This document shows positions 1 through 64,000 of a stretch of 64,000 nt of DNA, in pieces. The translations under genes were made by a program, and so were the position numbers. The notes below the pieces were generated by a model that saw only the letters and a list, made by a program, of their open reading frames with translations, had not been told where the DNA came from and made no database searches. Origin of the DNA: Candidatus Marithrix sp. (lineage in GTDB: Bacteria; Pseudomonadota; Gammaproteobacteria; Beggiatoales; Beggiatoaceae); assembly GCA_016744775.1 (NCBI GenBank), contig JADGDS010000003.1, positions 124,001 to 188,000 of the forward strand, in the 5' to 3' direction. Each line of letters opens with the position of its first letter. Position 1 is the stretch's first letter.

Positions 1-690
1 TCATTTGCTGATAAGGTTTATGATGTATCTATAATAGCTTTTATTTTACCCATTTTAGCTAAGTTATATAATACTTCTATTTCTGCTGCCGCTGGGTATT
101 CCATAGGCGCAGATACTGTATGACGCTTAAAAAAATTATCATTATTAAACTACGCACTCCGATTGCTGTTAATTTCAGAGGCAACATTTCATTAACTTCT
201 AAATTCAATTTTCATATCTCGTTTCAAATCTTTGGGTGTAAATGACTCAAATATAACAAAATATTTTCGCATTTAATTTACTTAATCTACAGTCTTTTTG
301 GTATGTTTTTTATTCATTTTCCGAAGTGTTTAAATTCCTTTTCTCACATCTGGTTCGTCTATTGTATTGCATGGTTTTTTTAATCCTGCGTTTATTTTTT
401 ATAGTTTGTTCACGCCTTAAAATTTGCACATAACCTAAAATACCATTCAGCGGCGTGCGAAGCTCGTGACTCATAGTAGCAAGAAATTGACTTTTAGCTT
501 GGTTAGCTAATTCTGCCGCTTCTTTTTTAGTTTGCACGATAAATAAACCAATTAAACTACTTATAATTACAATGCTATAAAGTAAATAAGCCCACCATTG
601 TTTGAGACTTTGACTTTGAAGGTATATTTACCGGCATCTAAATTGGTATAAGTAGCAAAGCGTAGCTTACTATCAACATAATTCCATAAA
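1..690 (-). pseudogene. Scrambled remnant of a propeller-type hybrid histidine kinase
   Basis: Three blocks match the intact kinase at 11055-14744 almost base for base. About 1-120 matches its C-terminal coding end, about 345-392 matches the stretch around its stop codon, and about 400-690 matches the HisKA, membrane and Y_Y_Y segments. The order differs from the intact gene, because the stop-codon block should come before the C-terminal block. The longest open piece (310-537) keeps a [11 protein letters not shown]-box and then runs into unrelated sequence. No start, ATPase domain or receiver is intact, so this is a rearranged partial duplicate. A chimeric assembly join cannot be excluded. 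Confidence 0.8.
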
Positions 691-749
691 AAAAAGAGGA
701 CACGTTTTTTTGACTATAATGGGATTTTTGGTTCGCTGGATAAATTAAA

Positions 750-1346
750 ATGCCTAGAAGATCACGTCTTATATTACCTAAAGTACCGCTACATATAATT
801 CAGAGAGGAAATAATCGACAAGCTTGTTTTTTTGCTGATGATGATTATCAATGTTATCTTGAGTGGTTAGAAAAATATGCCAAAGAAACTGGATGTGATA
901 TTCATTCGTATGTATTAATGACCAATCATGTTGCTACAACGTTACTTACTGGGGCCATGGCAGCCTTTGAGGCAATGAATATCAAGAAAATTGCCCTTGG
1001 TACTGCCTACACAGACGATATTAACGCACTTGAGGCGGAATATTTTGCTGAGCGTGGAATAGATTGCATCACTGTAAAGGGTATGTCCTTGATGACGGAT
1101 ACTCAGATGAATCTTGTTACGCCAGAATGCCTATTGGAATTTGCAAAATTTGTTGATCATCCAGAGGCTGATGCTGTTTTTCTTAGTTGTGGCGCATTGC
1201 GATCTATCGATATTCTGGATCAAGCCGAACAAAAATTGGGAAAGCCAGTTCTATCATCTAGTCAGGTGAGTATGTGGCATTGCCTGCGACTTGCCAGAAT
1301 AAACGATAAAATTAACGGGGTGGGTCAACTGCTTCGTGAGTATTAA
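750..1346 (+). pseudogene. Chimeric ORF: REP-type Y1 transposase N-terminus joined to Asp/Glu racemase-family C-terminus
   Basis: Residues 1-61 (750-932) are the N-terminus of an IS200-like/REP-associated tyrosine transposase: MPRRSRL start, IIQRGNNRQ, and YVLMTNHV, where the family continues with His for the HUH motif. From residue 62 the protein changes to the C-terminal half of the Asp/Glu racemase, maleate isomerase and arylmalonate decarboxylase superfamily, with TAYTDDIN, a catalytic-Cys segment FLSCGALRSIDI, and the terminal WHCLRLA. The transposase lacks its catalytic Tyr region and the racemase lacks its N-terminal half with the first catalytic Cys, so neither activity is expected. 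The join keeps frame. Its tail overlaps the ATPase gene on the other strand by 35 bases. It is most likely a deletion or assembly junction. Confidence 0.75.
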
Positions 1347-3384
1347 TTTTCTTACTGACGGCTTCATCTACCGTGCTATTCTTTAGCAACGGCAACATCG
1401 AATTTGCAATATTAACCCCTAATGTCGTTTGATTAAGCAAAATAGCGCCTCCTATTCCCATACCAAATATAAAGACACTTGAAACACATAAAATTCCAGA
1501 TACCATATTGAGACCCACAGAAACATCCATGCGTTTATGTAATTCCTGACTCATATCAAATAGATAAGGTAATGAAGAAAGATTCGGGGCAATTAATACA
1601 ATATCGGCCGCATCCGTCGCAATACTGGCAGCACCCTGTAGAGAAATTGAGACATCAGCACGTTGCAAGGCAATCGTGTCATTAATACCATCGCCAATAA
1701 AACAAACTTTTTTACCCGTATTTTGTAATTCCCTAATAATACCTGCCTTATCTTCAGGCAATGTTTCAGCATAGTAGTCGTCAATCCCTAATTGCTGAGC
1801 CAAATGGCGAGTTGGCGTTTCTTGGTCACCTGAAATAATGTAGAGCTGCTTATTACGCTGATGCAAATCCTGCACCATTTGCCACGCTTCTGGACGTATT
1901 GATGGGCGTAATTCAATAACACCCGCTAATACATTGTCATCCGTACTCATATAAATCATCGAATGACCATTAAGAACACAACGCTGTTGCACTTCATCGA
2001 TAACATCGGGGATGTCTACATTAATCTGCATCATAAAGCGGTGACTTCCTAAACGTATCTCCTGTTGAACATTGTCCTCGTCAAGTAATGTCACCCGAAT
2101 ACCGTGACCCATCTCATAGACACTATTGTCAATAGTGAGTAACGTCGTTGCTTGTTGCTGGGCATAAGCTGAAATAGCTTGAGCCACAGGATGTTGCTGA
2201 TGACGTTCCGCACTGGCTGCAAATTGCAGTACTGTCTCTGACTCATAGCCGTTACACGCAATAATATTTTCTACGGTGGGTATTTCTTCCGTAAGTGTCC
2301 CTGTTTTATCAAATATAACGGTATCAATATTATGCAAGAGTTCCAATGCTCGACCATCTTTGATCAAAATACCACTTGCTGATGCAATTCTTAAGTAATT
2401 CAATACCGTAAGCGGAGCGGCTAAACGCATCTGATAACCGAAACCCGAATAGGTTAAGGCAGCGGCATGAGAAAGCCCAATGATTGGTATAGCAGCTACA
2501 GTAGAAAGTAAGGTAATACCCGCGCCTTTTTCAACAATATCTTCTCCACGAGATTGGGTATCGCTTTTAAATCCAGCTGTTTTTTCTAGCATTTTGCCAA
2601 TTTTTCCCGTGACGGTTTCACTGCCTTGTTTTTCGACGCAAATGTGCAACCAACCCGATAATAATAAAGTAGAAGCAAATACCTTCTCGTCAATGCCACG
2701 TTCTACCTGCTGAGCTTCTCCCGTTAACATATGCTGGTCAATAGAGCCTGCGCCCGCGACCACCTTGCCATCAATGGGAATCATTTCTCCTGCACGTACA
2801 ACAACAATGTCATCAGGTTTTAGGGTTTTTAAGGGGGCTTCCAATTCCACCCCATTGGCAAGAAGGTAAACGGTTGATGGTAGGTCACCAAAGATACTAT
2901 TAAAATCCAGTTGAGCATTGTGTTCAGTATCCAAAACCAATTTACGCGCTGTAAAAAACATACTATAAAACAGGGAACAGGCTAGATAATGTCCAGAAAA
3001 TAAGACAAAACTAATGGCAGAAAACTCAAACAAACCCAAGATGGGCTTGTTCATTTTAAAAACTAAATTATGTGTTTTTTTCAATAAATAAAAATAGTTA
3101 TAAAACAAAAAAGGTACACTAAGCAAAATGAAAGCAGGAGAAAACAGTGTTCCAACACTAGAAAAACCCAATGCTGTCAATGAAACTTTCTGATAGTGAC
3201 GCGCCTCATCGCCATCTTTAAGAATATCGCCTTGCGTTGGAGGTGTCGCAATAACGACGGGCTTATTCGACGAATCAAGTCTGATTGAGGCTTTTTTTTT
3301 CTGGTTGGCTCTCTTTTTTTGAGAACGATGCCGCCATAAGGCAGCACCTAATCCTGTCACTGCCAATAAACCTAAAATTGGCAT
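1312..3384 (-). CDS. P-type ATPase, heavy-metal (P1B)-like, without a CPC motif
   Basis: The 690-residue protein has the P-type core: TGE actuator motif (about 221-223), DKTGT phosphorylation site at Asp359, an HP motif typical of P1B pumps (HQQHPVAQAI, about 397-406), and GDGIND in the hinge. There are hydrophobic pairs near 75-150, 290-335 and at the C-terminus. No N-terminal HMA domain is present. The membrane segment before the phosphorylation site, where P1B pumps carry CPC/SPC, reads RLAAPL, so the transported ion cannot be inferred. A basic N-terminus follows the first membrane segment. It starts one base after the upstream oxidoreductase stop, so the two are probably one operon. The last ~11 residues may derive from the rearranged junction at about 1345. 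Confidence 0.85.
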   Translation of the reverse strand: MPILGLLAVTGLGAALWRHRSQKKRANQKKKASIRLDSSNKPVVIATPPTQGDILKDGDEARHYQKVSLTALGFSSVGTLFSPAFILLSVPFLFYNYFYLLKKTHNLVFKMNKPILGLFEFSAISFVLFSGHYLACSLFYSMFFTARKLVLDTEHNAQLDFNSIFGDLPSTVYLLANGVELEAPLKTLKPDDIVVVRAGEMIPIDGKVVAGAGSIDQHMLTGEAQQVERGIDEKVFASTLLLSGWLHICVEKQGSETVTGKIGKMLEKTAGFKSDTQSRGEDIVEKGAGITLLSTVAAIPIIGLSHAAALTYSGFGYQMRLAAPLTVLNYLRIASASGILIKDGRALELLHNIDTVIFDKTGTLTEEIPTVENIIACNGYESETVLQFAASAERHQQHPVAQAISAYAQQQATTLLTIDNSVYEMGHGIRVTLLDEDNVQQEIRLGSHRFMMQINVDIPDVIDEVQQRCVLNGHSMIYMSTDDNVLAGVIELRPSIRPEAWQMVQDLHQRNKQLYIISGDQETPTRHLAQQLGIDDYYAETLPEDKAGIIRELQNTGKKVCFIGDGINDTIALQRADVSISLQGAASIATDAADIVLIAPNLSSLPYLFDMSQELHKRMDVSVGLNMVSGILCVSSVFIFGMGIGGAILLNQTTLGVNIANSMLPLLKNSTVDEAVSKKINTHEAVDPPR

Positions 3385-3385
3385 T

Positions 3386-4882
3386 TTATCCCCATGCCTG
3401 TTTATGCGACTCTAAATAGCTCTTTACTAATTCAGGTTTCCAACGACGACAAACAATAGGAAAAATGACCATTGGCTGTAAGGCTAATGAGGTATCCAAT
3501 TCCTGATATATGTTACGAATATCGTTGCTTAGCCAATCAGGAAAAGGAGCATGTAAACCTGTTGTTAGCAATCCTCCCGTTTCGTGTAACGCACAATCAA
3601 TCTCACTTGCCATCAGCTTGATCGCATCATCTTGAGAATAAAGCTCTATTAAAGGACGTTCTGGCGCAAACTGTTCAAACGTACTTAATGTGTTCGCTTC
3701 TGCTGTTGACCAGTTATTTTCTCCTAGCATTTTTTTCACCAGATGAGAACTCAGCAAAGGGGAGCGATGAAAGCCATCTCGACCTGTACCCGTTAAAAAC
3801 CAGAGTCCATTGACACTACTACTCGCGCCCAATAATGGAAAACCATCAATAGGCGTGGGACGATTACCTTGATTAATTTGGCGTATACGTGCATCAGCTA
3901 AATGTTTGTTTATTTCTTGCATACCTCCGCCCATAATCCAATTAGCACTTTCCATGGACGCACCTTGTAATGACTCCCACTGAACCATATTGCCTGCCCC
4001 CATATATAAGCTATTGGGTTCATCAATATTCGGCACAACATGTAGGCCGCAAGCACCTGCACGATTAGGGGTACGGATAACATGCTCAATTTTATGCTCA
4101 CCTAAGACCGACTGGTCAAGCAAATAAGAAACGCCATCGCCTGACATAAGGTAAGGGATGCGTCCTTTCAATACAGGCAGCGAGTCAATCAATTGTTGTG
4201 AACCAACACCCGCAGCAACGACAACGTTACCTGCCTTAATGACATTTCCCTGTTTCAGTTTCACGCCATCAATTTGAGCTGATGAGGCATTTGACATAAC
4301 AAGCTCAATAGCATTTTGATTGATAAACTCAACGTTACCCGTTTTCAGTAGTACCTTTTCAAGTAAATTTAACACGGCTATTGGTTTGATTGAATGCTCA
4401 CCAGGGATGTAAACACTGCGGATGGAACGAGCGCGTTCTTCAGGACATAAGCCTGGCACATCTTTTGGTTCCAGTTCGGTGTGAGGCTCTTCGCTTTCTT
4501 TCAAAGCACGTAAAATAGCATGGTAGTTGGGGGTATCATCCTTACTCGTACCATGCGCATTTAAAAGGATAAAGGTACCATTGGGGTGAATCTTTATCTG
4601 CTCTTCTAGCTCTACTTGGTCATTCAGTTCATCAATTAAATCGAACCACAGTGACGTATTTTGATGTGCATACTGAAACTGACGATGGTTAAGATCAGAA
4701 GAAAAAATGCTATTAGTAACTTCTCCAAAGACACCCAGCATAGCACCAGCGGAGATTGTTGCGCCCCCTGTTCGATTTGAAGATCCCACTATCGCAATAG
4801 TGGCATTCGGAGAAAATTGGGTAAGCCGATAAGCTGTCATTAAACCTAGGATTGAGTTACCAACAATAAGATAATCAAACAT
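3386..4882 (-). CDS. FAD-dependent oxidoreductase (DAO family)
   Basis: The protein opens with a Rossmann dinucleotide-binding motif (YLIVGNSILGLMTAYRL), followed by a GGATISAGAML stretch and a C-terminal FAD-contact region (FLTGTGRDGFHRSPLL). This is the pattern of glycine/D-amino-acid oxidase-type flavoenzymes. The substrate cannot be read from sequence. I chose the ATG at 4882, giving about 498 residues beginning MFDYLIVG, because GAAAGGAAATG lies just upstream and the Rossmann fold should start at the N-terminus. An upstream in-frame start at 4930 would add 16 residues. It is coupled to the downstream P-type ATPase. Base composition here is visibly richer in G+C than from 5000 onward. Confidence 0.8.
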   Translation of the reverse strand: MFDYLIVGNSILGLMTAYRLTQFSPNATIAIVGSSNRTGGATISAGAMLGVFGEVTNSIFSSDLNHRQFQYAHQNTSLWFDLIDELNDQVELEEQIKIHPNGTFILLNAHGTSKDDTPNYHAILRALKESEEPHTELEPKDVPGLCPEERARSIRSVYIPGEHSIKPIAVLNLLEKVLLKTGNVEFINQNAIELVMSNASSAQIDGVKLKQGNVIKAGNVVVAAGVGSQQLIDSLPVLKGRIPYLMSGDGVSYLLDQSVLGEHKIEHVIRTPNRAGACGLHVVPNIDEPNSLYMGAGNMVQWESLQGASMESANWIMGGGMQEINKHLADARIRQINQGNRPTPIDGFPLLGASSSVNGLWFLTGTGRDGFHRSPLLSSHLVKKMLGENNWSTAEANTLSTFEQFAPERPLIELYSQDDAIKLMASEIDCALHETGGLLTTGLHAPFPDWLSNDIRNIYQELDTSLALQPMVIFPIVCRRWKPELVKSYLESHKQAWG

Positions 4883-5053
4883 TAAAACATTTCCTTTCGT
4901 AAAAAAATGGGGAGTTATAAGGGAAAACATACCTTAAGGTGAAAGATTTTTATTAAATTTTTGGGTATTCCCGATGAAATAGAGTCATCATATTTGCTTT
5001 TTTTGCGTATCATTTTTGCCAACGAAGGTAGTTTATAACATCCACTGACACGA

Positions 5054-5278
5054 TCACGAATATGAGATAAAGTCGATTTTGTTTTTATCTAATTCAATCA
5101 AAAATTATTCTCGTGAAATAGCGACTAATTCAGCCGCTTTACCGAATGATAATTTATGATTTTTATATAACTGTAAAGCAGTGTACAAACGTAACTGCAG
5201 AGTGAATTCAATGATATTTTGATTCAAAGTCATTAATATATCTTCTGGTATTTCAAAACGTATTTCAGCAGTTCTCAT
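5054..5278 (-). pseudogene. UPF0175-family small antitoxin-like protein, interrupted by an early stop
   Basis: From the ATG at 5278 (preceded by AGAGGTAAAAT) the frame encodes 57 residues, ending LSFGKAAELVAISRE followed by TAA at 5105-5107. LSxGKAAELxxxSR is the hallmark of UPF0175 small helix-turn-helix proteins, which normally continue with an FLxLLxxxxIxxxYS tail. Here the same frame continues past the stop as FLIELDKNKIDFISYS and ends at 5054, so the expected tail exists but lies behind a nonsense codon. Such proteins often pair with PIN toxins, but I see no toxin gene in 4931-5053. Confidence 0.65.
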
Positions 5279-5315
5279 ATTTTACCTCTTATTAATTTAG
5301 CAATTCTTTACTTTA

Positions 5316-8300
5316 TCATAAATACGATTCTAAGAAATCACACATTTTATTAACTTCAAAACGCTTTATAAACTGATTTAATTCTGTTGCAAAAGTTGCA
5401 AACTTTTCATCCTCTTCCACTAGTTTAGCCACTTGTTCTTTAATGGTTCTAACATCACCACTCATAGCAAGTTCAAATAAATTTTCTATGATTTCTTTAG
5501 ATGGTAATATTAATGGAGCAGTGCTAACTGTGTTAGAAACAACATCTTCATAAATCCATTCTACTGATAAATATCGTTGCAAGTATTCAAATAAGCGTTC
5601 AACTTTAATTGGTTTCGGTAAGAAGGCATTACAACCCGCCTTTAAACTACTTTGATGATCCTCTTCAAAAACACGCGCTGAGCTAGCAATGATTATTGTA
5701 TTGCTAAATAGTTGTCTAATTTCGCGCGTCATTTCAAAGCCATCCATTTCTGGCATCATTAAATCAGTAATAATTAGTTTCGGTTGATATTCAATTGCTT
5801 TCGTTAAACCTTCAATTCCATTACTAGCTTCTATGATTTCAAATCCGATTGGTGCCAGTATATCAATTAATAATTGTCTATTATCTGGTTTATCATCTAC
5901 TATTAAAATTAATGGGGTTTCAGAAATTATGCCTTTTATTTTTCTGGTTTCTACATTGGCAATTGCAGTGAAATCTTTGACTTTTGGTAAATTTAAATCA
6001 AACCAAAAGCTGCTACCTTTGCCTAATTCACTTGTTACTTGTAATGTTCCACCCATTAATTCAACTAAGTTGTGGCTAATCGCTAAGCCTAAGCCAGTGC
6101 CTTGGATTTGACGTTGTTTATCACCAACTTGCTGAAAGGGTTTAAAAATAGTTTCAATTTCATCAGATGCAATGCCAATACCAGTATCTTGTATCTGAAA
6201 ACGAATCAATGAATTTTCGATGGTTTTAACTTTAAATGTTACACCTTGATGATCAGTAAATTTAACCGCATTACCAAGCAGATTAATCAAGACTTGGCGT
6301 AAGCGTTTTTCATCGCCATGCACCGCTCCTAATTTATCATCATCTAATTGAGATTTAAAATAAATATTTTTATGCTCAGCACGAATACGAACGATTTCAG
6401 TAATAGTTCTAAGAAAACTAGACAGTTCAAAATCGCTAGTATCAAGCTCAATTTTACCCGCCTCAATTTTGGCTAAATCCAGCACATCATTAATCAAAGT
6501 TAAAAGATGATCACCACTTTGTTCAATAATATTTAAGCCATCTTGAGCGCGTTGATTTAGCGACGAATCATTTTTTAAAATTTGAGCATAGCCTAAAATA
6601 CCATTCAGCGGCGTGCGTAATTCATGACTCATAGTAGCAAGAAACTGACTTTTAGCTTGATTAGCTAAATCAGCCACTTCTTTTGCAATTTTTAATTTAG
6701 AAATTCCAATATGTGTTTTCAGACGAGCGATTAATTCTTGCTTACTAATAGGTTTAGTCAAATAATCATTTGCACCTACTTCTAAACCTGTTACTAAATC
6801 TTCGATTTGATTTTTTGCGGTTAATAATAAAATAGGTAAATCAATAGCACCCCAAGTTTCACGTAATTTGCGTGTTACTTCATAACCAGTCATAGAAGGC
6901 ATCATAACATCAAGCAAAATAGCGTCAGGTTTTAAACCATCATTTATCATCGCCAATGCCTCAGCACCACTGCTAGCTTGTATAATACGATAGTCTTGTA
7001 AAGATAAATAGTTACTAACAACTTGTAAATTAATAGGCTCATCATCTACAATTAATATTGTATAAGTTTTATCATTTTTTGGTTGAGAATGGTGGGTATC
7101 GCTTTGCTCTACCCACCCTACATTATCTACTAGAGTAGGGTGGGTAGAGCGATAGCGAAACCCACCATGTTCAGGTTTTTGTTTAGAAATAGGCAAAGTA
7201 AATATAAAAGTAGAACCAATACCCGGCGTAGATTCAAACCATATTTTACCACCATGCAATTCAATTAATTGTTTGGTAACAGCTAAACCTAATCCTGTGC
7301 CACCATATTTTCTAGCAATACCACCATCAGCTTGCTCAAAAGATTTAAAGATTCTGTCTTGTTTATTTGCAGCAATACCAATCCCGGTATCGGTAATACT
7401 TATTTGAATATGAGAATTTTGTCGCTGTGCTGAAATTTCGACGCTACCCTGTTCAGTAAATTTAATCGCATTACCAATCAGATTATATAATATTTGTTGT
7501 AAGCGATTTTCATCAGCAAACACTGGAGGCAAATCTAAATCAATTTTATTAACCAACTTAATTGGTTTTTTAGCTAACATTGATTGGCTAATCATCAGCA
7601 CACAATCAACTTGTTCTCGTAAACTGACTGATTTCTGTTGTAATTCAAGTTGTTGATGTTTTAATTTGGAAAAATCCAGAATATCATTAACTAAATTAGA
7701 TAAGCGTTTGCCACTAGTAACAATCAATTGCAAATTAGCCTTAGTTTTATCAGATAAATCACCACTAACACCATCTATTAAAGAATCAGCAATACCAATA
7801 ATTCCATTTAAGGGTGTTCTTAATTCATGAGAAGTATTAGCTAAAAATTCATCTTTTAACTTATCAGCCTCTTGCAAACGTTCATTAATTTCACGAGCTT
7901 TGCGTAATTTTTTCTGTTGAGCGAGAAATAAAGCGATTAAAGTACCTACAATTAAAATGCTATAAACTAAATAAGCCCACCATGTTTGCCACCAAGGTGG
8001 TGTAATAATTACTTTAATTGAGGTGCCTGTTTGATTCCAAAGCCCATCATTGTTTGAGGCTTTGACTTTGAAACTATATTCACCGGCATCTAAATTGGTA
8101 TAAGTAGCAAAGCGTCGTTTACTATCAACATAATTCCATGTCTTATCAAAACCTTCCATCATATAAGCATATTGATTTTTTTGTGAGGCTCGATAATTTA
8201 AAGCGGCAAATTTAATAGTAAATACTGATTGATCATAAGATAAACTAACTTGTTTACCCATACTAATTGAGCGATGAAAGACTTGAAAATCAGTCAATAC

Positions 8301-10250
8301 CACTGGTGGAATATATGAATTATCAACTAACTTATCTGGATAAAAAGCGTTAAAGCCATTGAGACCACCTAAAAACAATTCACCAGTTTTGCTTTTATAA
8401 GCGGCATCATTTAAAAAGAAGTTATTTTGCAACCCATCATAACGATCATAATTTCTGAACTTTTCAGTTTGAAGATTAAATTTTGATATGCCTTTATTGG
8501 TGCTGAACCATAAATTACCCTGATTATCCTCTAAGATTTCAGTCACATTATTACTAGCTAAACCATGCTTAGTGCGATAAACAGTAAAATTATTAGTAGT
8601 GGAATTTAACTTATTTAAACCATCATTAGTTCCCACCCAAATAGTGCCGTTACTATCTTCATATGATGTATTAATGAAACCATTGCTTAAACCAGAATAA
8701 TGAATGAAAGTATCATTTTTAGGATTGATTTTAGTTAAGCCAGTTTCTGTTCCAACCCATACATTATCATTGGAATCTACCATAATATGAGTAACCCAAT
8801 TAGAAATTAAGTTTTGATTATAATGCTTAAAAGTTTCAGTGACAGGATCAAATTTATCAACTCCACCACCATCCATACCAATCCAGATATTGCCTTGAGA
8901 ATCAACATCAATAGTTAAAATTGAATCATTATTTAAGCCCTTGGATTTATTATAATGAACAAAACTTTCAGTGACAGGATTAAATTTATTTAATCCACCG
9001 CCACCAGTGCCAATCCAAAGTATGCCTTTATCGTGGCGCAAACTCATAATTGAGTTATTACTCAGACTATTTGGATTATTTTTATCATATTTATAGTGAA
9101 CAAACTTATTGCTTTTTCTATCAAATTTATTTAAACCACCACCTTCTGTGCCTAGCCAAAGAATTGCATTTTCATCTTGATAAATTGTAGAAACTTGTTT
9201 ATCACTAAGGCTATTTAAGGTTTTTGGATTATGTTGATACAGAGCAAATCTATAATCACCGGGATCATATTTATTAAGCCCATTATTTGTGGTTATCCAT
9301 AAAGTTTTGGTTTTATCTTCATTGATAGCCCAGATAGTATTATCGCTAAGACTATTTATATCAGCATTATTTTCCTGAAACCTAGTAAATTTTTTCTTTG
9401 CTGGATCAAATAAATTTAGCCCATTATAAGTTCCAACCCATAATCTACCACTGCTATCTTCATAAATAGACAAGATATTATCATCAGGCAAATAATGAAC
9501 AATCTTCTCAGTTTTGGGATCAAATTGATCTAAACCATTTTCTGTACCTAACCAAAGTTTATCCTTACTATCCCAATATAGGCACCACAAAGAATTATTA
9601 CTTAAATCATAACGAACAAACTTTTCCGTTTTAGGATCAAATTTATTTAAACCGCCACCATAGGTGCTAATCCAAAAGATACCAGTTTTATCCTCATAAA
9701 TGCGCGTGACACTATCACTACTAATGCTGTGAGGATTTTTTGAATCATGTCGATAATGAGTAAAGGTTTCAGTAACAGGATCAAATTTATTTAAACCACC
9801 TTCATCAGTTCCAATCCATAAAATACCAGCCTTATCTTCATAAACATTCCAAACATTATCATGACTTAAACTATTGGAATTATTTTTGTCATGCTGATAA
9901 CGAATGAACCGCTGAGTGACAGGATCAAATTTATTAAAACCACCACCCCAAGTGCCAACCCATAAAATACCAGCACTATCTTCAAGCAAACTCCATATAT
10001 AATTATTACTAATAGTATGTGAATTATCAGGATCATAACTATAAACGCTAAACTCGGCTCCATCATATTTATTTAAGCCATTTTTACTTCCAACCCATAA
10101 AAAGCCTTTGCGATCTTGCAATACAGGAATGACAAAATTATCTGATAAACCATCATCAATAGTCAGATGTTTAAACTTAATAGTGTCAGCATATACTAGC
10201 TGCAAACTTAAAGACCATAATATAAGTATATAGTTAATTGAAATTTTCAT
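5316..10250 (-). CDS. Hybrid sensor histidine kinase: beta-propeller sensor with two kinase and two receiver modules
   Basis: This 1644-residue protein starts with a signal peptide (1-21). About 600 residues of two-component-regulator-propeller repeats follow (recurring D..G.LW.GT..GLN.FDP), then a Y_Y_Y domain near 690-745 and one membrane helix near 750-780. The cytoplasmic part is HisKA ([10 protein letters not shown] ~806), HATPase ([16 protein letters not shown]), receiver 1 (LLDVMMP, Asp ~1113), a second HisKA (~1206), a second HATPase (NLLGNAVKF), receiver 2 (IITDLMMPE, Asp ~1493) and a helical C-terminus. No DNA-binding output is fused. The periplasmic sensor resembles those of Bacteroidetes polysaccharide sensors, but the ligand is unknown. 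A palindromic repeat is embedded in frame between HATPase 1 and receiver 1. It is a close paralogue of the kinase at 11055-14744. Confidence 0.93.
7090..7167. repeat. 78-bp palindromic repeat inserted in frame in the sensor kinase gene
   Basis: Arms of about 30 bp (TGGTGGGTATCGCTTTGCTC... and ...GAGCGATAGCGAAACCCACCA) flank a short loop. The length is a multiple of three and the reading frame stays open. It adds about 26 residues ([17 protein letters not shown]... to ...SDTHHSQ) in the linker between the first HATPase domain and the first receiver. The GTAGG.TGGG core is related to the repeat at 60090-60150. Confidence 0.85.
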
Positions 10251-10288
10251 GTAATTATTGTAATTTTCAAATTGATTTATTTGAATGG

Positions 10289-10304
10289 TACAATAATTAT
10301 TCCA
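10289..10304 (-). promoter_or_regulatory. Possible -24/-12-like element upstream of the sensor kinase
   Basis: On the minus strand TGG is followed after 8 bases by TTGTA, the spacing of sigma-54 promoters (TGGCAC-N5-TTGCA), but the -12 GC is replaced by GT. The same block is conserved upstream of the paralogue at 14780-14795. It is equally possible that this is simply duplicated upstream sequence. Confidence 0.25.
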
Positions 10305-10388
10305 ATTGTGGGCTTTAATTTCACAAAGTAAGATGTAAAAAAATATATAAAAACTGAGTTTAAGCTAGTTATTTTCAGGAGCAAATAC

Positions 10389-10445
10389 ATGAGTATTTTT
10401 GAACTATGCGGTAGTTTTGCAGGTTGGGCTGACGACTACGAGTGA
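10389..10445 (+). pseudogene. Truncated gene start (18 codons) cut by repeats
   Basis: A strong ribosome binding site (CAGGAGCAAATAC) precedes an ATG that opens MSIFELCGSFAGWADDYE and then stops. The coding sequence runs into the GGTTGGGCTGACGA repeat core and then the CCTGACAGG palindrome at 10448. A good start signal with an 18-residue product suggests the 5' end of a gene whose remainder was lost when the repeats inserted. Confidence 0.4.
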
Positions 10446-10447
10446 AC

Positions 10448-10480
10448 AAACCTGACAGGTTTTAAAAACCTGTCAGGTTT
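10448..10480. repeat. CCTGACAGG palindromic element
   Basis: A near-perfect inverted repeat: AAACCTGACAGGTTTT, then a short A-rich centre, then AACCTGTCAGGTTT. Near-identical copies lie at 15444, 39875, 59975 and 60186, with a half copy at 44948. As RNA it would form a strong hairpin. It sits between remnants and may act as a terminator. Confidence 0.9.
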
Positions 10481-10490
10481 ACTTAGCTAA

Positions 10491-10725
10491 CTACAATTCC
10501 TTAATTCTCTCCGCAACACCAATTCCATGTTCCAAACAAAAATCACCAGCCTCATCAGTAAATCCACCCAAAGACAAATAAGCCGCTAAAACAATAGCGT
10601 CAGGAAAAAGAGTTTTATAAATATCAACTTTTTCCTGAAAATCTTCAAGCTGATTTAAACCAATTTTTGTCTTAGTTTTTTTAACTTCCACTAAAACAAC
10701 TCTGCCACAAGAAGATTGTACTAAT
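10491..10725 (-). pseudogene. C-terminal remnant of the ATPase/PD-(D/E)XK protein family
   Basis: The encoded stretch SSCGR..LVEVKKTKTKIGLNQ followed by DAIVLAAYLSLGGFTDEA matches the last ~75 residues of the proteins at 45221-46954 and 47002-48735. It contains the E-x-K nuclease half-motif (VEVKK). The ATPase core and first two thirds are absent. It is bracketed by the CCTGACAGG palindrome and, ~240 bp away, a CCCCTAAAGGGG element, the same repeat type that brackets the intact pair. Confidence 0.8.
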
Positions 10726-10747
10726 CTGTAATTGATATTTTTATACT

Positions 10748-10951
10748 ATGCAAGTATATGATTTATCAAATGATCCAATTGTTAATGAAGTAATATTGGA
10801 ATTTGAAATCAAAGGTCGTTTAGACTATAAGATAGAACAAGGAAAAACAACTGCTGAAGGAATAAAAGTAACAGCAATCCCAGATAGTAATGATGTTATG
10901 ATTACTTATCCTGATGGAGCAGAACAACGATTGTTTGGCTTGGCTGAATAA
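10748..10951 (+). CDS. Small hypothetical protein (67 aa)
   Basis: I do not recognise the family. The frame runs from an ATG to TAA and encodes an acidic soluble protein with alternating hydrophobic residues (VNEVILEFEIKGRLDYKI, then IKVTAIPDSNDVMITYPDG), suggesting a small beta-rich fold. No clear ribosome binding site precedes it. It starts inside the degraded upstream end of the ATPase remnant on the other strand, so it could itself be a fragment of a larger lost gene. Confidence 0.4.
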   Translation: MQVYDLSNDPIVNEVILEFEIKGRLDYKIEQGKTTAEGIKVTAIPDSNDVMITYPDGAEQRLFGLAE

Positions 10952-10960
10952 TTGAACATA

Positions 10961-10991
10961 AGCCCCCCTAACCCCCTAAAGGGGGGGGCTT
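10961..10991. repeat. CCCCTAACCCCCTAAAGGGG-type palindromic element (short form)
   Basis: AGCCCCCCTAACCCCC, then TAAAGGGGGGGGGCT: a hairpin-forming element of the same family as 28428, 38605, 44993 and 48740. It lies just downstream of the kinase stop at 11055 and could serve as its terminator. Confidence 0.75.
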
Positions 10992-11054
10992 ACCACTAAA
11001 CTAGTAATTCTGGTTCGCCTATTTTTTCGTTTAATGGGTATTGCATGTTTTTTT

Positions 11055-14000
11055 TTAATCCTGCGACAAACCCTCTAAAAAAATTTTTAACTCTTGCACT
11101 TTAAATTCCTTCGCTAATTGGGTAACTTTGTTACTAAAAGCTTCTAGTTTTGGTTCATTTGCTGATAAAGATTTTGATGTATCTATAATCGCTTTTATTT
11201 TACCCATTTTAGCAAATTGATATAAAATTTCTATTTCTGCTGTCGCTGGATATTCCATAACCGCAGTTGTAACTTTGTTTTTATTTGTTTCATAAATCCA
11301 TTCTAATGAACATAATTTTCCTAACAAAGCTAAAAATTTTTCTATATCTATTGGTTTTTCTATAAAAGCATTGCAGCCCGCTTCTAAAGCTGTTTGTTGT
11401 TGTTTTTGAAATACATTGGCTGACATCATTATAATAATTGTATTATCAAATTCAGCTTGTAGGCGTAATTGTCTTGTCGATTCTAAACCATCCATTATAG
11501 GCATATTCATATCCATGATAATCGCGTTTGGATGAAATTTATTGGCTTTTTCTAAAGCTTGTTGCCCATTATTAGCTTCTAATATTTTAAATCCTAAACT
11601 AATTAAAATTTTATTTAAAATAATACGGTTATGATATATATCATCAACAATTAAGATATTAAAATCAGTCTCTCTTGGTTTAAATCCTATAATTTTTGGC
11701 TTCTCAACTTTTATAGTAGTAATATCTTCACATATTTCTAAAGGTATCTCGAACCAAAATTTACTACCAAAACCAAGTTTACTGCTTACTTCTAATTTTC
11801 CACTCATAATTTCTATGAGTTTTTTGCTAATAGCTAATCCTAAACCGGTACCTTCTATTTGTTTAGATTGTTTGCCTACTTGTTTGAATGGTAGAAAAAT
11901 ATCTTCTAGTTGATCAGCCGCTATTCCTTCACCAGAGTCTTCTATTTCAAAGTAAAATCTAGCTTCTTGGGATTTTACTGTTAATTTTACTTGCCCTTGT
12001 GAAGTAAATTTAATAGCGTTGTTTATTATATTTAATAAAATTTGTTTTAAGCGTTTTTCATCTGCATAAACGTAAATTGGTAATTCATTTGTTTCATAAA
12101 CAAATTTAATTCCTTTTTCTGTGGCTCGTATTTGAAATAAAAATACAATATCTGATAAAAAATTAGACAAATGTAATTTATCAGGATTGATCTCAAATTT
12201 ACCGGCTTCAATTTTAGATAAGTCTAAAATATCATTAATTAGAGTTAATAAATGTTCACCACTGCGTTGAATAACATCTAAACCTTGTTTATTTTTAATC
12301 GTTTGTTCGCGTCTTAAAATTTGCACATAACCTAAAATACCATTCAGCGGCGTGCGAAGCTCGTGACTCATAGTAGCAAGAAATTGACTTTTAGCTTGAT
12401 TAGCTAATTCTGCCGCTTCTTTTTTAGTTTGCACGATAAATAAACCAATAAAACTACCAACAATTACAATGCTATAAATTAAATAAGCCCACCATGTTTG
12501 CCACCAAGGTGGTGTAATAATTATTTTAATTGAAGCACCAGTTTCATTCCAAAGCTCATCATTGTTTGATGCTTTGACTTTAAAAGTATATTCACCGGCA
12601 TCTAAATTGGTATAAGTGGCAAAGCGTCTTTTGCTATCAACATAATTCCATGTTTTATCAAAACCTTCCATCATATAAGCATATTGATTTTTTTGCGAGG
12701 CGCGATAATTTAAAGCGGCAAATTTAATAGTAAATACTAATTGATCATAAGAGAGACGAATTTGTTTATCAAAACTAACTGAGCGATTCAAAATTTGAAA
12801 ATCCGTCAATACTACCGGTGGAATATATGGATTATCAATTAATTTATCTGGATAAAAAGCGTTAAAACCATTGACTCCGCCTAAAAATATTTCACCAGTT
12901 TTGCTTTTGTAAGCGGCATCATTTAAAAATAAGTTGTTTTGTAAGCCGTCATAAGAATTATAATTCCTGAATTTTTCAGTTTTAGGATTGAATTTTGAAA
13001 TGCCTTTATTAGTGCTTAACCATAAATTAGCTTGATTATCTTCTATGATTTCTATGACATTATTGCTAGCTAAACCATGTTTAGTGCGATAAACAGTAAA
13101 GTTATTGGTGGTTGAATTTAATTTATTTAAGCCGTCATTGGTTCCTATCCAAATGGTGCCATTACTATCTTGATATGTTCTGTTTATGAATCCATTGCTT
13201 AAATTAGAATGATAATTTAGGAATGTATTATTTTTAGAATTGAGTTTAGTTAAGCCATTTTCGGTTCCAATCCATACATTATCATTGGAATCTACCATGA
13301 CATTTGTCACCCAATTAGATATTAATTTTTTATTATAATGTGTAAAAGTTTCAGTAATTGGATCAAATTTATCAACTCCACCGCCATTCATTCCAATCCA
13401 AACATTATCTTGCGAATCAAGATCGATGCTTAAAATAGAATCATTATTTAAACCTTTGGATTTATTATAATGAAAAAATTTTTCGGTTTTAGGGTTAAAT
13501 TTATTTAAACCACCTCCAGCAGTGCCAATCCAAAGCACGCCTTGTTTATCAGCACGCATACTTCTAATTACATTATTGTTTAGCTTATAGTGAATAAATT
13601 TATTGTTTTTTCGATCAAATTTATTTAAACCACCACCTTCTGTGCCTAGCCAAAGTATTCCTTTTTCATCTTGATAAATTGTGGATACTTGTTTATCGCT
13701 GAGACTGTTTAAGGTTTTTGGATTATGTTGATACAAAGCGAATCTATAATCACCGGGATCATATTTATTTAATCCTTGATTTGTTGTCACCCATAAAGTT
13801 TTGGTTTTGTCTTCATTAATATTCCAGATTGTGTTATCGCTAATACTATTTGTATCAACATCACTTTCTTGAAAACGAATAAATTTTTTATTGGTTTTAT
13901 CAAACAAATTCAAACCATTATAAGTACCAATCCATAATCTGCCGCTGCTATCTTGATAAATCGACAAAATAGTGTCTGCATTCAAATAATTAACAATCTT

Positions 14001-14744
14001 TTCAGTTTGAGGATCAAATTGATCTAAACCTTTTTCTGTACCTAACCAAAGCTTATCTTCACTATCCCAATATAAACACCATAAAGAATTATTGCTGAAA
14101 CTATAATGAGTAAAAGTCTCAGTTTTAGGATCAAATTTATTTAAACCACCACCATAAGTGCTAATCCAAAATATACCGGTTTTATCTTGATAAATGCGGG
14201 TTACACTGTTATTACTAATGCTGTTAGGATTTTTTGGATCATGTTTATAATGAGTAAAAGTCTCAGTTTTAGGATCAAACCTATTTAAGCCACCATCACC
14301 GGTTCCAATCCATAAAATACCATCTTTATCCTCATAAATATTCCAAATATTATCGTTACTTAAACTGTTAGGATTGTTTTTATCATGCTGATAACGAATG
14401 AACTTTTGAGTAATAGGATCAAATTTATTAAAACCACCACCCCAAGTGCCAACCCATAAAATACCATTACTATCTTCAAGCAAACTCCAAACATAATTGT
14501 TGCTAATAGTGTTGGAATTTTTCGAGTCATGACTATAAACAGTAAACTCAATTCCATCATATTTATTTAAGCCATTTTTCGCGCCAATCCATAAAAAACC
14601 TTGTTTATCTTGTAAAATTGGACTGACAAAATTGTCAGATAAGCCATCATCAATAGTTAAATGTTTAAACTGAATAGTTTCAGCAGATACGAGTTGTACA
14701 TTTAAAAACAATAATAAAAATATGTATTTAAATGAAGTTTTCAT
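11055..14744 (-). CDS. Hybrid sensor histidine kinase: beta-propeller sensor, one kinase module, one receiver
   Basis: A 1229-residue paralogue of the 1644-residue kinase upstream. It has a signal peptide (about 1-21) and propeller repeats to about 640 ([14 protein letters not shown]), then a Y_Y_Y domain and one membrane helix near 748-771. HisKA follows ([10 protein letters not shown] ~793), then HATPase (NIINNAIKF ~905, [12 protein letters not shown]), one receiver ([12 protein letters not shown], Asp ~1076, KPID) and a helical C-terminal tail ending in the FLEGLSQD region. It lacks the first HisKA-HATPase-receiver block of its paralogue, so the difference is the gain or loss of a whole kinase cassette. 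Propeller sequences are nearly identical between copies, implying recent duplication. A scrambled third copy is at 1-690. Confidence 0.93.
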
Positions 14745-14779
14745 ATATTAATTTGTTCTCAAATTGGTTAATTTGAAGA

Positions 14780-14795
14780 GTACAAGAATTATTCC
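14780..14795 (-). promoter_or_regulatory. Possible -24/-12-like element, paralogous to 10289-10304
   Basis: TGG-N8-TTGTA on the minus strand about 40 bases before the kinase start. The surrounding bases are conserved in the upstream region of the other kinase. Sigma-54 use is only a suggestion, because the -12 element lacks the usual GC. Confidence 0.25.
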
Positions 14796-14859
14796 AACTG
14801 TGGCTTTATAAAAAGCAAGAACCTTGTAGAGTTGGTGATAACTTACCATACCAACTACA

Positions 14860-15120
14860 TTATTTTTTATAAACTTCTTTTCTATGTCTGACTCGATAAA
14901 CAGTTATTATTTTGATAACATCTTCTACTTCATAAAGAATTCTATAATCACCAACACGTAATCTATAAGAATTCATCGTTCCTTTTAACTTTTTATATTG
15001 CGATATTGGAAAAGGATTTGAAGATAAACTTTCTATTGCATTTAATAAATATTCATGCTTTTCTTTAGAAATTTTGTTAAAATCTTTCTCAACAGATTTT
15101 GTTACTTCTAATTTATACAT
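14860..15120 (-). CDS. RelE/ParE-superfamily toxin
   Basis: 86 residues, the usual size for RelE-type mRNA interferases and ParE-like toxins. Visible features are the helical start (VTKSVEKDFNKISKEKHEYL), the central PLKGT-like turn (KKLKGTMNSYRLRVGDYRILYEVED) and the C-terminal VYRVRHRKEVY with the His-Arg/Lys-Tyr residues used by RelE toxins. It overlaps the upstream antitoxin gene by 8 bases, the standard antitoxin-first arrangement. RelE versus ParE activity cannot be decided by eye. Confidence 0.9.
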   Translation of the reverse strand: MYKLEVTKSVEKDFNKISKEKHEYLLNAIESLSSNPFPISQYKKLKGTMNSYRLRVGDYRILYEVEDVIKIITVYRVRHRKEVYKK

Positions 15121-15310
15121 TATTTTTTAATAAATTTTGTTTTAATTCAGATAAAGACATTTTTGTTTCTTCTCTCCTTTCTTTTATAATAGTCAAATCA
15201 TTATAATCTTCAATTAATTGTTCATATTCTTCTATAGGCAAAACAACAAAAGAAGGAATTCCATTTGGTGTTTTCAAATATTGTGGATGTAATGTCTCCA
15301 TTGTAATCAT
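15113..15310 (-). CDS. Phd/YefM-family antitoxin
   Basis: I take the ATG at 15310 (65 residues, MITMETLHPQYL) because AGGAGAATCATATT lies directly upstream. The longer frame from 15361 would add 17 residues with no ribosome binding site. The core FVVLPIEEYEQLIEDYNDL is the Phd/YefM dimerisation and DNA-binding region, and the C-terminal part MSLSELKQNLL would be the toxin-neutralising tail. It overlaps the RelE-like toxin gene, so the two form one self-regulated operon. Confidence 0.85.
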   Translation of the reverse strand: MITMETLHPQYLKTPNGIPSFVVLPIEEYEQLIEDYNDLTIIKERREETKMSLSELKQNLLKNNV

Positions 15311-15443
15311 AATATGATTCTCCTTTGTATTTTGTGGGGCAAACATGCTATTGCGGCTCAAAAGATGGTGGTGAATGTTTTGAAAAAGATGGGGAACTTG
15401 GTTTTAATGTTAAAGGCAGTAAGTTGAGGAAACAACTACCTAA

Positions 15444-15476
15444 AAACCTGACAGGTTTTTAAAACCTGTCAGGTTT
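15444..15476. repeat. CCTGACAGG palindromic element
   Basis: A near-identical copy of the inverted repeat at 10448-10480. It lies 10 bases downstream of the erpA stop codon and could terminate that operon. Confidence 0.9.
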
Positions 15477-15485
15477 GGTTGATTC

Positions 15486-15842
15486 TTATCCAGCAGAAAA
15501 TGATGATCCACAACCACATGTAGTAGTTGCATTTGGATTACGAATTACAAATTGTGAACCTTCTAAGCCTTCACTGTAATCAATTTCAGCACCAACCATG
15601 TATTGATAACTCATAGGATCAATCAATAGTTTTACTTCTTGATTTTCAACAACAGTATCACCTTCTTGAATGCTTTCATCAAAAGTAAAACCATATTGAA
15701 AACCTGAACAACCACCACCTTGCACAAAAACGCGCAACATTAAGTCATCATTGTTTTCTTCTTTGATTAATTCTTTTACCTTGACGGCTGCATTATCAGT
15801 AAATACTAAAGGGCTTGGTATTGCTTCTTCAACTGCACTCAT
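15486..15842 (-). CDS. erpA: Iron-sulfur cluster insertion protein ErpA
   Basis: 118 residues of A-type carrier: [33 protein letters not shown] with the first cluster-binding Cys, and the C-terminal TTCGCGSSF pair. These three Cys are the [Fe-S] ligands. ErpA delivers clusters to apo-enzymes of isoprenoid synthesis and respiration. The acidic N-terminal extension and the length fit ErpA better than IscA. It lies downstream of the MerR-type regulator gene, with 16 bases between, in the pheT-ihfA-merR strand order. Confidence 0.93.
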
Positions 15843-15858
15843 ATTTTTTTCGCTCCTG

Positions 15859-16215
15859 TTAATTTAAAATATTAAGTAATTCTTCAAGCTCTGAACGTAA
15901 TTCAGAGATTAGTTCATTATTTACTTGTTTGTTATTAAATGAATTTGTTTCAAGTAATTTTTGTTTAGCACCACTAATTGTAAAGCCATTATCATATAGC
16001 AGGCTACGAATTTGACGTACTAAAACCACATCTTGCCGCTGATAATAACGTCTATTACCCCGGCGTTTTATAGGTTTTAATGTGGTAAATTCTTGTTCCC
16101 AATAACGCAAAACATGTGGTTTAATTGAACATAATTCACCCATTTCACTAATTGTAAAATAACGCTTTCCCGGAATAGAAGGAAGTTGATTATTACTTTT
16201 TGCTATTTCCAGCAT
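15859..16215 (-). CDS. MerR-family transcriptional regulator
   Basis: 118 residues with the MerR winged helix at the N-terminus ([25 protein letters not shown], then [12 protein letters not shown]). A short helical tail follows and there are no metal-binding Cys. It belongs to the family found next to ihfA in many gammaproteobacteria. It overlaps the end of ihfA by 23 bases, so translation is probably coupled. Its target genes are not known from sequence. Confidence 0.9.
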
Positions 16216-16495
16216 AAGATTCTACCCTAGCTCTAAGCTTTTGCCCGGGCTTAAAGGTGACAACACGTCTAGCAGTAATTGGTATTTCTTCTCCTGTCTT
16301 AGGATTTCTTCCCGGGCGTTCTTCTTTATCACGTAAATCAAAGTTGCCAAATCCAGACAGTTTAACCTGTTGCCCTTTCTCTAAAGATGAGCGAATTTCT
16401 TCAAAAAATAAATCTACTATATCTTTGGCTTCTCTTTTATTTAAGCCTACTTCGTCAAAAAGTTTTTCTGCTATTACAGCTTTAGTCAATGCCAT
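16193..16495 (-). CDS. ihfA: Integration host factor subunit alpha
   Basis: 100 residues of HU/IHF fold: [44 protein letters not shown], and the DNA-intercalating arm [14 protein letters not shown] with its Pro. It ends [11 protein letters not shown]-alpha pairs with the ihfB product at 20694-20990 to bend DNA. It follows pheT by 4 bases, the conserved pheT-ihfA order. Confidence 0.96.
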
Positions 16496-16499
16496 GATT

Positions 16500-18854
16500 C
16501 TAATTCCTTAATTTTGCACCTAATTTAGTTTCTAGATTATTTAGTAACTGTTCAACGACAGTTTCCACATCTTGGTCAATAAGATTGCGTGAAAACGCTT
16601 GAAAAATCAAGCTTATTGCTAAACTTTTTTTATTTGAGTCAATTTTTTCGCCTTGATAAACATCAAATAATTGCCATTCAATCAAGATTTCAGGTGCTGT
16701 TTCCTTAATGCAATCCATTAGTTGAGCCGCTGTGACATCTTGTGGTACCATCAATGCTATATCCCTTCTAATATTGGGATATTTAGATAGTTCTTGAAAT
16801 TTATGTTGTTTATTTTGTAATAATGGAGCTAATTTTAATTCAAATAAAAATACTGGTGTTATTAAATCTAATTGTTTTATTAAACTAGGATGTGCTGCGC
16901 CTATCATTCCTATATATTCATCGCCACGATAAATAGCAGCAGTTTTTCCGGGATGTAAAGCAGGATGTTTATCTGCTTTAAAATCAATATCATCAGAATT
17001 TAATAATGCTTCTATATCAGATTTAACATCATAAAAATCAACTGCTTGTGAAACAGCACCCCATTGTTCAGCGAATCGTGTTCCAGTTGCAATACCAGCA
17101 ATCATCAATTCTTGTAATAAACCTTCAGTTTGTGACTGTATAAAACGTCTGCCAGTCTCAAATAAACGCACTCGCGATTGTTGACGCTTTTGGTTATATT
17201 GTACCGCTGGCAATAAACTTGACCATAAACTAGTTCGCATTGCTGCCATATCGCTAGCAATTGGATTAGCTAAATTTATGGATTTTAGTTCTGGATTCAA
17301 TTGTGTTTGTAATTTAGAATCTACAAAACTATAAGTAATAGCTTCTTGATAACCGCGTTGTACTAAAATTTCTTTTAATTGATTTACAGTTTTATTTGAT
17401 GAACTGTGCATTATTAGGCGCGATTTTGGAGCTTGGCTTGGTAAATTATTATAGCCATATAAACGCGCTAATTCTTCAATTAAATCAGCTTCAATGCTAA
17501 CATCAAAGCGAAAACTTGGAGCTTGTATTTGCCAACTGGAATCACCGCCTTCTACTTTCATACCTAAACGAGTGAAAATTTCAGTAATATCGTTAGCTTC
17601 AAATGACTTACCAAGTATCCGTTTAATATTATGTGCGCGTAACTCAATATTAGGAGCAACTGGTAAAGTATCAGCTACTTTTTCAATAACAACTCCAGCT
17701 TCTCCACCAGCAATTTCTAATAATAACTCAGTAGCGCGTTCAATCGCATTAGTCTGCAACTGTGAATCAACACCACGTTCAAAACGATGAGAAGAATCAG
17801 TATGTAATCCATAACGCCTAGCACAGCCCGCAGCATATTCAGGAGCAAAAAACGCGCTTTCTAAAAAAATATCAGTAGTAGAATCAGTAACTGCGGATGC
17901 TTGCCCACCCATAACTCCAGCAATAGCTAAAGCTTGCTTTTCATCTGCGATTACTAAAGTTTGTTCATCTAATTTTACTGTTTGTTCATCTAATAAAGTT
18001 AAAGATTCGCCAGCCCTAGCCATTCTGACTTGAATGCCACCTGATAAACTATTGAAATCAAAGGCGTGCATTGGCTGCCCTAATTCTAATAACACATAAT
18101 TAGTGACATCTACAACCGCACTAACGCTACGTAAACCGCTACGACGTAATCGTTCTTGCATCCATAAAGGAGTTGCGGCTTTCGCATCAATATTTTTAAT
18201 GATACGCCCAACATAACGAGGGCAAGCCTGTTTATTTTGAATTTCAACAGCAAAACTATCAGTTATGCCAGCCGTAATATTTGAAATATTAGGAAAAGTC
18301 ACAGCAGTGCGTGTTAAAACACCAACTTCTCGTGCAATTCCAGCAACACTTAAACAATCACCACGATTAGGGGTTAAATCAACATCAAAACTAACATCAT
18401 CTAAGTTCAAATATTCACGTAAATCTTCACCAAGCGGCGCATCAGAGACTAAAGACATTAAACCTTCAGAACTATCAGCTAAACCTAACTCTTCAGCCGA
18501 ACACAACATGCCATAAGATAAAACCCCACGTAACTTAGACTTTTTGATTTTAATCTTACCAATACGCGCACCAATTAAAGCAGTAGGTGCCCGCATTCCG
18601 ACATGCACATTGGCGGCACCACAAACTATGATTAAAGGTTCAGCACCAATATTAACCGTACAAACTTGTAGTTTTTTAGCATCAGGATGAGGATCAATAG
18701 AAACAACCTCTCCAACCACCACTTTATTAAATACAGCCGCTACGGGTTCAATGGCATCAACTTCCAAACCTGCCATTGTTAATTGTGCTACTAATTCTTC
18801 TCGTGAAATTGAGGGGTTGACTAATTCACGTAGCCAATTTTCACTAAATTTCAT
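16500..18854 (-). CDS. pheT: Phenylalanyl-tRNA synthetase beta subunit
   Basis: 784 residues, the usual length. It contains an N-terminal OB/tRNA-binding domain ([23 protein letters not shown]), the B3/B4 editing region ([19 protein letters not shown]), B5 ([23 protein letters not shown]), the catalytic-like core and a C-terminal ferredoxin-fold anticodon-binding domain ([15 protein letters not shown]). It pairs with PheS as an alpha2-beta2 enzyme charging tRNA-Phe. In most gammaproteobacteria pheT directly follows pheS; here pheS is about 8.5 kb away with ten genes between. Its start overlaps the end of pyrF by 11 bases. Confidence 0.97.
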
Positions 18855-19527
18855 TAATAATATCCATTAATGCTTGTAAAGGATCCGGCGCAGCCGTAAT
18901 TGGACGACCAATTACCAAATAATCAGTTCCTAAATTTACAGCTTGCGCTGGTGTCATAATCCGCTTTTGATCATCTAAGGCACTATGAACTGGGCGAATT
19001 CCGGGTGTAACCAATTTAAAATCATTAGCAACTTTTTTACGTATAGTTACAATTTCATGAGGAGAACAAACAACACCATCTAAGCCACAAGCATCAGATA
19101 AACGAGCTAAACGTAATACATTTTCTTCCACGCTACCATGTAAACCAATTGCATATAATTCATTTTTTTCTAAACTAGTTAAAATTGTTACAGCAATTAA
19201 TAAAGGGGGTTGTGAATGTTTTTCCAAGGCTTCACGAGCTGCTAATAACATGCTACGACTACCTAAAGCATGGACATTTACCATCCAAACACCTAAATCT
19301 GCGGCTGCTAAACAAGCGCGTGCTACGGTGTTAGGTATATCATGATATTTTAAATCTAAAAATATATCAAAACCTAAATTAATTAATTGCTCAATTAAAA
19401 TTGGTCCACTTCGAGTAAATAATTCTTTACCAACTTTAAGTCGGCAAAGCGTAGGATCTAATTGTTTAGCCAATGCTAATGCTGATTTTGCATCAGCAAA
19501 ATCTAAAGCAATAATTAAGGGAGACAT
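18844..19527 (-). CDS. pyrF: Orotidine 5'-phosphate decarboxylase
   Basis: Catalyses the last step of UMP synthesis. The sequence shows IIALDFADAKSALALA, the catalytic DLKYHDIPNTV (Lys and Asp residues of OMP decarboxylase), GLDGVVCSPHE, the phosphate-binding TPGIRP and DYLVIGRPI. I chose the ATG at 19527 because the family starts just before the first strand and this avoids overlap with lapB. Earlier in-frame starts at 19539/19542 are possible. It sits between lapB and pheT; lapB-pyrF is a conserved pair. Confidence 0.95.
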   Translation of the reverse strand: MSPLIIALDFADAKSALALAKQLDPTLCRLKVGKELFTRSGPILIEQLINLGFDIFLDLKYHDIPNTVARACLAAADLGVWMVNVHALGSRSMLLAAREALEKHSQPPLLIAVTILTSLEKNELYAIGLHGSVEENVLRLARLSDACGLDGVVCSPHEIVTIRKKVANDFKLVTPGIRPVHSALDDQKRIMTPAQAVNLGTDYLVIGRPITAAPDPLQALMDIINEI

Positions 19528-19528
19528 A

Positions 19529-20671
19529 TTAATCGCCATCAATGCCTTGTATAGGTTTCATTGTATTCCATTGTTTACAACTTGGGCAATGCCAATATAA
19601 TTTCCTAGCAGTAAATCCACAATTATTACACTTATAAAATGCTTTGTTCTTTAATAATTGTGTTACAGTATCATGTAATAATACTAAGCTTTCATTGCTA
19701 ATATTATTTATATTAGATAAAGCTAAAAAGCTCTTAATACTACATAATGAAGGACGTTTAAGCATTTGTTTAGCAATCAAATTTATTGCTTGCTGTTCGC
19801 CTAACTCTTGTTGAATAATTTTAGCTAAGCTTAAAACTGGTGTGATTTCATCATAACTATCTAAAATTTTTTGCAAATACACTGTAAACTCATCAATTTG
19901 TCCAATTGCTTTATAACAAAAATGTAAATTTTTTATTACTTCAGTAATATATTGATGATCTTGTGTTTCTACCCGTTTAAATGCAACAATTGCTTTCTGA
20001 TAATCATTATTTTCTAAGGCTAACTCTGCTTCTATAAAACTAGCACGTACACAAAAAGGATCAATATGTAGTGCTTGTAGTATAAGTTGTTGCGTTTGAT
20101 CAATTTGCCCTTGTTCCCTATACTTTTCAGCTTGTTCACAATAATATTGGGCAATTGGCATCTTCTTAGCAGATAATTTTTCTAATTTTTGTGCAATCTC
20201 AATTGCTTTTTTCCATTCTTGTTCTTGTTCATAAATTTTTAGTAATTGAGATAATGCAGGAATTTTATAATTATCAGCAATCAATAGTTGCTTAAATACA
20301 TCTTCTGCTCTGTCAAATAAACCAGCATTTTGATAATCCTGAGCAAGTTCAAATAGTGCAAGATGACGTTGTTGCGGATCAAGGGTAGGTATTTTGATAA
20401 TATTTTGATGAATGTGAATCGCTCGATTCACTTCACCACGTCGACGAAATAAAACTCCTAAAGCTAAATGAGTTTCAAAAGTTTGATTATTTACATCAAT
20501 TAACTTGATAAAAATATCAATTGCTTTATCAGGTTCTTCATGTAACCAATAATCTAATCCCTTAAAATAATCAGGAGATAAATATATTGGTTTTCGCCGT
20601 TTTTGATGCCGTGCTACCAGCCACCCAGAGGCAGCCGCTACAGGCAACAACAGCCATAGTAAAAAACTCAT
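19529..20671 (-). CDS. lapB: Lipopolysaccharide assembly protein B (LapB/YciM)
   Basis: 380 residues. One N-terminal membrane helix (LLWLLLPVAAASGWLVA) is followed by several TPR repeats (AIDIFIKLIDVN, ALGVLFRRRGEVNRAI and others). A C-terminal rubredoxin-like metal site closes the protein (CNNCG...WHCPSCKQW, four Cys). LapB adjusts LpxC turnover and so LPS synthesis at the inner membrane. The neighbour lapA, usually just upstream, is absent: the preceding gene is ihfB, with 22 bases between. Confidence 0.95.
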   Translation of the reverse strand: MSFLLWLLLPVAAASGWLVARHQKRRKPIYLSPDYFKGLDYWLHEEPDKAIDIFIKLIDVNNQTFETHLALGVLFRRRGEVNRAIHIHQNIIKIPTLDPQQRHLALFELAQDYQNAGLFDRAEDVFKQLLIADNYKIPALSQLLKIYEQEQEWKKAIEIAQKLEKLSAKKMPIAQYYCEQAEKYREQGQIDQTQQLILQALHIDPFCVRASFIEAELALENNDYQKAIVAFKRVETQDHQYITEVIKNLHFCYKAIGQIDEFTVYLQKILDSYDEITPVLSLAKIIQQELGEQQAINLIAKQMLKRPSLCSIKSFLALSNINNISNESLVLLHDTVTQLLKNKAFYKCNNCGFTARKLYWHCPSCKQWNTMKPIQGIDGD

Positions 20672-20693
20672 GGCGGCTCATCATAGTCTTATG

Positions 20694-20990
20694 CTAAGAT
20701 TGATAACCAGCACTGGTATTAATACGATATCGCATTTCTTTACCCGGCTTAAAATGAGGTACATATTTTTCAGATAATTTAACAGCCGCACCGGTTTTTG
20801 GATTACGTCCCTTTCTCGGTGGGCGATGATGAAGTGAAAAACTACCAAAACCACGTATTTCAATTCTTTCACCCTGTTCTAAAGCTTGTGCCATATTTTC
20901 TAAAATAGTTTTTATGGCGAGATCAATATCTTTTTGAGATAAATGTGTTTGTTTTAATGAAAGTGCTTCAATTAGTTCTGATTTTGTCAT
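20694..20990 (-). CDS. ihfB: Integration host factor subunit beta
   Basis: 98 residues of HU/IHF fold: [10 protein letters not shown] start, [22 protein letters not shown] with the DNA-wedging Pro, and [10 protein letters not shown] typical of the beta subunit. It follows rpsA as in other gammaproteobacteria. The partner subunit is ihfA at 16193-16495. Confidence 0.96.
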
Positions 20991-20999
20991 TGCTATATG

Positions 21000-21018
21000 G
21001 GCAATCTAAAAGATTGCC
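21000..21018 (-). promoter_or_regulatory. Hairpin between rpsA and ihfB
   Basis: GGCAATCT-AAA-AGATTGCC is a perfect 8-bp stem directly before the ihfB start. No T-run follows on the minus strand, so it looks like a processing or attenuation hairpin rather than a full terminator. Confidence 0.45.
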
Positions 21019-21025
21019 TCTTGCG

Positions 21026-22702
21026 TTATTGTTTATCTGCTTGTTCTTTAATTAAATCACCTAAAGTAGCTGAAGTGTTGTTTTCTTCTTGTGAGTTACT
21101 ATAAGTTTCAAGAGCAGCAGATTCTTCATCTGATACTAATGCCTTAATAGATAAGCCAATGCTACGTTTCTTACGATCAACATTGATGATTTTAGCTTCA
21201 ATTTTTTGATCTACTTTTAAGACATGATTAATATCTTCTACACGTTCACGAGATAATTCTTGAATTCGTAATACGCCGTCAACATCAGTTTCGAGTTGAA
21301 CTATAGCTTTATGATTGTCTATTTCAGTAACAACCCCTTTAACTACAGTACCTTTAGGGTATTGAGTGACATAATGAGAAAATGATTCTTTTTCTAACTG
21401 CTTAATTCCTAAAGAAATTCTTTCTCTTTCAGCATCGACAGCTAATACAACTGCTTCAACTTCATCACCTTTTTTGTACTGGCGTACAGCTTCTTCACCG
21501 GGGATATTCCAAGAAATATCTGACATATGTACTAAGCCGTCAATACCACCATCTAAACCAATAAAGATACCAAAATCAGTAATAGATTTAATACGACCAA
21601 CCACTTTATCATTTTTGTTATGGGTTGCGGCAAACTCTTCCCATGGATTAGGATGACAATGTCTGATACTTAAAGAGATACGACGAAGTTCTTCGTTAAT
21701 CTCTAATACCATTACTTCTGTTTCATCACCAATTTGGACGACTTTTGATGGATGTACATTTTTATTAGTCCAATCCATTTCAGTGACGTGTACTAAGCCT
21801 TCTACGCCTTCTTCAATTTCAACAAAGCAACCATAATCTGCTAAATTAGTTACCTTACCAAATAAGCGTGAACCGACTGGATAACGACGTGCAATATCAA
21901 CCCAAGGATCTTCACTTAATTGTTTCAATCCTAATGATACTCGAACACGTTCACGATCAAATTTAAGCACTTTAACATCAACATCATCACCAACACTAAC
22001 AACATCACTAGGATGTTTAACGCGCCGCCAAGCCATATCTGTGATATGTAAAAGTCCATCTACGCCGCCTAAATCCACAAAGGCACCGTAATCGGTAAGA
22101 TTTTTAACTACACCACGCAAGCTCATTCCTTCTTGCATGGATTCTAATAAAGTTTCACGTTCTTGAGAATTTTCTGTTTCAACTACTGCACGACGTGATA
22201 CTACGACATTATTACGTTTCTGATCTAATTTAATGACTTTAAATTCAATCGGTTTTTCTTCTAAAAACGTAGTATCACGCACTGGGCGTACATCTACTAA
22301 TGAACCGGGTAAAAAGGCACGAATATTATTTACATTAACAGTAAATCCACCTTTAACTTTTTCACTAATTAAACCTGTAATAGTTTCATTAGTATCATGG
22401 GCTTTTTGTAGCACAGCCCAAGCAGCAGATCGTTTAGCTTTTTCACGTGATAATTTTGTTTCTCCAAAACCATCTTCGACTGCATCTAAAGATACATCTA
22501 CTTGATCACCAACTACAACTTCTATTTGTCCAGCATCATCATAAAATTGACTTATAGGAATAACGCCTTCAGATTTTAGCCCTGTGTCTATAATAACTAA
22601 ATCTTGACGTATTTCTACAACTGTACCCGGTATAATACTACCGGTTTTCATGGATTTTTGTGATTGACTCTCGTTAAATAACTCGGCAAAGCTTTCGCTC
22701 AT
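21026..22702 (-). CDS. rpsA: 30S ribosomal protein S1
   Basis: 558 residues, the length of gammaproteobacterial S1, with six S1 RNA-binding repeats; the clear ones read [37 protein letters not shown] and [19 protein letters not shown]. It starts [12 protein letters not shown], typical of the family. S1 recruits mRNAs to the 30S subunit. It lies between cmk and ihfB in the conserved cmk-rpsA-ihfB order. Confidence 0.98.
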
Positions 22703-22751
22703 TCTAAATTAAATCCTTGACTTGTGGTGTGACAATAACAAGTCGATACTG

Positions 22752-23369
22752 TTAAAGGTTAATGATTTGTGCAACAACTTGATCGATTGATAATTTAGTT
22801 GTATCAATTATCAAAGCATCATCGGCAGCACGGCATGGCGCAATAGATCTAGTACGATCACGTTCATCACGTTCGCTTATATCTATTACTATATCGGATA
22901 GCTTAGCACTTATCCCTTTTTCTTTCAACTGTTTATAACGTCTTTGTGCGCGTTCTTCGGCAGTCGCAGTTAAAAATATTTTTATTTGGGCATCAGGAAA
23001 TACTACAGTTCCCATGTCGCGCCCATCTGCAATTAAGCCCGGTGCAATACGACAGGCGCGTTGTCGAGCCAACAATGCTTCACGTACTTTTGCTAAGGCA
23101 GCGATTTTTGAGGCAGCCGCTGCACATTGTTCAGTACGTAATTCTTCTAAAGGCTTGAAATTTAAATCTAAATTAATAGCAAAACTTGCTAATGAAGGCT
23201 CATTATCTAATGGTATATTATTTTTTATGGCAGTTAATGCGAGTATTCTATATATCGCGCCACTATCTAATAAATGCCAAGAAAAATGTTTTGCTACTCT
23301 TGAACTGACAGTGCCTTTACCAACTCCACTGGCACCATCTATGGTTATAACAGGGATATTATTGCTCAC
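22752..23369 (-). CDS. cmk: Cytidylate kinase
   Basis: 205 residues, slightly shorter than the usual ~225. It has the P-loop IDGASGVGKGTVS, the CMP-binding DSGAIYR, IADGRDMGTVVFPDA, and the lid region RRYKQLKEKG followed by DERDRTRSIAP. It phosphorylates CMP/dCMP. It overlaps the end of aroA by 11 bases. Confidence 0.96.
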   Translation of the reverse strand: MSNNIPVITIDGASGVGKGTVSSRVAKHFSWHLLDSGAIYRILALTAIKNNIPLDNEPSLASFAINLDLNFKPLEELRTEQCAAAASKIAALAKVREALLARQRACRIAPGLIADGRDMGTVVFPDAQIKIFLTATAEERAQRRYKQLKEKGISAKLSDIVIDISERDERDRTRSIAPCRAADDALIIDTTKLSIDQVVAQIINL

Positions 23370-24657
23370 TTATATTTATCCCAACTTGTTGTGCAAGTTT
23401 AACAAAATTTGGAAATGATGTTGCAACATTAGCGCAATCTGTTACCGTAATAGTTTCACTTGCACATAAAGCGGCTATTGTAAATGCCATTGCAATACGA
23501 TGATCGCCATGACTATTTATTATACCGCCTTGTATTTTGCCGCCTTGAATTATCATTCCATCTGGAGTAGCTTCTGCATTAATGCCAATGGTGTTTAAGC
23601 CATCTGCCATTACTTGAATTCTATCACTTTCTTTAACTCGTAATTCTGCTGCGTCTGTTAATACTGTTTCACCTTCTGCGCAGGCTGCGGCTATAAATAT
23701 TGCTGGAAATTCATCAATTGCTAATGGCACTTGTTCTGGTGGAATATGAATTCCATGCAGTTTGCTTGAGCGTATATGAATATCTGCTACTAATTCGCCA
23801 CTAACATCATGTTGATTAGTCAGACTAATATCAGCACCCATTTGTTGCAAAATATTAATAATTCCAATTCTAGTTGCATTAATACCAACATGTTGTAATG
23901 ATATTTCAGAATCTTTAGCAATACAAGCGGCAACTATAAAAAAAGCCGCTGAAGAAATATCAGCCGGCACATCAATTGAATTGGCTTGTAATTTACCACC
24001 ACCTTCTAAACAAATAGTATTTCCATCCCTCACAACTGAATAAGCAAAGCCTGCTAACATACGTTCTGTATGATCACGAGTTGGTGCAGGTTCAGTTACA
24101 CAAGTTTTACCATTTGCATATAAACCCGCAAGCAATATAGCAGATTTAACTTGGGCACTGGCAACCGGCAAATCATAATTAATTGCTTGTAAAGAATTAC
24201 CATGAATTTTAAGTGGTGGAGTTCCATCTTCAGCAGTTTCTATATTTGCACCCATTAAAGATAATGGATCTGTAACGCGACGCATTGGGCGATGCGATAA
24301 TGAAGCATCACCAGTCATTTCTACTGAAAAATTTTGACCAGCCATTAATCCTGATAATAGGCGCATCGAAGTTCCTGAATTACCAAGATATAGAGGAGCA
24401 TTAGCTGCTTTTAAGCCATGTAAACCTACACCTTCAATGCTTACTTGCCCATAATTTCGACTGATATTGACTCCCATCGCCTGAAAAGCGGCTAATGTTG
24501 CTAAAGTATCTTCGCCCTCTAAAAAACCACTAACTACAGTAGTTCCTTCAGCTAAAGCACCTAACATTATAGAACGATGAGAAATAGACTTATCACCGGG
24601 AACACGCAAACTACCGCGCAAACATCCACCCGGATTTATTATAAATTTTGTTGACAT
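23359..24657 (-). CDS. aroA: 3-phosphoshikimate 1-carboxyvinyltransferase (EPSP synthase)
   Basis: 432 residues. Motifs are LRVPGDKSISHRS, LYLGNSGTSMRLLSGL, the LPVASAQVKSAILLAGL segment, LRVKESDRI and GDHRIAMAF. It joins shikimate-3-phosphate and PEP in aromatic amino acid synthesis. The glyphosate-site sequence NSGTSMR places it with AroA proteins of the ~430-residue type. It overlaps tyrA by 19 bases and cmk by 11, so the three are translationally coupled. Confidence 0.97.
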   Translation of the reverse strand: MSTKFIINPGGCLRGSLRVPGDKSISHRSIMLGALAEGTTVVSGFLEGEDTLATLAAFQAMGVNISRNYGQVSIEGVGLHGLKAANAPLYLGNSGTSMRLLSGLMAGQNFSVEMTGDASLSHRPMRRVTDPLSLMGANIETAEDGTPPLKIHGNSLQAINYDLPVASAQVKSAILLAGLYANGKTCVTEPAPTRDHTERMLAGFAYSVVRDGNTICLEGGGKLQANSIDVPADISSAAFFIVAACIAKDSEISLQHVGINATRIGIINILQQMGADISLTNQHDVSGELVADIHIRSSKLHGIHIPPEQVPLAIDEFPAIFIAAACAEGETVLTDAAELRVKESDRIQVMADGLNTIGINAEATPDGMIIQGGKIQGGIINSHGDHRIAMAFTIAALCASETITVTDCANVATSFPNFVKLAQQVGINISEQ

Positions 24658-25505
24658 AGGGATTGATCGCGAGCGATTTTAGCACGACTAAAAATATCTT
24701 TAATCTCACTACTATCGCCTTGTTGAACTGCCTTGGTTAAATGATCCAATTGATTTTTGAATAATTCTAACATATTCAAAATAGCATCTTGATTAGAAAG
24801 ACTAATATCATGCCACATTGTAGGATCACTTGAAGCAATTCGAGTAAAATCTCTAAATCCGCCAGCGGCGAATTCAAAGACTTCTGGATTCATTTGATTT
24901 AAGGTATTAACTAAACTATAAGCTAATAAATGGGGTAAATGACTAGTTGCAGCTAATATTTCATCATGTTGTGCCACTAACATATTTACAACTATAGCTC
25001 CAATTTTTTGCCACATTAGAGTCACAGTTTCAACTGCTTGTGGATTAGTTTCAGGCACTGGAGTTAATATTACTTTATGATCTTCAAATAATTCTGCAAA
25101 TGAAGCCGCAACTCCACTTTTTTCAGTTCCAGCAATTGGATGACCGGGTACAAATTGTGGGAAATGTTGATCTAAATGCTGCTTAGCGTCAGCAATCACA
25201 CTGGCTTTAGCACTACCAACATCAGTAATAATAGTGTCTGGTGAAATTTCTGTGCTGATAGCCTTAAAAACCCCAGCTATTGACCTTAAAGGTACTGCGA
25301 CAATTATCAAATCAGAATTTGCAACTGCACGATCAATTTGAGTTTCATACTTATCAATTACACCCAATTCAATCGCAGTTTCCAAATTAGCTACATTACG
25401 CCCACAACCTATAATCTCGTCGCAGGCATCAATTTTTTTTAAGGCGCGGGCGATTGAACCACCTATCAGCCCAACGCCAATAATTGTAAGACGCTTAACG
25501 AGCAT
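24639..25505 (-). CDS. tyrA: Prephenate dehydrogenase
   Basis: 288 residues. The N-terminal Rossmann motif LTIIGVGLIGGSIARALK is followed by DVGSAKASV, the catalytic-His segment FVPGHPIAGTEKSG, and the C-terminal helical dimerisation domain (LPHLLAYSLV, FRDFTRIASSDPTMWHDI). It is a monofunctional NAD(P)-dependent enzyme with no chorismate mutase or ACT domain, leading to tyrosine. The first seven codons exist again at 26314-26339, marking the toxin-antitoxin insertion just upstream. Confidence 0.94.
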   Translation of the reverse strand: MLVKRLTIIGVGLIGGSIARALKKIDACDEIIGCGRNVANLETAIELGVIDKYETQIDRAVANSDLIIVAVPLRSIAGVFKAISTEISPDTIITDVGSAKASVIADAKQHLDQHFPQFVPGHPIAGTEKSGVAASFAELFEDHKVILTPVPETNPQAVETVTLMWQKIGAIVVNMLVAQHDEILAATSHLPHLLAYSLVNTLNQMNPEVFEFAAGGFRDFTRIASSDPTMWHDISLSNQDAILNMLELFKNQLDHLTKAVQQGDSSEIKDIFSRAKIARDQSLCQQNL

Positions 25506-25511
25506 TATGTT
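25486..25511. repeat. 26-bp direct repeat, copy 1 (tyrA 5' end)
   Basis: GTAAGACGCTTAACGAGCAT then TATGTT. It matches 26314-26339 with one mismatch. This copy is the functional start of tyrA (ATG at 25505 on the minus strand). The two copies flank the PIN/Phd module. Confidence 0.85.
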
Positions 25512-25520
25512 TTTTATACA

Positions 25521-25955
25521 TTACCATTGTGCAGCTTTGTTAGAGTGTATTTCTATAAATTTTCTAGGAGTTATAATTGAGGTATTACCAATACCCTTTA
25601 GAATCAGTAAATCATCGTCTCCAGTGATTAAATAATCTGCATAGCTGGCAATAGCTACATCTAAAAATTTATTGTCTTTAGGATCTCTACAAAGATCAAT
25701 TTTTTGGAAAATTCCATACCACCAGCAGATAGAACGAACTTGTTCTATAAAACGAATTCTTTTTTCTTTGGAAATAAACTTATCAAACTTAGGTCTATTA
25801 AAAACTTCTTCAAATTCCGAAAAAGTTTCATCAGAGAAAGCTAAAAAACCATTTTTTATAATGTATTTTACCACTTCAGAAGGTGGTGAGTTTTTAGATA
25901 ATAGACTACTGAGCAATACATTTGTATCACAGATATATTTTTTATTTCGTATCAT
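25521..25955 (-). CDS. PIN-domain toxin (putative ribonuclease)
   Basis: 144 residues with the PIN acidic residues in order: CDTNVLLSSLL (Asp near the N-terminus), FSEFEEVF, DPKDNKFLDVAIAS (central Asp pair) and YLITGDDDLL (C-terminal Asp cluster). This is the COG1569-type toxin family. It is 14 bases into the end of the upstream antitoxin gene. It should cut RNA; its target is unknown. Confidence 0.9.
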   Translation of the reverse strand: MIRNKKYICDTNVLLSSLLSKNSPPSEVVKYIIKNGFLAFSDETFSEFEEVFNRPKFDKFISKEKRIRFIEQVRSICWWYGIFQKIDLCRDPKDNKFLDVAIASYADYLITGDDDLLILKGIGNTSIITPRKFIEIHSNKAAQW

Positions 25956-26235
25956 TGATAATATCGTTAAGTATTTCTTGAGTTAGTCCATTTTTTTCAG
26001 CTTCTTCTTGTATTGCTTCTAAATCTGTTTTGAGTTCTGTTCGGTTTTGCTCCAGATATTTGGTTCTTTGTTCCAGCAAATATTTTTCTCCTCCTAATAA
26101 TTGAAAATCAAGAGGGGAAATAAGAATCGCAACATTTCTATTTTTTCTAGTAATCGTGATTGGATTACCTTCTTGAAGGGTATTGAGCAAGTTGTCAAAT
26201 CTATTGGTGGCTTGTGGTAAACTTACTATTTCCAT
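25942..26235 (-). CDS. Phd/YefM-family antitoxin of the PIN toxin
   Basis: 97 residues. The N-terminus SLPQATNRFDNLLNTLQEGNPI followed by VAILISPLDFQLLGG is the Phd/YefM fold, and a long charged helical tail (EQNRTELKTDLEAIQEEAEKN) would wrap the toxin. It overlaps the toxin gene by 14 bases, antitoxin first. Confidence 0.88.
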   Translation of the reverse strand: MEIVSLPQATNRFDNLLNTLQEGNPITITRKNRNVAILISPLDFQLLGGEKYLLEQRTKYLEQNRTELKTDLEAIQEEAEKNGLTQEILNDIINDTK

Positions 26236-26313
26236 GTTAATTATAACCTTTGTCGTTTTTTAAGTTTTATGGTTATTTAGCCCCCTTTAGGGGGTTTTGT
26301 GTATAAACCAGAC

Positions 26314-26339
26314 GTAAGACGCTTAATGAGCATTATGTT
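26314..26339. repeat. 26-bp direct repeat, copy 2 (tyrA start remnant at the end of the SEL1 gene)
   Basis: This matches 25486-25511. On the minus strand it still reads ATG CTC ATT AAG CGT CTT ACG, i.e. MLIKRLT against MLVKRLT of TyrA. The SEL1 gene's stop codon lies inside it. A short CCCCCTTTAGGGGG hairpin is adjacent at 26280-26294. Confidence 0.85.
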
Positions 26340-27381
26340 GCAATCGCCATTTTTTAGCTAAACGTTCACCCCTAGTTATTTGTGGAACTGATAATTGTTT
26401 AACTAAAAAGTTACGCCCTTGACGAGCTTGCTTATTACCACCTTTAGATGCAAGTGATACCCATTTATAAGCTAAAACTAAATCTTTTTTTACACCTTCA
26501 CCTTTAAAATACATCATACCAAGATTATTTTGTGCGTCTGGAAAACCGTGTTCTGCTGCCTTAATTGTCCATTTCAGTGCCTGAGCTAAATTTAGTCTAA
26601 CCCCTTGACCTCTATAATATAATTGTCCTAAACCAGCTTCTGCTGGGGCATAATTTTGTTCAGAAGCTTTAGTAAACCATTGTTTTGCTTTTTTAAAATT
26701 TTTGTGTTTACCTTTATAAAACATCACTCCTAATAAATATTGTGCTTCAGCATGATTATTTTCTTGTGCCGCTTTTAAAAACCATTTTGCTGCTTCTTGA
26801 AAATTTCTACCAACTCCTTTACCAGCAAAATACATTTTACCAATATAAGTTTTTGCATAAGGATCACCTTTTGCAGCTGCTTGTTGAAATAGCTTCTTGG
26901 CTTTAATTGAATTTTGTCTTTCACCCTCGCCCTTATATGCCATTAAACCTAATGTATATATCGATTTAATGTCACCTTGATCAGCAGCTTTTTTATACCA
27001 TGACTTTGCCTTATTTAAATTGCGTGGCACTCCTTTACCAATATGATACATTTGACCAAGATTATATTGAGCATTTGCTAAACCCGCCGCTGCGGCTTTA
27101 CTAAAAAGTTGATAAGCTTTAGATAAATTTTGAGCAACGCCTTTACCTTCATAATGCATTACTCCTAAATTATTATTTGCAACCGCAGTTTCTGTGCTTG
27201 TAGATGAACTTTGTTGAGTAGTAGCTTTTTTATAACCTTCAGCAGCAGCTTTATAATCACCTTTCTTATGAAGCTGATTAGAATGAGCTAAAACATCTGT
27301 AGTATTTTTTGTCGGGTTACTACCACACCCAGATAAGAACAGAAATGCAAACAACAATAAGAAAATGTTTATTTGAAACAT
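26323..27381 (-). CDS. SEL1-repeat lipoprotein
   Basis: 352 residues. It has a lipoprotein signal (LLLFAFLFLSGC, lipobox LSGC) followed by about seven to eight SEL1-like TPR repeats with the A..LG.MY..G.GV..N...A..WY.KAA pattern. It is predicted to be anchored in the outer membrane or periplasmic face as a protein-protein scaffold; the partner is unknown. It lies between pheS and the toxin-antitoxin insertion. Its stop codon overlaps a duplicated tyrA start, implying it once abutted tyrA directly. Confidence 0.88.
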   Translation of the reverse strand: MFQINIFLLLFAFLFLSGCGSNPTKNTTDVLAHSNQLHKKGDYKAAAEGYKKATTQQSSSTSTETAVANNNLGVMHYEGKGVAQNLSKAYQLFSKAAAAGLANAQYNLGQMYHIGKGVPRNLNKAKSWYKKAADQGDIKSIYTLGLMAYKGEGERQNSIKAKKLFQQAAAKGDPYAKTYIGKMYFAGKGVGRNFQEAAKWFLKAAQENNHAEAQYLLGVMFYKGKHKNFKKAKQWFTKASEQNYAPAEAGLGQLYYRGQGVRLNLAQALKWTIKAAEHGFPDAQNNLGMMYFKGEGVKKDLVLAYKWVSLASKGGNKQARQGRNFLVKQLSVPQITRGERLAKKWRLQHNAH

Positions 27382-27399
27382 AAGTGAGTACCTATAACA

Positions 27400-28465
<1,066 letters not shown>

Positions 28466-28470
28466 TTATT

Positions 28471-28827
28471 TTAAGCTAAATTCGCTTTAGCCTGATCAGC
28501 TAAAGCAGCAAACGCATCTTTATTATAGACTGCTAAATCGGCTAAGATCTTGCGATCTACTTCAATCTCTGCTTTCTTTAAACCATCAATTAAGCGGCTA
28601 TAAGATAAACCACATTCACGTGCGGCAGCATTAATTCGTGCAATCCATAAAGCTCTAAATTGACGTTTACGTTGGCGACGATCACGATAAGCGTATTGTC
28701 CGGCTTTAGTAACCGCTTGTTTAGCCACACGTAATACATTACGACGGGCACCACGATAACCTTTCGCAGCTTTTAAAATCTTTTTATGTTTGGCGTGTGC
28801 GGTAACACCACGTTTCACTCTAGGCAT
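28471..28827 (-). CDS. rplT: 50S ribosomal protein L20
   Basis: 118 residues, typical: [30 protein letters not shown] start region, [19 protein letters not shown] and an [12 protein letters not shown] end. It is an early 23S rRNA assembly protein and, in related bacteria, a translational repressor of rpmI-rplT. It is 17 bases after rpmI. Confidence 0.98.
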
Positions 28828-28844
28828 TTTTTATAGTTCTCACT

Positions 28845-29039
28845 TTAAGCATAAGGTAATAATTGTTTAACGGCGGCAACATCAGCTTTATCAACCATTA
28901 AGGTTGAACGTAAATGACGTTTACGTTTGGTACTTTTTTTAGTGAGAATATGTCTGCGGTGGCTTTGAGCGCGTTTAAAACCATTACTTGTGGCTTTAAA
29001 ACGTTTTGCTGCTCCGCGATTTGTTTTCATTTTAGGCAT
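28845..29039 (-). CDS. rpmI: 50S ribosomal protein L35
   Basis: 64 residues. [20 protein letters not shown] and KRKRHLR are diagnostic of L35. It stands between infC and rplT in the conserved infC-rpmI-rplT operon. Confidence 0.98.
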
Positions 29040-29058
29040 AATAATTCCTATGTTAAAT

Positions 29059-29079
29059 AACCCTCAATTATAGAGGGTT
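29059..29079 (-). terminator. Hairpin between infC and rpmI
   Basis: AACCCTC-N7-GAGGGTT, a 7-bp stem without a strong T-run on the minus strand. It probably attenuates or protects the transcript rather than stopping it completely. Confidence 0.45.
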
Positions 29080-29086
29080 GCTAGTA

Positions 29087-29614
29087 TTATTTTTTAATTT
29101 GTTTGATTGGAGCCAGTATCATCACCATTTGTCGTCCTTCCATTTTTGGACGCTGTTCAACTGTTCCATAGTCAGTCAAATCTACTTCTACACGTTTCAG
29201 TAAATCACGACCCAAATTTTGGTGAGCCATTTCTCTACCACGAAACCGTAGTGTGACTTTAGCTTTATCTCCGCTCTCTAGGAAACGTATAAGGTTGCGT
29301 AGCTTGACCTTATAATCCCCTTCATCAGTATTTGGTCGAAATTTTGCCTCTTTGATTTGCACCTGTTTTTGCTTTTTCTTAGATTCACGTTGTTTGCGTT
29401 TTTGTTCAAACAAAAACTTTCCGTAATCCATGATTCGGCATACAGGTGGTTTAGCGTTAGGTACAATCTCGACTAAATCCAATTCTACTTTTTTGGCTTG
29501 TGCTAATGCATCAGTATTAGCAACAATACCAACTTGATTACCTTCAGCGTCTATTAATCGTACATTAGGTACTGTAATTGCACTATTTAGACGTGTGCGT
29601 TTATCAAAAACGAT
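29087..29614 (-). CDS. infC: Translation initiation factor IF-3, with a probable ATC start codon
   Basis: The ATG-initiated frame (29482) would lack the N-terminal domain. In the same frame upstream, the sequence reads [29 protein letters not shown], the conserved IF-3 N-terminus. No ATG, GTG or TTG is available there. GGAGG lies 9 bases before an ATC at 29612-29614, giving 175 residues against ~180 in E. coli. infC is known for rare starts (AUU in E. coli) that allow IF-3 to control its own synthesis, so ATC is the best reading. The C-terminal domain shows [18 protein letters not shown]. It begins 23 bases after the thrS stop. Confidence 0.93.
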
Positions 29615-29637
29615 ATTAAATATCCTCCAAAATAACT

Positions 29638-31539
29638 TTAAATCCTAACATCTGCGTTTAATTGTTCAATAAAAGCATCTAATGATAGACTACCTTTATT
29701 TTCACCAGTTCGCAGACGCACGGCAATTTCTTGATTTGTAACTTCTCGTTCACCGACTACTAAAAGATAAGGTACTTTCTGTAAAGTATGTTCACGAATT
29801 TTAAACCCTATCTTCTCATTTCTCAAGTCTGTTGTGACACGAAAACCATGCTTTAATAAATTAGTTTCAATCATTTTAGCATACTCAGCCTGATCATCGG
29901 TAATATTAAGTATTACCGCTTGTACAGGAGCCAACCATACTGGTAAAGCTCCAGCATATTCTTCAATTAATATGCCAATAAAACGTTCCAAGGAACCTAA
30001 AATGGCTCGATGTAACATTACTGGAACTTTACGACTACTATCGGCGGTTACATATTCTGCTCCTAAACGTCCGGGCATTGAAAAATCAACTTGAATAGTA
30101 CCACATTGCCAAATACGATCTAAGCTATCTTTAAGAGAAAATTCAATTTTAGGACCATAAAAAGCCCCTTCGCCGGGTTGTAAATCCCAGTCTAATTGTT
30201 TATTATTTAATGACAATTCTAAGGCTTGTTCTGCTTTATCCCATTCTTCATCAGTACCAACTCTTTGCTCTGGGCGAGTTGATAATTTGATTATTATATC
30301 TTTAAAGCCGAAATCATTATACACTTTAAAGACTAAGTCAATGAAGTGAGAAACTTCAGTTTGTATTTGATCTTCTGTACAAAAAATATGGGCATCATCT
30401 TGAACAAAATTACGAATTCGCATTAATCCATGCAAAGTTCCAGATGGTTCATTACGATGGCATGAGCCAAATTCTGCTAAACGTAATGGTAAGTCGCGAT
30501 AACTTTTTAAACCTTGATTAAATACCTGAACATGACAAGGGCAATTCATGGGTTTAATTGCATAATCACGATTTTCTGAATGGGTGGTGAACATTTCCTT
30601 ACCAAATTTATCCCAATGTCCAGATTTTTCCCATAAAGAACGATCCACTAATTGTGGAGTATTTATTTCTTGATAGTCATTCTTACGTAGTAAGTTACGA
30701 ATATATTCTTGTATTAGTAAGTAAATTGTCCAACCTTTGTCATGCCAGAACACCATTCCGGGTGCTTCATCTTGTACATGAAATAAGTTTAGACGCTTAG
30801 CTAATTTACGATGATCGCGCTTTTCAGCTTCTTCAAGGCGATGCAAGTAGGTTTTTAAATCTTTTTTATTCACCCAAGCGGTGCCATAAATACGCTGCAA
30901 CATTTCATTATTTGAGTCACCACGCCAATATGCACCGGCTACCTTCATGAGTTTAAAGGCTTTTATTTTGCCAGTACTAGGTACATGTGGTCCTCTACAT
31001 AAGTCTATGAATTCACCTTGCTTATATAAGGATAAATCCTGATCACTAGGAATTGATTCAATAATTTGAGCTTTATATTCTTCATTTTGCGCTCTAAAAA
31101 ATTCAGTAGCCTCATCGCGCGGCATAAGAGAACGTGTAACAGTTAAATTCTCAGCGGCTAATTTAGCCATTTTGGCTTCAATTTTGACTAAATCTTCAGG
31201 GGTAAAACTTTTTTCATAGGCGAAATCATAATAGAAACCATTATCTATAACTGGACCAATTGTCACTTGTGCAGTTGGAAATAAGGCTTTAACTGCCTGA
31301 GCCATTAAATGGGCGCAGGAATGACGTATAATTTCTAAGGCTTCAGGATCACGATCAGTAATAATAGCTAATGAAACATCTTTATCAATAATAGATGATG
31401 TATCTATTAAACGATCATCAATTTTAGCAGCTATAGCCGCTTTAGCTAAACCACTACCAATACTAGCTGCTACTTCAGCAACAGTAACAGGATTATCAAA
31501 TTCCCGATGGCTACCATCAGGTAAACTTATAATAGGCAT
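29638..31539 (-). CDS. thrS: Threonyl-tRNA synthetase
   Basis: 633 residues: N-terminal TGS domain ([23 protein letters not shown]), editing domain ([16 protein letters not shown], with a distal [11 protein letters not shown]), class II core ([68 protein letters not shown]) and anticodon-binding domain. It heads the thrS-infC-rpmI-rplT-pheS operon, downstream of tRNA-Val. Confidence 0.98.
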
Positions 31540-31594
31540 AAAATCACAAATTGGATAAAACGATTTATAAATGAAAGGGAAGGGAAGGGGAAAT

Positions 31595-31669
31595 TGGTAG
31601 GCGCGAGTGGGATCGAACCACCGACCACTACCATGTCAAGGTAGTGCTCTACCACTGAGCTACGCGCCT
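31595..31669 (-). tRNA. tRNA-Val (GAC)
   Basis: The minus strand folds as a cloverleaf: acceptor AGGCGCG pairing with CGCGCCT, D-arm TAGCTCAGTGGTAGAGC, anticodon stem CTACC/GGTAG with loop TTGACAT (anticodon GAC), T-arm GGTTCGATCCC, discriminator A and encoded CCA. GAC reads valine codons. It lies about 55 bases upstream of thrS on the same strand. Confidence 0.95.
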
Positions 31670-31772
31670 ATATTGAATCCTGAATAATATAACATTTTCA
31701 ATTGAATTGTGCAAGTTTTTTTTTAGAAAAACATTAATTATGCACCTATCAATAAAAAATTATCTATATTTT

Positions 31773-31781
31773 TGGTATAAT
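31773..31781 (+). promoter_or_regulatory. Extended -10 promoter (TGGTATAAT) for the lipoprotein gene
   Basis: TG-G-TATAAT is a perfect extended -10 with no clear -35. The ribosome binding site TTTGGAG follows at 31794-31800, 8 bases before the ATG at 31809. Confidence 0.6.
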
Positions 31782-31808
31782 ATACTTTTCTAATTTGGAG
31801 AAATTTTA

Positions 31809-32165
31809 ATGAAAATTAAATTTATAATAATAATTACCAGTTTATTATGTATCTCATCTTGTAATATATCGAAAAGAGATGCTATTGCACTAGCAGTAGT
31901 AGCAGGAACCCTAGTAGCAGGAACAGCTCTTTTTTATTATATGAATAAAAAAGATAAAAAGATGGTGCAAAATGCTCTTGAAAACTCACCAACAGGGGAA
32001 AATGTTACTTGGCATAATCCTGACACAAATATTCCATTCCAAATGGCTATCAATAATACTTTTCAACAAGGTAATAGACCTTGTCGTCAATATACACTTG
32101 TAGGTCAAGGAAGCGATAGAAAGACAACTACAGCATGTCGTCAAGCTAACGGAACTTGGAATTAA
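31809..32165 (+). CDS. Small outer-membrane lipoprotein, 17-kDa surface-antigen-like
   Basis: 118 residues. A lipoprotein signal ends in LLCISSC, followed by a small-residue hydrophobic segment (AIALAVVAGTLVAGTALFYY). The C-terminal domain (ENSPTGENVTWHNPDT, then CRQYTLVG...TACRQANGTWN) matches RT0821/Lpp0805-type surface proteins of the 17-kDa antigen family, including the two Cys and the final GTW. Function unknown. It converges with the caspase-FGE gene and the two stop codons overlap. Confidence 0.75.
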   Translation: MKIKFIIIITSLLCISSCNISKRDAIALAVVAGTLVAGTALFYYMNKKDKKMVQNALENSPTGENVTWHNPDTNIPFQMAINNTFQQGNRPCRQYTLVGQGSDRKTTTACRQANGTWN

Positions 32166-33748
32166 TTGATCCGCGCAACACGGAAGCCGCTGATGACATT
32201 ACGAATATCTGGGGTATGACCATAACGATTGTTAGCACGAAGGTCATACCAAGAACCACCACGCTGCACTCTGTTTTTATTACTATTTTTACTTATACAA
32301 ACTTTTTCTTTGCCATTATATTTTTCTGTAAATTCTGAACATGTCCATTCCCATACATTTCCTAACATATCAGATAAACCAAATTTATTTGTTTGAAAAC
32401 TTCCTACTGGAGAGGTAGAAACATAACCATCTGTACAATTATTAATTTTCCAGCTACGAAACTTTGTTTTAGCTGTTTGATCTGCTACATTAGCATACAA
32501 ACAAATATTGTATAAATTACTTTTCCTAGCCGCAAATTCCCATTCAGCTTCAGTAGGAAGACGATAAGTATAAGCTGTTTGATTACTTAGCCATTCTGTA
32601 TAAGCTGTCGCATCATTCCAACTTATACACACCGCTGGATGATTATCATTTTGAAAAAACTTAGGATTACGCCAATTTGCATAATTGATATTTTTCCAAC
32701 TATTATTATAAGCCCAACAATTACCTTGTTGTTCTGCATCAGTTTTATAGCCAGTTTCATTAATAAACTTTCTAAATTCACCAACAGTTACTTCAAATTT
32801 CCCCATACTAATAGAACTAGCAGGAATAACCACCATTTTTGGACCTAAACTACCATCTCTTAAACGATCTTGAAAGACTTTTTTGCTGCTTACAGGTGGA
32901 GGATTAGGAACTACATTTGCTACCTTACAACCGCCAAAACAAAACTTATCCTTTAAAGAATCCAATTGCCAAGGCTCTTGTTTTCCACCACTTTCTCGTG
33001 TCACTTCTCTACTAACATCCATAAACATATCATCTACGCGCTGATGATTTTTATACGCCCTATCTAAAGCTTTAACTAAATGAGAAGCAAACAAACCGTT
33101 ACGTCCATTTTTACTAATATCAGACGCGGTTCTGCCTGCATCGGTAGCAAAAGAAATAATAGAACCTCTTGGCGGATCCATTTTGCCTAAACCACGATTC
33201 AGACTTTTACCAACAACACTATAAGGATTATCACGACAAGCATCTAAAACAATAATATTGACATTATTTCTTGCAGATTGCATCACCTTCAAAACTTTAC
33301 GTGCATCAATTGCATAATATTCCAAATCATCTGCACTCCTAATTCTATCATTATCAATAGGAAGCAAATAATTTATTCCAGCAACACGCGCACCATGCCC
33401 AGAAAAATAAAAAAATCCAACACCATTATTTTTTGATAAACGCTGTTTAAAAGAATAAATAGCTTCATCCATTTGGCGTTGATTTAAATCGGTTTTAAAA
33501 ATAACCTCAAAACCTATTTTCCTTAAGATAGCCGCCACATCAGTAGCATCATTAACAGTATTTGTCAAAGTACCATAATTATATAAACGATTACCTACAA
33601 CTAAAGCGATTTTTTTATCAGAACTAGATCTATCTACTAATTCAACATAGATACCCTTACTCTCTGATACATTGCTACTTTGAGGCGGATTGGTTTCACA
33701 AGCACTGATAAACAATGCTATAATAAAAAAAATTAAAAATTGTTTCAT
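32162..33748 (-). CDS. Lipoprotein with caspase (C14) domain and formylglycine-generating-enzyme-like domain
   Basis: 528 residues. The signal ends ALFISAC (lipobox, Cys17). Residues ~45-265 form a caspase/metacaspase-like peptidase: KKIALVVGNRLYNYG, catalytic His118 in FYFSGHGAR and catalytic Cys171 in VLDACRDNPY. Residues ~300-527 form an FGE/SUMF1-type C-lectin-fold domain (KFEVTVGEFRKFI, CISWNDATAYTEWLS, RLPTEAEWEFAAR, GNVWEWT, RGGSWYD, GFRVARIN). Catalytic Cys of true FGE are not evident, so this domain is more likely for binding. The last ~95 bases have a codon style different from the rest (next entry). Such caspase-FGE fusions are frequent in large sulphur bacteria and cyanobacteria. 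Confidence 0.9.
   Translation of the reverse strand: MKQFLIFFIIALFISACETNPPQSSNVSESKGIYVELVDRSSSDKKIALVVGNRLYNYGTLTNTVNDATDVAAILRKIGFEVIFKTDLNQRQMDEAIYSFKQRLSKNNGVGFFYFSGHGARVAGINYLLPIDNDRIRSADDLEYYAIDARKVLKVMQSARNNVNIIVLDACRDNPYSVVGKSLNRGLGKMDPPRGSIISFATDAGRTASDISKNGRNGLFASHLVKALDRAYKNHQRVDDMFMDVSREVTRESGGKQEPWQLDSLKDKFCFGGCKVANVVPNPPPVSSKKVFQDRLRDGSLGPKMVVIPASSISMGKFEVTVGEFRKFINETGYKTDAEQQGNCWAYNNSWKNINYANWRNPKFFQNDNHPAVCISWNDATAYTEWLSNQTAYTYRLPTEAEWEFAARKSNLYNICLYANVADQTAKTKFRSWKINNCTDGYVSTSPVGSFQTNKFGLSDMLGNVWEWTCSEFTEKYNGKEKVCISKNSNKNRVQRGGSWYDLRANNRYGHTPDIRNVISGFRVARIN
32168..32262 (-). other. Possible diversity-generating-retroelement variable region
   Basis: From the GGSW motif to the stop, nearly every codon ends in C or T (TAT GAC CTT CGT GCT AAC, and so on), and the segment is richer in G+C than the AT-rich gene body. 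C-lectin-fold FGE-like tails are known substrates of DGRs, in which AAY codons of a template become NNY. No template repeat or reverse transcriptase is visible in this window. Confidence 0.4.
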
Positions 33749-33815
33749 AATTAATAAACCTTCGTTATGATTAAATTAGATTTACATTTTACCATAATAA
33801 CTGAAAATTATAACA

Positions 33816-35228
33816 ATGGATAAACTAGAAAAAACATTTACTGAAATCATTAACCGTCATGGCAGCACTATTTGTGATAATTTTGATTATTTTGAAACCT
33901 TATTACGCAAAAAGTGTGAACAGAAATATCAGTCTTATGATGTTGATAATCTGGAACTTACTGAAGAGTTCCTTCAAGCCTATAATTTAATGGAAAATAG
34001 TGAACAATGTTTATTTATTACCGGTAAGGCAGGTACTGGTAAATCTACCTTGTTACAATATTTTAAGGAGCATAGCGAAAAAAAATGGGTTGTATTGGCA
34101 CCTACTGGCATTGCAGCTCTTAATGTTGGCGGTTCTACTTTACATTCCTTCTTCAGACTCCCACCTCGTTCAATCAACCCGGATGAAATTAAAATAGTCG
34201 CACGTCAGCGGCGTAAAATTTATCAATCTATTGATACTATTGTAATTGATGAAGTTTCAATGGTAAGATCTGATATGGTGGATGTCATTGATCGTTTTAT
34301 GCGCTTAAATGGTAAAGATAAGCTGAAGCCATTTGGTGGCGTTAAAATGATTTTTATTGGTGATTTATTTCAATTGCCGCCAGTGCTGTCTAATGAAGAT
34401 CAATCATTTTTATCTTCAAATGCTTATGAAACACCATTCTTTTTCAGTGCCAAAGTTTTTGCTGAAGTAAATATGGAATTTATAGAATTAACCAAGGTTT
34501 ATCGGCAAAAAGAGCAATATTTTATTACATTGCTCAATAGCATCCGTAATAATCAAGCTACTTCTAACGATATTCAACGAATTAACCAGCGTTATCAACC
34601 GCAATTTGAGTCTGATCCCAATGATTATTATATAACTTTAACCACAACTAATAAAATTGCCCATGAAATCAATACGGCGAATTTAAAAAAATTATCTGGT
34701 CAGTTGTACCAATTTGAAGGTGAAATTAAGAACAAATTTGAAAAAGGCAATCTACCAACTGATTTAGTGCTAGAACTTAAAGAAGGCGCACAAGTAATGT
34801 TTGTAAAAAACGATGCTGAAAATCGTTGGGTAAATGGAACCTTGGGCATAATCCAGAAAATAAGCAATGATCAAATTGAAGTTAAAGTTTCTGATCATAA
34901 AACTTATAATGTAAAACCAATTAAATGGCAAACTTTATCATATAAATTTGATGAAGAAACTCAAAAAATGGCAACAGAAGTCATTGGTTCATTTAAACAA
35001 TATCCGCTACGATTAGCATGGGGTATTACGATCCATAAAAGTCAAGGTAAACAATTTGACAAAGTGATTATTGATTTGGGTTGGGGAACTTTTGCGCACG
35101 GGCAATTGTATGTTGCTTTGAGTCGTTGTAAAACTTTAGAAGGTTTAATACTAAAGAGCCGAGTGCGCCCTAAAGATGTGATTGTTGATAATAGAGTTGT
35201 AGAATTTGATTGTTTGTTAAGCACCTAG
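33816..35228 (+). CDS. Pif1/RecD-like superfamily 1 DNA helicase
   Basis: 470 residues. Walker A is FITGKAGTGKSTLL, motif Ia VVLAPTGIAALNVGGSTLHSFF, Walker B IVIDEVSMVRSDM, motif III GDLFQLPPV. The C-terminal UvrD-like half ends with AWGITIHKSQGKQFDKVIID and YVALSRCKTLEGL. This is the bacterial Pif1-like helicase pattern, 5'-3' on DNA in studied members. About 60 N-terminal residues before the helicase are not recognised. It is transcribed divergently from the caspase gene and convergently with hemN. Confidence 0.88.
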   Translation: MDKLEKTFTEIINRHGSTICDNFDYFETLLRKKCEQKYQSYDVDNLELTEEFLQAYNLMENSEQCLFITGKAGTGKSTLLQYFKEHSEKKWVVLAPTGIAALNVGGSTLHSFFRLPPRSINPDEIKIVARQRRKIYQSIDTIVIDEVSMVRSDMVDVIDRFMRLNGKDKLKPFGGVKMIFIGDLFQLPPVLSNEDQSFLSSNAYETPFFFSAKVFAEVNMEFIELTKVYRQKEQYFITLLNSIRNNQATSNDIQRINQRYQPQFESDPNDYYITLTTTNKIAHEINTANLKKLSGQLYQFEGEIKNKFEKGNLPTDLVLELKEGAQVMFVKNDAENRWVNGTLGIIQKISNDQIEVKVSDHKTYNVKPIKWQTLSYKFDEETQKMATEVIGSFKQYPLRLAWGITIHKSQGKQFDKVIIDLGWGTFAHGQLYVALSRCKTLEGLILKSRVRPKDVIVDNRVVEFDCLLST

Positions 35229-35250
35229 GGAATATATCCCTAGGCTTATT
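35224..35250 (+). terminator. Rho-independent terminator after the Pif1-like helicase
   Basis: CCTAGGGA-N5-TCCCTAGG followed by CTTATTTTT. The helicase stop codon lies inside the left arm. It separates convergent pif1-like and hemN genes. Confidence 0.75.
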
Positions 35251-35251
35251 T

Positions 35252-36634
35252 TTAAATAACTTTAGAAAATCTTTGTTGCTTATGTTTACGCAAATAAACA
35301 TCAAAGTTCATACAAATATTACGTATCAATAGTCTGCCTACAGGTAGTATTTGAATTCGATTGGCAGTTATTGTTAATAATCCATCTTGTTCTTGTTTTG
35401 CTAATTCTTGTAACTCATAGGCAAAGTATTTTTTGAAATCAATCTGATATTCGGTTTCTATGCTAGCAATATCTAAATAAAAGTTGCACATTAATTTAGT
35501 AATTACTGTTCGGCGTAATTTATCATCGGCATTTAATGTGATTCCACGAAATATCGGGATATGCCCTGCATCAATTTGAGCGTAGTATTTATCTAGTGTT
35601 TTGATGTTTTGAGAATATGAATCACCTACTTTACCAATGGAACTTACACCTAAGCCAATTAAATCACAATTAGCATGAGTAGAATAACCTTGAAAGTTAC
35701 GATATAAGGTGCCATTATTTTGTGCTTGTGCTAACTCATCATCTGGCAGGGCAAAGTGATCCATGCCTATATAAACATAACCAGCTTGAGTTAATTGAGT
35801 TGTTGTGTGCTGTAGAATAGCTAATTTTTCATCTGGGCTAGGTAAATCAGCTTCAGAAATACGCCGCTGTGGTTTAAATATAGTTGGTAAATGTGCATAA
35901 TTAAATATGGATAAGCGATTGGGTTTTACACTGAGAATTTTTTCTAAAGTTTGAGCAAAACTATCAACTGTTTGATGTGGTAAACCATAAATTAAATCTA
36001 TACTAATAGATTTAAAACCTTCCTGACGAGCGGCTTCTAATACTCCAAAAGTTTGTTCTTCTGATTGAATACGATTTACTGCTTTTTGTACTTGAGGGTT
36101 AAAATCTTGTAAACCTAAACTCATACGATTAAAACCAACTTCACGCAATACTGCAACAGTATCAGGTTTAGTTTCACGAGGATCTATTTCTATAGAATAT
36201 TCTCCAGTATCATCATCAAGTAATTGAAAATTTGATTTCATACTGTTGATTAATTCTCGTATTTCGCTATGACTTAAAAAAGTCGGTGTACCGCCACCCC
36301 AATGTAATTGGGTAACTATGCGTTCAGGATTAAATAATGCGCTTTGCATTATAATTTCTTGATTTACATATTCCAAATAAGGTTTAGATTTAGTACGGTC
36401 TTTAGTGGCTATTTTATTACAACCACAAAAAAAACAGACTGTATCACAAAATGGAATATGCACATACAATGATAATGGGTTTAATGAGGCATTACTATTT
36501 TTTGCATAGTCACGATAAGTGGCTTCATCATACTGTTCATTAAATTGAACAGCAGTTGGATATGAGGTATAACGTGGTCCAGCGGTATCATAGCGGCGGA
36601 TTAAATCTATATTAAAAAGTTCTGTTTGTTCCAT
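35252..36634 (-). CDS. hemN: Oxygen-independent coproporphyrinogen III oxidase
   Basis: Radical-SAM enzyme of haem synthesis: LYVHIPFCDTVCFFCGCNK carries the C-x3-C-x2-C-x-C signature specific to HemN, with YDTAGPRYTSYPTA near the N-terminus and WGGGTPTFLS for SAM binding. The C-terminal HemN domain follows. I use the ATG at 36634 (MEQTELF); a GTG three codons upstream is an alternative. A separate HemW-type protein is at 58826, so the two families coexist as expected. Confidence 0.95.
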   Translation of the reverse strand: MEQTELFNIDLIRRYDTAGPRYTSYPTAVQFNEQYDEATYRDYAKNSNASLNPLSLYVHIPFCDTVCFFCGCNKIATKDRTKSKPYLEYVNQEIIMQSALFNPERIVTQLHWGGGTPTFLSHSEIRELINSMKSNFQLLDDDTGEYSIEIDPRETKPDTVAVLREVGFNRMSLGLQDFNPQVQKAVNRIQSEEQTFGVLEAARQEGFKSISIDLIYGLPHQTVDSFAQTLEKILSVKPNRLSIFNYAHLPTIFKPQRRISEADLPSPDEKLAILQHTTTQLTQAGYVYIGMDHFALPDDELAQAQNNGTLYRNFQGYSTHANCDLIGLGVSSIGKVGDSYSQNIKTLDKYYAQIDAGHIPIFRGITLNADDKLRRTVITKLMCNFYLDIASIETEYQIDFKKYFAYELQELAKQEQDGLLTITANRIQILPVGRLLIRNICMNFDVYLRKHKQQRFSKVI

Positions 36635-36752
36635 AATTATCACTCTTATTGAAAATATTTATTCCCTCTTAACTCATAATCTCTTATAATTAGAAGTTTT
36701 GAATTACTAATTATAATTTAACATTAATAATATATCAGGATATATATATAAT

Positions 36753-37037
36753 ATGGTTTCAATTCGTTTAAGTCGAGGCGGTTCTAAAAAACGCCCATTT
36801 TATCATGTAGTTGTAACTGATTCTCGTTCTCGTCGTGATGGTAGTTATATTGAGCGTTTAGGTTTTTTTAACCCAGTCGCTAATGAAAAGCAAGAAGGTT
36901 TGCGTATTGATTTACAACGCGCTGAATATTGGTTAGGTGTTGGTGCTCAACCAAGTGAACGAGTAGCTCAATTACTTAAACAGTCTGCTAAAACTACATC
37001 TTCTATAGTTACTAAGAAAAAGGCTGTTACTGAATAA
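36753..37037 (+). CDS. rpsP: 30S ribosomal protein S16
   Basis: 94 residues, starting [20 protein letters not shown], followed by [21 protein letters not shown]. It is the first gene of the conserved rpsP-rimM-trmD-rplS operon. A TATAAT at 36685-36690 may be its -10. The usual upstream gene ffh is not present here. Confidence 0.98.
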
Positions 37038-37042
37038 TTTCA

Positions 37043-37525
37043 ATGCAGGTAATAGTTGGACAAATTAGAGGTTTGTATGGAGTGCGTGGTTGGGTTAAGG
37101 TATATTCTTTTACTGATCCTATCACAAATCTGATCAACTATTCTCCTTGGTTTGTAAATCAAAAAATCTTGGTTGTTAGCCAAGCTAAAGCGCATGGTAA
37201 AGGCATTATTGCTCAGTTTGAATCTATTAATGATCGTGATGAAGCGGCTAGTTTGCTTGGTGCAGAGATTGCCATTGATCGTGAACAATTGCCAACTACT
37301 GCTATAGATGAATTTTATTGGCATGATCTAATAGGTTTAACTGTTATTAATCATGAGGGAATTACTTTAGGTAAAGTGGATTCTTTAATCGCTACCGGTG
37401 CGAATGATGTCTTAGTCGTTTCTGGTGAATGCGAACGTTTAATTCCTTTTGTGATCAATCATGTCATATTAGAAGTGAATTTAGTACAAGCACTGATGCG
37501 AGTCAATTGGGATGCTGATTTTTAA
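37043..37525 (+). CDS. rimM: Ribosome maturation factor RimM
   Basis: 160 residues: N-terminal barrel ([21 protein letters not shown]) and a C-terminal PRC barrel starting at [17 protein letters not shown], with [15 protein letters not shown] near the end. It assists 30S head assembly through S19. It starts 5 bases after rpsP, and its stop codon overlaps the trmD start (TAATG). Confidence 0.97.
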
Positions 37526-38199
37526 TGCGCATTGGTGTAATTACTTTATTTCCTGAAATGCTTAATTCGCTACGTTGTGGTGGTATCACGGCTCGCGCTT
37601 TAGAAAAAGGTTTAGTAGAATTATCTAGTTGGAATCCCAGAGATTTCACTGATAATAAATATCGGCGTGTTGATGATCGTCCATATGGAGGTGGACCGGG
37701 CATGTTGATGCAAGTGCAACCTTTAAGGGCGGCAATTAAGCAAGCAGTGACAAGTTTAGGTGCTGATACAAAGGTAATTTATTTATCACCACAAGGTCGG
37801 CGTTTAGATCAAGCTGGTGTAGAAACCTTATTAACTTATAAAAGTTTAGTTTTGGTTGCAGGGCGTTATGAAGGAATTGATGAACGGATAATAGAACATG
37901 ATATTGATGAAGAATGGTCAATAGGTGATTATGTTCTAAGCGGCGGTGAGTTGGCGGCAATGGTAATAATTGATGCTTTAACTAGGCAATTACCCGGAGT
38001 ATTAGGCAATGATCTGTCTGCTTCAGAAGATTCATTTATGAATGGTTTATTAGATCATCCACATTATACACGCCCAATAGAAATTGATGGACAAAAAGTA
38101 CCAGATATATTGTTATCTGGAAATCATGCTGAGATTGCTAAATGGCGACATCAACAAGCCATAATTCGTACTCAGCAACGTAAAGAAAAGATTAATTAA
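37525..38199 (+). CDS. trmD: tRNA (guanine-N1)-methyltransferase
   Basis: 224 residues of SPOUT-class enzyme making m1G37. Motifs are [26 protein letters not shown], the SAM-knot region [22 protein letters not shown] and [14 protein letters not shown], and [10 protein letters not shown]. It is about 25-30 residues shorter than E. coli TrmD at the C-terminus; the catalytic parts are complete. It overlaps rimM by one base. Confidence 0.97.
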
Positions 38200-38211
38200 A
38201 CAGGAGGCATA

Positions 38212-38577
38212 ATGAATATTATTGCAGAATTAAATAAAGAACAAATGAACAAAACTATTCCTAGTTTTGCGCCGGGCGATACTATTGTAGTAAAAGTAAA
38301 AATTAAAGAAGGCACTCGTGAACGCTTACAAGCCTTTGAAGGTTTAGTTATTGCGATACGTAACAGAGGCTTACATTCTGCTTTTACAGTACGTAAAATT
38401 TCTCATGGTGAAGGCGTAGAAAGAGTATTTCAAACTTATAGCCCTTTAATTGATAGTATTGAAGTTAAACGACGCGGTGATGTTCGACGTGCGAAACTTT
38501 ATTATATGCGTGATAGACGTGGTAAAGCCGCACGTATTAAAGAAAAGCTTGTTAAAAAAGTAAAAGCACAGGCATAA
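38212..38577 (+). CDS. rplS: 50S ribosomal protein L19
   Basis: 121 residues: [28 protein letters not shown] and [18 protein letters not shown]. It is the last gene of the operon; AGGAGG lies just upstream of the start. A palindromic element follows at 38605. Confidence 0.98.
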
Positions 38578-38604
38578 GTAACCAACAAAAATTTTGCTGT
38601 AGTT

Positions 38605-38651
38605 AAATCCCCCCTAACCCCCCTTTTTCAAAGGGGGGTTAGGGGGGATTT
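38605..38651. repeat. Perfect palindromic element after rplS
   Basis: AAATCCCCCCTAACCCCCC, a TTTTTCAAA centre, then GGGGGGTTAGGGGGGATTT. It sits between rplS and dsbC where a terminator is expected and would form a very stable hairpin. It is related to 28428-28465. Confidence 0.9.
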
Positions 38652-38688
38652 GATCAGGCATTTAATATAATTATATACAGGAAAATTT

Positions 38689-39411
38689 ATGCGTATTTAT
38701 TTGATAGTAGGATTATTAGCAATTTATTCATCTGCTTTTGCAGTGGAAATTCCAAAAGAAGTCACTAAAACTGCTAACAGTCTTAGTTCTCTTTTAAGAG
38801 GAAATCCTAGTTTAGATGAGATTAGAAAAACACCTATTGCTGGTTTATATGAGGCAACTCTTGGTTCTAATCTTATTTATATTACTGCTGATGGTAAACA
38901 TTTTATATTAGGTGAGATTTATAAAGCTAAGAATACTGAAAATTTAACCGAAAGCAGACGTAATAAAATGCGGATGCAAGCAATTAATACTATTGATGAA
39001 AGTGAAATGGTAGTTTTCGCGCCGAAACGAGAAACTAAATATACTATCAATGTTTTTACTGATGTAGATTGTGGTTATTGTGCTAAATTCCATAAGGAAG
39101 TTCCTTTATTGAATCGTGCCGGTGTTAAAGTACGTTATTTAGCTTTTCCACGCGCTGGTAAAGGTTCAGAAACTTATAATACTATGGTATCAGTATGGTG
39201 TGCCGATGATCAACAGAAGGCTATGACTGATGCTAAAAATAGACGTACAATAAAAACTAAAACTTGTAATCATCCTATAGATAAATTATATAATATTGGG
39301 CAAGATGTAGGAGTAACTGGCACTCCAGCATTAGTTTTACCTAATGGTACATTATTACCCGGTTATATTCCATATTATAAGCTGATTCCTTATTTGCAAC
39401 AAGCAAAGTAA
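38689..39411 (+). CDS. dsbC: Periplasmic thiol:disulfide isomerase (DsbC family)
   Basis: 240 residues. A signal peptide (YLIVGLLAIYSSAFA) is followed by the DsbC dimerisation region (SLDEIRKTPIAGLYEATLG, ILGEIY) and a thioredoxin-fold domain with the active site VDCGYCAKFH. TGTPALVLPNG supplies the cis-Pro loop. It reshuffles wrong disulfides in the periplasm. The nudJ-like gene starts on the base after its stop codon. Confidence 0.93.
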   Translation: MRIYLIVGLLAIYSSAFAVEIPKEVTKTANSLSSLLRGNPSLDEIRKTPIAGLYEATLGSNLIYITADGKHFILGEIYKAKNTENLTESRRNKMRMQAINTIDESEMVVFAPKRETKYTINVFTDVDCGYCAKFHKEVPLLNRAGVKVRYLAFPRAGKGSETYNTMVSVWCADDQQKAMTDAKNRRTIKTKTCNHPIDKLYNIGQDVGVTGTPALVLPNGTLLPGYIPYYKLIPYLQQAK

Positions 39412-39858
39412 ATGAACTGGATACCTCACCTCACAGTAGCTGCTATTATTGAAGATCAACAAGGATTTTTATTAATAGAAGAAACATCTTCAAACGGTGT
39501 AATTGTTGTCAATCAACCTGCTGGGCATTGGGAACAAAATGAAACTTTAATTGATGCAGTAATTCGTGAAACTTTAGAAGAAACTGCATGGCATTTTAAA
39601 CCTGAAGCTATAGTGGGTATTTATGAAAATACTAACCCGATAAATCAAAGTACTTATTTACGAGTTTGTTTTTGTGGGCAAAAACTAGAAAAAGAAGCTA
39701 ATCGTGTTTTAGATACTGGTATAGTTCGTACTGTCTCTTTAACACGGGATGAAGTTGCAGAGTTACCAAACTTACGCAGCCCAATGGTATTGAATTGTAT
39801 TGATGATTATTTAAGTGGTATTCGTTATCCATTAGATTTAATAAAACATATTAGATAA
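39412..39858 (+). CDS. nudJ: Nudix hydrolase, NudJ-like
   Basis: 148 residues. PHLTVAAIIEDQQGFLLIEE and the Nudix box GHWEQNETLIDAVIRETLEE, with the WHFKPEAIVGIY region after it, match the phosphatase NudJ family (hydrolysis of nucleoside and HMP pyrophosphates). It abuts dsbC without a gap, so the two are co-translated. Confidence 0.88.
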   Translation: MNWIPHLTVAAIIEDQQGFLLIEETSSNGVIVVNQPAGHWEQNETLIDAVIRETLEETAWHFKPEAIVGIYENTNPINQSTYLRVCFCGQKLEKEANRVLDTGIVRTVSLTRDEVAELPNLRSPMVLNCIDDYLSGIRYPLDLIKHIR

Positions 39859-39874
39859 AAAAATACAAACTATC

Positions 39875-39907
39875 AAACCTGACAGGTTTTAAAAGCCTGT
39901 CAAGTTT
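39875..39907. repeat. CCTGACAGG palindromic element at a convergent gene end
   Basis: AAACCTGACAGGTTTTAAAA then GCCTGTCAAGTTT. It fills the gap between the convergent nudJ and DUF1703 genes and touches the DUF1703 stop codon, a position suited to a bidirectional terminator. Confidence 0.9.
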
Positions 39908-41695
39908 TTATTCACCAACAATTTCCCAAATCAAGCGATCAAAGCTTACTGCCACAACACTAATCAATTTCAACTTCAATTCATCACCATACTTGTTCTT
40001 TAAACTAGTTTTATAACTAAGCAATTGTTTTTTAGCGTCAGCGGCATTTTTCTTAACAAGAGTCAAAGCCTTTAATTTATCAATACTCATATCTTTAAGC
40101 TCTTCGCCGCTTAAATTTACTTCTGATAAACTGATATATTTGAATTCTAATATAAAATCAAAAATTGGATACTTACGTCGCTCTGGGCGAATAATCATAC
40201 TCAAATCTACATAGCGTCGCCCAGTTGAGAATTCTGAATCCATTATATAAAGAATATCATTAAATAAAACTGTTAAAAACGCAGTTTTAATAGTTAATTC
40301 ATTAGCAAGCTTATAATCACGATTATCAAAAACCTTGAAATAATGCTGTTCCATAAAATCGCAGATTGCTTGCAAATCAGCAGTCTGAAAAAATTCTTGA
40401 GCAAGTTTGCCTGTGTGTTCACGTTCTGATTTTGTCAAATGGATTTCAAATAACCGTTCAACATAAAGCTTACGTGCTACTAAATTAGGGATTTTAAAAC
40501 GTAATTTTCCTAATTCTGTTTCACCATTTAAAGTTAAAATTCCTAAATAATACAACAAAGAAACAATAAATTGAGTATCTTTGTTGGCAGATAACATATC
40601 TTGAACACCAAACCTATCTGCTAATTCAAACAAACTTAATGGAGGATTTTCATTTAAAGCTTGAAATATGACAGATTCACCATTTAATAAACTGGAAACA
40701 TAAGAAAGTTTGCCTCTATCCATAGCCAAATTATTATCCAATATTTTACGAGGAAAGTGACATTCTTGTTGAAAATATTTTAAGAAATACAATGCTAAAG
40801 TTGGATTATAAATATCTTCAGTTTTCTCGTAATTAAAACAATAACCATCATAAAAATCTTTCATTAAAGTTAATGCTTGTTGTGCTTTTGTTGAAGGTAA
40901 ATCACATTCTTTAGCAATTTTATTAACAATTAAAGCTAATTCAGATTCCTTAAATCCGCATAAATCATTAAATTGAGATTTCAGATAAATATCTTCAGCA
41001 ACATTATAAGAACTAGTAATATCAGTCATTAAAACTGGAGAAACACCAGTAATAAAAACTCGTTCCAAACCTTGCCCACTACTAGCTGATTTTACTGCTT
41101 TAAAAATGGTTTTTAAAAAACTTTCAGCGGAAGTTAAAGCATCATAACGGCTATTACTGATTTCATGACTGCCCATCATTACTTCATTGGCGAAATTATC
41201 GTATTCGTCAATCAATAAATATAGTTTATAAGGTGTTTTTTGTATTGCAGTTAATAACGATTGCCATGAAGCTAAAGCATCTTTAGGATTGATATTAATT
41301 TTTTTAGTTAAAAATGATTCATAGCGATTACTAAAATTATCAATAGTTTCATTGATATAATTATTTAATGAATATTCAATATCTGTTATATCCTTGTCAG
41401 TTTTTATAACTGAAAAATCCCATTTCATAACGAAATATTGGTTATGTTTTGGAGTGGGATTTTTTCCTATCGCTAAATTACCAAATAATTTATCAAAATC
41501 ATCAGCTTTGGCTACGTCATAGTAATTTTCTAGCATTGACAATACTAGACTTTTGCCAAAACGGCGGGGGCGTAGGAATAGTAATTGATCTCCTGCTTCT
41601 TCAATTAATCTAATGTGATTACTACGATCTACATAAAAATAGTTGTCTGTGATTATTCGATAATAATTACTTATGCCATATGGAAATTTGATCAT
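39908..41695 (-). CDS. AAA-ATPase-like protein with C-terminal PD-(D/E)XK nuclease domain (DUF1703)
   Basis: 595 residues. The start FPYGISNYYRIITDNYFYVDRSNHIRLIE leads into a P-loop-like FLRPRRFGKSLVLSML, then YLLIDEYDNFAN (Walker B-like) and a GVSPVLMTDITSSYN segment. The C-terminal half carries the restriction-like fold with FDFILEFKYI (acidic residue plus E-x-K). This family is expanded in large sulphur bacteria and many anaerobes. Its role is unknown; a selfish or defence function is often suggested. It is divergent from the cyclase gene. Confidence 0.88.
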   Translation of the reverse strand: MIKFPYGISNYYRIITDNYFYVDRSNHIRLIEEAGDQLLFLRPRRFGKSLVLSMLENYYDVAKADDFDKLFGNLAIGKNPTPKHNQYFVMKWDFSVIKTDKDITDIEYSLNNYINETIDNFSNRYESFLTKKININPKDALASWQSLLTAIQKTPYKLYLLIDEYDNFANEVMMGSHEISNSRYDALTSAESFLKTIFKAVKSASSGQGLERVFITGVSPVLMTDITSSYNVAEDIYLKSQFNDLCGFKESELALIVNKIAKECDLPSTKAQQALTLMKDFYDGYCFNYEKTEDIYNPTLALYFLKYFQQECHFPRKILDNNLAMDRGKLSYVSSLLNGESVIFQALNENPPLSLFELADRFGVQDMLSANKDTQFIVSLLYYLGILTLNGETELGKLRFKIPNLVARKLYVERLFEIHLTKSEREHTGKLAQEFFQTADLQAICDFMEQHYFKVFDNRDYKLANELTIKTAFLTVLFNDILYIMDSEFSTGRRYVDLSMIIRPERRKYPIFDFILEFKYISLSEVNLSGEELKDMSIDKLKALTLVKKNAADAKKQLLSYKTSLKNKYGDELKLKLISVVAVSFDRLIWEIVGE

Positions 41696-41782
41696 GTTTG
41701 TTCTCGCTATTAAATAATAATTTGTTTACAGGAACATTTATTGCTAAATGGATAGTAAAACTATATTTCTTTACTATCCATC

Positions 41783-44700
41783 ATGAATTTTTTCAAACGT
41801 TATAATTATATTATAATAACAACATTTCTAATTATACTTTTAATTTCATCTGGACTTTTTTATTTGCAATTTTTATCTCGTTATGAGAATACGCTTAATC
41901 AAATAAAAAGTAAATTTGAACAACGGGTTCTACGTTTAGATAATATTGTTAAAGATCTGAGTAACCATATTGGTGGGCTACAAATTGCTGCGCATAATTA
42001 TTTAAATACTAATCAAACTCAGCCACCAGCTTCTTTATTATTTTCACAATTAAAAGAACATAATAATTTATATCATTTAGATGATGTAAAACCTCCTTTC
42101 ACTAAAACCATTGTGGGTAATTTAACTGGCATTGGTTCACTAAAAAACCGTTCAGCCGATTTTTATCGAGAAATCGAGATGGTTTTATATCTAAATTCTC
42201 TCTTTCATATTGCTGTACATAATACACCTACTATTAAATGGGCTTATTACACATCAACCAAAGAGTTTTTTAATAACTATCCTTGGGTAGCCTCAAAAGA
42301 ATTTACCTTTAGCCATGAACTTTATAATGATCCTTATTTAATATGCTTGCCAGAAAATAATCCTAAACGTCAACCAAAATGGACAGATGCTTATATTGAT
42401 GCTGGTGCTTCTGGTTTACTGGTGACAACTTCTGCTCCTGTATATGATAAAGATACATTTTTAGGTACTGTTGCTTTAGATATTACTCTTGATTTTTTAA
42501 ATGAATATGTGAAAAATTTTGATTATCAGCATAGTATATTATTTGTAATCAATAAAAATAAGCAATTGTTAGCTCATCCTAGTTTAGTCAATTCAACTGA
42601 TGAAAAAGTAACAGTTAGTGAAATTGATAATGAATTGTTTAAATTATCAGAAATGCAAATTCATGAATTAGATTCACAGATATTTATCTATCAGAATTTA
42701 AAAAATGTACCGTGGAAACTTGTATCATTTACACCCAAAGATAAGATTATATATGAGGCTCTTTATGAAACAAGTTGGGGATTCTTAATATTATTACCCG
42801 GTTTGGCTTTAATATTGTTTGTTAGTTATCGTATAACTTATAAAGATTTTATTATTCCAGCAGGATTATTAGTTAAACAAATCGAAGACGAAAATCAAGG
42901 TGTTGATTCGCCAATACCTAAGAATATTCCTAGTAGTTGGCAAACTTGGTTTCAGACAGTTGTTGATATTTTTCGCGAAAATCGTAAGTTAGATAAGTTA
43001 AAAGATGAATTTTTGGCTAATACTTCTCATGAATTACGCACTCCGTTAAATGGAATTATTGGTATTGCAGAATCTCTGGTTGATGGCGTTGCAGGTGATT
43101 TAAATAATAATACTAAAGCTAATTTAGAAATTATTGTTTCTAGCGGCAGAAGATTGTCTTCATTGGTAAATGATATTTTAGATTTTTCTAAGTTAAAAAA
43201 TCACAATATTGAATTAGAATTAAAGCCAGTAAGTATAAGAGAATTAGCAACTGTAATATTAACTCTTAATAATCCATTAATTAAACCAACTGTTAAGTTC
43301 GTAAATAATCTACCAGATGATCTGCCTTTAATACATGCTGATGAAAATCGTTTGCAACAAATTTTACAGAATCTTATTGCTAATGCTATTAAATTTACCC
43401 AAACTGGTGTTATCACAATTTCAGCTAAACCGATTGAGCATAATCAATTAGTAATTACTGTATCTGATACTGGAATTGGTATTTTTGAAGATCAGCTAGA
43501 AGATATTTTTAAATCATTTGAACAAGTTGAAGGTTCTGCATGTAGAGAATATGGTGGTACTGGTTTAGGTTTAGCTATCACTAAACAATTAGTAGAATTA
43601 CATGGAGGCAAAATTTGGGTAAAATCTAAACCGGGAATTGGTTCAGACTTTAGTTTTAGTTTAACTATATCAAAAGAAACTAAAGATCAATCACCATTAG
43701 CCATTATTAATCCAGTAAAAAAAGAAAAAACTACTACATTAGTAAATAACAATACTAAAGGTAAATTTAAATTATTAATAGTTGATGATGAATTGGTGAA
43801 TTTACAGGTTTTAATAAATCATTTATCTTTAGAAAACTATACTATTAAACAAGCTTCTTTAGGAACAGAAGCTTTAGAAATAATAGAAAATGGCTTTAAA
43901 CCAGATATGATTTTGTTAGATGTGATGATGCCACGTATGACTGGTTATGAGGTTACAGAAAAGCTTAGAAAATTTTATCCAGCCACAGAATTACCAATTT
44001 TAATGCTAACTGCTAAAAATCAAACTAGTGATTTAGTTGAAGGTTTAGCGGCAGGCGCAAATGATTATTTAACTAAACCAATTTCCAAACATGAACTATT
44101 AGCCAGAGTTAAGACTCATATTCATTTACATAATATCAATGCTGCTTATAGCCGTTTTGTACCTCATCAATTTCTGGAGCTTTTAAACAAAGAGAGCATA
44201 ATTGATATTCAGTTAGCAGATCAAATTGAAAAAGAAATGACGATTTTATTTTCTGATATTCGTGGATTTACTTCATTATCAGAAAAAATGACTCCTAAAG
44301 AAAATTTTAAATTTATTAATTCATATTTGAGTAGAATGGAACCAATTATTACTCAATATAATGGTTTTATTGATAAATATATTGGCGATGCGATTATGGC
44401 ACTGTTTGCAACTAATGCTGATGATGCAGTGCGTAGTTCAATTAGCATGTTAAAAAAACTGGATATATATAATCAAGAACGACATAGAGCAGGCTATCAA
44501 GCTATTAAAATTGGTATTGGTTTAAATACAGGTGCATTAATGCTTGGTACAGTTGGAGGAAACAACCGCATGGATGGAACTGTTATTTCAGACGCTGTAA
44601 ATTTAGCATCTCGTATGGAAGGTATGACAAAAGGCTTTGATATTGGATTATTAATTTCAGAGCATACTTATTTTCAGTTAAAAAATCCCTCAGCTTATGC

Positions 44701-44968
44701 AATTCGTATGATTGATAGAGTTAAAGTTAAAGGTAAAAATATTCCAGTTACGGTTTATGAAGTATTTGATACTGATCCAAATATTGATCTAAAGTTAAAA
44801 ACTCGCGATCAATTTGAACAAGCTTTAAACTTTTATCGTCAGAAAAAGTTTAATAAGGCTATGAAATGTTTTCAACAAGTATTGCAAATTAACGATAAAG
44901 ATAAGGCTAGCCAAATATACATTCAACGTTGTCAAAAATCTGCAACTAAACCTGACAGGTTTGTCTAA
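41783..44968 (+). CDS. Sensor histidine kinase-receiver-nucleotidyl cyclase hybrid with Cache sensor
   Basis: 1061 residues. An N-terminal membrane helix (YIIITTFLIILLISSGLFYL) is followed by an extracytoplasmic double-Cache domain (35-330; ASGLLVTTSAPVYDKDTFLGTVALDITL) and a second helix (~335-355). Then come HisKA ([10 protein letters not shown] ~415), HATPase ([22 protein letters not shown]), receiver (LLDVMMPRMTGYE, Asp ~711), a class III cyclase domain (LFSDIRGFTSLSEKM, GDAIMALF; metal-binding Asp ~825 and ~868) and TPR-like helices. The kinase-receiver part is close to the first module of the 5316-10250 kinase. The last residues (KPDRFV) are encoded by half of a CCTGACAGG repeat, so the natural C-terminus may have been altered. 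Confidence 0.93.
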   Translation: MNFFKRYNYIIITTFLIILLISSGLFYLQFLSRYENTLNQIKSKFEQRVLRLDNIVKDLSNHIGGLQIAAHNYLNTNQTQPPASLLFSQLKEHNNLYHLDDVKPPFTKTIVGNLTGIGSLKNRSADFYREIEMVLYLNSLFHIAVHNTPTIKWAYYTSTKEFFNNYPWVASKEFTFSHELYNDPYLICLPENNPKRQPKWTDAYIDAGASGLLVTTSAPVYDKDTFLGTVALDITLDFLNEYVKNFDYQHSILFVINKNKQLLAHPSLVNSTDEKVTVSEIDNELFKLSEMQIHELDSQIFIYQNLKNVPWKLVSFTPKDKIIYEALYETSWGFLILLPGLALILFVSYRITYKDFIIPAGLLVKQIEDENQGVDSPIPKNIPSSWQTWFQTVVDIFRENRKLDKLKDEFLANTSHELRTPLNGIIGIAESLVDGVAGDLNNNTKANLEIIVSSGRRLSSLVNDILDFSKLKNHNIELELKPVSIRELATVILTLNNPLIKPTVKFVNNLPDDLPLIHADENRLQQILQNLIANAIKFTQTGVITISAKPIEHNQLVITVSDTGIGIFEDQLEDIFKSFEQVEGSACREYGGTGLGLAITKQLVELHGGKIWVKSKPGIGSDFSFSLTISKETKDQSPLAIINPVKKEKTTTLVNNNTKGKFKLLIVDDELVNLQVLINHLSLENYTIKQASLGTEALEIIENGFKPDMILLDVMMPRMTGYEVTEKLRKFYPATELPILMLTAKNQTSDLVEGLAAGANDYLTKPISKHELLARVKTHIHLHNINAAYSRFVPHQFLELLNKESIIDIQLADQIEKEMTILFSDIRGFTSLSEKMTPKENFKFINSYLSRMEPIITQYNGFIDKYIGDAIMALFATNADDAVRSSISMLKKLDIYNQERHRAGYQAIKIGIGLNTGALMLGTVGGNNRMDGTVISDAVNLASRMEGMTKGFDIGLLISEHTYFQLKNPSAYAIRMIDRVKVKGKNIPVTVYEVFDTDPNIDLKLKTRDQFEQALNFYRQKKFNKAMKCFQQVLQINDKDKASQIYIQRCQKSATKPDRFV
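44948..44963. repeat. Half copy of the CCTGACAGG element inside the cyclase gene end
   Basis: AAACCTGACAGGTTTG equals one arm of the palindrome. It encodes the final residues of the cyclase protein, five bases before the end of its stop codon. Confidence 0.8.
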
Positions 44969-44992
44969 AAAAGCATTATCCCATATAAATAG

Positions 44993-45076
44993 AAAAGCCC
45001 CCTAACCCCCTAAAGGGGGAACTACACTGTACCTGCAATGAACGCTGCTCCCCCTTTAGGGGGTCGGGGGGCTTTT
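44993..45076. repeat. 84-bp palindromic element, left copy flanking the ATPase pair
   Basis: AAAAGCCCCCTAACCCCCTA leads to a stem of AAAGGGGG/CCCCCTTT and a unique centre (ACTACACTGTACCTGCAATG). It is the reverse complement of 48740-48823 with few differences. Confidence 0.9.
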
Positions 45077-45220
45077 TTCAATTTTTTTACTTTTAAATAA
45101 AAATAATAAATCATATAATGAATTTTTAAAACTAAATTTTATTTATAGAAATAATGAAAAATACAAATATATTATTATGATAAAATAACATAACATTAAT
45201 CACAAAAATCTAAAAAACCC

Positions 45221-46954
45221 ATGCAATATCCCTTAACCGAAAAAATAGGCGATCCAGAGTTACTAGTTGGGCGAGAAAAGGAATTTAAACACTTTGGCAA
45301 ATGGATAAAAAACATACCCAAAAGACTATCCAAATCCAGAGTAATAATAGCCAGAAGGAAAAGTGGCAAAACTAGCTTTGTACAACGAATTTTTAACCAA
45401 TTATGGACAGAAAATAAAGAAGTTATACCATTTTATTTTGAATTTGATGAAAATAAAATGTGGTATCCAGATTTGGCTATTGATTATTATCGTGCTTTTG
45501 CTTCACAGTATATTTCTTTTATTACTCAAAACCAAAACTTGATACTACATCATTTATCTTTGGAGCAAATTAGAGAATTTGGCATAAAGGAATCAATTAC
45601 AATTCTAATTGATGATGTTGATTTTCTAATTAAAAATAAAGAAATTGGAGGTAGTCATGGATTAATGTGGAAAACTGCTTGTACAGCACCACATCGTTTT
45701 GCTTCAGTTCTTGATACTAAATTTTTAGTAATTTTAGATGAATTTCAAAATATTACTAAATATATTTATCCAGATCAATTCTATAAAGAAGAAGCAATTG
45801 AAACTTTAGCTGGCAGTTATCATTCTCTTGCCGAATCAAAAGTTGCTCCAATGTTAGTAACTGGTTCCTATGCAGGTTGGCTATTAAAAGTTATTAGTCA
45901 ATATTTAGAAGCTGGAAGACTAAGTCAAATACGCTTTTCTCCTTATTTAACTGAGGATGAAGGTTTAGAAGCAGTTTATAAATATGCCTCATTTTATGAA
46001 GAGCCGATTACTAATGACACTGCTATGCAAATTAATAAATTGTGTATGGCTGATCCATTTTTTATCTCTTGTGTAATAGTTAGTGAGTATGAGGATAAAG
46101 ATTTAACCACCTCAAAAGGGGTAGCAGATACTGTTGATTATGAACTTTCAGAAGAAAATGCTGAAATGTACTTAACTTGGGGAGAATATATTCATCATAC
46201 TGTAAATGAAGTAAATGATAAAAATGCAAAAAATATTTTATTGTTTTTGAGTAAAAATAATGAAAAATATTTTACACCGACAGATTTGAAACGCGAATTA
46301 ACATTGAATTTAGAAGTTAATGAAATTCATAAACAATTAATTGTTTTAAAAGAAGCTGATTTGATTACTAGGGCTGTTTCTAATATTAATTTTAGAGGCT
46401 TGCAAGATGGTACACTAAATTTAATTTTACGTAAGAGTTTTGAAGAAGAAATCAAAGATTTTGCGCCTGATTTTAAACAAGAGTTTGCTGATAAAATTGC
46501 TGAATTAAAGAAGGAAAAGAAACAACTACAGGGTAAGTTAAATTCTTTATCTGGCAAAATTGCTGAAAATATGTTAGCCACTGCTTTAAGAAATAAAAAA
46601 CGTTTTAGTCTATCTAAATTTTTTAAGAATGTTAAAGATAATACGATTTTAAATATTCAAAAAGTCAAAGAAAGGGTTCATATTCAGCGTGAAGATGGCA
46701 AAAATATGGAACTTGATATTGTAGCTCAATCTTCATGTGGTAGAGCTGTTTTAGTGGAAGTTAAAAAAACTCAGGCTAAAACTGGTTTAAACAAAGTTGA
46801 AGACTTTCAAGAGAAAGTTGAGGTTTATAAAACTACTTTTCCTGACGCTATTGTTTTAGCGGCTTATTTATCCTTGGGTGGATTTACTGATGAGGCTGCT
46901 GATTTTTGTTTGAAATATGGAATTGCTGTGGCTGAGAGAATTGAAGAATTGTAA
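45221..46954 (+). CDS. ATPase with C-terminal PD-(D/E)XK-like domain, tandem copy 1
   Basis: 577 residues. The start region contains [15 protein letters not shown] and Walker A ARRKSGKTSFVQRIF; Walker B is FLVILDEFQNITKYI, with a sensor-like APMLVTGSYAGWLL. Winged-helix and linker regions follow, then a coiled coil (EFADKIAELKKEKKQLQGKL). The C-terminal nuclease-like fold shows ELDIVAQSS and VLVEVKK (D...E-x-K). It resembles archaeal-type STAND/AAA ATPases fused to a restriction-like domain. Function unknown; selfish or defence roles are plausible. It is nearly identical to the next gene, and a C-terminal remnant exists at 10491-10725. Confidence 0.85.
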   Translation: MQYPLTEKIGDPELLVGREKEFKHFGKWIKNIPKRLSKSRVIIARRKSGKTSFVQRIFNQLWTENKEVIPFYFEFDENKMWYPDLAIDYYRAFASQYISFITQNQNLILHHLSLEQIREFGIKESITILIDDVDFLIKNKEIGGSHGLMWKTACTAPHRFASVLDTKFLVILDEFQNITKYIYPDQFYKEEAIETLAGSYHSLAESKVAPMLVTGSYAGWLLKVISQYLEAGRLSQIRFSPYLTEDEGLEAVYKYASFYEEPITNDTAMQINKLCMADPFFISCVIVSEYEDKDLTTSKGVADTVDYELSEENAEMYLTWGEYIHHTVNEVNDKNAKNILLFLSKNNEKYFTPTDLKRELTLNLEVNEIHKQLIVLKEADLITRAVSNINFRGLQDGTLNLILRKSFEEEIKDFAPDFKQEFADKIAELKKEKKQLQGKLNSLSGKIAENMLATALRNKKRFSLSKFFKNVKDNTILNIQKVKERVHIQREDGKNMELDIVAQSSCGRAVLVEVKKTQAKTGLNKVEDFQEKVEVYKTTFPDAIVLAAYLSLGGFTDEAADFCLKYGIAVAERIEEL

Positions 46955-47001
46955 GTATTTAATAAATAACATAACATTAATCACAAAAATCTAAAAAACC
47001 C

Positions 47002-48735
47002 ATGCAATACCCCTTAACCGAAAAAATAGGCGATCCAGAATTACTAGTTGGGCGAGAAAAGGAATTTAAACACTTTGGCAAATGGATAAAAAACATACCC
47101 AAAAGACTATCTAAATCCAGAGTAATAATAGCCAGAAGGAAAAGTGGCAAAACCAGCTTTGTACAACGAATTTTCAACCAACTTTGGAGTGAAAATGGAG
47201 CTGTGATTCCATTTTATTTTGACTTTGGTGAAAATAAAATGTGGTATCCAGACTTGGCAATTAAATATTACCGAGCTTTTGCTTCACAATATATTTCATT
47301 TATTACTCGAACTCCAAACTTGGTAATAGATCATTTATCTTTGGAACAAATAAGAGAATTTGGTATAAAGAAATCCATTACACCTATAGTTGATGATGTT
47401 AATTTTATAATTGAAAACAAAGATGTTGGAGGTAGTCATGGTTTAATGTGGGATACTGCTTGTACAGCACCACATCGTTTTGCTTCAGTTCTTGATACTA
47501 AATTTTTAGTAATTTTAGATGAATTTCAAAATATTACTAAATATATTTATCGAGATGAAAAATGCAAAGAAGAAGCTGATGAAACTCTAGCTGGTAGTTA
47601 TCATTCTCTTGCCGAATCAAAAGTTGCTCCAATGTTGGTAACTGGTTCTTATGCTGGTTGGCTATTAAAAGTTATTAGTCAATATTTAGAAGCAGGTAGG
47701 TTGAGTCAAATACGCTTTTCCCCTTATTTAACCGAGGATGAAGGTTTAGAAGCAGTTTATAAATATGCCTCATTTTATGAAGAGCCGATTACTAATGACA
47801 CTGCTATGCAAATTAATAAATTGTGTATGGCTGATCCATTTTTTATCTCTTGTGTAATAGTTAGTGAGTATGAGGATAAAGATTTAACCACCTCAAAAGG
47901 GGTAGCAGATACTGTTGATTATGAACTTTCAGAAGAAAATGCTGAAATGTACTTAACTTGGGGAGAATATATTCATCATACTGTAAATGAAGTAAATGAT
48001 AAAAATGCAAAAAATATTTTATTGTTTTTGAGTAAAAATAATGAAAAATATTTTACACCGACAGATTTGAAACGCGAATTAACATTGAATTTAGAAGTTA
48101 ATGAAATTCATAAACAATTAATTGTTTTAAAAGAAGCTGATTTGATTACTAGGGCTGTTTCTAATATTAATTTTAGAGGCTTGCAAGATGGTACACTAAA
48201 TTTAATTTTACGTAAGAGTTTTGAAGAAGAAATCAAAGATTTTGCGCCTGATTTTAAACAAGAGTTTGCTGATAAAATTGCTGAATTAAAGAAGGAAAAG
48301 AAACAACTACAGGGTAAGTTAAATTCTTTATCTGGCAAAATTGCTGAAAATATGTTAGCCACTGCTTTAAGAAATAAAAAACGTTTTAGTCTATCTAAAT
48401 TTTTTAAGAATGTTAAAGATAATACGATTTTAAATATTCAAAAAGTCAAAGAAAGGGTTCATATTCAACGTGAAGATGGCAAAAATATGGAACTTGATAT
48501 TGTAGCTCAATCTTCATGTGATAGAATGGTTTTAGTGGAAGTTAAAAAAACTCAGGCTAAAACTGGTTTAAACAAAGTTGAAGACTTTCAAGAGAAAGTT
48601 GAGGTTTATAAAACTACTTTTCCTGATGCTATTGTTTTAGCGGCTTATTTATCTTTGGGTGGATTTACTGAAGAGGCTGCTGATTTTTGTTTGAAACATG
48701 GAATTGCTGTGGCTGAGAGAATTGAGGAATTGTAA
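47002..48735 (+). CDS. ATPase with C-terminal PD-(D/E)XK-like domain, tandem copy 2
   Basis: 577 residues with the same architecture and motifs as copy 1. Differences concentrate in residues ~66-195 (for example SENGAVIPFYFDFGENK against TENKEVIPFYFEFDENK), while residues ~1-65 and ~200-500 are practically identical. A few changes lie at the end (SSCDRMVLVEV; GFTEEAADFCLKHG). The uneven pattern fits duplication followed by gene conversion or local diversification after the Walker A region. It starts 47 bases after copy 1. Confidence 0.85.
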   Translation: MQYPLTEKIGDPELLVGREKEFKHFGKWIKNIPKRLSKSRVIIARRKSGKTSFVQRIFNQLWSENGAVIPFYFDFGENKMWYPDLAIKYYRAFASQYISFITRTPNLVIDHLSLEQIREFGIKKSITPIVDDVNFIIENKDVGGSHGLMWDTACTAPHRFASVLDTKFLVILDEFQNITKYIYRDEKCKEEADETLAGSYHSLAESKVAPMLVTGSYAGWLLKVISQYLEAGRLSQIRFSPYLTEDEGLEAVYKYASFYEEPITNDTAMQINKLCMADPFFISCVIVSEYEDKDLTTSKGVADTVDYELSEENAEMYLTWGEYIHHTVNEVNDKNAKNILLFLSKNNEKYFTPTDLKRELTLNLEVNEIHKQLIVLKEADLITRAVSNINFRGLQDGTLNLILRKSFEEEIKDFAPDFKQEFADKIAELKKEKKQLQGKLNSLSGKIAENMLATALRNKKRFSLSKFFKNVKDNTILNIQKVKERVHIQREDGKNMELDIVAQSSCDRMVLVEVKKTQAKTGLNKVEDFQEKVEVYKTTFPDAIVLAAYLSLGGFTEEAADFCLKHGIAVAERIEEL

Positions 48736-48739
48736 ATAT

Positions 48740-48823
48740 AAAAGCCCCCCGACCCCCTAAAGGGGGAGCAGCGTTCGTTGCAGGTACAGTATGGCTCCCC
48801 CTTTAGGGGGTCGGGGGGCTTTT
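48740..48823. repeat. 84-bp palindromic element, right copy (inverted relative to the left copy)
   Basis: AAAAGCCCCCCGACCCCCTA..., with centre GCAGCGTTCGTTGCAGGTAC, equals the reverse complement of 44993-45076. It starts 5 bases after the second ATPase stop codon. Confidence 0.9.
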
Positions 48824-48860
48824 ATGTGTAACATAAGTTACATCATATTAAGGTCTCTAA

Positions 48861-48946
48861 AAAACTACAGGGATTGCATATAAGCAAGGATAAAAAAAAA
48901 TTATATTACAATAACATCCCTGCTTAAATGCAATCCCTGTAGTTTT
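48861..48946. repeat. Inverted repeat of ~30 bp arms (MITE-like), upstream of the NRPS gene
   Basis: AAAACTACAGGGATTGCATA... and its near-complement ...TGCAATCCCTGTAGTTTT enclose an AT-rich centre. One arm occurs alone at 60063-60086. Apart from this, 48824-49142 holds no gene that I can support; it should contain the NRPS promoter. Confidence 0.8.
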
Positions 48947-49142
48947 GGTGTGTTTAGATTTCTTCAACTGGATTATTCATAATGGTATTATAATCGTCAA
49001 AAAAATGGCATTTTATGACGCTGATTCTTCATTTTTTGTCTATAAAAACAAAGCTGCGCTTTGTACTCCAATAATTTTCATCACGGTATAGCATTTGCCT
49101 TGTGTGTTTTATTAAAACTAATTAATAAAATTCACCACCATC

Positions 49143-52100
49143 ATGAAAAGTTTAAATCAATATCCATTATCATCAAGCCAAAAAGAAATTTGGTTTGATC
49201 AATCATTATCTCCTAATATACCTCTATACAATATCGGTGGATATTTACATATATCTGGCGCAATTGATATTAAGGTTTTTGAGAAAAGCCTTAATCAGCT
49301 TATTCAAGAATATGATGCTTTAAGAATTAAATTACAACAATCTTCAGAAGGTTTTGCTGTTCAAACTATTAAAGAATATGTTGACTTTCATCTTGATTAT
49401 CATGAATTTTCTGGAAATACTGAAGCTATGACTTGGATGAATAAAGAATTCAAACAAGTTTTTAAATTTGAAGATGAATTGTTATTTCAATTTGCCTTAT
49501 TAAAAATAGCAGATAATTGTTATTATTATTTTATGAAATTTCATCATCTTATTGTTGATGGATATGCTATTTCCTTAATGAATCAACGCTTGGCAACAAT
49601 ATATAACGCTATGATAAATCAAGAACAGCTTGATGAAGTAGTTGGTTATTCTTATATTGATTTTGTCAAAAAAGATCAAGCCTATTTTGATTCTGATCAA
49701 TACACATCTCATAAAAATTATTGGTTAGAAAAATATCAGGAAATTCCAGAGCCGCTTATTAAAGCTGTCGCTACATTTGAAAGTAAAAGTTCTACTTTAG
49801 AATTGGATCGTGAGCATTATAACCAATTGATTCAGTTTGCAGAATCACATAATGTATCCACATTTCATCTGATCTTAGGCGCACTTTATTGTTATTTTAC
49901 TAAAACCACTGGTAGAGATGATTTTGTCATTGGATTACCAATATTAAATCGAAATAATGCCGCTTTTAAACAAACAGTTGGTATGTTTGCTAGTGTTAGT
50001 GCTGCTTGGTTTCGTTTTGGAACAGATTTAAATTTTATTCAGCTTATTCAGGCTATTAGTCAAGAATTAAAACAAAATTATCGTTATCAACGTTTTCCAA
50101 TTAGTGAAATTAATCGTCAATTAGGTTTACAAATAGAAGGTAGAAAGCAGCTTTTTGATATTACATTATCTTATGAAAAGCATGATTATGATGCTAATTT
50201 GGGTGGTAATCCAGTTGAAGCTCTGACATTAAATAATGGTTGTGAACAAAATCCTTTAAATATTTATATCCGCGAGTTTCATAATCATCATAATGTGAAA
50301 GTAGATATAGAATATAATTCCGGCGCGTTTACTGAGTCTGAAATTGAACAATTTAAATTGCGTTTTAAAGCATTGTTAAACAATATCCTTGATGGCAGTC
50401 ACTTGGCTATTCGGGAATTGCAAATTATGCCTGAGTTAGAAAGGGAAATTATTTTAACTAAATTTAATCATACAGCGACTGATGAGTTATCATCAGATAC
50501 AACTGTAATTGAATTATTTGAGCAACAAGTCGCAAAAAATCCTGATAAAGTTGCGGTTACTTTTGAAGATCAACAACTGACTTATCAGCAATTAAATTGT
50601 CGCGCTAATCAATTAGCACATTATCTTCAGGATATGGGAATTCAGCCTGAAGTCTTAGTTGGGCTTTGTATTGGGCGTTCTCATGAAATGTTAATTGGAT
50701 TGTTAGGAATTATGAAGGCAGGAGCCGCTTATTTGCCATTAGATCCTAATGTTCCAGCGGCACGTAATGCCTTTTTATTAGAAGAAGCTCAAATACAAGT
50801 ATTAGTTACTATTCAAACTGTTATCGCTGGATGGTCGATTGATCAAGCTCATGTCATTTGTTTAGATACTTTAAATGATACATTATCAGAACAAAAAACT
50901 GATAATCCAATAAATAATTTATTGGGACATAATTTAGCTTATGTTATTTATACATCAGGCTCAACAGGTAAACCTAAAGGGGTTATGATTGAGCATCATA
51001 GTCTAACTTCTCATACTCAAGCTATTATTGAACATACTGAGTTAAACGCTAATGATAAAATCTTACAATTTGCTCCAATAAATTTCGATGTTTCAATTGA
51101 AGAAATATTTCCTACATTATTAAGCGGCAGCACACTGGTATTACATCCCTCTAAACTATTTGCCTCATTAAGCGATTTTCAAAAATTTCTTGGTTCAGAA
51201 CAAATAAGCGTCACCCATTTACCATCATCTTATTGGCATGAATGGGTATTAGAATTATCAAAAACCAAGGCTAAATTACCAGAAAGTTTACGTTTAGTGG
51301 TGACTGGCAATGATAAGGTAATATTAGAGCGGGTTAAGTTATGGCAACAATGTGTAGCTGATCAACCAATAAGATTATTTAATGCTTATGGTCCAACTGA
51401 GGCTACAATTACTAGTACTATTTATGAAGTAACAGCTAATACCAATGGATTATCATCAGTGCCAATTGGTCGCCCGATTGCTAATACTCAAACTTATATA
51501 TTAGATAAATACATGCAGCCTACACCAATAGGTGTAGCTGGTGAATTATATATTGCTGGTACAGGTATAGCGCGATCTTATTTGTATGATCCTGAATTAA
51601 CTGAAGAAAAATTTGTTTATAATCCTTTTTCTGATAATTCACTTTTATATAAGACAGGTGATATAGCGCGTTATTTAGCAGATGGTAATATTGAATATAT
51701 TGGGCGTAATGATAATCAAGTAAAAATACGTGGTTTCCGTATTGAGCTTGGAGAAGTTGAAGCGGCACTGAATCAACATCCAGAAGTAAGAGAAACAGTA
51801 GTTCTCACAGAACTTGATAAATACAATAATAATCAATTAGTAGCATATATAGTTTCAAACTGGATTCCTGATCGGATACCTTATCAAACCGCTTGCTTGG
51901 CTGAGGTTGAAGGCGAAACTGTAAAACTCAGAACAGAAGATATTTCTTCTGGAGGTGTTGGATTAGAAGAAGTTCCAATCAATTTTTGCGAAGGGCAACA
52001 TATTCGTTTATACTTACAATTACCCGGTGAACAACAAGAATGTTGGCTCAATGGAACTGTGACATGGGCACGTTCACCTCAAGCAGGTATTAAATTTCAT

Positions 52101-53777
52101 CTAACACCGATGGAACAAATTTTACTTGAACAAAGCATGGAATATCTATTAGAATTCCAAGGGTTTTTAAAATCTTTACAACGGATAGTTGCAGGTAATT
52201 TAACTAATTATGTGAAAGAAATATTGCCGAAATACATGATGCCGTCTCGCTTTGTGTTATTAAACTCATTGCCTCGCACTGCTAATGGCAAAATAAATCG
52301 TCAAGCTGTTACTAGAAAATCTATTAAGAAAAAATCAAGAGAAGTTGAAGTTTTGACTCCAACTGAAAAAGTCATTTCAACTCTTTGGGGTGAAATATTA
52401 GGATGCGACAATATCAGTATCTATGATAATTTCTTTAAATTAGGTGGACATTCATTACATGTAATGCAATTCGTTTCCAGAATTTCTGTTGCAATGAATA
52501 TTGAAAACTTAGTGAAAAAATTATTTGATAATCCGACCATTTCAGAATTGGCTAAGGATCTTGAAGGCATTATAGAAAAACCAAAACAACCAGAAACACC
52601 AAGACAAAATCCAACAAATTCTCCTATTTTAGAACGTCGTTCGCTGCTTTCCTTATTCGCCGTTGGCAAAATAGCTCCAGTAGATGCAGCCGCTATAAGT
52701 TATTTACCAACTAACTTCCTTGAGTCTAATGATAATCATACACGCGATCAAATTATTCATCAAGGATTAGATAATTTACCATTGTGGTACAGCGTCTTAG
52801 AAACTAAATGGGGGCGTATTGCCTTATTATTATTACCTAGATTAGCTACTGAAATTTATAGCAATAAGCAAGATTTCATTGACACAATTATTGACGCTAT
52901 GGAAATGGCTGGAAGGATAGGTGCGCGTACTGTTTCTTTAACCGGTTTAATTCCATCAGCAACTGATTATGGATGTGCAATAAAGGCTCCTAAAGGCTTA
53001 CCAACAGTAACAACTGGTCATGCTACCACTACTGCTACGGTGATTATGACTATCAAAAAAATGTTAGAACTTAGTAATCGTGACATTAGTAAACAACGAA
53101 TAGCATTTCTAGGTTTAGGCTCTATTGGTTATAATAGTTTACGTTTAATGTTGCGCGTATTGCCTCATCCTACTGAAATACTACTTTGTGATATTCAGCG
53201 CGATGCACTAACAAAAATTAAAGCCGAATTAAATTTCAGCGGCAAAATAAGTATTATAATTTCAGAAACTAATACGGTACCAGATGAAATTTATGATGCT
53301 AATTTGATAGTTGGTGCGACTAATGTTCCTAATATACTTGATATTAATAAAGTAAAACCGGGCACGATTATTGTTGATGACTCAGCTCCCCATTGCTTTA
53401 TACCAGAAATAGCAATTGAACGTTTCAAAAACCAAGCAGACATACTATTTAGCGAAGCTGGAGTAATGAAATCACCAGAACCTATTATAGAACAATTGCA
53501 TTTACCACGTAATTTAGAAGATAAAATATCAAACACACAACTAAAATACTTACTAAAACATAACCCATCTGAGATTACCGGTTGTATTTTCTCTAGTCTC
53601 CAAACGTCTGTATATAAATATATAGAAGCAACAACAGGTACAATTGAAGAACAACAAACTGTAAAAGCATATGAAAACTTATGCTCATTAAACTTTGAAG
53701 CCGCTGACTTACATTGCGAAGAATATATACTTGCTGAAGAAGGAATAGAGAAATTTAAAAATGGAAACTATAGCTAA
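49143..53777 (+). CDS. Single-module NRPS (C-A-PCP) with a PilZ-like insert in the A domain and a C-terminal acyl-ACP-reductase-like domain
   Basis: 1544 residues. Condensation domain at ~8-440 (active HHLIVDG, 134-140). Adenylation from ~460 (YTSGSTGKPKG ~603, NAYGPTEATI, YKTGDIARY). Between core motifs a8 (RIELGEVEAAL) and a9 (LPKYMMPSRFVLL) lies an insert at ~905-1010 resembling PilZ: RIPYQTACLAEV, then D933-x-S-x-x-G (DISSGG), QHIRLYLQLPG, and GTVTWARSPQAGIKFH. The second Arg of the RxxxR c-di-GMP motif is Gln. PCP has LGGHSL (~1103). Residues ~1165-1530 resemble cyanobacterial acyl-ACP reductase (ETKWGRI, GARTVSLTGL, VTTGHATTTATVI, GLGSIG ~1323), suggesting reductive release. A hand-read specificity code, DVEHVGAIT, keeps Asp235 for an alpha-amino acid; the substrate is unresolved. 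It overlaps the next gene by 17 bases. Confidence 0.88.
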   Translation: MKSLNQYPLSSSQKEIWFDQSLSPNIPLYNIGGYLHISGAIDIKVFEKSLNQLIQEYDALRIKLQQSSEGFAVQTIKEYVDFHLDYHEFSGNTEAMTWMNKEFKQVFKFEDELLFQFALLKIADNCYYYFMKFHHLIVDGYAISLMNQRLATIYNAMINQEQLDEVVGYSYIDFVKKDQAYFDSDQYTSHKNYWLEKYQEIPEPLIKAVATFESKSSTLELDREHYNQLIQFAESHNVSTFHLILGALYCYFTKTTGRDDFVIGLPILNRNNAAFKQTVGMFASVSAAWFRFGTDLNFIQLIQAISQELKQNYRYQRFPISEINRQLGLQIEGRKQLFDITLSYEKHDYDANLGGNPVEALTLNNGCEQNPLNIYIREFHNHHNVKVDIEYNSGAFTESEIEQFKLRFKALLNNILDGSHLAIRELQIMPELEREIILTKFNHTATDELSSDTTVIELFEQQVAKNPDKVAVTFEDQQLTYQQLNCRANQLAHYLQDMGIQPEVLVGLCIGRSHEMLIGLLGIMKAGAAYLPLDPNVPAARNAFLLEEAQIQVLVTIQTVIAGWSIDQAHVICLDTLNDTLSEQKTDNPINNLLGHNLAYVIYTSGSTGKPKGVMIEHHSLTSHTQAIIEHTELNANDKILQFAPINFDVSIEEIFPTLLSGSTLVLHPSKLFASLSDFQKFLGSEQISVTHLPSSYWHEWVLELSKTKAKLPESLRLVVTGNDKVILERVKLWQQCVADQPIRLFNAYGPTEATITSTIYEVTANTNGLSSVPIGRPIANTQTYILDKYMQPTPIGVAGELYIAGTGIARSYLYDPELTEEKFVYNPFSDNSLLYKTGDIARYLADGNIEYIGRNDNQVKIRGFRIELGEVEAALNQHPEVRETVVLTELDKYNNNQLVAYIVSNWIPDRIPYQTACLAEVEGETVKLRTEDISSGGVGLEEVPINFCEGQHIRLYLQLPGEQQECWLNGTVTWARSPQAGIKFHLTPMEQILLEQSMEYLLEFQGFLKSLQRIVAGNLTNYVKEILPKYMMPSRFVLLNSLPRTANGKINRQAVTRKSIKKKSREVEVLTPTEKVISTLWGEILGCDNISIYDNFFKLGGHSLHVMQFVSRISVAMNIENLVKKLFDNPTISELAKDLEGIIEKPKQPETPRQNPTNSPILERRSLLSLFAVGKIAPVDAAAISYLPTNFLESNDNHTRDQIIHQGLDNLPLWYSVLETKWGRIALLLLPRLATEIYSNKQDFIDTIIDAMEMAGRIGARTVSLTGLIPSATDYGCAIKAPKGLPTVTTGHATTTATVIMTIKKMLELSNRDISKQRIAFLGLGSIGYNSLRLMLRVLPHPTEILLCDIQRDALTKIKAELNFSGKISIIISETNTVPDEIYDANLIVGATNVPNILDINKVKPGTIIVDDSAPHCFIPEIAIERFKNQADILFSEAGVMKSPEPIIEQLHLPRNLEDKISNTQLKYLLKHNPSEITGCIFSSLQTSVYKYIEATTGTIEEQQTVKAYENLCSLNFEAADLHCEEYILAEEGIEKFKNGNYS
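51855..52130 (+). other. PilZ-like domain inserted in the adenylation C-subdomain
   Basis: This is the coding segment of the insert described in the NRPS entry, between the LVAYIV strand and the A9 motif, the site where methyltransferase domains insert in some NRPSs. It contains one Arg (R911) and the DISSGG motif (933-938), followed by beta-strand-like alternation typical of PilZ. A normal A domain passes directly from LVAYIV to A9 with ~25 residues. Confidence 0.65.
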
Positions 53778-54609
53778 GTGGCATTTCGCAATGCTGAACG
53801 ATAAAAAGCGAAATCAGGCGATTGAAAATGCTATTTTAGACTTAAATTTAAACAACAAAATAGTATTTGAAATAGGTACAGGCTCTGGGTTATTTTCTAT
53901 ACTATTTGCCAGAAATGGTGCTTCGCATGTATATACATGTGAACAAAATCCCATTATGGGATCTATAGCATCTAAGCTTATTAATAGCAGTGGTTATTCT
54001 AATATTATTAGCTTGTATCCAGAATCATCATCAACTTTAATTCGTAAAAAAAATTTCAATATCAAACCAGATATAATTTTTACAGAGACTCTGGATTGTG
54101 GAATTATCGGTGAAGGATTTCAGGAAATCAAACAAGATATTATCAAAATAGCAAATGATAATACAGAAATACTACCAAACAATATAAATAAACTAGGAGT
54201 ATTAATCAATTCAAATAGTATTGTGAACTTAAATAAAGTTGATAGCTATTCTCAAATAGATATTAGTTATCTAAATCAATATAGTACAAGCACATACTTT
54301 CCAGTGAGATCAGAAATGTTTGAATCTGAATGGCTTTCAGAATCAACATTAATCAAAAAATATGATTATAAATCTATTGAACCGCCGGAGAGTTTTTTTT
54401 CTATAACCGCAACTAAGGATGGAATATGTCATGGAATTCTATCGTGGTTTCAGATTGAACTTGGAAAACAAGAAGTGACTACCAAACCAAACTCTGGTAG
54501 TCACTGGCATCAAGCATTTCATCCTCTCGAAAATTTCATTGAAGTCACCAAGGGGCAAAAATATCATTTTGTTCTAAACAATAAAGCTAGAATAGTTGAA
54601 AAATTTTAG
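53761..54609 (+). CDS. SAM-dependent methyltransferase of PRMT7/9-like type
   Basis: 282 residues. Motif I is FEIGTGSGLFSILFARNGA, followed by VYTCEQN and the double-E-like loop TETLDCGIIGEG, very close to the PRMT7/PRMT9 sequence VTETVDAGLFGEG. The C-terminal half has the PRMT beta-barrel elements (ATKDGICHGILSWFQIEL, HWHQAFHPLENFIEVTKGQ). PRMTs methylate arginine side chains; in a bacterial cluster the acceptor may instead be the peptide, the NRPS product or another amine. Its start lies inside the end of the NRPS gene, so translation is coupled. Confidence 0.8.
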   Translation: METIAKWHFAMLNDKKRNQAIENAILDLNLNNKIVFEIGTGSGLFSILFARNGASHVYTCEQNPIMGSIASKLINSSGYSNIISLYPESSSTLIRKKNFNIKPDIIFTETLDCGIIGEGFQEIKQDIIKIANDNTEILPNNINKLGVLINSNSIVNLNKVDSYSQIDISYLNQYSTSTYFPVRSEMFESEWLSESTLIKKYDYKSIEPPESFFSITATKDGICHGILSWFQIELGKQEVTTKPNSGSHWHQAFHPLENFIEVTKGQKYHFVLNNKARIVEKF

Positions 54610-54615
54610 GCTAAT

Positions 54616-54628
54616 ATATTGCATATAT
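54616..54628 (+). promoter_or_regulatory. Shared 13-mer ATATTGCATATAT, site 1
   Basis: An exact copy occurs at 56627-56639. Both copies precede a transcription start candidate of small cluster genes by 60-90 bases. This may be a common operator or promoter part. Confidence 0.35.
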
Positions 54629-54686
54629 CATTGAATATGTTCTCATAGGCAGAGCATATCTTAATTTATAATCTTAGGTGATAAAA

Positions 54687-54815
54687 ATGGAACTAAAAGA
54701 CAAAGATCAAGATCAAATTAAAGAACTTAAAGAAAGCTATGAAAAGCCTAAAATAACTACCTATACTGAAGAAGATATTATGAATCAGTATAAAGTTGTT
54801 GGTTTTTCTTTCTAA
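54687..54815 (+). CDS. 42-residue peptide, RiPP-precursor-like
   Basis: ATG at 54687 follows TTAGGTGATAAAA, a good ribosome binding site, and ends at TAA 54813-54815. The N-terminus is charged (MELKDKDQDQIKELK), then SYEKPKITTYTEEDI and a C-terminal YKVVGFSF. Y-x-x-P-x-I/L is the leader motif recognised by PqqD/RRE-type B1 proteins in lasso and related RiPPs, and the next gene is such a protein. There is no Gly/Ser followed by Asp/Glu 7-9 residues later, so a lasso ring is not predicted. The penultimate Ser41 could be phosphorylated by the HprK-like kinase, as in paeninodin. The assignment as precursor is inference. Confidence 0.7.
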   Translation: MELKDKDQDQIKELKESYEKPKITTYTEEDIMNQYKVVGFSF

Positions 54816-54876
54816 TATCCTACTCACCATTAGCTTTTTTCCTAGGCTAATGGTAATCAATCATAATGGAGAAAAA

Positions 54877-55152
54877 ATGCTTAAACATACAATTATAACA
54901 CCTCTCAAAAAAGATAAAATAGTCATTAAAAATATTGGTAATGAGCTTGTACTTTATAATGCCGAAACTAAAGCCATACATGTTCTCAACAATACATCTT
55001 CTATGGTATGGGAGTATTGTGATGGTAAACATAATCTTGAAATGATTGAGAACAAAATAAGGGAAAAATTTAAAGTATCCAGTGCTGAGGATATAAAGTA
55101 CGACATAAGAGAAACTTTAAACAAGTTCAATGAACTAGGATTGATTGAATAA
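54877..55152 (+). CDS. PqqD-family peptide-binding protein (RiPP recognition element)
   Basis: 91 residues from the ATG at 54877, preceded by GGAGAAAAA; an earlier in-frame start at 54796 would overlap the peptide gene. The sequence has the PqqD winged-helix pattern: IVIKNIGNELVLYNAETKAIHVLNNTSSMVWEYCDGKHN, then ENKIREKFKV and a helical end LNKFNELGLIE. PqqD-like domains bind leader peptides and bring them to modifying enzymes. It overlaps the kinase gene by one base (TAATG). Confidence 0.85.
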   Translation: MLKHTIITPLKKDKIVIKNIGNELVLYNAETKAIHVLNNTSSMVWEYCDGKHNLEMIENKIREKFKVSSAEDIKYDIRETLNKFNELGLIE

Positions 55153-56174
55153 TGATAGAAAATATTATTCTCAAAGATTTAAAAGCTAAAGCCAGATATT
55201 CAGATGAATATTGCTTGTTAGGTATAAATTTTACAGTTAAATTTGATTCTGCTTTAGCACGTGAACATTATTATAATAATTATAAACATTTTAAGGTAAA
55301 TTATTCAAAAAAAAATGATACCTATTACATTATTTCTGATGCTGCATCAATAGGCAAACCTTTAGTAATTGTAGAAAGTGAAACAGTAAACAATTTACAA
55401 GATATATTCTTAATAGGCAGCAATAAACGTAGGTTTAAACTAGAGAAAGAGAAAGATAATTCTTGCACAATTACTGATAGCTTTTTATCTGACAAGCCAA
55501 CCATGATTGTGGAAGATAAAACTTGTATAATTTTAGATTCTAAGCTCTGGAATTCTTACGCAGAACACATAATATTCAATTCTATTCTTTCTCAAATTCC
55601 AAATCATTATCTTCTTCATGCTGGCGTAGTTTCTTGGGAAAATCAAGGAATAGTTATCTGTGGTGCTTCAAATCAAGGCAAAAGCACGCTCACTTTAAAA
55701 TTGGTAGAAAATGGCTTTAAATTTCTATCTGATGAAGTTGCTTCTATTGATTTGGCTAGTTGTGAATTATCACCATTTCCGAGAGCGTTAGGATTTAGAA
55801 AAGATACATTAGCTAAAATTCCTGCACTGAATGATTTAAATGAAAGAGAAAGCGGTAAATCGCTAAACGGTGAAGATAAATGGACTGTGGATATAGATAA
55901 TATTTATCCAAATTCTTTAGGAACTAAATGTCAGCTTCGTTATTTAATTTTTCTCAATGGATTCTCAAAAACTCCTAAATTAACAGCTATTTCTAAATCT
56001 AAAGTTCTCTTTGAATCCTTAAAATATTCACGTACCGGTGAAGATGATCCTTTTAAGCACTTTATGGCTATGTCAAATGTAGTTCAAACGGCTGAATGTT
56101 ATAAATTTGATCTTGGAAATAGTGAAGAAAATGTAAAATTATTAAAGGAATTAATCGAAAGGAAAAATGAATAA
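55152..56174 (+). CDS. HPr-kinase-like P-loop protein (HprK-related)
   Basis: 340 residues. The kinase core is in the second half: LLHAGVVSWENQGIVICGASNQGKSTLTLKLV with P-loop GASNQGKST, FLSDEVASID (HprK-type acidic residues), and FPRALGFRKDTLAKI. The N-terminal ~140 residues are not recognised and may bind substrate. HprK homologues in RiPP clusters phosphorylate a C-terminal Ser of the precursor (known for the paeninodin family), or form 'HPr-rel' systems with PqqD proteins. It overlaps both neighbouring genes by a few bases. Confidence 0.85.
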   Translation: MIENIILKDLKAKARYSDEYCLLGINFTVKFDSALAREHYYNNYKHFKVNYSKKNDTYYIISDAASIGKPLVIVESETVNNLQDIFLIGSNKRRFKLEKEKDNSCTITDSFLSDKPTMIVEDKTCIILDSKLWNSYAEHIIFNSILSQIPNHYLLHAGVVSWENQGIVICGASNQGKSTLTLKLVENGFKFLSDEVASIDLASCELSPFPRALGFRKDTLAKIPALNDLNERESGKSLNGEDKWTVDIDNIYPNSLGTKCQLRYLIFLNGFSKTPKLTAISKSKVLFESLKYSRTGEDDPFKHFMAMSNVVQTAECYKFDLGNSEENVKLLKELIERKNE

Positions 56175-56607
56175 GGAAAAAAATAATCTGACTCTACAAG
56201 ATTCCATAACCAATACTGTTTTTGAAATTTGGCAGCAAGCTGATAAAGAAACTCAACTCCAAATTTCAGGCAATAGTATGAATCCCATGATTAAAAACGG
56301 CGACTGGCTGGTGCTAAAACATAATAGTAATGATATAAAAATTGGTTCTATTATTGCCTATAGGAGAGAACAAAAAATTATAGTCCATCGTGTAATTAAA
56401 ATAGACCATAATTCTTTGTTTACCAAGGGTGATTTTAACTTTCATGTTGATCCAGTTGTTGATGTTAAAAATATCATTGGTAAAGTGATAGCGGTTAAAA
56501 ACAGAAAGCGATTATTTCGCATAGATACAATATATTGGAATATAGTAGCTTATATTATCGCTAGCTTCCCCCTTATTTTCACTAGAATTTCTAGATTTTT
56601 ATCATAA
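56167..56607 (+). CDS. S24/S26-family signal-peptidase-like protein
   Basis: 146 residues. LQISGNSMNPMIKNGDWLVLKH holds the catalytic Ser; IVHRVIKI supplies a His rather than Lys, as in archaeal/ER-type (SEC11-like) signal peptidases. FTKGDFNFHVDPV and IIGKVIAV complete the fold. A C-terminal membrane segment (IVAYIIASFPLIFTRI) anchors it. Genes of this type accompany PqqD/HprK-related systems and may process the peptide or the secreted protein downstream. It overlaps the kinase gene by 8 bases. Confidence 0.85.
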   Translation: MNKEKNNLTLQDSITNTVFEIWQQADKETQLQISGNSMNPMIKNGDWLVLKHNSNDIKIGSIIAYRREQKIIVHRVIKIDHNSLFTKGDFNFHVDPVVDVKNIIGKVIAVKNRKRLFRIDTIYWNIVAYIIASFPLIFTRISRFLS

Positions 56608-56639
56608 CCATATTAATATGGTGGACATATTGCATATAT
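56608..56639 (+). promoter_or_regulatory. Palindrome CCATATTAATATGG plus shared 13-mer, site 2
   Basis: The 14-bp perfect palindrome (56608-56621) is followed by ATATTGCATATAT (56627-56639), identical to the 13-mer before the 42-residue peptide gene. It lies 75 bases before the ATG of the secreted protein and looks like a separate regulatory region inside the cluster. Confidence 0.4.
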
Positions 56640-56714
56640 TACAGATAACATTGATAGATTATGAATCTGTCAAATGTAATCAAACTTATTATTAAGTCAT
56701 TTAAGGTTAATATT

Positions 56715-57341
56715 ATGAATAATATTATGCGATTACCAATAGTTTTAGCTATTGGTTTAAGTTTTCCAATTTATGCAAATGCTGAAGATAATGTCCCACC
56801 AACTTGTGAAGCTACATTTGTAGGTTTTAATGATAACAGCGAGAAATTCGCGCAATTCACTACTTCTGATGATACAGCTCTACTTAACACTACTATTACC
56901 GAAATGGTAAATGGCACAACAAGCTTCTATCATTCAGGTGCTGGCAATAATACTCCCACAATATTTATTGCTACAAAGATTGATCAAAGTCAGAAAGCAA
57001 TTCTGAATGCTGAGGTTACTGATACAGCAGGAAACGTAAGCAATTGCAGTGACGCAATAGTTCTAACAGTCAAAGATAATGGCAAGTCAGATCGCAAAAC
57101 CTATCCTAGTATTCCTAAAAAAGCAGATAGTAATGTAATTGTACATGTTCAAAACGGTAATCCCGGTATTGATAAACTTAAGATTAAAGTAAACGGTACC
57201 CCACATGAATTCACTTTAGCCGCTGGGTATCAACCAATAGATATATCATCTTTTATGTCAGTAGGAAACAATAATGAAATTATCTTTACTGGCACAGGCG
57301 ATCTGGGTAATATTGCATATATAATTATGATTGCCAGCTGA
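56715..57341 (+). CDS. Secreted protein of unknown function
   Basis: 208 residues from the ATG at 56715; a start at 56661 would place charged residues before the signal. The signal peptide LPIVLAIGLSFPIYANA ends with an ANA cleavage site. Two beta-rich parts follow: ~20-130 with an Ig-like feel (EVTDTAGNVSNCSD, two Cys that could form a disulfide) and a C-terminal part (VIVHVQNGNPGIDKLKIKVNG, then AYIIMIAS). It is not a family I recognise. Its position after the S26 peptidase suggests it may be a substrate or the exported end product of the cluster. Confidence 0.7.
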   Translation: MNNIMRLPIVLAIGLSFPIYANAEDNVPPTCEATFVGFNDNSEKFAQFTTSDDTALLNTTITEMVNGTTSFYHSGAGNNTPTIFIATKIDQSQKAILNAEVTDTAGNVSNCSDAIVLTVKDNGKSDRKTYPSIPKKADSNVIVHVQNGNPGIDKLKIKVNGTPHEFTLAAGYQPIDISSFMSVGNNNEIIFTGTGDLGNIAYIIMIAS

Positions 57342-57361
57342 TATTTTGTTAAAAAAATTAC

Positions 57362-57391
57362 TTGACAAAAACGAATAGAATAATATATTAT
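57362..57391 (+). promoter_or_regulatory. Sigma70-type promoter upstream of the leader and EamA gene
   Basis: A perfect -35 TTGACA (57362-57367) and a -10 TATTAT (57386-57391) are separated by 18 bases. Transcription would begin near 57398, almost at the leader ATG. Confidence 0.65.
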
Positions 57392-57398
57392 AGGCAGC

Positions 57399-57494
57399 AT
57401 GATTATTTCTCTACACATACTCAAATCTTGGCAAAAATTGGTGCGATTATTCGTAGCCATAGTTGCGCTTGTCTGTGTGTCGAGAATACCATGA
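57399..57494 (+). CDS. Putative leader peptide (31 aa) of an attenuator
   Basis: ATG at 57399 to TGA at 57492. The peptide is MIISLHILKSWQKLVRLF followed by a stretch rich in Val, Ala, Leu and Ile, ending SRIP. A promoter lies directly before it and a terminator directly after it, ahead of a transporter gene. The branched-chain-rich run resembles IvbL-type leader peptides, and the Pro-UGA end recalls stalling peptides such as TnaC. It has almost no untranslated leader, so translation would be leaderless or the region could be a small RNA instead. Confidence 0.45.
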   Translation: MIISLHILKSWQKLVRLFVAIVALVCVSRIP

Positions 57495-57525
57495 ATTAAT
57501 TAACAATAATTGATTATTAAAAAAG

Positions 57526-57559
57526 GCCACAGATGCTTGACGTTTGTGGCTTTTTTTTT
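57526..57559 (+). terminator. Rho-independent terminator/attenuator before the EamA gene
   Basis: GCCACA-N13-TGTGGC with TTTTTTTTT directly after; the EamA ATG follows 20 bases later. Because it precedes the gene rather than following one, attenuation is likely. An AT-rich dyad (AATAATTGATTATT) just upstream could be an alternative hairpin. Confidence 0.8.
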
Positions 57560-57578
57560 GCCTTAAGGAATTAATATA

Positions 57579-58439
57579 ATGTCTGTCCGGATAGCCTATT
57601 TAGGTGTCATTATTATTTGGTCAACCACTCCTTTAGCTATTAAATGGAGCGGCGAAACTGGAGTTTTATTAGGAGTTACTGGACGTATGATCTTGGGTGC
57701 CGCTTTATGTCTGGTGATTATTGCGCTAATGCGCATCAAGTTTCCTTGGCATAAACACGCACGCCGTAGCTATTTTGCCGCCAGCATCTCAATTTATGGA
57801 GCAATGATCACCACTTATTGGGGCGCACAATTTATTCCTTCAGGGCTGATTGCAGTAATTTTTGGCATGACACCAATAATGACTAGCATATTCAGTATGA
57901 TTTTGTTAGGTGAGCGCGATATTAATATCAAAAAATGGGCTGGAATGATCTTAGGTATAATAGGCTTATTTATTATTTTTAATTTTGAAATAAATATTAA
58001 CGTTAATAGTATTAAAGGCTTCTTCGCTGTTTTGTTTGCCGTATTTTTATATTCATTCAGTAGTGTTTGGATTAAACGCGAAAATGCTTCCGTTCCTGCT
58101 TTAGCAATGACAGCGGGAGGTTTGTTAATGGCTTTACCATTTTATGGAATAACTTGGTTATTAATCGGGGAAACTCTACCAGCTACAATATCAACACGCG
58201 GCTTATTATCTATAATATATTTAGCTATATTTGGCTCAGTCATAGGATTTATGTTTTATTATTATATAATCAAACATCTTGATGTTAAAAAGGTAGCATT
58301 AATCGCGTTAATAACGCCGATTCTAGCACTTCTTTTAGGACAAAGCTTAAATGGTGAAAACATTCATATGACACTTTGGTTAGGAAGTTCTATAGTATTG
58401 ATTGGTTTAGCAATATATCAACATGGTGAATCAGTTTAA
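57579..58439 (+). CDS. EamA/DMT-superfamily transporter
   Basis: 286 residues with about ten membrane helices in two EamA repeats. First repeat: IAYLGVIIIWSTTPLAIKWS to SGLIAVIFGMTPIMTSIFSMILLGERDINIKKWAGMILGIIGLFII. Second repeat ends ALITPILALLLGQSLNGENIHMTLWLGSSIVLIGLAIY. It is predicted to export amino acids or metabolites from the inner membrane; the substrate is unknown. The attenuator-like leader rich in branched-chain codons upstream would fit an amino-acid exporter. Confidence 0.9.
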   Translation: MSVRIAYLGVIIIWSTTPLAIKWSGETGVLLGVTGRMILGAALCLVIIALMRIKFPWHKHARRSYFAASISIYGAMITTYWGAQFIPSGLIAVIFGMTPIMTSIFSMILLGERDINIKKWAGMILGIIGLFIIFNFEININVNSIKGFFAVLFAVFLYSFSSVWIKRENASVPALAMTAGGLLMALPFYGITWLLIGETLPATISTRGLLSIIYLAIFGSVIGFMFYYYIIKHLDVKKVALIALITPILALLLGQSLNGENIHMTLWLGSSIVLIGLAIYQHGESV

Positions 58440-58449
58440 AGGATAAATT

Positions 58450-58833
58450 TTGAATAAATTAACAAGATTATTTGTAATTTTAGGAAGTATTAATGCAGGA
58501 TTAGCAGTTATAATCGGAGCATTTGGCGCACATCTGCTTAAAGATCAACTTAGCGATCAGTTGATGACTATATTTCACACCGGAAATCAATATCATTTTT
58601 TCCATGCTTTAGGATTATTTGCAGTTGCATTTGTGGCATCACATTTAAGCAACTCTAAGTTGGTTAAATGGTCTGGTTTATTGATGTTTATTGGAATTAT
58701 AATATTTTCTGGGAGTTTGTATATGTTAAGCATAACTGGTATTAGATGGTTAGGAGCAATTACGCCAATCGGTGGAATTGCATTTATTGGGGCTTGGCTA
58801 TTGCTGCTGTTAAGCGTAAAATTTAATGTTTAA
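58450..58833 (+). CDS. DUF423-family small membrane protein
   Basis: 127 residues starting at TTG. Four membrane helices; the N-terminal signature ILGSINAGLAVIIGAFGAHLLKDQL and GNQYHFFHALGLFAV define DUF423 (YgdD-like). Function unknown. It overlaps hemW by 8 bases and follows the EamA gene by 10, so the three genes form one transcript. Confidence 0.9.
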   Translation: MNKLTRLFVILGSINAGLAVIIGAFGAHLLKDQLSDQLMTIFHTGNQYHFFHALGLFAVAFVASHLSNSKLVKWSGLLMFIGIIIFSGSLYMLSITGIRWLGAITPIGGIAFIGAWLLLLLSVKFNV

Positions 58834-59956
58834 TTTCACCACTAATCCGCCTTTAAGTCTTTATATTCATATACCTTGGTGTGTGCGTAAATGCCCTTAT
58901 TGCGATTTCAATTCTCATGAAATTCGCACTGATATTCCTGAAGCTAATTATATTAAGGCATTATTGGCTGATTTAGAACAAGATTTAGTTCGTGTAAGTG
59001 GGCGTAAAATTCATAGCATTTTTTTCGGTGGTGGCACTCCTAGCGTGTTATCACCAGAAGCAATTGATAATTTATTATCTGGAGTCAGGCAACGTATTCC
59101 TATCATAGCTGACGCTGAAATTACTTTGGAAGCTAATCCGGGCACTGTCGATCATGAACGATTTCAAGGCTTTTATCAAGCAGGTATTAATCGTTTATCT
59201 ATTGGCATACAAAGTTTCGATGATGATAGTTTAAAAAAAATTGGGCGTATTCATGACGGTTTAGCAGCTAAAAAAGCAATAGAAGCTGCTCAAAAAGCTG
59301 GCTTTAATAATATTAATTTAGACTTAATGTTTGGCTTACCGGCACAGACTGAAAAAATGGCATTAGCGGATTTAGAAACCGCTGTCTCATTTGAAACCAC
59401 GCATATTTCTTGGTATCAATTAACAATCGAACCCAATACTTTGTTTTATCATCAAGTTCCAGCGAATATTGGCGATGATGATTTATTATGGCAAATGCAA
59501 ATGGCTGGGCAAAAATATTTAGCGGCACAAAATTATAAACAATATGAAATTTCAGCCTACGCAAAACAAATGTGCAAACATAATTTAAACTATTGGAAAT
59601 TTGGAGATTATTTAGGTATAGGAGCAGGGGCGCATAGTAAAATTACTAATTTAAATACAATTACCCGTTTATCTAAACAGCGTCACCCAACAACTTATTT
59701 AGATACACCCATTGCAACATCAAATAAGCTCAAAATTGAAGATGTAAAACTAGAATTTATGATGAATGCCCTACGTTTAGTAGAGGGATTCACCAAACAA
59801 GAATTTGAACAAAATACCGGTTTAAAGCTAGCGGCAGTAAAAACACCAATTCAAGAAGCAATTAATAACAATTGGTTACTACATAAGAATGGACGCTTTT
59901 ATGCTAGCAGCTTGGGTATGCGATTTTTAAATGACTTATTGGCTTTGTTTATGTAA
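58826..59956 (+). CDS. hemW: Radical-SAM haem chaperone HemW
   Basis: 376 residues. LYIHIPWCVRKCPYCDFNSH contains the C-x3-C-x2-C cluster site without the fourth Cys of HemN; FFGGGTPSVL, LEANPGT, RLSIGIQSF and the C-terminal HemN-like domain follow. HemW-type proteins bind and deliver haem rather than oxidise coproporphyrinogen. The true HemN is at 35252-36634. Confidence 0.94.
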   Translation: MFNFTTNPPLSLYIHIPWCVRKCPYCDFNSHEIRTDIPEANYIKALLADLEQDLVRVSGRKIHSIFFGGGTPSVLSPEAIDNLLSGVRQRIPIIADAEITLEANPGTVDHERFQGFYQAGINRLSIGIQSFDDDSLKKIGRIHDGLAAKKAIEAAQKAGFNNINLDLMFGLPAQTEKMALADLETAVSFETTHISWYQLTIEPNTLFYHQVPANIGDDDLLWQMQMAGQKYLAAQNYKQYEISAYAKQMCKHNLNYWKFGDYLGIGAGAHSKITNLNTITRLSKQRHPTTYLDTPIATSNKLKIEDVKLEFMMNALRLVEGFTKQEFEQNTGLKLAAVKTPIQEAINNNWLLHKNGRFYASSLGMRFLNDLLALFM

Positions 59957-59974
59957 AAAAAGTAGATTGGGCAG

Positions 59975-60055
59975 AGACCTGACAGGTTTTAAAAACCTGT
60001 CAGGTCTAAAACCCGGCATGATTGATTTTATACTCATTAACCTCAAGCCCAGCAT
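59975..60055. repeat. 81-bp direct repeat, copy 1 (CCTGACAGG palindrome plus AAAACCCGGCATGATTGATT tail)
   Basis: AGACCTGACAGGTTTTAAAA and CCTGTCAGGTCT followed by a 48-bp tail (AAAACCCGGCATGATTG... CTCAAGCCCAGCAT). It recurs at 60186-60266. Confidence 0.9.
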
Positions 60056-60089
60056 CAAACATAAAACTACAGGGATTGCATATAAGCTC

Positions 60090-60150
60090 GTAGGTTGGGC
60101 TGACGAGAGGATACGCAGTCACGTAGCGTAGCGGAGTAAACCCAACCTAC
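60090..60150. repeat. GTAGGTTGGG/CCCAACCTAC inverted repeat
   Basis: 61-bp element with 10-bp perfect ends and a GC-rich centre (GATACGCAGTCACGTAGCGT). Partial copies lie at 10419-10440 and 60440-60470, and related sequence is inside the kinase gene at 7090-7167. It is preceded by a single arm of the 48861-48946 repeat (60063-60086). Confidence 0.85.
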
Positions 60151-60185
60151 AAACTAAACCTATAGTTTATACACCTTACGTGTTC

Positions 60186-60266
60186 AGACCTGACAGGTTT
60201 TTAAAACCTGTCAGGTCTAAAACCCGGCATGATTGATTTTATACTCATTAACCTCAAGCCCAGCAT
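60186..60266. repeat. 81-bp direct repeat, copy 2
   Basis: The sequence of 59975-60055 returns here, including the 48-bp tail, separated from copy 1 by the GTAGGTTGGG element. Confidence 0.9.
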
Positions 60267-60275
60267 AATTTTTCC

Positions 60276-60397
60276 CTCGTTCCCACGCTCCAGCGTGGTA
60301 ACGCATGTACAGACGCTCCAGCGTCCAGTGTTTTTTTCTTTATACTCGGCGCTGGAGCGCCGATACATGCGTTACCACGCTGGAGCGTGGGAACGAG
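60276..60397. repeat. 122-bp inverted repeat CTCGTTCCCACGCTCCAGCG
   Basis: The left arm CTCGTTCCCACGCTCCAGCG...GTAACGCATGTA and the exact complement on the right (TACATGCGTTAC...CGCTGGAGCGTGGGAACGAG) enclose GCTCCAGCGTC/GGCGCTGGAGC pairs. It is much richer in G+C than its surroundings. The remaining 60398-60570 shows no gene or clear signal. Confidence 0.92.
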
Positions 60398-60570
60398 AAA
60401 AAATTTTTTGGCAAGATCATTAACTTTTACAGTAGAATTGTTGGGCTTCCTATCGTCAGCCCAACCTACTCATATTCCATAAATATATCATAACCAGAAC
60501 TTATAAATTTCATACGACTGGAAGTCCTATTACATTATGTTTTTTTGCCAATGAAATGTGGTCGGTTATC

Positions 60571-62256
60571 TTAAACAATATCAAGCTGCCACGTATTAAC
60601 GGCTTGTTCGGCAAGCCATGCTTGGTAGTCATTTAAATTTTGCAAGTTCCATTCTTTATATTCTGCAATTTTTTTAGCTAGAATAAATGGAGTTTTTAAA
60701 TAAAATTCTGTTTTATCTTTAAAAGATGAACGTTTTAGTTCATCCTTTTCAAGCAAAACCATATTTCCTAATCTATCTTTTATATCGTTTACACCCTCTC
60801 CAAAATAATCATACCAAGTTTGTTCAGGATTATAAGGACAAATATGTTCTAAGCTAGTTTTTGTATAATCAACTTTATGATCTAAATAAGATTCAATTTC
60901 TGCCAATAAAAATCTTATTTTCTTGGAAGATTGACGGCTTGGTATTTTGTGAAATTCAAAAGCATTAAAAAACGCATAGTTTTCTGGATACAATTTTCTA
61001 AATTCTTCACCGTTTTTAACATGGCTGGCTCTAGCATAGTCTTGATTAAAAATCTTTTGTGCTATCTGGTTGTAGAGATTTTCCTGTTCAATAGGTGAAT
61101 AATTACAAATTACATTATATCGAATAGATAAAACATATAAATATCTGACTAAGAGAATGAATTCTTTAGAAGAAAATTTAGTAAAAGCTACCATTAAAAC
61201 TGTAAAAACTTGCTTAATATTGAACATATTCAAAGCTTCTAAATACTTCTTCACAGCGCGATAATCATCTTTTTGGCCTGCCCACCATTCATCGTGATGA
61301 TTTAATAAAGAAGCATAAATCGGCGCGTATTCTGTTAAAGAACGTAAATATGCGTAAGCTGCTTCAGGAGTATTAGCTAATTGTCTTACTGATATAAAAA
61401 GTTCTTTTTTACTAACTGATTTTTTCTGAAAATTATGATGATAATGAATAAACTCTGTAAAATTATTTTCACCCAATTGTGAAACTATAGCCGACCATTC
61501 TTCATCTAAATCATCCAGCCTTTCATCCATCACATCATCATTACTAGTTATGATAGAAAAAATATAATTTTTTAATAAATCAGGTGTAGATAGTTGCACA
61601 CCTCTTGAATTTAAGGTTTCAAATACTTTATAGGCATTTAAATCATCTTGTACCACAATTTTGGTAAACACAATACCACTGCTGAATCTTTCGATAAAGC
61701 TTGCAATATCACTGCCTGTAGTTCCAATTGCTTTGCTTAAAAAAAATTCAAAAGCTTTTTTTAACAACTTATTGCTTGCAATCAAGCCACGTGGATTTGG
61801 AGGTTTTAACAGAGAACAAATATCCCTATAGAAGCGATTATTATTACGATTCAATGATAATTTACTTCTTACTTTTAAAGAAACTAAATCTTTAGAACCA
61901 ATAAAACGCGCTGTTATTTCTCTCAATCGCTCTTTGTTTTTATCAATATCTTCTCCATCATCTATCAAATCTTGAATCGCTCTCATTGCAGCCAATATGA
62001 TAAGCGATAAAGTAAGCAGACGTTGTTGACCATCTATCACCTTAAAATCATATTGCCCTTTCTGTTGCAATACAATATAGCCCATATAGTGATAATGTTC
62101 TTCTTTTAGAGTTTCTATATCTGCCCATAAGTCTTCCCATTGTTCCTGATCCCAAGCATAATCTCGTTGAAATCTTGGTACAGTATATTTTATGCCATTA
62201 GCTACAAGCTCTTGAAATGTTTGATTGCTTGGCTCCATTAGCATGAATTTATACAT
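60571..62256 (-). CDS. DUF262/DUF1524 protein (GmrSD-like, probable Type IV restriction or phage defence)
   Basis: ~561 residues. N-terminal DUF262 (ParB/Srx-like): YTVPRFQRDYAWDQEQWEDLW and FKVIDGQQRLLTLS with the DGQQR NTP-binding/hydrolysis motif. C-terminal DUF1524 HNH-like nuclease: TSLEHICPYNP and RLGNMVLLEKDELKRSS, where the usual Asn is changed but the LEHI-P and LGN-LL framework remains. GmrSD enzymes cut modified phage DNA. I use the second ATG (62256, MYKFMLMEP) because AGGAG is only 2-3 bases from the first. No other defence gene is adjacent. Confidence 0.85.
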   Translation of the reverse strand: MYKFMLMEPSNQTFQELVANGIKYTVPRFQRDYAWDQEQWEDLWADIETLKEEHYHYMGYIVLQQKGQYDFKVIDGQQRLLTLSLIILAAMRAIQDLIDDGEDIDKNKERLREITARFIGSKDLVSLKVRSKLSLNRNNNRFYRDICSLLKPPNPRGLIASNKLLKKAFEFFLSKAIGTTGSDIASFIERFSSGIVFTKIVVQDDLNAYKVFETLNSRGVQLSTPDLLKNYIFSIITSNDDVMDERLDDLDEEWSAIVSQLGENNFTEFIHYHHNFQKKSVSKKELFISVRQLANTPEAAYAYLRSLTEYAPIYASLLNHHDEWWAGQKDDYRAVKKYLEALNMFNIKQVFTVLMVAFTKFSSKEFILLVRYLYVLSIRYNVICNYSPIEQENLYNQIAQKIFNQDYARASHVKNGEEFRKLYPENYAFFNAFEFHKIPSRQSSKKIRFLLAEIESYLDHKVDYTKTSLEHICPYNPEQTWYDYFGEGVNDIKDRLGNMVLLEKDELKRSSFKDKTEFYLKTPFILAKKIAEYKEWNLQNLNDYQAWLAEQAVNTWQLDIV

Positions 62257-62278
62257 AATCATATCTCCTAAACAATAT

Positions 62279-63688
62279 CTAGGATTTTAATGATGAAAGC
62301 AAAGCTTGTAAGAAATCCCAAACTCTACCAATTGAAGCAATATCAATTTTTTCATCAGGTGAATGTGGATATTTAATTGTGGGACCTACTGAAATCATAT
62401 CCATTCCTTGTACTTTATTGCCGATTATGCCACATTCAAGCCCAGCATGGAGAATCTCTACTGTTGGTATTTTATTAAATAAGTCTTCATAAATATGAAG
62501 GCTTTTTGTCAATAGTTTAGATGACATGTCGGGTTGCCAAGCTGGATAGCGATTATCGCTGTATGCTTCGCCACCAACTAATCTTGCTAATGTTTCAATT
62601 CGGTAAGTTAGTGCTTCCATTCTTGATTCTATTGAACTTCTTTGGCTGCTTAAAATTTTTAATTTTCCAGATTCAATGTTGACAGTAGCAAGGTTGTTAG
62701 AGGTGAACTTTGCAGCTACACCATGTGGAAAAGCTATAATAAAATCAATTGCTTTTTTGCTATCTGTTGATGTTAGTGCCTGATCAGTTTCTAAGTCGCT
62801 GGCAGAAATTGTAATTGATAAATTTGGATCAGTATTTTCATATTCACTCTTTAAAGTTGTTTCTGTTGCCAATACAATATTTTTGACAGCTTCAATGTCG
62901 TTTTCTGAAACCCATATTGTAGCCTCAGCATCTCTGGGAATTACATTGTGAGCTGTGCCGCCATCAATATTAGCCAAGCGAATATCAAATTTTATCATAG
63001 CAAGTGTTTCAGCTAGTATTTTGATAGCATTAGCTTTTTCCAGATGAATATCAATTCCAGAATGTCCGCCAGACATGCCGCTAGCCTTGATTTTGATTTG
63101 TTGATAATCGCTAGGCACTGTTGTTTCTTCAACTGCTAAGCTAATGTTAGTATTAATTCCACCGGCACAACCAACAGTCAAAATTCCTTCATCTTCGGAA
63201 TCTATGTTGATTAAAATTCTTCCATCAAACAATTCAGGATCTAAATCAGTGGCTCCATGTAATCCTGTTTCTTCATCGACAGTGAAAAGTAATTCTAATG
63301 GCGGATGATTTTTTTCCAAAGCTAAAGTCATAGCTATCGCAATAGCAATGCCATTATCAGCACCCAAAGTAGTTTTATCAGCGGTTAGCCATTCTCCATC
63401 ATAAATATGTTTTATTGGATCTTTACTGAAATCATGATTAGAATCAGGAGTTTTTTCACAAACCATATCCAAATGCCCCTGAAGAATAACAATAGGGGCA
63501 TTATCATAACCGGGTACTTTAATTAACAGGTTTTGCGCCTTATCAGTTGAAACCGCAAAATTATTAGATTCAGCCCAATTAGTCAACCATTGAGAAATAG
63601 CTTGTTCATTGTTAGAACAACGAGGAATTTGATTGATTTGCTCAAAGCGGTTTAAAATTTCATTAGTCTTTTGATGTTCAAATAGCAT
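62279..63688 (-). CDS. pepD: Cytosolic non-specific dipeptidase (aminoacyl-histidine dipeptidase, M20)
   Basis: 469 residues against ~485 in E. coli PepD. Metal-site segments are VILQGHLDMVCEK, TTLGADNGIAIAIAM, TVDEETGLHGATDL, GGHSGIDIHLEKANAI and a C-terminal HAGLECGIIGNKV. It is a zinc dipeptidase with broad specificity. It is divergent from bioB, with 67 bases between the starts. Confidence 0.95.
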   Translation of the reverse strand: MLFEHQKTNEILNRFEQINQIPRCSNNEQAISQWLTNWAESNNFAVSTDKAQNLLIKVPGYDNAPIVILQGHLDMVCEKTPDSNHDFSKDPIKHIYDGEWLTADKTTLGADNGIAIAIAMTLALEKNHPPLELLFTVDEETGLHGATDLDPELFDGRILINIDSEDEGILTVGCAGGINTNISLAVEETTVPSDYQQIKIKASGMSGGHSGIDIHLEKANAIKILAETLAMIKFDIRLANIDGGTAHNVIPRDAEATIWVSENDIEAVKNIVLATETTLKSEYENTDPNLSITISASDLETDQALTSTDSKKAIDFIIAFPHGVAAKFTSNNLATVNIESGKLKILSSQRSSIESRMEALTYRIETLARLVGGEAYSDNRYPAWQPDMSSKLLTKSLHIYEDLFNKIPTVEILHAGLECGIIGNKVQGMDMISVGPTIKYPHSPDEKIDIASIGRVWDFLQALLSSLKS

Positions 63689-63755
63689 TTTAGTATTCTC
63701 TAGTGGATGAATTTATATGATACAATATTATCATAAATACGCTTGGAAATTAACA

Positions 63756-64000
63756 ATGACTACTAAACTAATACGTAACAACTGGCAACTTGAAGAAGTA
63801 AACAAACTTTTTGATACACCATTTAATGATTTGATTTTTCAGGCTCAATCTATTCATCGACAATTTTTTGATCCAAATGAATTACAATTAAGTACATTAT
63901 TAAATATTAAATCTGGTAAATGTTCAGAAGATTGTTCCTATTGTTCGCAAAGTATTCGTTTTGATACCGAAATAGAAACTGAAGATTTAATGCAACTTGA
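63756..64000 (+). CDS. bioB: Biotin synthase (partial, runs off the window end)
   Basis: From the ATG at 63756 the frame stays open for 81 codons to the window edge. [28 protein letters not shown] and [19 protein letters not shown], with the radical-SAM C-x3-C-x2-C motif, identify BioB, which inserts sulfur into dethiobiotin. The C-terminal three quarters lie outside. Confidence 0.95.

Follow-up and report, generated by a model that had tools for sequence, protein, structure and literature searches.

The window analysed in this study is a 64,000-nt stretch of DNA from Candidatus Marithrix sp. (assembly GCA_016744775.1, contig JADGDS010000003.1, positions 124,001-188,000 of the forward strand). 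On its plus strand lie, one after the other, a small precursor peptide gene (54687..54815), a gene for a discrete RRE with the PqqD fold (91 aa, 54877..55152), an HprK-like kinase gene (340 aa, 55152..56174), a gene for an archaeal/SipW-type signal-peptidase-like enzyme that is a candidate leader peptidase (146 aa, 56167..56607), and a gene for a secreted protein (56661..57341). The preliminary description of this DNA had placed the small ORF directly before PqqD and near an HprK-like kinase, and both placements held, with the PqqD start 61 nt past the precursor stop and the HprK-like ORF running from 55152; it had overlooked the signal-peptidase-like gene and the link to a nucleotidyltransferase.

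The small ORF is translated into MELKDKDQDQIKELKESYEKPKITTYTEEDIMNQYKVVGFSF (54687-54812, 42 aa) and ends with a stop codon at 54813-54815. The peptide carries a leader motif, Y18-x-x-P21-x-I23, a predicted leader end at V37-V38-G39, a putative phospho-acceptor, S41, and a C-terminal F42. SYEKPKI had been proposed as a leader motif bound by PqqD/RRE proteins, and YxxPxI is indeed such a motif. Upstream of the ORF, TTAGGTGATAAAA is a plausible Shine-Dalgarno sequence, with the stretch TAGGTGA at 54676..54682 (plus strand) ahead of the ATG, and Shine-Dalgarno-like stretches are also found 5' of the ATG in the precursor genes of relatives. The length of the ORF is weak evidence, since shuffling the 267-nt interval 5000 times gave an ATG ORF of at least 42 aa in 175 cases (3.5%). 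It is the homology to intact orthologues by which the 42-codon ORF is judged a real gene.

Searches of the precursor-family peptides against Pfam and NCBIfam gave nothing above cut-off, an Rfam scan of the precursor region gave no match, and a promoter scan of the region did no better than shuffles. Copies of ATTGCATATAT occur 5' of the precursor gene (about 54618-54632), 5' of the secreted-protein gene (56630-56642) and near the 3' end of the latter (57313-57325), and they are a possible shared regulatory element.

Between the precursor and RRE genes, a predicted RNA hairpin (54826..54854, plus strand) folds at -14.3 kcal/mol (z -4.9), and none of 200 shuffles folds as well. The corresponding hairpin of a relative (-15.6, z -3.95) contains one A-T to C-G double change that preserves the pairing, and the stem survives in both Thiomargarita loci despite loop insertions of about 0.1-0.2 kb. 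It is not followed by a T-tract and is not a canonical terminator; therefore, it more likely acts on RNA stability or sets the ratio of precursor to enzymes than ends transcription.

The encoded enzymes and their neighbours

The RRE (Pfam PqqD, 43.7 bits) is the only PF05402 (PqqD-family) match in the genome, and no close relatives of it were found in viral contigs and plasmids. A profile built from eleven relatives has LppB (9x8z) as its best PDB match (E 1.1e-5), followed by the lasso RREs TbiB1 and TfuB1. In the AlphaFold model (pLDDT 80), three strands and three helices are laid out as in an RRE, and the model resembles the leader-bound lasso RREs 5v1u, 5v1v and 6jx3; the best solved match is LppB by sequence profile and TbiB1 by fold. 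N33 and D70 of LppB hold the kinked Pro and the Tyr of the leader in place (PMC13381572), and N38, which is invariant, and D76 of the window RRE align with them.

The kinase contains a P-loop, GASNQGKS, and an SDE motif. It scores 69.5 bits against TIGR04352 (cut-off 200) and 24.3 bits against Pfam Hpr_kinase_C (under cut-off), and it reaches the curated cut-off of none of the kinase families. No relative has lost the G-K of the P-loop or the S-D motif. PEP carboxykinases and HprK have a common fold, and the kinase model (pLDDT 78) matches both.

The signal-peptidase-like enzyme passes TIGR02228, archaeal signal peptidase I (65.5 bits, cut-off 51.85), as do the orthologues from two related loci, L017 and L019. 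S37, H74, D89 and D95 are its invariant residues, and S37, H74 and D95 are of the same residue types as the catalytic S29, H68 and D93 of LppS (PMC13381572).

The secreted protein has a signal-like N-terminus and is counted as an accessory by its repeated association with the cassette, one homologue being found beside the cassette in L017 (38% identity over part) and two in L019 (31-34%); its tie to the cassette is weaker than that of the other parts. An NTP_transf_5 gene adjoins the cassette in L017 and L019, and the genome of the window has one copy, on contig C9.

The NRPS and the PRMT-like methyltransferase encoded upstream were considered as cassette members and rejected, as they are absent beside the cassette in relatives. 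The NRPS-like protein itself (49143-53777) has a PilZ match (35.6 bits) at residues 911-992, within the C-terminal part of the adenylation domain, which suggests possible c-di-GMP control of an NRPS, and its C-terminus weakly resembles PigE/SbnB-type domains. Its gene overlaps that of the methyltransferase (53761-54609) by 17 nt. Elsewhere in the window, two near-identical genes for 577-aa ATPase/nuclease-like proteins stand in tandem (45221-46954 and 47002-48735), with a close relative near the peptide cassette in L019 (15207-16940), and an ORF at 750-1346 begins like a transposase and ends like an unrelated enzyme, which may mark the junction of an insertion.

Orthologues and the wider peptide family

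Intact orthologues of the precursor are present in another genome of the same genus, G027 (L019, 76% identity over the aligned part), and in two assemblies of Candidatus Thiomargarita nelsonii (L017, 73%; L018, 62%). Conservation of the ORF in homologous clusters, on which the preliminary description had staked its proposal, is thus what was found. All three orthologues end in GFSF, and each belongs to a cassette whose PqqD and HprK relatives show about 65-80% identity. Between the precursor and its nearest orthologue dN is 0.05 and dS 0.36, and dN is below dS in all six precursor pairs, each with few sites; by these estimates the orthologues are under purifying selection. The 42-residue small precursor ORF proposed earlier is therefore borne out.

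A peptide profile was built from the GFSF orthologues together with related peptides beside other HprK genes. It detected the family in 9 of 43 genomes of the order; among 369 genomes of the class and 398 of the phylum, evenly drawn, this genome alone matched. HprK relatives likewise occur in 9 of the 43 order genomes, eight of which also have the peptide family (hypergeometric p 5e-7, kinship ignored). One Thiomargarita genome, G038, has six family matches. A precursor for a second Thiomargarita-type cassette, in L021/L022, was looked for and not found.

Seven positions are invariant in the 13 intact peptides (M1, Y18, P21, I23, V37, G39 and S41, in window numbering), and S41 is the sole invariant Ser/Thr among them. 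The distance from Tyr to Ser is 23 residues in 13/13, with total lengths of 40 to 54. The GFS of the window branch corresponds to GCS in paralogues, and the tails past the Ser vary (F, PN, LQGGFD, AQAW, LQAM, LQAP, CQAPGGC, LQAPGP, PFDE). A reading of the paralogue LGC motif as that of a lipoprotein was rejected, as there is no hydrophobic signal segment and the GFSF branch lacks the Cys. The window's genome (G000) holds a broken second family copy on contig C9 (about 850598-850687, L049), with two in-frame stops and the Ser of GCS lost; it adjoins an ABC-2 transporter pair and the genome's sole NTP_transf_5 gene.

The expectation of a conserved leader with a variable core holds for the paralogues, whose residues past the Ser vary, but fails for the four orthologues, which all end in GFSF. 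Such a conserved rather than hypervariable C-terminus might be expected of an unmodified small protein, either regulatory or structural or an adaptor bringing the enzymes to their true substrates, the nearby secreted proteins; secreted proteins do recur next to the cassette. This alternative appears quite improbable, since YxxPxI and an RRE are a known leader-recognition pair, the tails of the paralogues vary as cores do, and the secreted neighbours differ between loci. Overall, it is highly probable that the 42-residue peptide is a RiPP precursor for the window RRE.

Proposed maturation of the peptide

The 54687 locus is probably a compact RiPP cassette, functioning in the manner of the linear polyphosphorylated peptides (LPPs) of Bacilli. 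In this proposal, which is drawn from sequence and structural models, the precursor is very probably docked, phosphorylated at one fixed Ser, and trimmed by the three proteins encoded downstream. The leader would dock on the RRE in beta-strand form, by way of Y18-x-x-P21-x-I23 (YEKPKI), and the RRE would present the C-terminus of the precursor to the kinase, which would phosphorylate S41, perhaps more than once. The constant distance of 23 residues between the docked Tyr and the Ser may serve as a ruler for the phosphorylation step. The signal-peptidase-like enzyme would then remove the leader, and the NTP_transf_5 enzyme may add a group to the phosphate.

Phosphorylation of S41 seems likely. 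The competing view is that the precursor serves the RRE while its defining modification is something else, so that the kinase-like protein has a different substrate or is a scaffold and the product is set by cleavage or by enzymes encoded elsewhere. The kinase scores under curated cut-offs would fit this view, as would a radical SAM/SPASM enzyme at a GCS paralogue locus and at other gammaproteobacterial RRE/S26/HprK loci. Nevertheless, it appears improbable: every kinase relative retains the P-loop and S-D motif, the modelled fold is that of HprK/PEPCK, S41 is the family's single invariant Ser/Thr, and the characterised set of RRE, SpI and HprK phosphorylates its precursor (PMC13381572).

Phosphorylation of the Ser remains the preferred reading, and the site of leader removal is proposed more tentatively. 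Signal peptidases prefer certain residues at -3 and -1, a preference that the invariant V-x-G fits, if only loosely, which makes G39 the likeliest cut. Since GCS paralogue loci often have no signal peptidase adjoining the peptide, V-x-G may serve another purpose, and cleavage after G39 is possible at somewhat less than even odds. Such a cut would give F-S(P)-F in the window and C-S-tail in the paralogues. The most far-reaching version is doubtful: the product would be an extremely short phospho-RiPP, of three residues here, and the 39-residue leader a throwaway guide whose 23-residue ruler is fixed. If it is true, the range of phosphate-carrying linear RiPPs would include giant sulfur bacteria along with other Gammaproteobacteria.

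A class-wide search queried with the signal-peptidase-like enzyme found further gammaproteobacterial loci with S26, HprK and RRE (L067, L068 and L069). L068 and L069 (4964-7906) each encode a YxxPxI peptide, an RRE, a radical-SAM-like enzyme, named by its CxxxCxxC-type sequence and not by profile, an HprK-like kinase and a signal-peptidase-like enzyme. In L067, a single ORF (8143-8859) matches both the signal-peptidase-like and the RRE profiles, which points to a fusion; it is followed by an HprK-like kinase and adjoins a C25-like protease, so named by its resemblance to other C25 proteins. Peptides of the GCS branch lie near gingipain-like C25 proteases, profile-confirmed in L023. There (5671-9200) and in L024 (6646-10286), a GCS-type peptide is accompanied by an adjacent radical SAM/SPASM enzyme, HprK, RRE and a nearby C25 protease, so that these RiPP clusters appear more elaborate. 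The toolbox of RRE, kinase and peptidase is thus combined with other chemistry elsewhere, and the window has the plain version.

Comparison with known systems

The preliminary description had drawn on paeninodin-type precursors, whose kinase acts on a C-terminal Ser (PMC8498205). Its sequence-based observation that the Ser is penultimate (S41-F42) stands and the 'C-terminal Ser' of its title does not; the paeninodin rule fails here, as the conserved Ser is penultimate in the window peptide and further inside in paralogues. Paeninodin/pseudomycoidin-type clusters share with the window system an HprK-homologue kinase, a discrete RRE and a nucleotidyltransferase (PMC8498205), whereas the window has neither B2 peptidase nor cyclase, its leader has YxxP rather than WxxP, and its peptide ends in S-F. 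The shared enzyme types would be explained if the locus were the remnant of such a lasso cluster, minus cyclase and B2 peptidase. This is already close to refuted and very improbable: PF13471 (lasso B2 peptidase) is absent from the genome and from 6 of 7 other peptide-bearing genomes tested, a signal-peptidase-like enzyme is present instead, and purifying selection acts on the four intact orthologues, whose neighbouring ORFs include no cyclase. A classical lasso peptide was rejected on the same absence of PF13471 from the genome and of a cyclase from the ORFs near the cassette, in keeping with the kinase-associated non-lasso RiPP suggested earlier.

HPr-rel-A systems (NCBIfam TIGR04352/TIGR04353) also pair an HprK-related kinase with a PqqD-family protein, and both window proteins match the models. 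Neither belongs to these families as curated, since both scores are below the cut-offs (69.5 vs 200 for the kinase; 27.6 vs 35 for the PqqD protein).

LPPs were described in May 2026 from the lpp cluster of Paenibacillus alginolyticus (PMC13381572). The precursor is presented by an RRE and receives phosphates from LppK at a single internal Ser, S3 of the core, and its leader is cleaved off by the SpI-like LppS, assisted by the RRE; the leader consensus is YxxPxVLxHQxIxFETxxS (PMC13381572). The window cassette likewise has, in one run, a YxxPx[V/I] leader, a discrete RRE paired with an archaeal-type SpI peptidase, and an HprK-like kinase, recognised by its P-loop, its fold and a profile match that stays under the family cut-offs. 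In both, the acceptor Ser (putative in the window) is not C-terminal, a cyclase is lacking, and the genome has an NTP transferase. Because the paeninodin kinase takes a C-terminal Ser and the LPP kinase an internal one, the LPP is the better parallel.

The differences are that the window cassette is gammaproteobacterial whereas LPPs are from Bacillota; that its leader has only the YxxPx[I] part, without HQxIxFET, whereas LPP leaders end in FET; that Tyr and Ser are 23 residues apart rather than 18; that the predicted core has 3 residues rather than 45; and that secreted proteins stand beside the window cassette, with NTP_transf_5 not beside the window copy. No MsbA-like exporter was recognised among the ORFs around the cassette in the window, L017 and L019. 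Since the full leader consensus and the exporter were sought and not found, the cassette is considered to work like an LPP system but is not filed as one.

LPPs are described as restricted to Bacillota (PMC13381572), a claim of the sole defining paper found in the open-licence literature; an earlier account of the peptides studied here in a subscription journal is possible. The LPP toolbox of RRE, HprK-like kinase and archaeal-type peptidase is now seen in bacteria of the Beggiatoaceae group, with related sets in other Gammaproteobacteria. The window precursor would supply a substrate for orphan PqqD/HprK pairs in proteobacterial genomes, and the fixed Tyr-to-Ser distance leads to a clear prediction of how the RRE sets the modification site. 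With a 42-residue substrate, one invariant Ser and three enzymes, the window cassette is a minimal, testable system.
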